Assembly (NCBI GenBank): GCA_022821145.1
Contig: JAJEEE010000045.1
Coordinates: 1-34,875 of the forward strand
DNA from: Acidobacteriota bacterium
GTDB lineage: Bacteria; Acidobacteriota; Terriglobia; 20CM-2-55-15
Length of the DNA stretch: 34,875 bases
Direction: 5' to 3'
The notes beneath the pieces were generated by a model. That model was given only the letters and a program-made list of their open reading frames with translations, searched no databases and had not been told where the DNA came from. This document shows, in pieces, positions 1 through 34,875 of this stretch; position 1 is the stretch's first letter, and every line of letters begins with the position of its first letter. A program made the translations under genes and the position numbers.

Positions 1-120
1 GACAGCACCTGACGAATATCCGCACACGCCGACCCGCCCACTACCGGGGACCTGTTTCTCAGGAATCCCCTACGGCGCCCGTATGTCCAATGGATTCAAC
101 GCCGAACCCGTCCAACATCG

Positions 121-224
121 GCTAATTTGGACAGCAATGAATCCGTAACGACTTGACCGTAAACTGACCCACTACCACCAGCCAGACGCATCTGCCTAGG
201 ATCGTATTAATTCCCCAAATTAGC
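121..224. repeat. Inverted repeat in eroded IS end region
   Basis: A perfect 10-bp inverted repeat, GCTAATTTGG at 121-130 and CCAAATTAGC at 215-224, brackets about 84 nt. The motif CCCACTACC occurs three times in the same orientation at 37-45, 168-176 and 224-232; the last copy overlaps the stop codon of the transposase remnant next door. The two right-hand copies also resemble each other for about 10 further bases. I read 1-227 as overlapping ends of decayed insertion sequences. No gene is visible in it. Confidence 0.4.
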
Positions 225-227
225 CCA

Positions 228-470
228 CTACCCGATCTCCCAGAACGAGTCCTGGATCCCGAGCACCATCGCCGGCGTCGCCACGCCCAGCGACCGATGC
301 GCCCGGACGAATCTGTACCACGCGATGTTTAACGCCACCGCGGCGCGTCGGCAGAATTGGGTGACGAACGCTGGCGTCGTCGGCTGGTCGCGCCGGCCGA
401 CCAAGTGCGCTGCCACCAACTTCGAGGCGGGATCCAGCGCGACGAACAGGTACTGGTCGCCACGCTCGGG
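228..470 (-). pseudogene. Remnant of IS1-type DDE transposase
   Basis: Read on the minus strand from about 470, the frame opens with DQYLFVALDPASKLVAAHLV, which fits the region around the first catalytic Asp of IS1-type (InsB-like) transposases (consensus like GDQWTWVALDADTKLV). It ends with YRFVRAHRSLG, TPAMVLGIQ and a final W, the usual C-terminus of these proteins. The two blocks are joined directly at FVTQFCRRAAVALNIAW, so roughly 100 residues of the catalytic core, including the second Asp and the Glu, are missing. Upstream of about 470 the same frame runs into stop codons and there is no start codon. The element is therefore dead: internally deleted and 5'-truncated or frameshifted. A short piece in another frame near 540-625 might be part of its N-terminus, but this is weak. 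Family placement rests on motif recall. Confidence 0.7.
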
Positions 471-653
471 ACCTCAAGTTCACCACCGGTGAGGCCGTGC
501 CTGGACTTGGCATTCCAACCGTCGCCGGACCCCGCCTAGCCTCACGGCTGCGGGATCCCGCCGGTGTCTGTCGCGTGCCATGCCATCTGCTCACATAGTG
601 CTGACACGAAGTTCGTCCCGATTTCATTGATTCTGTAAGTCCTTTATTTTCAA

Positions 654-726
<73 letters not shown>

Positions 727-995
727 AGTGCGTGCGCCGAAGCCGGTGCCGTTCACGGCCTCCGGATCGGCAGACTCGCGATCGACGTGATTCCACGTCA
801 ACCACGTCGCCGGCTCAGCCGCGTCCGCGCGTGACCGGCTTCATCATTGTAGCCGCATCCGTCCCCGATTGGCCACGCCTCTCCGTGATGTGACGCGCCT
901 CGGCGCGACACGCGGCGCCGGAACTCCGCGGCCGCTCGCGCGCCGGCCGGACCGACTCCCGCGAATGAGCCGATCCTGGACTCCGTGGACTGGGT
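727..995. other. Non-coding gap upstream of tRNA-Lys
   Basis: I see no credible gene here. A TACAAT hexamer on the minus strand (846-851) is a possible -10 box for the tRNA, about 120 nt from its 5' end, but no convincing -35 precedes it. The remainder is GC-rich spacer. Confidence 0.4.
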
Positions 996-1025
996 TTGTC
1001 GCCTCCCGCGCGGCTCGGCTACAAT
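996..1025 (+). promoter_or_regulatory. Promoter of the NTF2-like gene
   Basis: TTGTCG (996-1001) and TACAAT (1020-1025) are separated by 18 nt, a good match to a housekeeping sigma-70 type promoter. The predicted transcript starts near 1032 and reaches a GGGAG ribosome-binding site just before the ATG at 1050. Confidence 0.55.
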
Positions 1026-1049
1026 CCGTTTCGGCGTTGGGAGGTTGCG

Positions 1050-1553
1050 ATGAAGCCCACTTCGATCGGTCTGCGGGTGCTCGGGCTGACCATCCTCGGC
1101 CCATCACTGGTTGCAGGGTCTCAGGCTGTGAACGACCAAGTCGTTGCGGAACTCGATGCGTATTGGGCCGAGGTGTCCCGGACGGTCGCGGAAGGCGATT
1201 TCGAGAGCTACAAGCGGCTCTATCATCCCGACGCGGTTCTGGTCGACCTGCAATCGGGGACCAGCCTTCCGATCGAGCAGGCGTTCGCGGGGTGGGAGCC
1301 GAGTTTCGTCGACACCCGTGAGGGTCGGGTCCCGGCCAACGTCGAGTTCCGCTTCACGCAGCGGCTGCACGACGAAACTACGGCGCACGAGACCGGTATC
1401 TTCCAGTACACGTCGACGCCCGAGGACGCGGCCCCGACCGTCGTCACTTTTCATTTCGAGGGGCTGCTCGTCCGGCAAGACGGGGCTTGGCTCATGCTGA
1501 TGGAATACCAGAAGCAGCCGGCGACGAGCCGGGAGTGGGAGTCGGCCAACTGA
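1050..1553 (+). CDS. Secreted NTF2-like (DUF4440/SnoaL-type) protein
   Basis: 167 residues. The N-terminus (MKPTSIGLRVLGLTILGPSLVAG) looks like an export signal. The mature part begins with a helix (VVAELDAYWAEVSRTVAEGDFESYKRLYHPDAVLVD) typical of the NTF2-like fold in which a helix leads to a strand carrying an Asp-Ala-Val turn. It ends with the usual strand pair that includes LVRQDGAWLML. Such proteins form small cone-shaped domains that bind or isomerise small ligands, and the substrate cannot be read from sequence. The ATG at 1050 is chosen because GGGAG lies 7 nt upstream and the signal peptide starts there; upstream in-frame codons would put charged sequence before it. It stands alone with its own promoter and converges on the next gene. 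Confidence 0.8.
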   Translation: MKPTSIGLRVLGLTILGPSLVAGSQAVNDQVVAELDAYWAEVSRTVAEGDFESYKRLYHPDAVLVDLQSGTSLPIEQAFAGWEPSFVDTREGRVPANVEFRFTQRLHDETTAHETGIFQYTSTPEDAAPTVVTFHFEGLLVRQDGAWLMLMEYQKQPATSREWESAN

Positions 1554-1589
1554 ATTCGCCGGTCAGGCGTGGATGGTTGTCCGGGCGGG

Positions 1590-1862
1590 CTAGACCGTTT
1601 CGGTCTGCTCGGACGTTTCCTCGGTCTCTCCCTCTTCTTCCTCGTCGGGCATGAACGGCGCCCACTCATCCGGCGGGGCCTGGGGGCCGAGCTTGATGCC
1701 GGCCAGGTCGGGGTCGTCCACGCCCAGCGACTTCCGCTCTTCGGCCGCCGCGGCCTTGCGTTCCTTGGCCTCGAACCGGCGCTGCTGCTTCTCGCGCTGC
1801 TTCTCCATGCGCGCCTTTTCCTTCAACCGCTTCTGGAACGTGGGTCGTGATTGTCTGGCCAT
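1590..1862 (-). CDS. Small highly charged coiled-coil protein
   Basis: 90 residues, no known function. The first half is a Lys/Arg/Glu-rich helix (QKRLKEKARMEKQREKQQRRFEAKERKAAAAEERK) and the C-terminal tail is strongly acidic (DEEEEGETEETSEQTETV), so the molecule is basic at one end and acidic at the other. Small proteins beginning MARxSRPTFQKRxKEKAR recur in acidobacterial and deltaproteobacterial genomes, in my recollection without assigned role; nucleic-acid or ribosome association is a guess from charge. The ATG at 1862 is preceded by GGAGG about 10 nt upstream. It has a near-consensus promoter at 1913-1941, the strongest seen in this window, so it is probably well expressed. Confidence 0.8.
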   Translation of the reverse strand: MARQSRPTFQKRLKEKARMEKQREKQQRRFEAKERKAAAAEERKSLGVDDPDLAGIKLGPQAPPDEWAPFMPDEEEEGETEETSEQTETV

Positions 1863-1912
1863 GGCGCGAATCCCTCCGAACGTCGAGATCGTCCCCCGAT
1901 CGACAAACCACT

Positions 1913-1941
1913 AATCTAAGGCCTCGCAGCATCGTTGTCAA
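1913..1941 (-). promoter_or_regulatory. Strong sigma-70 promoter of the charged small protein
   Basis: On the minus strand TTGACA (1936-1941, a perfect -35) is followed after 17 nt by TAGATT (1913-1918). The predicted start is near 1906, giving a leader of about 45 nt with a GGAGG before the ATG at 1862. The region is divergent with the membrane-protein gene at 2002. Confidence 0.7.
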
Positions 1942-2001
1942 AACCCGCCGAGCGGCGCGCGCCGGCCGGTAGCCGGGTGGGGCGTGCTATCCTGCCGTTC
2001 C

Positions 2002-2523
2002 ATGCGGCGTTTCGCGCGGCGGCTGGTGGGTGCGGCCCTCCTGGACGTGGCGGTCTACGAAGAGGTCGAGGCGGACTCCTCGGCGACCGTGCAGGCGATG
2101 GCCGTCGTCACCATGGCCAGCATCGCCACCGGTCTCGGCGTGGGCGCGCGCGGCGGGCTGGAGCCCTCCGACCTGGTCTACGGCGCTCTCGTGGCCTGGG
2201 GTGGATGGATGCTGTGGGCCGCGGCCACCCACCTGATCGGCACGCGTCTCCTGCCGACGCCGGCGACGGACAGCAGTTGGGGCCAGTTACTGCGGACGAC
2301 CGGCTTCTCGGCCGCGCCGGGCCTGCTCCGCGTGCTGGCGGCGGCGCCCGGCGTGTGGGGGCTTGTCCTTTACTACGCCGCCACGGTGTGGATGCTCGTG
2401 GCTTTCGTCGTCGCCGTGCGTCAGGCCCTGGACTATTCCAGCACGTGGCGCGCGGTCGGGGTCTGCCTGACCGGGTGGCTGCTGTTCGTCATTCTCGGCA
2501 ACCTGGTCGTCCCCGCCTCCTGA
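2002..2523 (+). CDS. Yip1-type polytopic membrane protein
   Basis: 173 residues with about five hydrophobic segments: AMAVVTMASIATGLGVGA, YGALVAWGGWMLWAAATHL, GLLRVLAAAPGVWGLVLYY, TVWMLVAFVVAVRQAL and VCLTGWLLFVILGNLVV. The arrangement, including a soluble N-terminal stretch with VYEEVEADSSATVQA and the W-x-A-x-x-H turn, matches bacterial Yip1/YIF1-family proteins, whose role is not established. A GTG at 1984 is in frame, but the ATG at 2002 fits better: a TATCCT -10 box at 1988-1993 would place the transcript start at about 2000-2002, giving a leaderless mRNA. It is followed after 67 nt by queG and could be co-transcribed with it. Confidence 0.7.
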   Translation: MRRFARRLVGAALLDVAVYEEVEADSSATVQAMAVVTMASIATGLGVGARGGLEPSDLVYGALVAWGGWMLWAAATHLIGTRLLPTPATDSSWGQLLRTTGFSAAPGLLRVLAAAPGVWGLVLYYAATVWMLVAFVVAVRQALDYSSTWRAVGVCLTGWLLFVILGNLVVPAS

Positions 2524-2590
2524 TGCGGCGGCCGTGCCGGCGTGCGGTCGGGGCGCGGCCCCGGGCCCCGTCGATCGTCTCGCGGACCGC

Positions 2591-3673
2591 ATGAAGGTCG
2601 TGGACTCGGACGCCATCAAGAGGAAAGCGGCCGAGCTCGGTTTCGATCTGGCCGGGGTCGCCTCTGTCCGCGCGTTTCCGGAGACGGACTTCTTCACGGA
2701 GTGGCTGGCGCGAGGTTACGCCGGCCGCATGGCCTACATGCAACGGGGCGCCGCGGTCCGGCGCGACCCGGGGCGTCTGCTGGACGGGGCGCGGTCGGTC
2801 GTCGTCTGCGCGCTCAACTATCACACGGACCGGCCGCTGACGCGCTTCGACCGGGCCCGCGCGTGGATCTCGCGCTACGCCTGGGGCGAGGACTACCACG
2901 CGGTGGCGGGCGAGCGACTGACGGAGCTGGCCGGCTGGATCGCGGCCGAGTCCGGGGGCCGCACGCGGGCCTGGGTCGACACGGGGCCGCTTCTGGAGCG
3001 GGTGTGGGCCAAGTACGCCGGCATCGGCTGGTTCGGGAAGAATACTTGCATCATCAACCAGGGGATCGGCTCGTGGCTCTTCCTGGGTTGCATCCTGACC
3101 GACCTGGAACTGGCCGTCGACGCGCCGCCGCCGGACCGGTGCGGCACCTGCACGCGCTGCATCGACGCGTGTCCGACCCAGGCCATCCTCGAGCCCGGCG
3201 TCCTGGACAGCCGGCGGTGCATTTCCTATCTCAACATCGAGCTGCGGGGCCCCATACCCGAGGACCTGCGCGACGGCGTGGGGCATCACCTCTTCGGGTG
3301 CGACGTCTGCCAGGACGTTTGCCCGTGGAACCGGCGGGCCCCCGTCACCGGCGAAACGCGGCTCGACGCGCGCGGCGAGCTGTTCTGGCCGGAGCTGGAA
3401 ACGCTGCTCGACCTGGACGACGACGGGTGGCGGCGCATGATCCGGGGGACCGCCATGAAGCGGGCGCGGGTCCGCGGGCTCATCCGCAACCTGATGGTCG
3501 TCGCGGGGAACTCCGGGCTCCAGCGTCTGGCCGCGCGGCTGGAACGGTTTCTCGACCACTCGGACCCCGACGTCCGGTCGCATGCGGCTTGGGCGATCGA
3601 GAAGCTGGACGGCGGCCCTCGAGGCGGCGTCCCGAAACCCGCGTCCGGTGCACCGAACCCGCAAATCCGTTAG
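2591..3673 (+). CDS. queG: Epoxyqueuosine reductase
   Basis: 360 residues. QueG carries out the last step of queuosine synthesis, reducing epoxyqueuosine to queuosine in the wobble position of tRNAs with GUN anticodons. It uses cobalamin and two [4Fe-4S] clusters in the cytoplasm. The N-terminal domain (about 1-170) contains the WVDTGPLLER segment with the Asp that acts as proton donor in this family. The ferredoxin-like part has C184-x2-C187-x2-C190-x3-C194-P and C237-x2-C240-x3-C244-P, with a further Cys in RRCISYLNIE. The C-terminus ends in a HEAT-like repeat (DPDVRSHAAWAIEKL), as in the long form of the family. The ATG at 2591 is chosen because MKVVDSDAIKRKAAELGFDLAGVA is the usual N-terminus; an in-frame start at 2534 would add unrelated sequence. 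hom starts 10 nt after the stop. Confidence 0.95.
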   Translation: MKVVDSDAIKRKAAELGFDLAGVASVRAFPETDFFTEWLARGYAGRMAYMQRGAAVRRDPGRLLDGARSVVVCALNYHTDRPLTRFDRARAWISRYAWGEDYHAVAGERLTELAGWIAAESGGRTRAWVDTGPLLERVWAKYAGIGWFGKNTCIINQGIGSWLFLGCILTDLELAVDAPPPDRCGTCTRCIDACPTQAILEPGVLDSRRCISYLNIELRGPIPEDLRDGVGHHLFGCDVCQDVCPWNRRAPVTGETRLDARGELFWPELETLLDLDDDGWRRMIRGTAMKRARVRGLIRNLMVVAGNSGLQRLAARLERFLDHSDPDVRSHAAWAIEKLDGGPRGGVPKPASGAPNPQIR

Positions 3674-3683
3674 ATTAGGGGGC

Positions 3684-4997
3684 ATGACGAAGACTGTCCG
3701 GCTGGGCTTGCTCGGTCTGGGAACCGTCGGCCGCGGCGTGTACCGCATCGTCGACGAGAACCGCGAGTTGATCGAACGGCGCACGGGCGTGCGGCTCGAG
3801 GTGACGCGGGCCGCGGTCCGCGATCCGGACAAGGACCGGGGCGTCGCGGTCCCGGCCGGCGTCCTGACCGACGATCCGCGCCAGGTGGTGGCGGCGCCCG
3901 ACGTCGACATCGTCGTCGAGCTCGTCGGAGGATCCGACGCCGCGCGGTCGTGGGTGCTGGAAGCCGTCGACGCGGGCAAGCACGTGGTGACGGCCAACAA
4001 GGCCCTGCTGGCCGAGCACGGAGACGAGATCCGGCGCCGCGCCGCGGAGGCCGGCGTCGCGCTGGGCTACGAGGCCAGCGTCGCCGGCGGCGTGCCCGTG
4101 ATCAAGACGCTGCGGGAATCGCTGGCGGCCAACCGGGTGCTGTCCGTCTACGGGATCGTCAACGGCACCTGCAACTACATCCTGACGCGGATGCGCGAGG
4201 ACGGCAGCGCGTTCGACGCGGTGCTCGCCGACGCGCAGGCCGCCGGTTACGCCGAAGCCGACCCGTCCTTCGACGTGGACGGCGTCGATTCGGCCCACAA
4301 GCTCGCCATCCTGGTGAACCTGGCGTTCGGCGTCCCGGTGGCGATCGACGACGTTCACACCGAGGGCATCGCCGGGGTCAACCCGTCCGACATCGAGTTC
4401 GGGAGGGAGTTCGGGTATACGCTGAAGCTGCTGGCCATCGCGAAGGCCGCCGCTGGGCCGGACGGCCGCCTCGAGGTCGAGGCCCGTGTGCATCCGACCC
4501 TGGTGGCCGACGACCGTCCGATCGCCCAGGTCGGCGGCGTCTACAACGCGGTGCAGATCGTCGGCGACTCCGTCGGCGACCTGATGCTCTACGGTCGCGG
4601 GGCCGGGGAACGGCCGACCGCCAGCGCCGTGCTGGGCGACATCCTCGACGTGGCCCGGATCGCGGATTCCGACGCCGCGGCCGCGTATGACGGCGGGGGC
4701 GCCGCTCCGGACGGCCGGATCCGCCCGATCGCGGAGGTGTCGAGCCTGTACTACATCCGGTTCACGGTGGAGGACAAGCCGGGCGTCCTGTCCCAGATTT
4801 CGGGCATCCTCGGGCGCTACGACATCAGCATCGAGTCGGTGATCCAGAAAGGCCGGGACGCCGGGAAGACCGTCCCGCTCGTCATCACCACGCACCGCGC
4901 GCGCGAGCGGGACATGCAGGACGCGTTGGTCGAAATCGACCGCCTGCCGTCGGTGGCCGAGCCCGGCGTGTTGATCCGCGTGGAGGATGACGGCTAG
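3684..4997 (+). CDS. hom: Homoserine dehydrogenase with C-terminal ACT domain
   Basis: 437 residues. The enzyme reduces aspartate-4-semialdehyde to homoserine with NAD(P)H, the branch point to threonine, methionine and, in many bacteria, isoleucine. The Rossmann motif G11-L-G13-T-V-G16 lies at the N-terminus. The TANKALLAEHG segment follows, and the catalytic stretch EADPSFDVDGVDSAHKLAIL includes D202 and K206. An ACT domain from about residue 356 (YYIRFTVEDKPGVLSQISGIL) should give feedback control, typically by threonine. The ATG at 3684 sits 8 nt after a TAGATT box (3671-3676), so the mRNA is probably leaderless. It is followed by cimA after 64 nt, pairing two entries to branched-chain and aspartate-family amino acids. 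Confidence 0.96.
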   Translation: MTKTVRLGLLGLGTVGRGVYRIVDENRELIERRTGVRLEVTRAAVRDPDKDRGVAVPAGVLTDDPRQVVAAPDVDIVVELVGGSDAARSWVLEAVDAGKHVVTANKALLAEHGDEIRRRAAEAGVALGYEASVAGGVPVIKTLRESLAANRVLSVYGIVNGTCNYILTRMREDGSAFDAVLADAQAAGYAEADPSFDVDGVDSAHKLAILVNLAFGVPVAIDDVHTEGIAGVNPSDIEFGREFGYTLKLLAIAKAAAGPDGRLEVEARVHPTLVADDRPIAQVGGVYNAVQIVGDSVGDLMLYGRGAGERPTASAVLGDILDVARIADSDAAAAYDGGGAAPDGRIRPIAEVSSLYYIRFTVEDKPGVLSQISGILGRYDISIESVIQKGRDAGKTVPLVITTHRARERDMQDALVEIDRLPSVAEPGVLIRVEDDG

Positions 4998-5061
4998 CCG
5001 CGGACAGCCACGCACGGTTTGCGCCCCGTCGGCCGGTTCTCGTAACATTGGCCTCGATTCC

Positions 5062-6663
5062 ATGGCCGAAAGCATCGAGATCTACGATTCGACGCTCCGC
5101 GACGGCGCGCAGGCCGAGGGCATCGCGTTCTCCCTCAAGGACAAGCTGCTGCTGGCCCGGCGGCTGGACGCGCTCGGAGTCCACTACATCGAGGGCGGGT
5201 GGCCCAACCCGACCAATCCCAAGGACCTGGCGTTCTTCCAGGAGGTCGGCAAGCTGGGCCTCCGGGCCAAGGTCACCGCTTTCGGCAGCACGCGCCGGGC
5301 GTCGAACCCGCCCGAAGAGGACGCCATCCTCAACACGCTCCTCCTGGCCGGGACCCAAAGCGTCGCGCTGTTCGGAAAGAGCTGGACGCTGCACGCCGAG
5401 GACGTCCTGGGGACGTCGCTGGACGAGAACCTGCGCCTGATCGAGGACTCGGTCGCATTCCTCATCGCCCGCGGCCGCGAGGTCATCTACGACGCCGAGC
5501 ACTTCTTCGACGGCTACAAGGCGGACGCCGCCTACGCCGTCGAGACGCTGCTGGCCGCCCAGCGCGGGGGGGCGCGCGTGCTGGTGCTCTGCGACACGAA
5601 CGGCGGGACGCTGACCGGCGAGTTGGCCGCGATCGTCGAGGATGTCCTGGGGAAGATCGAGACGCCGTTCGGGATCCATTGCCACAACGACGCCGGCGTG
5701 GCCGTCGCCAACACGCTCGCGGCCGTCGAGCGGGGCGCCGTCCAGGTGCAGGGCACGTTCAACGGATACGGCGAGCGCTGCGGCAACGCCAACCTGTGCG
5801 CGGTCATTCCGAACCTCGAGCTGAAGATGGGGCGGATGACGATCGGCCGCGAGAAGGTGCAGGACCTGGCCCGGTTCTCGCGGCTACTGAGCGAGATCGC
5901 CAACGCCTACCACGACCATCGCCAGCCGTACGTCGGAGAAAGCGCGTTCGCGCACAAGGGCGGGGCGCACATCGACGGGGTGATGAAGGTGACCCGCTCC
6001 TTCGAGCACGTGCCGCCGGATTCCGTGGGCAACGAGCGGCGGTTCCTGGTGTCGGACCAGTCGGGAGGCAGCACGATCGTCAGCAAACTCCGCCGGACCC
6101 TGCCCGGCATCCAGAAGAAGGACCCGCTCGTCGGCCGCGTGCTGGAGCGGGTGAAGCAACTCGAGAACGCGGGTTATCAGTTCGAGGCGGCCGAAGGTTC
6201 GTTCGAGCTGTTGGCCCGGCGCGTCGAGGGCGCCTATACGGACCCGTTCAAGCTGGTCAACTTCCGGACGATCAACCGGAAGACGGCGGGGGCGGCCGAG
6301 GAGGCCGAGGCGATCGTCAAGGTGGAGGTCCACGGCGAGATCGTCCACACGGTCGCCAGCGGCGACGGCCCCGTGAACGCCCTGGACCGGGCGCTCCGCA
6401 AGGCGCTGGAGCAGGAGTTCCCCAGCATTCGCGACGTGCGCCTGGAGGACTACAAGGTGCGCGTCCTCTCGAGCGCGGACGGGACGGCGGCCAAGGTGCG
6501 CGTCCTGATCGAGTCCTCGGACGGGGCCGGCGCGTGGGGCACGGTCGGTGTCTCCGAGAACATCATCGAGGCCAGTTGGATCGCGCTGGCCGACAGCCTG
6601 CATTACAAGCTGATGAAGGACGCGCGGTCCGTCGAACGGCGGGACGTTTCGGCCGCCGGGTGA
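5062..6663 (+). CDS. cimA: (R)-citramalate synthase, CimA type
   Basis: 533 residues. It condenses pyruvate with acetyl-CoA to (R)-citramalate, which the leucine-pathway enzymes convert to 2-oxobutyrate for isoleucine, bypassing threonine deaminase. The TIM-barrel starts with YDSTLRDGAQAEG (D9 and R13-D14 in the active site). It contains the metal-binding H206-C-H208-N-D motif and the NGYGERCGNANL segment. The length (about 530) and the C-terminal regulatory domain with INRKTAGAAEEAEAIVKVEV and PVNALDRALRKAL match CimA rather than short 2-isopropylmalate synthases. Homocitrate synthase or LeuA are less likely because of the EGIAFSLKDKLLLARRLDALGVHYIEGGWP start. The ATG at 5062 follows a TAACAT box at 5043-5048, so it may have its own promoter with a leader of only a few bases. 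Confidence 0.93.
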   Translation: MAESIEIYDSTLRDGAQAEGIAFSLKDKLLLARRLDALGVHYIEGGWPNPTNPKDLAFFQEVGKLGLRAKVTAFGSTRRASNPPEEDAILNTLLLAGTQSVALFGKSWTLHAEDVLGTSLDENLRLIEDSVAFLIARGREVIYDAEHFFDGYKADAAYAVETLLAAQRGGARVLVLCDTNGGTLTGELAAIVEDVLGKIETPFGIHCHNDAGVAVANTLAAVERGAVQVQGTFNGYGERCGNANLCAVIPNLELKMGRMTIGREKVQDLARFSRLLSEIANAYHDHRQPYVGESAFAHKGGAHIDGVMKVTRSFEHVPPDSVGNERRFLVSDQSGGSTIVSKLRRTLPGIQKKDPLVGRVLERVKQLENAGYQFEAAEGSFELLARRVEGAYTDPFKLVNFRTINRKTAGAAEEAEAIVKVEVHGEIVHTVASGDGPVNALDRALRKALEQEFPSIRDVRLEDYKVRVLSSADGTAAKVRVLIESSDGAGAWGTVGVSENIIEASWIALADSLHYKLMKDARSVERRDVSAAG

Positions 6664-6773
6664 TCCGGTACGCCGCCTTTACAAGAACGTTACCCGTGCG
6701 CGGACGGAATTCGCGTACGATCCGACACGATCAGGTTCGCGGGCCATTCCCGGATGGGTGTGCGGGCTCGGGC

Positions 6774-6802
6774 TTGTAGGGATTCTTCCCGTGTCATAAA
6801 AT
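6774..6802 (+). promoter_or_regulatory. Promoter of the secreted-protein cluster
   Basis: TTGTAG (6774-6779) and TAAAAT (6797-6802) are 17 nt apart, a good sigma-70 type match. Transcription would start near 6809 and run into the AAGGAGGA site before the ATG at 6837. All five genes to 10522 follow on the same strand with gaps of 10-91 nt, so this may drive the whole group. Confidence 0.6.
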
Positions 6803-6836
6803 CCAACGTTTGGCATTCATGCAAGGAGGAGTCCAA

Positions 6837-7238
6837 ATGCGAACGCTGCGATTCGTGTCCGTCCTCACCGCCGTATGCCTGATCGCCGCGGCCCCCGCGG
6901 CGGCTCAAGAGGGGCATCCGCTCAAGGGGACGTGGCTGGGTACGTGGGGCCCGAGCCCCGAGCACCTCAACGACGTCTTTCTCATTCTCGACTGGGACGG
7001 GGAGAACATCACCGGCACGATCAACCCCGGGATCGATAACGTCGAGATACGGAACGCCACGCTCGATCCCGAAGGTTGGGTCGTGCGCTTCGAGGCCCGG
7101 ATGACGAACGCCGCCGGCGCGACGCTCAACTACGTGGTGGAAGGCGCCATCGGGAACCTGGCGTTCCATGACCGGACCATCACGGGGACGTGGTCGCACG
7201 AGAGCGGCAGCGGCCCCTTCGAGATCCAACGGCAGTAG
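6837..7238 (+). CDS. Small secreted protein of unknown function
   Basis: 133 residues. It has a clear signal peptide (MRTLRFVSVLTAVCLIAAAPAAAQ, cleavage likely after AAAQ or one residue earlier). The mature part is about 110 residues and rich in beta-strand patterns: HPLKGTWLGTWGP, DVFLILDWDGENITGTINPG, VVRFEARM and ITGTWSHESGSGPFEIQRQ. The paired GTW...GTI...GTW spacing is reminiscent of small lipocalin-like or avidin-like barrels that bind hydrophobic ligands. I do not recognise a named family, and the fold remark is inference. The ATG at 6837 is chosen over an in-frame upstream start because AAGGAGGA lies 6 nt before it. First gene of a run of five exported proteins. Confidence 0.8.
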   Translation: MRTLRFVSVLTAVCLIAAAPAAAQEGHPLKGTWLGTWGPSPEHLNDVFLILDWDGENITGTINPGIDNVEIRNATLDPEGWVVRFEARMTNAAGATLNYVVEGAIGNLAFHDRTITGTWSHESGSGPFEIQRQ

Positions 7239-7249
7239 GGGAGGACGCG

Positions 7250-8371
7250 ATGAGCCATGGAGTTCAGGGCGTTTCCGTCCTCGTTCTGGCCGGACTTCTT
7301 GTCGCGGCCGCACCGGTCGAGGGCCATCACTCGGTTTTCGGCAAGTTCGACGTCACGCGGGAGACGACCCTGGAAGGCGTCGTGACCATGGTCGACTGGA
7401 GGAGCCCGCACGTCCACGTGTTCATGAACGTTCGGAACGGGCCGCGTTTCGACAGTTGGGCCGTCGAGATCGAGAGCCCCGACATCCTGCGCCGGGCGGG
7501 TTGGTCCCGCGACACGCTGCGCCCCGGAGACGCCATTGTCGTCGAGGGCATCGCGGCGCGGAACGGGAGCCGGCAGGTCTGGGGCGATTCGATCGCGATG
7601 AGCGCCACCGGTCGGACGGTCCTGAACGTCGACGATTTCGAGCCGCCGGCGCCACTGGCGTCCCGGCCGGCGCCGGAGTGGCCGGACGGGCAGCCGCGCC
7701 TCGGCCCCCTGCCCGGCGGCGTGGACGGTTACTGGGCGTATCCCTCCGCCACCGCGCTGGTCGAGGACGGGGTCGATGTCGCGATGAACGCGCAGGGGCT
7801 CCTGCAGAACATCGACGACGCCGCCCGCGTCGCGCCGCTGCAGCCCTGGGCGCTGGCGCTCTACCGCGCGCGCCAGAGCCGCCAGCTCCGGGACGACCCG
7901 ACGTTCCTGAACTGCAAGCCGACATCGGGCCCCCGGCAGTTCCAGCAACCCCAGGGCGTTCAGTTGCTCGAGGACCGCGTTCGCGAGCGGATCTTCGTCC
8001 TGGTCGGAAGCGGCAACCGCAACTTCCACATCCTGTTCCTGGACGGACGGGAGCCGGTGGGGCAGGTGGGCGGCGACGACGACAACCCGCTCTACTACGG
8101 ACGTTCCGTGGGCGAATGGGAGGGCGACACGCTGGTCGTCGAGACCACCAGCTTCAACGAGGACTTCTGGTTCACCAACGGCGGGCTGCCCCATACCGAT
8201 CAACTTCGGCTGACCCAGCGTTTCAGCCGGCCCGACTTCGACACGTTGAGCTACGAAGTCACCGTCGACGACCCGGGAGCCTACACGCGGCCCTGGACCA
8301 GCAGTTGGACGCTTCGCTGGGTGGCGGGCCAGGAGTTGCCGAAGCACTTTTGCCAGGAGAACCGCCCCTAG
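7250..8371 (+). CDS. Secreted DUF6152 protein fused to an uncharacterised C-terminal domain
   Basis: 373 residues. A signal peptide (to about residue 25, ending VEG) is followed by HHSVFGKFD, the start of a DUF6152 domain of about 100 residues (TLEGVVTMVDWRSPHVHVFM ... LRPGDAIVVEG). This is the same domain as the whole of the gene at 8463. From about residue 180 a second domain begins (LQPWALALYRARQ ... NCKPT ... SVGEWEGDTLVVETTSFNED ... LPHTDQLRLTQRFSR). It is homologous to the proteins at 8911 and 9728 and also ends in an F-x-C-Q-x-x-N motif. Neither domain has a known biochemical function; DUF6152 proteins are exported and often have an HH pair after the signal peptide, which could bind a metal. 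The start at 7250 follows GGGGAGGA by 5 nt. The fusion implies that the two domains work together. Confidence 0.85.
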   Translation: MSHGVQGVSVLVLAGLLVAAAPVEGHHSVFGKFDVTRETTLEGVVTMVDWRSPHVHVFMNVRNGPRFDSWAVEIESPDILRRAGWSRDTLRPGDAIVVEGIAARNGSRQVWGDSIAMSATGRTVLNVDDFEPPAPLASRPAPEWPDGQPRLGPLPGGVDGYWAYPSATALVEDGVDVAMNAQGLLQNIDDAARVAPLQPWALALYRARQSRQLRDDPTFLNCKPTSGPRQFQQPQGVQLLEDRVRERIFVLVGSGNRNFHILFLDGREPVGQVGGDDDNPLYYGRSVGEWEGDTLVVETTSFNEDFWFTNGGLPHTDQLRLTQRFSRPDFDTLSYEVTVDDPGAYTRPWTSSWTLRWVAGQELPKHFCQENRP

Positions 8372-8462
8372 AATGGGACGGGCGCACGAAAAGGATTTGA
8401 TTTACACCGGTCCCGATTTGTCGGAAACTGATCGGGCCAGACCTGAAGCGGGAGGAACGCAC

Positions 8463-8882
8463 ATGAAAGCGATTATCTTGGCCGCGGGCGTCGTCGCCAT
8501 CGGGTTGATGCTGACCCCGGCGCCGACCGACGGACACCATTCGTTCGCCGCGGAGTTCGACTCCGACAAGCCGATCGAGCTGACCGGAATCGTGACGAAG
8601 GTGGACTGGGTGAACCCGCACGTGTGGTTCTACATCAACGTCCGGGATGCCGAAACCGGCCGCATGGTCAATTGGGGCGCCGAGATGGGCCCGCCGCACG
8701 GGCTGCAGCGGCGTGGTTGGCGGCGGGAAACGCTGAAGATCGGCGAGGAAGTCTCCGTCGCCGGGTCACTGGCCAAGGACGGCAGCAATCGCCTGAACGC
8801 CCGGTCCGTGACGTTGACGGCGACCGGCGGGCGTCCCGGCGAGACCCTGGACGCCAACTCGAGCCAGACCGTCACGCCGTAG
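8463..8882 (+). CDS. Secreted DUF6152 protein
   Basis: 139 residues, essentially one DUF6152 domain behind a signal peptide (MKAIILAAGVVAIGLMLTPAPTDG). The mature protein starts with HHSFAAEFDSDKPIELTGIVTKVDWVNPHVWFYINV. The HH pair at the mature N-terminus, the E-x-x-G-x-V-x-x-V-D-W-x-x-P-H-V block and the later RRETLKIGEEVSVAG are shared with the first domain of the protein at 7250. The small beta-barrel pattern resembles OB-like ligand-binding domains, but no function is known. The ATG at 8463 follows GGGAGGA. A 91-nt gap separates it from the preceding gene and only 28 nt from the next. Confidence 0.88.
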   Translation: MKAIILAAGVVAIGLMLTPAPTDGHHSFAAEFDSDKPIELTGIVTKVDWVNPHVWFYINVRDAETGRMVNWGAEMGPPHGLQRRGWRRETLKIGEEVSVAGSLAKDGSNRLNARSVTLTATGGRPGETLDANSSQTVTP

Positions 8883-8910
8883 GCGCGGCCGCATTCCAGG
8901 ATTTCCAGCG

Positions 8911-9717
8911 ATGCGACGCCGCGCCGTGTGCGTGCTCGCCTGTGCGCTGGCGGCGGGTTGGACGACGGGAGCCGCCGCGGCCCAGGACGAGGAGTTCCTG
9001 AGGGACCCGGAGTTCGTCGAGCCGGAGACACCCGCGCCGAGGGACCGGAACGGGCGGGTCATGCTGGGCACCGAGGCCGGCGAGACCGGCCTGTGGCTGC
9101 CGACAGTCAACACCCAGTATCCGTTGGCGCCCCCGGAGACCATTCCGTTCCAACCCTGGGCCGAAGCGCTCTACGCGGAGCGCCAGGAGCACGAGCTGGA
9201 GCCGCACGCGCGCTGCAAGCCGTCGAGCCTTTCGCGCCCGTTCCTGACGCCCTACGGCGTGGAGATCCTGGAGCTGCCCGAACTGCAGCGGATCTACATA
9301 TTCGACGTCGGCGGGCCGCACACGTGGCGGACCATCTACATGGACGGCCGCACCCATCCCGAGGCGCTGGAGCCCAGCTACCTGGGCCACTCCATCGGCT
9401 GGTGGGAGGGCGACACGCTGGTTGTCGAGACCGTCGGCTACAACGAGGGGACGTGGATGGACCGCCGGGGCGCGCCGAACAGCGACCGGCTCCGGACCCT
9501 GGAGCGCCTGACGCGGACCAGCCGCGACACGGTGGTGTACCGCATCGAGATCGAGGATCCCGAGGTCTATACCGAGGCCTGGGAAGGCGGCTTCGACCTG
9601 CGTTGGGTGGAAGACGTCGAGTTGTTCGAGTACGTTTGCCAGCAAGGCAACCAGGCTTTCGAGTTGATGCTGGGCGATTACGAGTCCGTCGACCGGACCA
9701 CGGTGATCGTGCCCTGA
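8911..9717 (+). CDS. Secreted protein, paralogue of the DUF6152-linked domain
   Basis: 268 residues with a signal peptide ending near AAAAQ. The mature chain carries a conserved series: PFQPWAEALYAERQ, EPHARCKPS, RPFLTPYGVE, ELPELQRIYIFDVGG, HTWRTIYMDGRTHP, SYLGHSIGWWEGDTLVVET, LRTLERLTR and a terminal FEYVCQQGNQAFELM. Two Cys (in ARCKPS and YVCQQ) are kept in all three copies in this window and could form a disulfide. The pattern IYMDGRxHP...YxGxSxGxWEGDTLVVET is widespread in acidobacterial exported proteins, in my recollection of unknown function. It is about 75 percent identical by eye to the next gene over the central part, so the pair is a recent tandem duplication. The ATG at 8911 has a weak AGGA upstream. 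Confidence 0.85.
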   Translation: MRRRAVCVLACALAAGWTTGAAAAQDEEFLRDPEFVEPETPAPRDRNGRVMLGTEAGETGLWLPTVNTQYPLAPPETIPFQPWAEALYAERQEHELEPHARCKPSSLSRPFLTPYGVEILELPELQRIYIFDVGGPHTWRTIYMDGRTHPEALEPSYLGHSIGWWEGDTLVVETVGYNEGTWMDRRGAPNSDRLRTLERLTRTSRDTVVYRIEIEDPEVYTEAWEGGFDLRWVEDVELFEYVCQQGNQAFELMLGDYESVDRTTVIVP

Positions 9718-9727
9718 AGGAGATAGG

Positions 9728-10522
9728 ATGTCCTACCGAACCATTCTGACGATCGCGGCGGCGATCCTGCTCGTACCGGCCCTGGCCTCGGCGCAGCGAG
9801 GCGGCCGGGGGAACGCTCCCGACCCGCGGCCGATCCCGCGCAACGACGACGGGCGCGTGACGCTCGGCGGCGAGACCGTGGAGACGAAGGGCCTCTGGAC
9901 CGGCCGCATCGGGATCACGACGCCGATCGCGCCGCCCGAAACGGTCCCGTTCCAGCCCTGGGCGCGGGCGCTGTGGGAGGAACGCGAGGAGCACGAGCTG
10001 GAACCCCACGCCCGCTGCAAGCCGTCGGCCGGCGCGCGGCCGTTCCTGACGCCCTACGGCGTCGAGTTCGTCGAGCTTCCCGAGCTGCAGCGGATCTACG
10101 TGTTCGACGTCGGCGGGCCGCATACCTGGCGGACCATCTACATGGACGGCCGGACGCATCCCGAGGACCTGGAGCCCAGCTACCTGGGCCATTCCATCGG
10201 CTGGTGGGAAAACGACGACACGCTCGTGGTCGAGACCGTCGGATACGACGAAGGCACCTGGATCGGCCGGCGCGGCCTGCCGCACACCGAACAGGCGCGG
10301 ACCCTGGAGCGCTTCACGCGCGTCGCCTACGACGCGATCGACTACACGATCACGATCCACGATCCGGCGGCGTATACCGATTCCTGGACGGGCGGGTTTC
10401 CCCTCCGTTGGGGAGAGGGGCCGGAGCTGTTCGAGTACATCTGCCAGCAGGGCAACCAGGCTTTCGAGTTGATGCTGGGCGACTACGACGCGGTCGACCG
10501 GACGACGGTGATCATCCCTTAG
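9728..10522 (+). CDS. Secreted protein, tandem paralogue of the preceding gene
   Basis: 264 residues. The signal peptide MSYRTILTIAAAILLVPALASAQ precedes a mature part that matches the preceding protein almost throughout: PFQPWARALWEEREEHELEPH, CKPSAGARPFLTPYGVE, the DVGGPHTWRTIYMDGRTHPE block, SIGWWENDDTLVVETVGYDEGTW, and the end EYICQQGNQAFELMLGDYD. Divergence is concentrated in the N-terminal linker (RGGRGNAPDPRPIPRNDDG), so the conserved core begins at about residue 45. Start at 9728, with AAGGAG 5 nt upstream and only 10 nt after the previous stop, indicating one transcript. The function is unknown; the same domain is fused to DUF6152 in the gene at 7250. Confidence 0.85.
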   Translation: MSYRTILTIAAAILLVPALASAQRGGRGNAPDPRPIPRNDDGRVTLGGETVETKGLWTGRIGITTPIAPPETVPFQPWARALWEEREEHELEPHARCKPSAGARPFLTPYGVEFVELPELQRIYVFDVGGPHTWRTIYMDGRTHPEDLEPSYLGHSIGWWENDDTLVVETVGYDEGTWIGRRGLPHTEQARTLERFTRVAYDAIDYTITIHDPAAYTDSWTGGFPLRWGEGPELFEYICQQGNQAFELMLGDYDAVDRTTVIIP

Positions 10523-10586
10523 TAGCGGCCGGCGGGCGCGGTGTCCGGGCGCGGCGAGGACGGCCATGGGTGGCGCCGGGGCGGAT

Positions 10587-10658
10587 TGAAGAGATCTGTT
10601 TCTTGGACTGACGCCTCGCTCCGCTCGTTGTCCACCCGCGGCGAGGAACGCCGCGGGT
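10587..10658 (+). repeat. Dispersed hairpin repeat, copy A
   Basis: About 72 nt lying between two converging genes. The left part has the core TTTCTTGGACTGACGCCTCG (10599-10618). The right part is a perfect hairpin with 10-bp arms ACCCGCGGCG (10634-10643) and CGCCGCGGGT (10649-10658) around the loop AGGAA. A nearly identical copy is at 31901-31978, with partial copies at 31628, 31808 and 34725. No T-run follows, so it is not a classic intrinsic terminator, though its place between convergent genes would allow it to slow or stop transcription from either side. Confidence 0.8.
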
Positions 10659-10724
10659 ACGATCGGACACATGCCCGGCGTTGTCGTGTTTTCGAGATCC
10701 GGCCGTCATCAACGACGGCGGTGA

Positions 10725-11471
10725 TCATCCCGTAAACGCCCTTTCGCTCGATGCGCGCGACCGGGCGGCGACCAGTTCGCCCGCCCGGTGCAGGGACTCG
10801 AACGTGCCGGCGTCGGTCCACCAGCCGTCGAGCACGCCGTAGGTCATCTGCCCCCGGCGCACGTACGCGTTGTTGACGTCGGTGATCTCCAACTCGCCGC
10901 GTTCCGAGGGTTCCAGCGTCTCGATGATTTCGAAGACGCCGCCGTCGTACATGTAGACGCCCGTCACCGCGTATCGGGACTTCGGGACGATGGGCTTTTC
11001 CTCGATCCCGACGACACGGCCGTCCGATATTTCCACCACGCCGAAACGTTTCGGGTCGTCGACCTCCTTCAGCAGGATCCGGGCGCCTCGGCCCTGCGCC
11101 TCGAATGCCCGGACGTGCGGCGCGATCGAGTCCTCGACGATGTTGTCGCCCAGTACGACGACGATCGGGTCGCCGCCGCTGAAGACGCGGGCCTGCCCGA
11201 GCGCGTGGGCGATGCCGCCTTCGCCGTCCTGGTAGGCGTAGTTGACCCGATCGAGGCCGAATGCCTCGCCGTTCCCCAGGAGCCTCAGGAAATCGCCCGC
11301 GAAGTTGCCGCCCGTGACCAGCAGGATGTCGCGGATGCCGGCCTCCACGAGCGTCTGGATCGGATAGTAGATCATCGGCCGGTCGTAGACCGGCAGCAGG
11401 TGCTTGTTGGTGACCCGGGTCAGCGGCAGGAGCCGCGTGCCCAGGCCGCCGGCGAGGATGACGCCCTTCAC
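10725..11471 (-). CDS. Sugar-1-phosphate nucleotidyltransferase, RmlA type
   Basis: 248 residues. It probably transfers dTMP (or another NMP) onto glucose-1-phosphate to activate the sugar for surface-polysaccharide synthesis in the cytoplasm. The signature G8-G-L-G11-T-R13-L-x-P-x-T with K23 and LLPV is complete. It continues with YDRPMIYYPIQTLVEAGI, the LGDNIVED metal region, the EEKP motif and a terminal GWWTDAGTFESL. The length is that of the short RmlA/archaeal-type enzymes (about 240) and lacks the C-terminal allosteric helices of the 290-residue form. The GTG at 11471 is preferred because KGVILAGG is the invariant N-terminus; the in-frame TTG at 11531 would add 20 unrelated residues. 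A TATCCT box at 11517-11522 suggests its own promoter. No other sugar genes are adjacent. Confidence 0.9.
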   Translation of the reverse strand: MKGVILAGGLGTRLLPLTRVTNKHLLPVYDRPMIYYPIQTLVEAGIRDILLVTGGNFAGDFLRLLGNGEAFGLDRVNYAYQDGEGGIAHALGQARVFSGGDPIVVVLGDNIVEDSIAPHVRAFEAQGRGARILLKEVDDPKRFGVVEISDGRVVGIEEKPIVPKSRYAVTGVYMYDGGVFEIIETLEPSERGELEITDVNNAYVRRGQMTYGVLDGWWTDAGTFESLHRAGELVAARSRASSERAFTG

Positions 11472-11571
11472 GGGCGCGCGGCCTGGCCTACGCACATGGG
11501 GTGTCGCATGCGCGGTAGGATACACTGACAACGCGTGCGCGGGGGGTCCCCTACCGCGGGATTCTGCCGCC

Positions 11572-12813
11572 CTACTCGTACCGCAGCGCCTCGATCGGGT
11601 CGATTCGCGACGCCTTGAGCGCCGGATACACGCCGAACAGGATCCCGACGGTCACCGAGACGCCGAAGGCCACCGCGATGGACGTCGTCGTCACGATCGT
11701 GCTCCATTCGGCGGTTAACGCGATCAGCCACGCCAGCAGGAAGCCGAATCCGATACCCAGCACGCCGCCGCTCGCCGAGATCAGGACCGATTCCGTGACG
11801 AACTGTCGCGCGATGTCGTAGCGGCGGGCGCCGACCGATCGTCGGACGCCGATCTCGCGTGTGCGCTCCATCACAGTGGCGAGGACGATGTTCATGATGC
11901 CGATGCCGCCCACCAGAAGGGAAATGCCCGCGATCGCCACCATCACGTAAGTGAAGATCGTCTGCGTCCGCCGTTGCTGCGCGAGCAGCGCCGCCGGAAT
12001 CGTGACCGTGAAATCCGGCGTGCCCCGATGCGTCGAATCGAGAACGGCCGTCACCACCTTGGCCACCTCCACGCTGTCGGCGCTCTCGGTGAGCCGCATC
12101 TCGATACCGTCGAGTTCGTCCTTCAAGTTGGACCCGCGGTCCCAGAACCGGAACTCGAAGGTGTTCATCGGGATGTAGACCACGTTGTTGATGTCCGGCA
12201 TGGAACCGCCATCGCTCCGGGGACTGGCCATGAGCTGTGCTTCGAGGACGCCGATCACCTCGAGCCAGGTGTCGTTCACCTTGATGAACCGTCCCAGCGC
12301 GGGCTCGTAGCCGAGCAGGTGGACCTTTGCGCTCTCTCCGAGAACCGCGACGGCCGCGCTGGCCGCGGACTGATCGTCGGTGAAGAAACCGCCTTCGGCG
12401 AAACGCAGGTTGTGGATACGCGGGTAGGCCGGATCGACGCCGTACAGGTTCGGAGGATCTCCGGTCGGCTTGGGCAGATAAGCCGCCGGGCGCATGGTCT
12501 TGCGCGACGACATGGCTTCGATGTCGTCGATGTTGGTTCGGAGGATGCGGGCGTCGCGGTGGGTGAGTCCCGGAGAGGAACGCCGCCGGTCCTGCATCTC
12601 TTGCGAGCTGGAGGCCGGTAGGGAATCCACCAGGATGTTTCTCACGCCGAGTTGCTCGATGAAGCGTAACGACTCCTCGCGGGCCCCGGCGCCGATGGCC
12701 ATCATCCCGATCACGGACCCGACGCCGAAGACGATACCCATCGCCGTCAACAGCGTACGCGTCTTCTGGGCGCGCAGGTTGTCGAACGCCTGGCCAACGT
12801 CGGAGAAGAACAT
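11572..12813 (-). CDS. MacB/FtsX-type ABC transporter permease
   Basis: 413 residues. N-terminal membrane helix (LLTAMGIVFGVGSVIGMMAIGAG), then a large periplasmic MacB core domain (about 45-285). Three C-terminal helices follow, including IFTYVMVAIAGISLLVGGIGIMNIVLATVMERTREIGVRRSVGA, the FtsX signature loop, and the ending PALKASRIDPIEALRYE. MacB-type permeases do not form a transport channel; they use ATP hydrolysis in the cytoplasm to drive an adaptor-TolC conduit or act as mechanotransmitters. There is no fused or adjacent ATPase. The ATG at 12813 shares one base with the upstream stop codon (TGATG), so translation is coupled to the adaptor gene before it. Last gene of the four-gene operon. 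Confidence 0.9.
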   Translation of the reverse strand: MFFSDVGQAFDNLRAQKTRTLLTAMGIVFGVGSVIGMMAIGAGAREESLRFIEQLGVRNILVDSLPASSSQEMQDRRRSSPGLTHRDARILRTNIDDIEAMSSRKTMRPAAYLPKPTGDPPNLYGVDPAYPRIHNLRFAEGGFFTDDQSAASAAVAVLGESAKVHLLGYEPALGRFIKVNDTWLEVIGVLEAQLMASPRSDGGSMPDINNVVYIPMNTFEFRFWDRGSNLKDELDGIEMRLTESADSVEVAKVVTAVLDSTHRGTPDFTVTIPAALLAQQRRTQTIFTYVMVAIAGISLLVGGIGIMNIVLATVMERTREIGVRRSVGARRYDIARQFVTESVLISASGGVLGIGFGFLLAWLIALTAEWSTIVTTTSIAVAFGVSVTVGILFGVYPALKASRIDPIEALRYE

Positions 12814-14162
12814 CACCGGGGCAACGCCTCCAGGACGCCGCCCTGGGACGCGCCCTCCGCCGGCCGGCCGGGGCGCGCCAGCGCCACGACGGCCCCTTCC
12901 TCGATGCCGGTGATCACGGCCTGGCTCTCGCTCCTGCGGATGAGCGTCACGTCCTCGGTCACGAATCCTTCCGGCCTTCGCCGGTAGACGAATGTGCGGC
13001 CGTCGCTTTCGAAGAGCGCCTGGGAGGGCACCCATAGCACGTCGTCGAGAACGTCGACCGTGATCAGTATGTCGGCGCTCATGCCGGGCCGCAGGCCCGG
13101 ATCGCTTTCGTCCAGCGCAATCCGGACGTTGAAGGTTCTGTTCCACGCGCTACCGGTCGATCCGCCCAGGACCGTGATGTGGCCCGCGAGTTCGCGGCCC
13201 GGCACCGCCGCCGGCAGCACGGAGACGGCTTGACCGGCCTCGAGATGACCGCGGTCGGCCTCGGGGATCTGGGCGCTCACCTCCCACCGGCTCATGTCCG
13301 GTATCTGAGCCACGGCCTGTCCCGGCCGCGCCGCGTCGCCCGCCCGGTATTCCGGAAGCGTCATCCCGGTGAAGAATACGTTCTGGCCATTCCGATTCTC
13401 CAGCCGTTGGACGAAGCCTCCCGTCCTCGCCCGCAGCGTCAGGGCTTCCATCTCGTCCCGCGCAGCCGCGGCCAGCCGCACGGCCTCGTCCACCGCCGTC
13501 CGCTTCAGTCGGATCGCGGCGTCGGAGCTGGCCTCGCGGTTCTCCAGGCCCAGGACGGCTTGACGGTGACGGTTCCGCGCCCGCTCCAGCGCGATCTCGT
13601 TCTCGCGTCGCTGGATTCCCGAAAGCACCTCGTTCTTCCGCATCTCCTGCTCGGCGATCCGGACCTCGGTTTCCGTGGCGAACACCTGATAGCGGGCGTC
13701 CTCCAGCGCCGCCCGCGCTTCCGCCTCGGCCTGGATCACTTCCTGCCGGGCTTCGAGCAGGTCGGCCTCGGCTTCGCGTATTTCGAATTCCTGCTGCGAC
13801 GTATCGAATTCCACGACCACGTCGCCAGCCGCAACGGCTTCTCCGCTGTCTCTCAGGTAGATGACGGCCATCTCTTCGGCCCCCGTCATGGGCGTGATCA
13901 GGATTTCCGCCCCTCCACCCTGCAGTTCGCCGCGCGCCGGGACCGTGACCGTGACGTTGCCCCGCCGGACCGTGGTCGTTGGAACCGAGGCGTCATCGTC
14001 GATGGCGGTGGCTTCGATGATGCCGCGAATCCCCCGGGAGATTCCGACGCCGGCCCCCACGATGGCCACGGCGGCGAGCCCCAGGACCAGGGCTTGGCGG
14101 ATCAGCTTCCCGGCCTTCGAATCACGTGGCATCGTCGAATCGCCGTGCTCCACCGTGCTCAT
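12813..14162 (-). CDS. Periplasmic adaptor (membrane fusion) protein, third of three
   Basis: 449 residues. One N-terminal membrane anchor (LIRQALVLGLAAVAIVGAGVGI) is followed by the first half of a lipoyl-like domain (VRRGNVTVTVPARGELQGG ... SGEAVAAGDVVVEFD). Next comes an alpha-helical hairpin of about 130 residues rich in Ala/Glu/Arg, and the second lipoyl half (TLRARTGGFVQRL). A beta-barrel (WEVSAQIPEADRGHLEAGQAVSVLP) and a membrane-proximal domain (VLWVPSQALFESDGRTFVYRRRPEGF) complete the classic HlyD/MacA layout. It would link the MacB-like permease to an outer-membrane channel. The start ATG overlaps the previous stop by four bases (ATGA). A later in-frame ATG at residue 11 is possible. 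Confidence 0.88.
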   Translation of the reverse strand: MSTVEHGDSTMPRDSKAGKLIRQALVLGLAAVAIVGAGVGISRGIRGIIEATAIDDDASVPTTTVRRGNVTVTVPARGELQGGGAEILITPMTGAEEMAVIYLRDSGEAVAAGDVVVEFDTSQQEFEIREAEADLLEARQEVIQAEAEARAALEDARYQVFATETEVRIAEQEMRKNEVLSGIQRRENEIALERARNRHRQAVLGLENREASSDAAIRLKRTAVDEAVRLAAAARDEMEALTLRARTGGFVQRLENRNGQNVFFTGMTLPEYRAGDAARPGQAVAQIPDMSRWEVSAQIPEADRGHLEAGQAVSVLPAAVPGRELAGHITVLGGSTGSAWNRTFNVRIALDESDPGLRPGMSADILITVDVLDDVLWVPSQALFESDGRTFVYRRRPEGFVTEDVTLIRRSESQAVITGIEEGAVVALARPGRPAEGASQGGVLEALPR

Positions 14163-15421
14163 TGTCCTTCGGCGTCTTCATCCTCGACGGCGGCGCTATC
14201 GGGATCGGCCAACGCCACCCGCGAATCGGCCAGAATCCCCGAGACGGCGACCTCGTCGGGATTCCGCGCCAATACTTCGACTTCCATCCATCGGTAGCCC
14301 TCGCCTTCAACCAAGTGGACCCCCGGTCTGCCGTCACGCGTGAACAGCGCCGGCGCCGGGATTGCGATCGCGTCTGGAATCCGCTCGATCACCACGTCCA
14401 TCCCGGCGTTCATTCCCGGGCGCAGCCTCGGATCGGCATCGCCGCCGATGGCGGCGTACACGTGGAAGCGGCTGTTGAACGTGTCCAGAGAGAACTCCGC
14501 GATCGGCGAGATGCCCGTCAGTATCGCCTCGATAACGCGTTCCGGCAGGGCGTCCACCCGGATGATGACGTCGTTTCCGACCGCGATCCGGCCGCGGTCG
14601 GTCTCCTCCACGGTGGCGTCCATCAACAGCGATGACAAGTCGGGAATCTGGGCCAGCGTCATGCCCCCGGACACGGCGTCTCCGACCCTGTAGGGCTGCG
14701 GGTTTCCGCCGAAAAGCTGAGTGGAATTGGTGGCGAAAATGGCGTAACCGGTCAACGGCGCCCGGATTTCCATCTGCGCCAAACGCCTCTGGGTGAGTTC
14801 CAGCTCGGCTGCGGCCTCCTCCACGGCGCGCCGAAGACCGGCGACGTGAGACTCGTTGGAGACGACATGCTGGACGATTTCCGCCTCGAGCGTCCGGACG
14901 TTCTGCTCGGCCACCCGGAGGTCGATCCTCGCCTGCTCGGCCGCGATGCGGCTCACGAACTCCTCGCCGGCGGTCCGCAGTTCGGCCAGCTCGACGTTCA
15001 GACGGGCGTCGGCCAGGTCCGCCGCGTCGTGTTCGGCCGTGATTCGGCCGTCGGCGATCGCCTGGGCGAGCGTCGCCTCGGCCTGTTCCAGAGCCGCCCG
15101 GTTCTCGATCAACTGCTGCTCGGCCGTGCTCGAGTCGAAGCGAATCAGGGGCGCCCCCTCCTCGACGAGCTCGCCGGCGGGCGCCAGCCACCCGATCCGG
15201 AGATTGGGCACAACCGGGGCATAGACCTGAGCGGCCCGGTCCGCGCGGATTTCACCGCGGACGCGTATCACCACCTCGAACTCCCCTTCGCGGACGGGCG
15301 CGATGGGCAGGTTGGATTCTCCAGTCTGCCGGAACTGCGCCGAGCCCAGCCAAACCGCCGTCGCGAGCGAGGCGGTGATGACCAGGGCCGATACGATGCC
15401 GAAAGCCGGTCGAGCGTTCAC
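14159..15421 (-). CDS. Periplasmic adaptor (membrane fusion) protein, second of three
   Basis: 420 residues with an N-terminal membrane anchor (FGIVSALVITASLATAVWLG). The order of parts is that of HlyD/MacA proteins: lipoyl half (VREGEFEVVIRVRGEIRADRAAQVYAPVV ... LVEEGAPLIRFDSS), helical hairpin with many Ala/Glu, second lipoyl half (EIRAPLTGYAIFATNS), beta-barrel (LLMDATVEETDRGRIAVGNDVIIRVD), and C-terminal domain (AIAIPAPALFTRDGRPGVHLVEGEGYRWMEVEVLARNPDEVAVSGIL). The tail ends in an acidic stretch. The start is GTG at 15421, overlapping the upstream stop as GTGA. It is clearly different in sequence from the adaptors on either side, so this is not a recent duplication. Confidence 0.86.
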   Translation of the reverse strand: MNARPAFGIVSALVITASLATAVWLGSAQFRQTGESNLPIAPVREGEFEVVIRVRGEIRADRAAQVYAPVVPNLRIGWLAPAGELVEEGAPLIRFDSSTAEQQLIENRAALEQAEATLAQAIADGRITAEHDAADLADARLNVELAELRTAGEEFVSRIAAEQARIDLRVAEQNVRTLEAEIVQHVVSNESHVAGLRRAVEEAAAELELTQRRLAQMEIRAPLTGYAIFATNSTQLFGGNPQPYRVGDAVSGGMTLAQIPDLSSLLMDATVEETDRGRIAVGNDVIIRVDALPERVIEAILTGISPIAEFSLDTFNSRFHVYAAIGGDADPRLRPGMNAGMDVVIERIPDAIAIPAPALFTRDGRPGVHLVEGEGYRWMEVEVLARNPDEVAVSGILADSRVALADPDSAAVEDEDAEGQ

Positions 15422-16485
15422 CGCGCGCCCTCGGAGTCGGTCCCGGGATCCGGGAGGTCCAGCACCACCGCGGCCGAGAGATCCGGCATCAGGCGCGGGT
15501 CGGATTCGTCGAGACGGAAGACGGCGCTGAAGGTCTTGATCGGGCTGCCCAGGGCCGACAACGCGATGGGGCTGGCCGACTCGAAATGGGCCCGCAAGGC
15601 CATGTCGGGGTACGCGTCGACGTAGACCGTGGCTTCGAGACCGGGAACCAGGAACGCCCCGTCGGGCTCGCCCACCTCGGCGCTGACGAGCATTTCGGAC
15701 GGGTCGAAGATGCTGAGCAAGGCATCGTTGCGGTAGAGCTGGTCGCCCTCCTGGGGATGGACCATCGTCCCGCTGCGAAACCGCGATGCGTGCGCCACCA
15801 TTCCCGCGAGCGGGGCCCGCACCCGCAACCGGTCGAGGTTCGCCTGGACACGTTCGAACCGGCGTTGTTCCCGGTCCCGCTGCAGTTCCAGGATGCGCAA
15901 CGCCGCCCGGTCGGCCGCCTCGTGGTCCGCGTTGGATCGGAGCAGGCTTTCGACGTGGCGGCGCGCGCGCTCGGCCCGCAGGTCGTTCTGACGGCGGTCG
16001 ATATCGCTCAGGATCTCGGCCTTGCCCACCTCAAGCAGCGCGCGGGCCAGCTCGGCCTCGGCTTCTTCCAGAGCGGACTGCCGTTGCTGGGCGCTGGCCG
16101 CGTTCTCGGCTTCTTTCTGGCGGACCTGGTAGCTCAGGTCCTCGAACTCCGCGGCGGCCTGGCGGGCCAGCCCGAGGTAGACCAGCGGATCGAATTGGAC
16201 GACCACGTCGCCCGCCTCTACCATCGCGCCGTTGGGGATGAGGCTGGTGAGCGTCAAGCGGGTGGCAGGGCCGCTCAAGCGGGGCACGATGACGCGCGTC
16301 GATCGAACGGCCGCAATGACGCCGTTGAGCCGGACATTCGGCGCGTCCGCGTCCGCGTCCGCGGGGGATGCCGGCGCCGATGGATCGCCGCCGACTGCGG
16401 AGCCGGCGACTTCAGGTCGGTCCCCGCCGGGTTGGGCACAGGAGACGAGGGCCGCCACCGCCGGAACGAGAAAGAGACGACGCAT
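15418..16485 (-). CDS. Lipoprotein periplasmic adaptor, first of three
   Basis: 355 residues. The N-terminus MRRLFLVPAVAALVSCAQPGG is a lipoprotein signal with the lipobox LVSC, so the mature protein is lipid-anchored at C16. A low-complexity linker (ASPADADADAPN) leads to the adaptor body. It has a lipoyl half (GPATRLTLTSLIPNGAMVEAGDVVVQFDP), a long helical hairpin (about 115-225), a second half (RVRAPLAGMVAHASRFRSGTMVHPQEGD), and a barrel (MLVSAEVGEPDGAFLVPGLEATVYVDAYPD). The C-terminal domain is short. The ATG at 16485 is preferred to an in-frame TTG at 16503 because GGAGGG precedes it and the signal peptide starts there. First gene of the operon; a possible alternative-sigma promoter lies at 16540-16566. 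Confidence 0.87.
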   Translation of the reverse strand: MRRLFLVPAVAALVSCAQPGGDRPEVAGSAVGGDPSAPASPADADADAPNVRLNGVIAAVRSTRVIVPRLSGPATRLTLTSLIPNGAMVEAGDVVVQFDPLVYLGLARQAAAEFEDLSYQVRQKEAENAASAQQRQSALEEAEAELARALLEVGKAEILSDIDRRQNDLRAERARRHVESLLRSNADHEAADRAALRILELQRDREQRRFERVQANLDRLRVRAPLAGMVAHASRFRSGTMVHPQEGDQLYRNDALLSIFDPSEMLVSAEVGEPDGAFLVPGLEATVYVDAYPDMALRAHFESASPIALSALGSPIKTFSAVFRLDESDPRLMPDLSAAVVLDLPDPGTDSEGAR

Positions 16486-16539
16486 CCTGATTCCCTCCGT
16501 CAACAGAAGATGCGCTGAGAAGTCCCGTAAAGTTGCTTG

Positions 16540-16566
16540 GACTCCACAAACCGGCGAAAAGTTTCC
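16540..16566 (-). promoter_or_regulatory. Possible ECF-type promoter of the adaptor operon
   Basis: On the minus strand GGAAACTT (16559-16566) is followed after 16 nt by GTC (16540-16542). The AAC motif at -35 and GTC at -10 with 16-nt spacing resemble promoters read by ECF sigma factors. No housekeeping -10/-35 pair is evident in the same gap (16486-16620). The match is short and could be chance. Confidence 0.25.
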
Positions 16567-16620
16567 GCTCGGTGAACTATTCCCCGGATCCGGACGACGC
16601 GGATCGCCGTTCCACGGATC

Positions 16621-17538
16621 TCAGTCCACGGGCACGTGCTCCACGAGCGCTGGATCGAACGGCGTGGGCTGCACTCTCAGGTGCTCGCGGAAGAACGCGT
16701 CGATTTCCTTGAACGCTTCCAGGGCGACGGCGGGCCGGAGCGTGCGTTCCGGCGAGTTGTAGAAGGCGAACGAGTGCAGCTCGCCCGGATACGTCAAGAC
16801 CGTCAGCGACTTGCCCGCCGCCTCGACGGCCGGGATGAACACGTCGCGGTTGAAGTCGTTGATATTGGGCGTCTGGTCGCCCCGGACCAGGAGGATCGGG
16901 CTCGGGATGCGCTCGATCTTGTCCGTGTTCGGGGACGCATTCGATGCGCCGCCCCCACGTCCCGTGCGCACGCCGACGAAGGGCATCGAGAACGGCTCCT
17001 CGACCATGACGGCCGCGAGGTTGCGAGCGGCGCCGACCTCCAGCGCCAAGTAACCGCCGACGCTGGTGCCGCGAACGGCCACGCTCTCGTCGTCGACATA
17101 GGGAAGGTCCGTGACGTAGTCGACCGCGGCCACCGCGTCGAGGACGGCGCCCTGCTCCCGGTCCGGGGGCAGGCCGAGGTCCAGGTCGCGCCGCGTGATG
17201 GCGGCGACGACGTAGCCGGCCTCCAGGAAGCGCGTCGCGTGCGTGTGCAGCGCGAAGTCGCGCAGTTGTCCGGTCGGCCACCGCGGGCCGCCGCCGTGAA
17301 TCAGCACGACCGCGGGAAACGGGCCGTCGCCGGGCGGCTTGCGCAGGAAGCCCTCGCCGGCGACGCCGTCCGAGGCCACGGGCGCGATCGTCTCCAGTGG
17401 GGCGGCCTCCTCGGCGATGACGGGGCGTGTCACGCCGGAACCCGCTTCGGTCTGAGAAGCGGTGGCGACGGCGTCGAACGCGAACAGGGCCAGGCACGCG
17501 GCCAATCGGGCGGTTGTCGTGGCGATTCGGTACGGCAT
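16621..17538 (-). CDS. Exported alpha/beta hydrolase (acyl-peptidase or dienelactone-hydrolase type)
   Basis: 305 residues. A hydrophobic N-terminus (ARLAACLALFAFDAVATAS) looks like a signal peptide. The catalytic core is complete: oxyanion-hole H81-G-G-G, nucleophile S159 in G-T-S-V-G-G, acid D221 in VRGDQTP, and H255 in GELHSFAF. The architecture fits the S9-peptidase/dienelactone-hydrolase branch of serine hydrolases, with a small cap insertion (about 183-210). It probably cleaves an ester or peptide bond of an unknown small substrate in the periplasm. It stands alone, divergent from the DUF3237 gene at 17627. Start at 17538 because the signal peptide begins there. Confidence 0.88.
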   Translation of the reverse strand: MPYRIATTTARLAACLALFAFDAVATASQTEAGSGVTRPVIAEEAAPLETIAPVASDGVAGEGFLRKPPGDGPFPAVVLIHGGGPRWPTGQLRDFALHTHATRFLEAGYVVAAITRRDLDLGLPPDREQGAVLDAVAAVDYVTDLPYVDDESVAVRGTSVGGYLALEVGAARNLAAVMVEEPFSMPFVGVRTGRGGGASNASPNTDKIERIPSPILLVRGDQTPNINDFNRDVFIPAVEAAGKSLTVLTYPGELHSFAFYNSPERTLRPAVALEAFKEIDAFFREHLRVQPTPFDPALVEHVPVD

Positions 17539-17626
17539 GGGCGCCTCCCACGGACACGATATCGTAAACGGTCCGTCCGGCGCCGATTTCGTTTAGGATT
17601 GGCGCAACGAAAGGAGTGACGCGGCA

Positions 17627-18184
17627 ATGACAAGACGCTTTCGATGGAACAAGTCCGCGCGGCTCGCCCTTGCGGGCATGGTCGTGAGCGCGCTCGCGCC
17701 CGCGTGTGCGACGGCGCAGGAGATACCCGATCCTCCACAGCTCGAGTTCGCCTTCGAGGTCCGGGCCGAGGTGGCCGATCCCGTCGTGGTCGGAGAGCTG
17801 CCCATCGGAACGCGCCGGATCGTCGACATTCTCGGCGGCACGTTCGAAGGCCCGGACATTCGAGGCGCCGTGGTGCCGGGCGGCGCCGACTGGCAGCTCA
17901 TCCAGGAAGACGGTTTCAGCAACCTCGACGCCCGATACACGCTGCGGACCGACGCGGGCGACCTGATCTACGTGACCAACGCGGGAATCCGCCACGCGGC
18001 GCCCGAGGTGATGCAGCGGCTCAACGCCGGGGAAGAGGTCGACCAGTCCGAGATCTACTTCCGCGCCGTGCCGCGGTTCGAGACGGGCGCCCCCGAGCTG
18101 GAGTGGCTGATGCGGTCCGTCTTCGTCGCCACCGGGGAGCGCTACCCCAACGGCGTGATCATCCGTTTCTGGCGGCTGCACTGA
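17627..18184 (+). CDS. Exported DUF3237 (UPF0311) protein
   Basis: 185 residues. A signal peptide of about 32 residues ends near ATAQ. The remaining 150 residues match the whole DUF3237 beta-barrel: LEFAFEVRAEVADPVVVGELPIGTRRIVDILGGTFEGPDIRGAVVPGGADWQLI, then ARYTLRTDAGDLIYVTNAGIRH, and a final FVATGERYPNGVIIRFWRLH. Family members are usually cytoplasmic and without a signal peptide; structures are lipocalin-like barrels and the ligand is not known. The export signal is a mild oddity, although exported versions do occur. ATG 17627 has AAGGAG about 10 nt upstream and TAGGAT at 17594-17599 as a -10 box. Confidence 0.88.
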   Translation: MTRRFRWNKSARLALAGMVVSALAPACATAQEIPDPPQLEFAFEVRAEVADPVVVGELPIGTRRIVDILGGTFEGPDIRGAVVPGGADWQLIQEDGFSNLDARYTLRTDAGDLIYVTNAGIRHAAPEVMQRLNAGEEVDQSEIYFRAVPRFETGAPELEWLMRSVFVATGERYPNGVIIRFWRLH

Positions 18185-18194
18185 CGCGATTCGT

Positions 18195-18223
18195 TTGTTC
18201 GACGGGCCGGCGTCCGATAGGAT
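18195..18223 (+). promoter_or_regulatory. Promoter of the BASS-family carrier gene
   Basis: TTGTTC (18195-18200) and TAGGAT (18218-18223) are 17 nt apart. The gap to the ATG at 18252 contains a GGAGGAG ribosome-binding site. This separates the carrier from the DUF3237 gene ending at 18184. Confidence 0.5.
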
Positions 18224-18251
18224 GGGCCGGCTGAACGGAGGAGCCCGTGCG

Positions 18252-19178
18252 ATGGGCATATTGGAAGCGTTGAACGAGATTCTGGAAGCGCTGGGCGACC
18301 AGGCCGCGTTCATCAACGCGACCGTCATCCCGTGGATGCTGCGGCTGGTGATGCTGGGCCTGGGCCTGTCGCTCACCGTGACGGACTTCAAGCGCGTGGT
18401 CGTCTACCCCAAGGCGGCCGGGGTCGGACTGGCCGCGCAACTGTTCGGCCTGCCGCTGACCGCGTTCGCGCTGGCCTGGATCTTCGGACCGGCGCCGACG
18501 GTAGCCGTCGGGCTGGTCATCCTGGCGATCTGCCCCAGCGGCATCACGTCGAACGCGTACACGTTCGCGTCGCGCGGCGATGTCCCGCTGTGCGTGACCC
18601 TGGCCGCGGTGACCAGCGTCATCACCGTGTTCACCATCCCGTTCCTGACGTTTGTGGCGCTGCAGACGTTCCTGGGCCAGGACCAGCGGCCGGAACTCCC
18701 CGTTCTCGACATGCTCGGGGACATCGCGATGCTGACGCTCCTGCCCGTCGCCCTGGGCATGACGATCCGGGCCCTGTGGCCCGCGACCGCCAAGAAGACC
18801 GAGGAGCCGCTGCGGAAGGCCGTGCTCTACCTGCTGTTCCTGGTGCTGGGGCTGGGCGTGCTGTCGAGCTGGGAGACCATCGTCGAGGAGATTGCCAGCG
18901 TGGGGCTCCTGGTCATCACGATGAACCTCCTGACCATGGGATTGGGCTACGGTCTGGCCCGGCTGTTCCGGCTGCCGACGCCCCAGGTGGTGACGATCAC
19001 GTTCGAGGTGGGCGTGCAGAACCTGGCGCTGGCGTTCGCGATCACGTTCAACATCCTCCAGGAACCCGCGCTGGCCGTTTCGGCGCTCGTCTACGCGGCC
19101 GTGATGCCGGCCACCGCGTTGATATTCGTCCGGATCGCGCGGCGCATGCTGGCCGCCGACGCGCAGGCGGCGGCCTGA
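18252..19178 (+). CDS. Bile acid:sodium symporter family (BASS) transporter
   Basis: 308 residues with about nine or ten membrane helices. After FINATVIPWMLRLVMLGLGLSLTVTDFKRV comes the family's core LVILAICPSGITSNAYTFASRGDVPLCVTLAAVTSV, a broken helix that binds sodium in structurally known members. The second repeat has TITFEVGVQNLALAFAI, the matching crossover. BASS carriers take up organic anions (bile acids, pyruvate, pantoate and others) with sodium; the substrate here cannot be assigned. ATG 18252 is chosen because GGAGGAG precedes it and MGILEALNEILEAL is a plausible amphipathic start; an in-frame extension back to 18195 would be promoter sequence. Confidence 0.93.
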   Translation: MGILEALNEILEALGDQAAFINATVIPWMLRLVMLGLGLSLTVTDFKRVVVYPKAAGVGLAAQLFGLPLTAFALAWIFGPAPTVAVGLVILAICPSGITSNAYTFASRGDVPLCVTLAAVTSVITVFTIPFLTFVALQTFLGQDQRPELPVLDMLGDIAMLTLLPVALGMTIRALWPATAKKTEEPLRKAVLYLLFLVLGLGVLSSWETIVEEIASVGLLVITMNLLTMGLGYGLARLFRLPTPQVVTITFEVGVQNLALAFAITFNILQEPALAVSALVYAAVMPATALIFVRIARRMLAADAQAAA

Positions 19179-19254
19179 CGCACGGCCACCGGCCGCCGCA
19201 TCGATTCTCTTGAACGATTCCGCCCCCGGCGGGGTATTACGTTATGAGAACGCC

Positions 19255-19905
19255 ATGGAACCCCGCGCGCATGGATCGTCCCTCGACAGCCGGATCTACT
19301 GGATGTCGGGGACCCGTCCGGAAGATCGCGCGCCGGACGAGGCGGCGATGGCCGCGCTGGTTGTGCGGGCCGCGCAGGGGGAACCGGCGGCGTTCGAGCA
19401 GCTCGTGGCGCGGAACGAGCGGCGCGTGCTGACTCTGGCGTGGCGGCTGGTCGGGCGGATGGACGCCGCCGAGGACGCTGCGCAGGAAGTCTTCCTGAGG
19501 GTCTTCCGGTACCTTCACCGGTTCGACGCGCGGAAGCCGTTCGTGCCGTGGATCATGCGGATCACGGTGAACGTCTGCCGCGACGTGGCGCGCGAGCGCC
19601 GCGGGTATCCGGACAGTCTCGAGGCCGTCGAGGCGCGGAACGGGGATGTCGCGCCCTCCGATCCGCGCGAGAGTCCGCACGACTTGCTGGCGCGCGGGGA
19701 ACGTCGGGCCATGCTGCGGTCCGCGCTGGACGGGCTCCCCAGAAAGGAACGCGCGGCCATCGTGCTCCGCGACCTGGAGGGGCTCTCCACCCGCGAAGTC
19801 GCGGCGATCCTGGGGTCCTCGCCCGCGACGGTGCGGTCCCAGGTCAGCAGCGCGCGCCTGAAGATCGCGAAGGCGATTCGCCGGATGAAGGAGCCGAAAT
19901 CATGA
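19255..19905 (+). CDS. ECF-subfamily RNA polymerase sigma factor
   Basis: 216 residues. Sigma-2 region (about 35-100): AFEQLVARNERRVLTLAWRLVGRMDAAEDAAQEVFLRVFRYLHRF with the typical PFVPWIMRITVNVCRDVARERR. Sigma-4 region (about 150-210): ALDGLPRKERAAIVLRDLEGLSTREVAAILGSSPATVRSQVSSARLKIAK, a helix-turn-helix that reads the -35. A leader of about 30 residues before region 2 is longer than usual. The stop codon overlaps the ATG of the zinc anti-sigma gene (ATGA), so the two are co-translated. TTGAAC at 19210-19215 and TATTAC at 19235-19240 might be the promoter (19-nt spacing, weak). It directs RNA polymerase to a small regulon that is probably released by an envelope or redox signal. Confidence 0.95.
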   Translation: MEPRAHGSSLDSRIYWMSGTRPEDRAPDEAAMAALVVRAAQGEPAAFEQLVARNERRVLTLAWRLVGRMDAAEDAAQEVFLRVFRYLHRFDARKPFVPWIMRITVNVCRDVARERRGYPDSLEAVEARNGDVAPSDPRESPHDLLARGERRAMLRSALDGLPRKERAAIVLRDLEGLSTREVAAILGSSPATVRSQVSSARLKIAKAIRRMKEPKS

Positions 19906-20594
19906 ACTGCCATCGCTGGGAACGCCGGCTGGCGCTGCACGTCGAGGGCGACCTGCCGCCGCCGCGGCGCGGTGCGCTGGAGCGTCATCTGCGGGAATGC
20001 GAGGCGTGCGCCGCGCTGGCCGAAGAACTCGGCGAGAGCCAGGACCTGCTGAAGTCGCTCAACGCCGACCGCGTGCCGGACGCGTCCCTGGCCCGCGTCC
20101 GGCGCGAGGTGCTGCCGCGCGCCGCGGCGCTTCAGGCGTCGCCCGACTGGCGGTTGCGGCTGGAACGCGCCGTGATGACGGCCCTCCGTCCGCGGTACGC
20201 CTTCTCGGCGCTGGCCGTCGTCCTGGCCGTCGCGGCGGCTCTCGTTTCCGGCCGCGTCCCGGGGCCGGCGATCGAGCCCGATCGGCCGGCCGTCGCGGTA
20301 GACGCGGTGCCGCCTCGCGTCGAAAGTGCGAACGCGTCGCCGCGAACCGAAGCGCCCGAGACAACGGCGGAAGCTCCGGTAGCCGTGACCGTAGCGCATT
20401 CGGAAGCTGCGCCGGTCACAGTCCCAGCAATCGCGCCGCCGCCCGCCGAGGCGCGGACGACGCCGGTCGCGGACGCCGTAACGCCAGCCGCCGTGGATCC
20501 GAATCGGCCGTCAACGGTCGTCAAACTGGTCACGGACGATCCGAACGTTATCATCTATTGGCTCATCGACAGCGATGAAGGAGGGGGAGCATGA
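19902..20594 (+). CDS. Membrane-anchored zinc anti-sigma factor
   Basis: 230 residues. The cytoplasmic N-terminus contains a ZAS zinc site: C3, then H29-x3-C33-x2-C36, with 25 residues between C3 and H29. Such domains hold the ECF sigma factor inactive. One membrane helix follows (YAFSALAVVLAVAAALVSGRV, about 99-118). Beyond it is a Pro/Ala/Thr-rich periplasmic linker of about 90 residues and a terminal segment STVVKLVTDDPNVIIYWLID that looks folded or interactive. The order sigma - anti-sigma is typical. The stop overlaps the ATG of the next gene (ATGA), so the secretin-like protein is made together with it and may be its sensor or client. Confidence 0.92.
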   Translation: MNCHRWERRLALHVEGDLPPPRRGALERHLRECEACAALAEELGESQDLLKSLNADRVPDASLARVRREVLPRAAALQASPDWRLRLERAVMTALRPRYAFSALAVVLAVAAALVSGRVPGPAIEPDRPAVAVDAVPPRVESANASPRTEAPETTAEAPVAVTVAHSEAAPVTVPAIAPPPAEARTTPVADAVTPAAVDPNRPSTVVKLVTDDPNVIIYWLIDSDEGGGA

Positions 20595-21514
20595 CTATCC
20601 GCCACGGAATGCTGGCGTCCGGCGTGTTGTTGGTGGCCGTGGCGCTTGTCGCGTCCGGGGCCGCGAACGCGCAGAGCTCGACGCAGGACCCGGAGCTTGC
20701 GCGCGCGATCGAGGCGCTCACGGAAGACGTATCGCGTTTGCAGCAGTTAGTGGAATCACTCACCGAAGACAGACAGAATCCGTTCCGGAATATCGTTCGG
20801 ATCCCGTCCGTCACGGGTGAAACGGAGTCGGTGACCCGCGTGTTCGAGATCGTGAACGTCTCGTCCATGCAGCTCGCCGGTGCGCTGTCGTTGTTCCCGG
20901 CCGAAGTCGCATCAAACAACAACCTCCGAACACTGACGGTTCGTGCCGAGCCGGAGATCGTTTCGGCGATTGCGGATGTGATCCAACGCCTGGACGTGGC
21001 CGAGGCCCAGACAACTGCCGACCTGACCGTTCACGTTTTGAGTCCCGACTCCGAAGGCGTCGGCCCGCCTGTTCCGGGCCACCTCGATAACGTCACCGAG
21101 CAGCTTCGGGCTACGTTCGGGTACGGCGCCATGCGGTTGATTGACACCATATTCGTCCGCGGAGTCGACGGAAGATCCGTGCAACTCAACGGCGTGCTCA
21201 CCCTGCCGTCGGCAGGAAATGTCGACCTGCCCGCGTCTCAATACTCCTTCCAAGGCGTGTTCGAAGTTATCGATGGCGAGGATTCGACGTTCACCCTCCG
21301 TGTCGAAGGCTTCCGGATGGGTTTCCGCGTACCCGTTCTGCAGGTCGCCGCCGATGCGCAAGACGGCCCTGTGACGGTTCGGAACTACACTTTCCAGGAT
21401 GCGCAGATCAACACCAATGTCGACGTTCCGGCCGGGACGGAAGTCGTCGTGGGCAAGACCTCGGCCGGCGAAAGCGCACTCTTCCTCGTGTTGACGGCGG
21501 CGTTCCCGGAGTGA
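20591..21514 (+). CDS. Exported protein with a secretin-N-like domain
   Basis: 307 residues. Signal peptide (MTIRHGMLASGVLLVAVALVASGAANAQ), then a short coiled-coil-like helix (LARAIEALTEDVSRLQQLVESLTED). Around 80-140 is VTRVFEIVNVSSMQLAGALSLFPAEVASNNNLRTLTVRAEPEIVSAIADVIQRLDV, the pattern of secretin N1-type domains (strand-helix with NNLRTLTVRAxxE and a terminal xxLDV). No C-terminal secretin barrel follows. Instead there is a beta-rich part of about 165 residues (HVLSPDSEG, VFEVIDGEDSTFTLRVEGFRMGF, VPAGTEVVVGKTSAGESALFLVLTAAF), the last resembling the strand preceding a secretin channel. It is the third gene of the ECF operon, and its codon use is less GC-rich than its neighbours. The role is unknown: an envelope ring or sensor piece is inference. 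Confidence 0.8.
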   Translation: MTIRHGMLASGVLLVAVALVASGAANAQSSTQDPELARAIEALTEDVSRLQQLVESLTEDRQNPFRNIVRIPSVTGETESVTRVFEIVNVSSMQLAGALSLFPAEVASNNNLRTLTVRAEPEIVSAIADVIQRLDVAEAQTTADLTVHVLSPDSEGVGPPVPGHLDNVTEQLRATFGYGAMRLIDTIFVRGVDGRSVQLNGVLTLPSAGNVDLPASQYSFQGVFEVIDGEDSTFTLRVEGFRMGFRVPVLQVAADAQDGPVTVRNYTFQDAQINTNVDVPAGTEVVVGKTSAGESALFLVLTAAFPE

Positions 21515-21523
21515 ACGACCGCC

Positions 21524-22933
21524 TTACCGCTCGCGCCCGACGGCGAAGAGGCTGCGGGCGGCCCGGACGAACATGACGCCTTCCGAGAGCGCCGGCGTGG
21601 CCATCAGCCACTCACCCATCGGGTTCGTCGCGAGGTGTTCCGGCTCCGGACCCGCCGTTACCACGAGCATCTCGCCGTCCTCTCCCGACAGGTAGAGCTT
21701 GCCGTCGGCGGCCACCGGCGAGGCGCTGTAGCCGCTCCCGAGGTGGGGCAGCCGGCTGCGGTAGATTTCGCGGCCGGTCTCCAGGTCGTAGGCGTCGAGG
21801 ATGCCGCTGTTTTCCAGGATGTAGACCGTTCCCTCGTAGATCAGCGGCGTCGGCATGTAGGGGCCGCGGCGCGTCCAGCTCCAGACCACGGCTTCGTTCT
21901 CGGTGTTCCGCCCGGTCAACGTGATGTCGCCGCGCGCGCCGGTCCGCACGGCGAATATGGGCCGTTCGGGCGCGCGGCCGCTGGCGACGACGAACAGGCC
22001 GCCGCCGAAGACCGGCGTGGGCGCGGTGATCTTCGAGCTGCCGCCCAGCCGCCACAGCTCCTCGCCCGTGCGCGGGTCGTACCCGCGAATGAAGTTGGAC
22101 GCGTTCGTCACCAGCTCCGGGCCCTCCGCGGTCGACGCCACGGTCGGCGTGCCCCACGACGGCAGCTCGTCGCGCCCGGTCCTCCAGAGCGTTTCGCCCG
22201 TCGCGGCGTCGAAGGCGGCGATGAAGGAGTCGTCCTGGGTGTCCACCTGGAGGATGACTTGGTCCTCCCAGATGATGGGGGAGCTGGCCGGTCCCCATTC
22301 GTAGCTGGGGATGTCGTACGCGCCGGCGTCGACGCGGCCGACGTCGACCGTCCAGAGCGGGCGGCCCTCCACGTCGTAGGCGTGCAGTCCGTGGGAGCCG
22401 AACCAGGCGACGACGATGCGGCCGTCGGTGGCCGGTGTGGAGCTGGCGTAGGTGGACTTGACGTGGCGCTTGTCGATCGGCGCGCCTTCGTGGGCGGCGC
22501 GTTCCCACAGGATGCGGCCGTCGTTCCGGTCGACGGCGTACACCATCCACCGGTGCAAGGAACGGTCCGTGGAGGCGTCGCCGTCTCCGTACAACCCGGG
22601 GCGGAACGTGGCGTCGGGATCGCTGGACACGGCGCTGGTGACGAAGACGCGGTCGCCCGCAACGATGGGGCTGGAGTGGCCCAGACCGGGGATCGGCGTG
22701 CGCCACAGGATGTTCTCGCCGGTCTCGCCGTTCCAGCGGTCCGGAAGATCCTGTCCGTCGGCCACGCCCGAGGCGGCGGGCCCCCGGAACGAGGGCCAGT
22801 TTGCATGACTGCCGTCGTCCTGTGCCGCCGATTGGGACGGCGTCCATGAGATCAGGATGCCGGCGCCCAGAACGGCCGCACGACCGGAAACAAATGCCCT
22901 TTGGAGCAGCAACGCGAACCTTCCTCGCGCCAT
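21524..22933 (-). CDS. Exported PQQ-type beta-propeller protein
   Basis: 469 residues with a signal peptide ending near QSAAQ. It begins [57 protein letters not shown], the hallmark of the family of exported eight-bladed propellers often annotated PQQ-binding-like or BamB-like. Repeated blades contain the pattern G-R-I-x-W-x-x, for example [31 protein letters not shown] and TGREIYRSR. It is not a dehydrogenase: the catalytic domain residues of methanol dehydrogenases are not evident. A scaffold or binding role in the periplasm is likely. Start at 22933 because GGAG lies 6 nt upstream; an in-frame ATG at 22957 would add 8 residues. It converges with the secretin-like gene with a 9-nt gap. Confidence 0.88.
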
Positions 22934-23055
22934 GTTAACTCCGATCGGATGGAACACTTCGATTCGACGAGCGTCTGCACGGAGTGAATGGGTGCCAGGG
23001 CGGTCACGAAATCCAGTGGCGCGGATTGACGCTCGGGAATAGAATCAACGCACGC

Positions 23056-23901
23056 ATGAATACTCGACGGAAACTCTTCCGGATAACGGCGGCTGCCTCG
23101 CTCGCCTGCCTGTTGGCCGTGACGGCCGGCAGCCAGACCGGGGAGGATCCCGGCTACGGGGCCGACGCGGAATTCCACTTGGCGCGGCTGGCCTACTCGA
23201 CGTGGTCGTTCGCCAACTCGCGGGGCTTCTCGAACAACCCGATGTGGCGGGTGGACTTTCCCTACGCCGAGTGGAACTTCCTGCCGGCGCTCAGCCGCCT
23301 GACGACGATGTCGGTGGATCTGACCGCGGCCACCGATCCGCGGGACACGATCGAGCGGCTGCACATGGAGGCGCTCGACGACCGGATCTTCAGCTATCCC
23401 TTGCTCTACCTGCAGCAGCCCGGGCAGGCCGGCTGGCGGCCCGACGAGCAGGAGGCCGCGCAACTGCGGGAGTACCTGGACCGCGGCGGCTTCCTGCTGA
23501 TCGACGATTTTCACGGCCGGGACATCTACCCCGTGCAGGAAGCGCTGAAGCGGATACTGCCCAACCACGAGATCGTCGAGATTCCGGGTGACGACCCGCT
23601 GATGCACGTCTTCTTCGACCTGGGCGACCGGCTCCAGATCCCGGGCCAGCGGCACTTGATGGGCCGTTTCCGGCGGGGCGGTTTCGACGGCGACGCCACC
23701 CAGGTGCAGGCTCGGATGGAGGGCCCGCCGTACTGGCTGGGGATCTACGACGACCGGCAGCGCCTGATGGTCGGCATCAACTACAACATCGACATGGGCG
23801 ACGCCTGGGAGCACGCCGACGATCCCTACTATCCCGCCCCGATGACCGGGCAGGCCTACCGCCTGGGCGTCAACTACGTCATCTACGCGATGACGCACTA
23901 G
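23056..23901 (+). CDS. Exported DUF4159 protein
   Basis: 281 residues. A twin-Arg-like N-terminus (NTRRKLFRITAAASLACLLAVTAGSQ) is followed by the DUF4159 domain: AEFHLARLAYSTWSFANSRGFSNNPMWRVDFPYAEWNFLPALSRLTTMSVD, the beta-strand-turn LREYLDRGGFLLIDDFHG, RILPNHEIVEIPGDDPLMHVFFDL and a terminal GVNYVIYAMTH. DUF4159 is a Rossmann-like fold related to class I glutamine amidotransferases but without the catalytic triad; the domain usually occurs at the end of BatA/MoxR-type membrane proteins, whereas here it is stand-alone and exported. ATG at 23056 lies 10 nt after TAGAAT (23040-23045), so the leader is very short. The function is unknown. Confidence 0.88.
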   Translation: MNTRRKLFRITAAASLACLLAVTAGSQTGEDPGYGADAEFHLARLAYSTWSFANSRGFSNNPMWRVDFPYAEWNFLPALSRLTTMSVDLTAATDPRDTIERLHMEALDDRIFSYPLLYLQQPGQAGWRPDEQEAAQLREYLDRGGFLLIDDFHGRDIYPVQEALKRILPNHEIVEIPGDDPLMHVFFDLGDRLQIPGQRHLMGRFRRGGFDGDATQVQARMEGPPYWLGIYDDRQRLMVGINYNIDMGDAWEHADDPYYPAPMTGQAYRLGVNYVIYAMTH

Positions 23902-24025
23902 ACGGACGCCGGAGAAGATTCGAAACGACTGCGGGCGTCCTCGCCAGGCGAGGAACTTTCTCTACCGATTTCGCCGCGTTCCGCCTAAACTCGTGAACGC
24001 CGATTCAACGGAGCGAGATCGACCC

Positions 24026-24520
24026 ATGACGAAGACACTGACCCGAATAATCACTGCGAGCGCGTGCCTACTGACGATGTCGCCTCTGGCCCTGGCGCAG
24101 CGCGCCGAAGACCGGGAGGCGATCGAGGAGCTGATGTGGCGGTACGCGCGCGCCCTGGACACGTTCGATCCCGACGCGTACGCCGCGTTGTATACCGAGG
24201 ACGGGCAATTCGGCGCGTCGGAGAACGCGACCAAGGGCCGTGAAGCGCTGTCGCAGATGATCGCGAACCTGAGGGCCGGGCGCGAGACGCGGGCGGCGGA
24301 AGGCGACCCGGCTCCGCCGATGTACCACATGACGACCGATGTCTGGATCGAGTTCGTCGACGACACGCATGCCCGGCGTCATTCCTATTGGCTCACCATG
24401 AACGGAGCGGGCGGCGGCAACCCCGCCAGCATCGTGGCCGTCGGCCGCGGCGTCGATCACCTGGTGAAAATCGACGGCCGATGGCTGATTCAGATACGCG
24501 ACGTGGCGCCGCAGGATTGA
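24026..24520 (+). CDS. Exported SnoaL-like (NTF2-fold) protein
   Basis: 164 residues. Signal peptide (MTKTLTRIITASACLLTMSPLALAQ), then REAIEELMWRYARALDTFDPDAYAALYTEDGQFGASENATKGREALSQMI, the standard SnoaL_4 helix-strand start with DxxAYxxLYTEDGxF. The closing strands TDVWIEFVDDTHARRHSYWLTM and DHLVKIDGRWLIQIRDV follow. Members of this superfamily include small hydrolases, isomerases and ligand binders; I see no catalytic dyad that would settle it. ATG 24026 begins the signal peptide; a GTG at 23993 is in frame. A TAAACT box at 23986-23991 could be its -10. It is not related closely to the NTF2-like protein at 1050, only by fold. Confidence 0.85.
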   Translation: MTKTLTRIITASACLLTMSPLALAQRAEDREAIEELMWRYARALDTFDPDAYAALYTEDGQFGASENATKGREALSQMIANLRAGRETRAAEGDPAPPMYHMTTDVWIEFVDDTHARRHSYWLTMNGAGGGNPASIVAVGRGVDHLVKIDGRWLIQIRDVAPQD

Positions 24521-24690
24521 GCTGACGGCCGACGGCGAGAACCTGCGTTCCGTGGACGGCGTCCGAACGGCCCATTCGCCGCTGTCCGGCCCGCTCCATG
24601 GGATGTCAGTTCGGAATGTCAGGTCGTCGACAAAACGGATCGAGGCCCGGGAACCGGGTCAGTCCGGATGTCAACGCTGAAGGAGCCTCC

Positions 24691-25683
24691 ATGAAGACTG
24701 TCACCTGTTTCGTGCTCTCCGCCGCGTTCGTCGTGTCTTCCGGAAGCGCGTCCGACAGCTTCACGATCGTCCGGGACATGTGGTTTCAGAACTACGTGGC
24801 GACGTCGATCGCTCGGGAGCGATGGGAGTCCGGTTACTTTCTGAAGGCCGACTATCTCTTGGCGCCCGCTTCGATCTACCGCTACGACGATCAGGGCCGG
24901 CGCGTCGTGTCGACGCGTCTGAGCTTGCCGAACGCGACCGACCTTCGCGTGGCCGACTTGGCGGTGCGTCCGGATGGGACGATGGCGGCGGCGGTCACCG
25001 CTGGCGCAGGAGACGGGGGGACGCACCTGGTGTGGCTGGCGCCGTCGGGTGAGGTGACTCGCCACCAAGAGATATCTCCGTTCGTTCCCGGGAACGTGGA
25101 TTTCGCGCACGACGGGACGCTATGGGTGGCCGGCGCGATCCTCGATTCCCTCAACCCGGATACCGGCGGTGTCCCCCATGACATCCTGCGTCGTTACGCA
25201 CCGGACGGGACGCTGCTCCAGACCGCGCTGAACAGTGACACGTTCAGCGATGCGACGTGGCCGTTTCCGACTTATTTTGAGTCGTATCTCGACGTTCATG
25301 CGGACGGCGTCGGGTTCTACAGCAACCCCGCGCAAGAATTCGTTGAACTCGACCTCGACGGTTCGGTCCGCGCTCGATGGCCTGGACTGCCCACCGACAG
25401 CCTCGACATGATCCTCGGCTTCGGATATCTCCCCGACGGGACGGTGTATCTGGGCCAAGGGGGTCTGAACGATGACGGCGTCAACTTCTGGAGACTCGAC
25501 AAGGAGACGGGCGAATGGATACGAATCGATTCGCGCGTTCTCGTCGAGGCGGCGGGTCGTGGGGTGAGGCTGCTTGGAACCGACGGCGAATTCCTGGTGG
25601 TCGGCACCAGTGCGCGCGTGTTGTGGGTTGAAGTCGCGAACGATCCGGACGATGCCCGGAGTACCACGGCGCCGACCGACTGA
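24691..25683 (+). CDS. Exported beta-propeller-like protein of unknown function
   Basis: 330 residues. Signal peptide (MKTVTCFVLSAAFVVSSGSA), then a series of blade-like repeats: SIYRYDDQGRRVVSTRLSL, DLRVADLAVRPDGTMAAAVTAG, HLVWLAPSGEVTRHQEISPF, NVDFAHDGTLWVAGAIL, ILRRYAPDGTLLQTAL, GFYSNPAQEFVELDLDGSVRARWPG and GFGYLPDGTVYLGQGGL. The D-G-T-L/V-W/Y motif in each matches NHL/SMP-30-like propellers, but I do not recognise a family. ATG 24691 has AAGGAG 5 nt upstream. Its codon use is noticeably less GC-biased than its neighbours, which could reflect low expression or acquisition. It lies 170 nt after the SnoaL-like gene and is followed by an independent promoter. Confidence 0.75.
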   Translation: MKTVTCFVLSAAFVVSSGSASDSFTIVRDMWFQNYVATSIARERWESGYFLKADYLLAPASIYRYDDQGRRVVSTRLSLPNATDLRVADLAVRPDGTMAAAVTAGAGDGGTHLVWLAPSGEVTRHQEISPFVPGNVDFAHDGTLWVAGAILDSLNPDTGGVPHDILRRYAPDGTLLQTALNSDTFSDATWPFPTYFESYLDVHADGVGFYSNPAQEFVELDLDGSVRARWPGLPTDSLDMILGFGYLPDGTVYLGQGGLNDDGVNFWRLDKETGEWIRIDSRVLVEAAGRGVRLLGTDGEFLVVGTSARVLWVEVANDPDDARSTTAPTD

Positions 25684-25772
25684 CCCTGTAGCGACGAGTC
25701 GGATCCGATCGACGCCACCCGCGGGGCGGTGGCTCTGGCGCCCGACGGCAAGCGACTCACGAGTGCCTGCGG

Positions 25773-25778
25773 TAGAAT
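25773..25778 (+). promoter_or_regulatory. -10 box of the muropeptide operon (leaderless)
   Basis: TAGAAT, one base from the consensus -10, lies 7 nt before the ATG at 25786, which would put the transcript start at the ATG itself. No clear -35 is seen. The four overlapping genes 25786-29946 would follow from it. Confidence 0.45.
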
Positions 25779-25785
25779 CCGGTTG

Positions 25786-26502
25786 ATGAGTGTATCCGCC
25801 CCGCCCGCCGTGGCGCGCGATCTGGATCGCCGCCGCGTCCGCGCCCTCATTCGGCGCATCTCACGCATCGACGACGTCGGGACCCGCGTCGCAGCGGCCG
25901 GCGGCATGTTCGTGGACGCCCCGTACCGTGCCAACCCGTTGGGCGGCGGACCCGAGGCGCCGGAAGAGATGACCTTGGCGCTGGACGGGTTCGACTGCGT
26001 GACTTTCGTGGAATACGCGCTGGCGCTGGGGGTTGCGGATACGCCCGATCGGTTCGTCGAAACCGTGCGCGCGATCCGCTACCGCGAAGGCGTCGTCGGT
26101 TGGACGACGCGCAACCACTACATGACCGGATGGATCCGCAACAACGCGCGGGCGGGCTTCGTCCGGGATTGCACGGACGGGCTCGGCCTCGTCGAGCGGC
26201 GCCGGCGCCTGGACGCCGTTCCCGGGCTGCGGGCGCGCGATGTCCGGGTGCGCGCCGTCCGGAAACGCGACTTCGTCCGCCGGCTGCCGGAAACAGCCAG
26301 CGGCGACATCGTCTTCTTCGCGTCGACCCGGCCGCGGTTGGACGTGTTTCACTGCGGGATTCTCGTCGTCGACGGGGACAGTGGCGTCGTGTTGCGTCAC
26401 GCGTCCCGCGGCCGGGGCCGCGTCGTCGATCAGAGCCTGACCTCGTTCCTGGCGGCCAACCGCATGTCGGGCGTTTTGCGCGTCCGCCCCCGTTCCACGT
26501 GA
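25786..26502 (+). CDS. DUF1460 amidase-like protein (anhydro-muropeptide amidase family)
   Basis: 238 residues. The family is NlpC/P60-related; its characterised member from Bacteroides uniformis cleaves the MurNAc-L-Ala amide bond of GlcNAc-1,6-anhydroMurNAc-peptides. Here the core begins [17 protein letters not shown], with C71 as the likely nucleophile. It continues with IRYREG and [23 protein letters not shown], then H189 in [11 protein letters not shown] as the likely base, and [17 protein letters not shown]. The length fits one domain. The N-terminus ([25 protein letters not shown]) has no signal peptide, whereas family members are usually exported. Start at 25786, 8 nt after the end of a TAGAAT box; an in-frame start at 25729 would lie upstream of this box. 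The stop overlaps the GTG of the glycosyltransferase gene (GTGA). Confidence 0.87.
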
Positions 26503-27815
26503 GCCGCGCCGTCGAGTTCCCGCGCGACGGTTCGCCGGCGGCCCTCCACCGGGCGTTGGCCGACGCGGCCGCGGCCGGCGACGACGTGCTGTTTCTGGTG
26601 GACCCGGCGTTCGAGGTCGACATCCATGCGTCGGCGCTGGAGCGGATGGCCGGCGTGCTCCGGGAGTGGGGCGCCGGGCTGGTCTTCGCGGACGGCGTGG
26701 ATTGTCCGCGAATCGACTACCAGGCGGGGAGCATTCGCGACGACTTCGATTTCGGCCCCGTCATCGGCTTGTCCGTGCCGGGGAGCCTGGCGGCGATCGA
26801 CAGCGACGGCTCCGGCGACGGGCTACGATGGGGCGCGCTGTACGATCTGCGTCTCAGGCTGTCGCTGGATCACCCGATCGTCCGGGTTCCCGAGCCGCTC
26901 TACGCGGCGCGGGATCCGGACACGCGCGCGTCCGGCCAGAAGATCTTCGACTACGTGGACGCGTCGGCCGCGGACTACCAGAGCGAGATGGAGGCGATCG
27001 CGACGGCGCACCTCTCCCGCATCGGCGCGTTTCTTCCGGAACGGACGCAGCGGGCGCCGGAGACGGGCCGCCGGTTCCCGGTCACGGCCAGCGTCGTCAT
27101 CCCGGTGCGCAACCGAGCGGGGACGATCCGGGACGCGGTCCAGAGCGCCCTCGGGCAGGACGCCGGGTTCGACTTCAACGTGCTGGTCGTCGACAACCAC
27201 TCGACCGACGGCACCGGCTCGGCGTTGGCCGCTGTGCGCGACGCGCGTCTCGTCGTGAAAGTCCCGCGCCGGACGGACCTCGGGATCGGCGGGTGCTGGC
27301 AGGAGGCAATTGTCGCTCCCGAATGCGGCCGCTACGCGCTCCAACTGGATTCCGACGACCTGTTCGCCGGTCCCGGCGTCCTGTCCCGCGTCGTCGACCG
27401 CATGGCGTCGGAACGCTACGCGATGCTCGTCGGCGCCTACACCACGGTCGACTTCGACCTGCGGACGGTTCCGCCGGGCTTGGTCGACCACCGCGAATGG
27501 ACCGCCGGGAACGGCCACAACAACGCGCTTCGCGTCAACGGGCTGGGCGCGCCGCGGGCGTTCGACGTCTCCATCGTCGGCGCGATCGGGTTCCCGAACG
27601 TCAGCTACGGGGAAGACTACGCCGTCGGTCTGCGCGTCGGGCGCGAGTACGCGATCGGCCGCATCTACGAGTCGCTGTACCTGTGCCGGCGTTGGGAAGG
27701 GAACACCGACAGCGCGCCGTCGCGGGAGACCGTCAACCGGTTCAACGGCTACAAGGACTGGCTGCGCACGGCGGAGATCCGCGCGCGGATCGCGATGAAC
27801 CGGGGCTCGCGGTGA
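26499..27815 (+). CDS. Family 2-like glycosyltransferase with two GT-A-like halves
   Basis: 438 residues, GTG start at 26499 overlapping the amidase stop (GTGA). Residues from 195 form a good GT2 catalytic domain: [43 protein letters not shown] (D232), and LQLDSDDLF with D284-S-D286-D as the metal-binding site. The end is [32 protein letters not shown]. The first 190 residues resemble only the middle and end of such a domain ([44 protein letters not shown]) without the N-terminal nucleotide-binding strand, so it is probably a degenerate second GT-A copy. No membrane helix or signal peptide: a cytoplasmic enzyme. The acceptor and donor are unknown; context suggests a sugar released from or attached to muropeptides. 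Coupled to DUF4922 by a second GTGA overlap. Confidence 0.85.
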
Positions 27816-28711
27816 CGCCGGAGGCGATCGACGCGCTCTTCGAGGCACAGACGGCCGCGTGGCCCGACCTCGACCGCGGCGTGGAGAGCCTGGAGCGCGC
27901 GGCACGGCGGGCGTTCGAGATCCGCGGCACGCGCGTCGACGCCGTCCGCATCCCGCACCGCGTCGTCAGCACCACGGCGCCGACCGATCCGGCGGCCATC
28001 CGACAGCGCCCGTGCTTCCTGTGTCCCGAGAACCGTCCGGCCGCGCAGACCGGCATCGCGTTCGGACCCGACATGGTGGTCCTGGCCAATCCGTTTCCGA
28101 TTCTCGAGCGCCACGTCACGCTCGTCCACCGCGAGCACGCGCCGCAGCGGATCACGGGGCCGTCGGGCGTCGGCGCCATGCTCGACGCCGCGCGGGCCTT
28201 GCCCGGATACGTCGTCATCTACAACGGGCCGCGGTCCGGCGCGTCCGCGCCCGATCACCTGCACTTCCAGGCGGGCCGGTCGCGGGGGCTTCCTCTTGTC
28301 GAGAGGGCCGGCGGCGCGGTGGACGGGATGCTGACCGACCCATGGCGGGCGGTTCTCGTCGTGGCCGGGGACGATCCGGAGGACGTGGAAGCGGGCTTCC
28401 GCCGCTTGATGTCCCCGCTCGCGGCGCGTTCCCCGGAGGCCGACGAGCCGCGCGTCAACGTCATCGTGACATTCGAGGGCGGCCGCTGGACGCTGCTGCT
28501 TTTTCCCAGGGCCCGGCACCGGCCGGCGGCTTTCCACGAGGGCCGCCTGACTTGGAGCCCCGGGGCGATCGACATGGCGGGCCTCGTCGTGCTGCCCGTG
28601 GCGGGGGACCTGGAGAAGCTGACGGCCGACGACATCGAGACCGTCTACCGCGAGGTGTCGCTGCCGATCGACGCGGCGCGCGAGATTCTTGCCCGGGAGG
28701 AATCCTCATGA
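27812..28711 (+). CDS. DUF4922 protein of the GalT/HIT fold (nucleotidyltransferase or phosphorylase-like)
   Basis: 299 residues. GTG start at 27812, overlapping the glycosyltransferase stop. The core contains [11 protein letters not shown] (C68-x2-C71, like the zinc-binding CxxC of GalT) and [30 protein letters not shown] motif gives H149-L-H151-F-Q153. HxHxQ is the catalytic triad-like motif of GalT and GDP-L-galactose phosphorylase, where the second His is uridylylated or guanylylated. This places the protein in the branched HIT superfamily that transfers or phosphorolyses sugar nucleotides. The C-terminal half has a repeated beta domain ([23 protein letters not shown]). No signal peptide. 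In my recollection DUF4922 genes are often next to SpoIID genes in Bacteroidetes; its reaction is not established. Next gene overlaps by ATGA. Confidence 0.83.
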
Positions 28712-29946
28712 GAATCGCCGTCGGTCTGATCGAGGATGCGCCCGCCGTCCGGGTGACGCTCGAGGGAGCGTTCCGGGGCGCGGACGGGAGCGCGCGCCCC
28801 CCGGGCGACTATCGGTTCACGCGTCCCGAGGTCCTGGAACCGCTGGAGCCGGAGACGGCGGCCTTCGTCCTTCACGACTTCAGGATCGGCCATGGCTTCC
28901 ACTGGGAACGGCGCCGGCCGTCGGCCTTCCGCGGGGGCCTGCGCCTGGTCCCGGGAACGGGCGGCATGACGGCGATCAACGACGTCGACCTGGAAGCCTA
29001 CGTCGAGAGCGTTATCGCGTCGGAGATGAGCGCGGAGAGTCCCACGGAGCTGCTGCGCGCGCACGCCGTCATATCGCGAAGCTGGGTCGCGGCGCAGTTG
29101 CGAACCGGCGGCGGAGGCGCCTTCAGCCGGCGCCGGGAGGTTTCACCGGGGGAGTGGGAGATCACGGCCTGGTACGGGCGCGAGCGTCACGCCGGCTTCG
29201 ACGTCTGCGCCGACGATCACTGCCAACGCTACCAGGGCGTGCCGGCCTCCGGCACCGAACGGGCGTGGCGGACGGTCCAGGACACGCGCGGCCGGTTTCT
29301 GGTCTTCGATGGACGGGTGTGCGACGCGCGTTTCTCCAAGTGTTGCGGCGGCGTCACTGAGGATTTCCGCTCCGCTTGGGAGGATCGGGACGTTCCCTAC
29401 CTGAGATCGGTGTGCGACGGCGCCGGTGCGGCGCCGGGCGTGGACGACGACTGGCTTCGCTCCGATTGGCCCGGCGCCTACTGCCGCACGGACGACGCCG
29501 TCCTGCTCGCGCGGATCTTCACGAGCTACGACCGGGAAACCCCGGATTTCTTCCGGTGGAGGGTCGCCTATTCGCGGCGCGAGCTCGCCGATATCGTGCG
29601 CTCCCGGAGCGGGATCGACATCGGGGAGCCGATGGCCCTCGAGCCCCTGGAACGGGGACCGTCGGGGCGGATCGTTCGCCTCCGCATCCGGGGCCGCCGC
29701 GCGTCGTTGACCGTCGGGAAGGAGCTGGAGATCCGGCGCGTCCTGTCCGAGTCCCACCTCTACAGCTCGGCGTTTGCCGTCGACGAGGACGGCGACCGGA
29801 TCGTGCTGTCCGGCGCCGGGTGGGGTCACGGGGTCGGCCTGTGCCAAGTGGGCGCGGCGGTCATGGCCGACGGCGGCGCGTCGTACGAGGCGATCCTCGG
29901 CCACTACTACGCCGGAGCGGCCGTCGAGGAGCGGTCGCCGGACTGA
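28708..29946 (+). CDS. SpoIID/LytB domain protein (lytic transglycosylase-like)
   Basis: 412 residues. SpoIID of Bacillus cleaves glycan strands to form 1,6-anhydro ends; its catalytic Glu corresponds to E106 in VIASEMSAESPTELLRAHAVISRSWV. The region has a Cys-rich stretch, DVCADDHCQRYQG and RFSKCCGGVTEDFRSAW. The C-terminal block GAGWGHGVGLCQVGAAVMADGGASYEAILGHYYAG matches the family end. An insertion of about 60 residues between the catalytic Glu and the FSKCCGG part distinguishes it from the short sporulation type. The N-terminus ([20 protein letters not shown]) has no signal peptide. Start ATG 28708 overlaps the DUF4922 stop (ATGA), so it is translated with the amidase and HIT-like enzymes. 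Family assignment is strong; catalytic activity is inference. Confidence 0.9.
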   Translation: MRIAVGLIEDAPAVRVTLEGAFRGADGSARPPGDYRFTRPEVLEPLEPETAAFVLHDFRIGHGFHWERRRPSAFRGGLRLVPGTGGMTAINDVDLEAYVESVIASEMSAESPTELLRAHAVISRSWVAAQLRTGGGGAFSRRREVSPGEWEITAWYGRERHAGFDVCADDHCQRYQGVPASGTERAWRTVQDTRGRFLVFDGRVCDARFSKCCGGVTEDFRSAWEDRDVPYLRSVCDGAGAAPGVDDDWLRSDWPGAYCRTDDAVLLARIFTSYDRETPDFFRWRVAYSRRELADIVRSRSGIDIGEPMALEPLERGPSGRIVRLRIRGRRASLTVGKELEIRRVLSESHLYSSAFAVDEDGDRIVLSGAGWGHGVGLCQVGAAVMADGGASYEAILGHYYAGAAVEERSPD

Positions 29947-29974
29947 CAAGCAAAGATAACCGCCGCGAGTCGTG

Positions 29975-29980
29975 TACAAT
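29975..29980 (+). promoter_or_regulatory. -10 box of the M23 peptidase gene
   Basis: TACAAT, close to consensus, 56 nt before the ATG at 30037. No good -35 at 17 nt. It lets the M23 gene be transcribed apart from the muropeptide operon ending at 29946, though read-through is possible across the 90-nt gap. Confidence 0.4.
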
Positions 29981-30036
29981 ACGGCCGTTGTCCGCCCGGC
30001 GACATGCCGTCGTGACGGGGTTGGATCGGAGCCTGA

Positions 30037-31257
30037 ATGGACACACGCCGGTTGCGGGGTTTCGTCGCGTGGACGATCGTTCTCGCCGGGCTTGGGGCCG
30101 TGCTGGTTCGCGGCTATGAGGCGGACGTTCCGAAGCGCGCCCACCGCGGCCTCCAACCGCCGCCTCCTCCCGTGGACATCGTCCGCGGCGCGTTCGAGCG
30201 AAACGCGACCCTGTCCACGACGCTGGCCGCTTTCGGCCTGCGGCACTCCGTGGTCTACGAGATCAGCGAGGCCGTCCGTCCGGTCTTCGACGTCCGCCGC
30301 TTTCGCCCGGGTCAGGAGTTTACCCTCGTCCGGGACCCCGCCGGCGACTTCATCGAGTTCGAGTACGCGATCGACGAGGAGAGCACGCTGAAGGTGGAGC
30401 GGGTCGAGGACGGGTTGCGGGCGCGGCGCGAGCAGCTTCCCCTAGACGTACACGTCGACACGGTCGCGGCCGAGGTGAACAGCTCTCTGTGGAACGCCCT
30501 GGCCGGTTACGCCCGGGGCGACCGGCTCGTCGTGGAGCTGGACGGCGTGTTCCGGTCCCGCGTCGACTTCTACAGGGACATCCGGGCGGGGGATCGGATC
30601 CGTGTCCTGATCGAAGGCCTGTACCACCAGGGGCGGTTCGTGAAGTACGGCCGGGTGCTGGCCGCCGAGTTCGTCAACCAGGGCCGGTCGTTCCAGGCCT
30701 ACCGGTTCGGCGACGAATACTACGACGAGAACGGCATGAGCACGCGGCGGTCGCTGCTCCCGGCGCCGCTGGAGTTCAGCCGGATCAGCTCGGGATTCAG
30801 CAACGCGCGGCTGCACCCGATCCTGAACACCGTCCGCGCGCACCGCGGCGTGGACTATGCGGCCCCGGCGGGGACTCCGGTGATGGCGGCGGCCGACGGG
30901 ACCGTGACCTTCGCCGGCGCGAACGGGAACTACGGGCGGTTCGTCCGGATCCGCCACGGAAGCGGGGAGTTCGTCACCGAGTACGCGCACCTGTCGCGCA
31001 TCCTGGTCGGTGTCGGACAACGGGTCCGGCAGGAAGACGTGATCGGCCGGGTCGGGATGACGGGCCTGGCGACCGGGCCCCACCTGCACTACCAGTTGAT
31101 GCAGGACGGCCGGTACATCGATCCCCGCAGGGCGCGCGTGGATCCGCCCCAGCCCATCGACGAGGCGCTCCGCGCCGACTTCATGCGCACCATGGCGCCC
31201 CACCAGGTCCGGTTGGCGGCGCTCGATGGGCGAAGCGCGCTCGCGGCCGAAGAGTGA
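30037..31257 (+). CDS. M23 (LytM/MepM-like) peptidoglycan endopeptidase
   Basis: 406 residues. One N-terminal membrane segment (LRGFVAWTIVLAGLGAVLVRG) anchors it, facing the periplasm. Residues about 60-240 include a LysM/OapA-like part (VVYEISEAVRPVFDVRRFRPGQEFTLV). The catalytic M23 domain has H269-x3-D273 (HRGVDYAAP) and H349-x-H351 (PHLHYQL), the zinc ligands and catalytic His, preceded by ISSGFSNARLHPILNTVRAHRG. Overall it matches MepM/YebA-like enzymes that cut cross-links between stem peptides, so the pool of muropeptides could be supplied by it. Start at 30037. It follows the SpoIID gene on the same strand, with its own -10. The C-terminus converges on a small minus-strand gene 9 nt away. 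Confidence 0.93.
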   Translation: MDTRRLRGFVAWTIVLAGLGAVLVRGYEADVPKRAHRGLQPPPPPVDIVRGAFERNATLSTTLAAFGLRHSVVYEISEAVRPVFDVRRFRPGQEFTLVRDPAGDFIEFEYAIDEESTLKVERVEDGLRARREQLPLDVHVDTVAAEVNSSLWNALAGYARGDRLVVELDGVFRSRVDFYRDIRAGDRIRVLIEGLYHQGRFVKYGRVLAAEFVNQGRSFQAYRFGDEYYDENGMSTRRSLLPAPLEFSRISSGFSNARLHPILNTVRAHRGVDYAAPAGTPVMAAADGTVTFAGANGNYGRFVRIRHGSGEFVTEYAHLSRILVGVGQRVRQEDVIGRVGMTGLATGPHLHYQLMQDGRYIDPRRARVDPPQPIDEALRADFMRTMAPHQVRLAALDGRSALAAEE

Positions 31258-31266
31258 CGCCGGCCG

Positions 31267-31590
31267 TTACCGTATCCGCTCCCGAACCCGCTCGAGCAGC
31301 TCGCCGGAGTCGGACGGAACACGCATCAGCATGTTGCGCCGCCTGGCCCACCGGCCGCCGTCGTGTCCCACCAGATCGAGGAAATCGACGGCTTCTTCCT
31401 CGGAAGCGAAATTGTAAGCTTCGAGGGTGACGCCGCCGATGCGGGCCCGCCCATAGGTGCAGCGGAACAGGCGGTTGGCGAGCCGTTCATGGCGCCGCGC
31501 CGCGAACGAGCCGTAGTCGTCCAGATAGTCTTCCTCGACCGGGGCCATGCCGGCCTCCCGCAGGCGAGCCAGCAGGTCGTCCCAGCGCAT
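31267..31590 (-). CDS. Small conserved-looking protein, unknown
   Basis: 107 residues. No signal peptide or membrane helix. The sequence is MRWDDLLARLREAGMA with a predicted helix, VEEDYLDDYGSFAARRHERLANRLFRCTYG, ARIGGVTLEAYNFASEEEAVDFLDLVG and ARRRNMLMRVPSDSGELLERVRERI. The alternating helices and strand pair suggest a compact alpha/beta fold, and LEAYNFASEEEAVDFLDLVG resembles a ferredoxin-like half, but no family is recognised. It is a credible gene because the ORF has protein-like codon use in the antisense of non-coding sequence and converges with the M23 gene. ATG at 31590. Immediately upstream lies the repeat block. A plus-strand alternative in the same span is less protein-like. Confidence 0.65.
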   Translation of the reverse strand: MRWDDLLARLREAGMAPVEEDYLDDYGSFAARRHERLANRLFRCTYGRARIGGVTLEAYNFASEEEAVDFLDLVGHDGGRWARRRNMLMRVPSDSGELLERVRERIR

Positions 31591-31627
31591 CAGCGTCGTT
31601 TCACGGGAGTTTGTGCCATCGATTCAA

Positions 31628-31684
31628 CGGATTCGTCTTCCTGGACCGACGCCTCGTTGTCCACCCGCGGCGAGCAGCGCCGCG
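31628..31684 (+). repeat. Dispersed hairpin repeat, copy B (degenerate)
   Basis: CGGATTCGT (31628-31636) leads into a divergent version of the core (CTTCCTGGACCGACGCCTCG at 31637-31656). The hairpin arms are CGCGGCG (31666-31672) and CGCCGCG (31678-31684) with loop AGCAG. It lacks the CTCCGCTCG spacer present in copies A and C. Part of the 519-nt gene-free stretch 31591-32109. Confidence 0.65.
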
Positions 31685-31785
31685 CCTACAACTGGGAACT
31701 GCCGCAAGTTCGGGGCGGAAGACGCGAGGACGGTCATGCGTTGGCGGATCCACGGCAATGCGCCACCATGAGGAGGATACGCACA

Positions 31786-31923
31786 ATGTTGCGGCATTCC
31801 CCATCGGACCCGCGGCGAGGAACGCCGCGGGTGGAGAAGGCGGCCTCCGGGCCGCCGCGTCAGCAAGACGAGATCTGGCAAGGGGCCGACACCGTGAACG
31901 AAGAGATCTTTTTCTTGGACTGA
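31786..31923 (+). CDS. Short ORF with strong ribosome-binding site; doubtful
   Basis: A perfect AGGAGG (31771-31776) lies 9 nt before ATG 31786. The reading frame is only 45 codons and most of it is repeat sequence: it runs through hairpin D and ends within copy C (EEIFFLD at the C-terminus). No family is recognised. It might be the 5' end of a gene cut short when repeats entered, a small protein, or a chance Shine-Dalgarno. The same C-terminus (EEI-C-FLD) appears by reading through copy A, so the frame may be coincidental. Confidence 0.2.
   Translation: MLRHSPSDPRRGTPRVEKAASGPPRQQDEIWQGADTVNEEIFFLD
31808..31832 (+). repeat. Hairpin D (isolated repeat stem-loop)
   Basis: Exact copy of the hairpin of copies A and C: arms ACCCGCGGCG (31808-31817) and CGCCGCGGGT (31823-31832) with loop AGGAA. 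It lacks the left-hand core. It lies 116 nt left of the hairpin in copy C, so the hairpin alone can move or be kept independently. Confidence 0.7.
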
Positions 31924-31978
31924 CGCCTCGGCTCCGCCTCGTTGTCCACCCGCGGCGAGGAACGCCGCGGGTCCAAGA
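31901..31978 (+). repeat. Dispersed hairpin repeat, copy C
   Basis: The best copy. Core TTTCTTGGACTGACGCCTCG (31911-31930) is identical to copy A. The hairpin has arms ACCCGCGGCG (31948-31957) and CGCCGCGGGT (31963-31972) with loop AGGAA. Outer arms TCTTGGAC (31913-31920) and GTCCAAGA (31971-31978) are perfect inverted repeats, so the unit could fold as a nested double hairpin. About 90 percent identical to copy A over 72 nt. Confidence 0.8.
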
Positions 31979-31984
31979 GAGCAT

Positions 31985-32109
31985 GTGAACGATGCGCTCA
32001 ATGACTCGTGGGTCTGGTCTTCACGCGCGATTGCCGGGAACGGCCGTGGCTGAGGTCGGTCTTCGGGTCCGACCCGCGTCCTCGTGTCGCGACTGCATGG
32101 GACACGGCG
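31985..32109. other. Gene-free spacer before the yyaL stop
   Basis: The tail of the 519-nt gene-free stretch 31591-32109. Apart from the repeats listed above, I see no supportable gene, tRNA or terminator in it. Confidence 0.4.
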
Positions 32110-34134
<2,025 letters not shown>

Positions 34135-34164
34135 GACGGGTTTCGGGCGGCGGCGCCGGATCCC

Positions 34165-34548
34165 TCAGGCGGTTTCCCGCAGGCGCGTCTCGAGCGCGTC
34201 CAGGTCGATCGACCAGTGGGAGGCGTGCCAGACGGGGCGCTGGTTCCGGATCGCGATCAACTGCGGCGACTCGTGAGCGACGCCGGTCCGTTCGGCGATC
34301 GCGTCGGAAAGGGCGCGGTCCTCGATCACGTGCACGACGCGCGCCGGCGGGGACTCGCCGCGCGCCGCGTAACGGCGGAACGCGTCGAACACGGCGGCGC
34401 TGATCTCACACGACGTGCTGTGCTTGAATACGAGCACCGGTTGCCGCCGCGACTCGTCGAGCAGGGATTGCCAGTCGTCCAGGTCGCCCAGGCGCGGCGG
34501 TCCGGCCGTTGCAACCTCGCGCGCCGCGTTGTCCGGTGTTCGATGCAC
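34165..34548 (-). CDS. ytxJ: YtxJ family (DUF2847) redox protein
   Basis: 127 residues. YtxJ-like proteins are thioredoxin-fold proteins proposed to reduce bacillithiol mixed disulfides. The motif FKHSTSCEISAAVFDAF (C47 as the single active cysteine) is the family's hallmark. RLGDLDDWQSLLDESRRQPVLVFKH precedes it, and TGVAHESPQLIAIRNQRPVWHASHWSI follows, with the cis-Pro region of the thioredoxin fold and the typical HASHW end. Start GTG 34548 with GAGGAA 7 nt upstream. Its presence implies a bacillithiol or related thiol pool in this organism. It is followed by the YyaL gene, another thioredoxin-fold protein, 30 nt downstream. Confidence 0.9.
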   Translation of the reverse strand: MHRTPDNAAREVATAGPPRLGDLDDWQSLLDESRRQPVLVFKHSTSCEISAAVFDAFRRYAARGESPPARVVHVIEDRALSDAIAERTGVAHESPQLIAIRNQRPVWHASHWSIDLDALETRLRETA

Positions 34549-34571
34549 GTGCTGTTCCTCGCCAGGTTCCT

Positions 34572-34600
34572 ACTATAGCAGTTCGGAGCGGGCCTGTCCG
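34572..34600 (-). promoter_or_regulatory. Probable promoter of the ytxJ-yyaL pair
   Basis: On the minus strand TATAGT (34572-34577) has CGGACA (34595-34600) 17 nt upstream. The -10 is good and the -35 partial. The predicted transcript start is near 34565, 17 nt before the GTG at 34548. Confidence 0.4.
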
Positions 34601-34724
34601 CGAGGGGGTCGAGGCCATGGCTATACTCACTATGGCGCTCGTAGACACAGGCGTTCGCACAGCGCGAATGCTCTGGACAAGGCGCTCCAGGGGCCCCAAA
34701 ACGGCGTCGGAGGCCCGATCGTGT

Positions 34725-34777
34725 CGGATTCGTTTCTTGGGCTGACGCCTCGTATCTGGACTCCTCCGTCAAGGAGG
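34725..34777 (+). repeat. Dispersed repeat, copy E (different hairpin)
   Basis: CGGATTCGT (34725-34733) and the core TTTCTTGGGCTGACGCCTCG (34733-34752, one mismatch to copies A and C). The right-hand hairpin differs: CCTCC (34763-34767), loop GTCAA, GGAGG (34773-34777). The core therefore occurs with two unrelated stem-loops. It lies in a 327-nt gene-free stretch at the right edge of the window (34549-34875) in which I see no other supported feature. Confidence 0.55.
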
Positions 34778-34875
34778 CGAACCATTCCCTCAACCTATCA
34801 GAAGGTTTCTTCATGCTCCATCTCACCGGAGGCGCGCACGTCGCGGTGACGGGCCGGCTGGTACAGACTGCACTC

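Follow-up and report, generated by a model that had tools for sequence, protein, structure and literature searches.

A candidate cytosolic recycling module for GlcNAc-anhMurNAc with a DUF4922 and a SpoIID protein in an Acidobacteriota genome

Gene order and proteins of the locus

The window, meaning the whole analysed stretch of 34,875 nucleotides from an Acidobacteriota bacterium, carries four genes that are chained through short overlaps:

25786..26502, plus strand: DUF1460 (AmiA-type) amidase gene, 238 aa (PF07313, 4.6e-36)
26499..27815, plus strand: GT2 glycosyltransferase gene, 438 aa (PF00535 Glycos_transf_2, 9.6e-14)
27812..28711, plus strand: DUF4922 gene, 299 aa (PF16269, 2.7e-45)
28708..29946, plus strand: SpoIID/LytB-family gene, 412 aa (SpoIID, 2.7e-21; TIGR02669, 6.2e-50)

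Direct inspection of the reading frames and gene junctions confirmed the overlaps described in an earlier note on this DNA. The GTG start of GT2 sits within the TGA of DUF1460 (GTGA), the GTG of DUF4922 overlaps the TGA of GT2 (GTGA) and the ATG of SpoIID overlaps the TGA of DUF4922 (ATGA). From these overlaps we infer that the four products would be made in fixed proportion. The DUF1460 gene starts with the ATG at 25786; an upstream in-frame GTG also exists. An M23 endopeptidase gene (Peptidase_M23 match 1.4e-34), which the earlier note had listed after the four genes, follows 90 bp past SpoIID. Its product has a membrane anchor (N-terminal hydropathy of 2.24 vs 0.2-1.2 for the four module proteins), and comparison of gene neighbourhoods revealed its linkage only in the window and in one near-identical relative. 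Because of the gap, the anchor and the unconserved linkage it was excluded from the module.

The DUF1460 protein matches PF07313 with 124.6 bits (gathering cut-off 27), and C90 (in FDC) and H208, the catalytic Cys and His of an NlpC/P60-like site, are invariant in 14 homologues (numbering of P0004, counted from 25729). Closest solved relatives are 2p1g, 4h4j and 2im9; 4h4j, like 4q5k and 4q68, we take to be AmiA of Bacteroides uniformis, a DUF1460 enzyme with activity on GlcNAc-1,6-anhMurNAc-peptide. Family, catalytic Cys and His and the expected substrate are common to both proteins, but the window protein has no signal peptide and is encoded in an operon with GT, DUF4922 and SpoIID. Signal peptides were not found in the other three module proteins either, and hydropathy gave no N-terminal hydrophobic segment in the 14 AmiA homologues. 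The DUF1460 protein is predicted to work in the cytosol and to strip the stem peptide off GlcNAc-anhMurNAc-peptide that has been imported.

The GT2 protein consists of a partial GT-A-like N-terminal half followed by a complete GT-A catalytic domain, with the motifs DSDD (D284-S-D286), GEDY and RRW invariant in 40 homologues. The DxD and ED motifs of the GT-A fold are thus present. Its predicted model (pLDDT 91.2) matches GT-A structures at Z 20-24 and comes nearest to K4 chondroitin polymerase, the UDP-GlcNAc transferases TarS/TarP and heparosan synthase.

The DUF4922 protein belongs to the Apa2/GalT branch of the HIT superfamily and carries the pattern CxxC...H...HxHxQ, whose residues C68, C71, H109 and H149-x-H151-x-Q153 are invariant; for the last of these, the HxHxQ nucleophile motif, this holds in 40 homologues. 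A search of solved structures with the single DUF4922 sequence yielded nothing useful, whereas profile and fold searches did match. The predicted model (pLDDT 94.7) superimposes on Apa2 with Z 24.2 and an rmsd of 2.7 over 254 residues (Foldseek E 7.7e-12), followed by ADP-glucose phosphorylase (Z 9.0) and GalT (Z 7-9). It resembles the yeast Ap4A phosphorylase Apa2, the Arabidopsis ADP-glucose phosphorylase and GalT in fold along almost its entire length, in the HxHxQ motif and in the expected nucleotide-dependent chemistry. Unlike Apa2, to which it is about 19 % identical, it has an additional invariant CxxC and a sugar-recycling context. DUF4922 is predicted to be a nucleotide-sugar phosphorylase. 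In our literature search DUF4922 turned up only within domain annotations of plant GDP-galactose phosphorylase, and no described function was found for the GT-DUF4922-SpoIID module.

The fourth protein matches SpoIID (PF08486) with 76.5 bits (cut-off 23) and has 4rwr as a solved relative. Its homologues across phyla are 42-87 % identical to it, and the catalytic AxEM glutamate E106 and the cluster H161/C167/H171/C172 are invariant in 31 of them. None of these 31 has a signal peptide or N-terminal hydrophobic segment, and in three genomes (L031, L032, L034) SpoIID is fused to DUF4922; two of the fusions adjoin an AmgK-like kinase. SpoIID domain, AxEM glutamate and Cys/His cluster are as in the Bacillus and Waddlia proteins, from which the window protein differs by lacking a signal peptide or membrane anchor and by being coupled or fused to DUF4922. 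It is a SpoIID-domain protein, yet by these sequence features atypical as a wall enzyme. Since it has no signal peptide, we regard it as cytosolic. The earlier note had seen in it the source of 1,6-anhydro-muropeptides, an unlikely role for a cytosolic protein with such fusions; given the predicted location and the fusions, periplasmic wall digestion by SpoIID was rejected. Its predicted target is the 1,6-anhydro-MurNAc unit, and it more likely works on imported anhydro-muropeptides than produces them through wall cutting.

Conservation of the module and the recycling genes around it

Linkage was counted over 92 fetched loci. DUF4922 membership leaves out weak PF16269 matches (E above 1e-10). 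GT is located immediately upstream of DUF4922 in 58 of the 92 loci, in 43 of them with an overlap or no more than 30 bp between the genes, and DUF4922 immediately upstream of SpoIID in 41/92 (34 within 30 bp), so that linkage within the module exceeds chance. The order GT-DUF4922-SpoIID is kept, frequently with overlaps, in Acidobacteriota, Bacteroidota, Deltaproteobacteria and Ignavibacteria. AmiA-GT-DUF4922-SpoIID by itself forms a unit in Acidobacteriota and Deltaproteobacteria; SpoIID is non-adjacent in many Bacteroidota. Furthermore, GT and DUF4922 are fused in two loci (L103, L160). The earlier note had made its reading depend on linkage outside this genome, and as the order is conserved in several phyla, the reading survives this check. 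Neighbours of the module include an AmpG-family transporter in 26 places, MurK-like BadF kinases in 11 and MurQ-like genes in 8, and the Bacteroidota module adjoins AmpG, MurK and MurQ.

The absence of AmpG, NagZ, AnmK and MurQ from the window had been taken as a sign of an unusual route. Absence from 35 kb is meaningless by itself, but at the level of the genome, which is 99.3 % complete, it holds for three of these. No match was found there for AnmK or NagZ/GH3, nor was GH20 found, and the sole candidate for MurQ was a SIS match of 25 bits (cut-off 302). AmpG, in contrast, is present as a bona fide gene (472 bits vs a cut-off of 350; C85 of the genome). The genome also has an adjacent, overlapping gene pair with AmgK and MurU as best NCBIfam matches, although the scores are far under the equivalog cut-offs (57 bits vs 500 and 117 bits vs 250). 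With NagZ/GH3, GH20, AnmK and MurQ missing, the module fits exactly the gap between AmpG and the AmgK-like/MurU-like pair.

AnmK occurs in 0/12 Acidobacteriota genomes with strong DUF4922 matches vs 101/285 others (Fisher p 0.0099) and in 13/34 vs 151/204 Bacteroidota genomes (p 8e-5), genomes and not independent events being counted. Nevertheless, AnmK and the full module occur together in the genomes of L068, L074, L092 and L113, which means that the module does not just substitute for AnmK; strict replacement is weakened by this co-occurrence and by statistics uncorrected for relatedness. Several operon-bearing Acidobacteriota families have no good AmpG, or retain MurQ or NagZ-like genes, and therefore a single pathway may not fit all of them.

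A possible cytosolic pathway and its alternatives

The module very probably recycles GlcNAc-anhMurNAc in the cytosol. Muropeptide recycling by a non-enterobacterial route, as proposed in the earlier note, thus agrees with the linkage in several phyla, the AmpG, MurQ and MurK neighbours and a genome with AmpG that lacks NagZ, AnmK and MurQ, with SpoIID in another role and M23 removed. This recycling role is firmer than the individual chemical steps, which are less certain. As the best overall explanation we tentatively propose a cytosolic pathway between AmpG and AmgK-MurU, in place of NagZ, AnmK and MurQ. GlcNAc-anhMurNAc-peptide would be imported by the AmpG encoded elsewhere in the genome, and AmiA/DUF1460 would cut off the stem peptide, a reaction known for the family. 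SpoIID may then open the 1,6-anhydro ring with water, using its lytic-transglycosylase active site, to give an ordinary MurNAc end; Waddlia SpoIID is a muramidase on peptide-free glycans and thus able to use water (PMC6635528). How the disaccharide is split is more doubtful. GT2, working in reverse, could pass GlcNAc from GlcNAc-MurNAc (or GlcNAc-anhMurNAc) to UDP, and DUF4922 could phosphorolyse the UDP-GlcNAc to GlcNAc-1-phosphate and regenerate UDP; thus the pair would act as a two-protein phosphorylase and save the bond energy that NagZ would waste. Free MurNAc would be converted to UDP-MurNAc by the AmgK-like kinase and the MurU-like uridylyltransferase, both encoded in the genome. A full third recycling route, with cytosolic SpoIID ring-opening hydrolases and a two-component, UDP-cycling GT2-DUF4922 phosphorylase that bypasses NagZ, AnmK and MupP and feeds AmgK-MurU or MurK-MurQ, is conceivable but rather unlikely in all its parts.

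Alternatively, the module may be synthetic: GT2 would use UDP-GlcNAc to extend an imported disaccharide or MurNAc acceptor, DUF4922 would supply or recover the nucleotide sugar, and SpoIID would trim or transglycosylate with the anhydro ring as activated donor. The characterised GT2 relatives (K4 chondroitin polymerase, heparosan synthase, TarS/TarP) are indeed synthetic and UDP-sugar-using, and lytic transglycosylases are in principle able to run as transglycosylases. This is nevertheless improbable, as the window's genome would still be without a known enzyme for breaking the GlcNAc-anhMurNAc bond, and the genes around the module serve import and salvage (AmpG, MurQ, MurK) rather than polymer export. 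It is equally hard to see DUF4922 as a GalT-type uridylyltransferase that stands in for MurU and converts a sugar-1-phosphate to UDP-MurNAc (or a UDP-disaccharide) after SpoIID has used phosphate or water to open the anhydro ring. The invariant GalT-like CxxC...H...HxHxQ residues, the GalT match and the AmgK-like kinase beside DUF4922-SpoIID fusions, which would produce MurNAc-1-phosphate, speak for it, but the closest fold is Apa2 and not GalT. Moreover, a MurU-like gene adjoins or lies near the AmgK-like gene in the window's genome and in several other examined operon genomes, so that the MurU step is seemingly covered already, which weakens DUF4922 as a MurU replacement.

Synthesis of a protein- or surface-linked glycan, with the operon shared with recycling genes only since both respond to wall turnover, is very unlikely. 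A similar operon of Tannerella forsythia was once described as glycosylation-related and has two proteins annotated as glycosyltransferases (PMC5388701), but the substrates of SpoIID and DUF1460 are of the peptidoglycan type, AmiA-GT-DUF4922-SpoIID stands alone in Acidobacteriota and Deltaproteobacteria, and a flippase or export gene was not noticed as recurrent in the neighbourhoods. To our knowledge all characterised SpoIID proteins act outside the cytoplasm, yet export of SpoIID and AmiA by an unrecognised route for wall digestion outside, with GT2 and DUF4922 as unrelated passengers, is extremely improbable given the 31 SpoIID and 14 AmiA homologues without a hydrophobic N-terminus, the SpoIID domain sharing one chain with a nucleotide-processing HIT-fold domain, and the module linkage in several phyla.

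Comparison with known recycling systems

Bacteria without AnmK, Tannerella forsythia included, use GlcNAc-anhMurNAc by a step that is reported to lack an explanation, and the preferred cytosolic pathway offers candidate enzymes for it. It also suggests a testable function for DUF4922, a family listed as of unknown function, and for an operon found in several phyla, and it suggests that SpoIID, known for cutting the wall, works inside cells too. If GT2-DUF4922 is a phosphorylase, the cell-wall disaccharide would be split in an energy-saving manner of which we found no description.

In Tannerella forsythia the genes xanthan lyase-gtf-gtf-lytB-ampG-ybbC-murTKQ (Tanf_08345-08385) are transcribed together, and the AmpG encoded there is functional (PMC5388701). 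The organism has no AnmK orthologue and grows on GlcNAc-anhMurNAc by way of AmpG (PMC7670621); anhMurNAc is not phosphorylated by its MurK (PMC5790795). The papers cited here give no function to gtf, gtf and lytB. Their order corresponds to that of the module if the second gtf is taken as DUF4922, and from gene order we infer that Tanf_08355 is this protein. The two operons differ in that a xanthan lyase/amidase-like gene lies upstream where the window has DUF1460, and in that ampG is part of the Tannerella operon, whereas the AmpG gene of the window's genome is located elsewhere.

Enterobacterial recycling (AmpG, AmpD, NagZ, AnmK, MurQ) has in common with the window's genome AmpG and the cytosolic removal of the stem peptide, predicted here, but NagZ, AnmK and MurQ were not found in this genome. 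Pseudomonas-type recycling (AmpG, AmpD, NagZ, AnmK, MupP, AmgK, MurU) likewise differs by NagZ and AnmK and by the below-cut-off scores of the AmgK-like and MurU-like proteins, yet the window's genome has AmpG and, in this gene pair, candidates for AmgK and MurU, and AmiA-GT-DUF4922-SpoIID would replace its steps from import to AmgK.

Gene organisation in the window

The earlier note proposed a muropeptide-recycling operon of four overlapping genes followed by an M23 endopeptidase gene. The coordinates bear out three stop-start overlaps joining the four genes, and their families agree with Pfam and NCBIfam:

25786-26502, + strand: DUF1460 (AmiA-type amidase); reading frame read directly, Pfam and NCBIfam family
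26499-27815, + strand: GT2 glycosyltransferase; reading frame read directly, Pfam and NCBIfam family
27812-28711, + strand: DUF4922; reading frame read directly, Pfam and NCBIfam family
28708-29946, + strand: SpoIID; reading frame read directly, Pfam and NCBIfam family
30037-31257: M23, ShyC/MepM-like membrane-anchored endopeptidase (NCBIfam)

The M23 gene was set aside as a member of the module, because it shares no overlap and its linkage to the other genes is confined to the window and the near-identical genome of locus L035. Past M23 lie three copies of a REP-like 25-nt palindromic repeat (ACCCGCGGCGAGGAACGCCGCGGGT type; 31663-31687, 31808-31832 and 31948-31972), and the repeat D1, which neighbours it, has a further copy at 34729.

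Conservation, fusions and localisation

Strong DUF4922 matches (PF16269, E not above 1e-10) were found in 12 of 297 Acidobacteriota genomes, most of which carry GT, DUF4922 and SpoIID together and several also AmiA. A total of 84,980 species genomes was scanned, and the best 80 loci derive from Acidobacteriota, Binataceae, Deltaproteobacteria, Bacteroidota and Ignavibacteria. GT lies immediately upstream of DUF4922 in 58 and DUF4922 immediately upstream of SpoIID in 41 of 92 loci, a set of best matches and hence biased that includes the window's own locus; most of these genes overlap or are at most 30 bp apart. Because of this bias an evenly drawn Bacteroidota sample of 36 loci was added: GT adjoins DUF4922 in most of them, and about a third have SpoIID, about a quarter AmpG, no more than roughly 8 kb away. 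Linkage beyond this genome, for which a neighbourhood survey had been suggested, thus extends across several phyla. The operon is real and broadly conserved.

Loci of other composition were also seen. In Paludibacteraceae (L048, L063, L072, L086, L098, L101) a Golvesin/Amidase_3-like protein precedes GT and DUF4922 with no SpoIID nearby; the GT-DUF4922 pair can thus occur with no SpoIID beside it. A shorter DUF4922 paralogue of about 280 amino acids in Dysgonomonadaceae-type genomes (L050, L054, L060-L062, L066, L075, L077, L079, L082, L094, L100) adjoins an ACT-HAD SerB-like phosphatase and two conserved unknown genes, with no GT, SpoIID or AmpG among its nearest genes, and represents a second, different DUF4922 context. 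In three Blastocatellia-type loci (L026, L027, L059) a frataxin/CyaY-like gene is located just upstream of AmiA-GT or GT.

DUF4922 and SpoIID form a single polypeptide of about 800 amino acids in three related Acidobacteriota genomes (one runs off its fragment), with an adjoining AmgK-like kinase gene in two, and GT2 and DUF4922 are likewise joined in one Syntrophaceae and one Bacteroidota genome. These fusions connect GT with DUF4922 and DUF4922 with SpoIID, and they point to a cytosolic SpoIID. An N-terminal hydrophobic segment is absent from all four window proteins and from 31 SpoIID, 14 AmiA, 40 DUF4922 and 40 GT homologues; SpoIID homologues typically start with a short MxxPxIxVG stretch. 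With M23 apart and SpoIID in the cytosol, the recycling reading is well supported.

Recycling genes and the proposed route

The window's genome (99.3 % complete) contains an AmpG scoring over the curated cut-off and, on a separate contig, overlapping AmgK-like and MurU-like genes. AnmK and GH20 are absent, the NagZ model matched neither a NagZ nor any other GH3 protein, and for MurQ there was nothing beyond a SIS match of 25 bits. The genome thus has genes for import and, putatively, for the final salvage steps; the usual intermediate steps are lacking, and the operon is there. Several other operon-bearing families lack a good AmpG, and some retain MurQ or NagZ-like genes. MurU-like genes that adjoin AmgK-like genes or lie close to them were also seen in other operon-bearing Acidobacteriota (L176, L177, L178, L179, L180, L184); those scanned fall below curated cut-offs and may form a separate subfamily.

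Counting genomes and not independent events, AnmK occurs in 0 of 12 strong-DUF4922 Acidobacteriota vs. 101 of 285 others (p 0.0099), and in 13 of 34 DUF4922 Bacteroidota vs. 151 of 204 others (p 8e-5). AnmK and the full module coexist in at least four genomes, and the association serves as supporting evidence only.

By its predicted structure (pLDDT 94.7) DUF4922 belongs to the HIT superfamily and is Apa2-like, matching the Ap4A phosphorylase Apa2 with Z 24.2 over 254 residues, ADP-glucose phosphorylase and a uridylyltransferase with Z about 9, and GalT with Z 7-8. Its invariant CxxC, later His and HxHxQ are presumably comparable to the GalT zinc site. In the GT2 model (pLDDT 91.2) a partial GT-A-like half at the N-terminus is followed by a complete GT-A domain, in which the motifs DSDD, GEDY and RRW are invariant; nearest are UDP-sugar enzymes, e.g. 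K4 chondroitin polymerase, TarS/TarP and heparosan synthase. SpoIID retains the AxEM glutamate (E106) and a Cys/His cluster.

On these genes, folds and residues, together with linkage and absences, we infer all reactions of the following scheme. Import and the AmiA step would leave peptide-free GlcNAc-anhMurNAc. SpoIID enzymes act on peptide-free glycan of this kind, and the products of Waddlia SpoIID on such glycans are mainly non-anhydro (PMC6635528); a SpoIID site is thus able to use water. Because of both properties, cytosolic SpoIID would hydrate the 1,6-anhydro ring. DUF4922 bears its closest resemblance to phosphorylases and is fused or coupled to a GT of UDP-sugar type. GT2, in reverse on UDP, and DUF4922, as UDP-GlcNAc phosphorylase, may together convert GlcNAc-MurNAc to GlcNAc-1-phosphate and MurNAc, UDP being recycled between them, and MurNAc would pass to AmgK/MurU. 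Two variants keep the recycling role. DUF4922 could be a uridylyltransferase, one such enzyme being among its structural matches; we consider this somewhat less likely, the closest fold being that of Apa2. Transfer in the synthetic direction, from UDP-GlcNAc, would also suit a GT of UDP-sugar type and appears about as probable as the uridylyltransferase reading.

Comparison with Tannerella forsythia

In Bacteroidota an AmpG-family transporter gene often follows the block (26 places); some loci also have MurQ and a MurK-like kinase facing it. Several loci carry a GH9-plus-polysaccharide-deacetylase protein between SpoIID and AmpG (L044, 11266-13734, and homologues). T. forsythia shows AmpG-dependent growth on GlcNAc-anhMurNAc and has no AnmK orthologue; the authors called its metabolism of this disaccharide beyond AmpG unexplored (PMC7670621). 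Its MurK does not use anhMurNAc (PMC5790795), and therefore some other ring-opening enzyme is needed. Its operon, with a functional AmpG, is a single transcript of xanthan lyase, gtf, gtf, lytB, ampG, ybbC, murT, murK and murQ, in which gtf, gtf and lytB were given no role (PMC5388701). The gene order is the same as that of the Bacteroidota module and its neighbours, from which the second gtf would be DUF4922.
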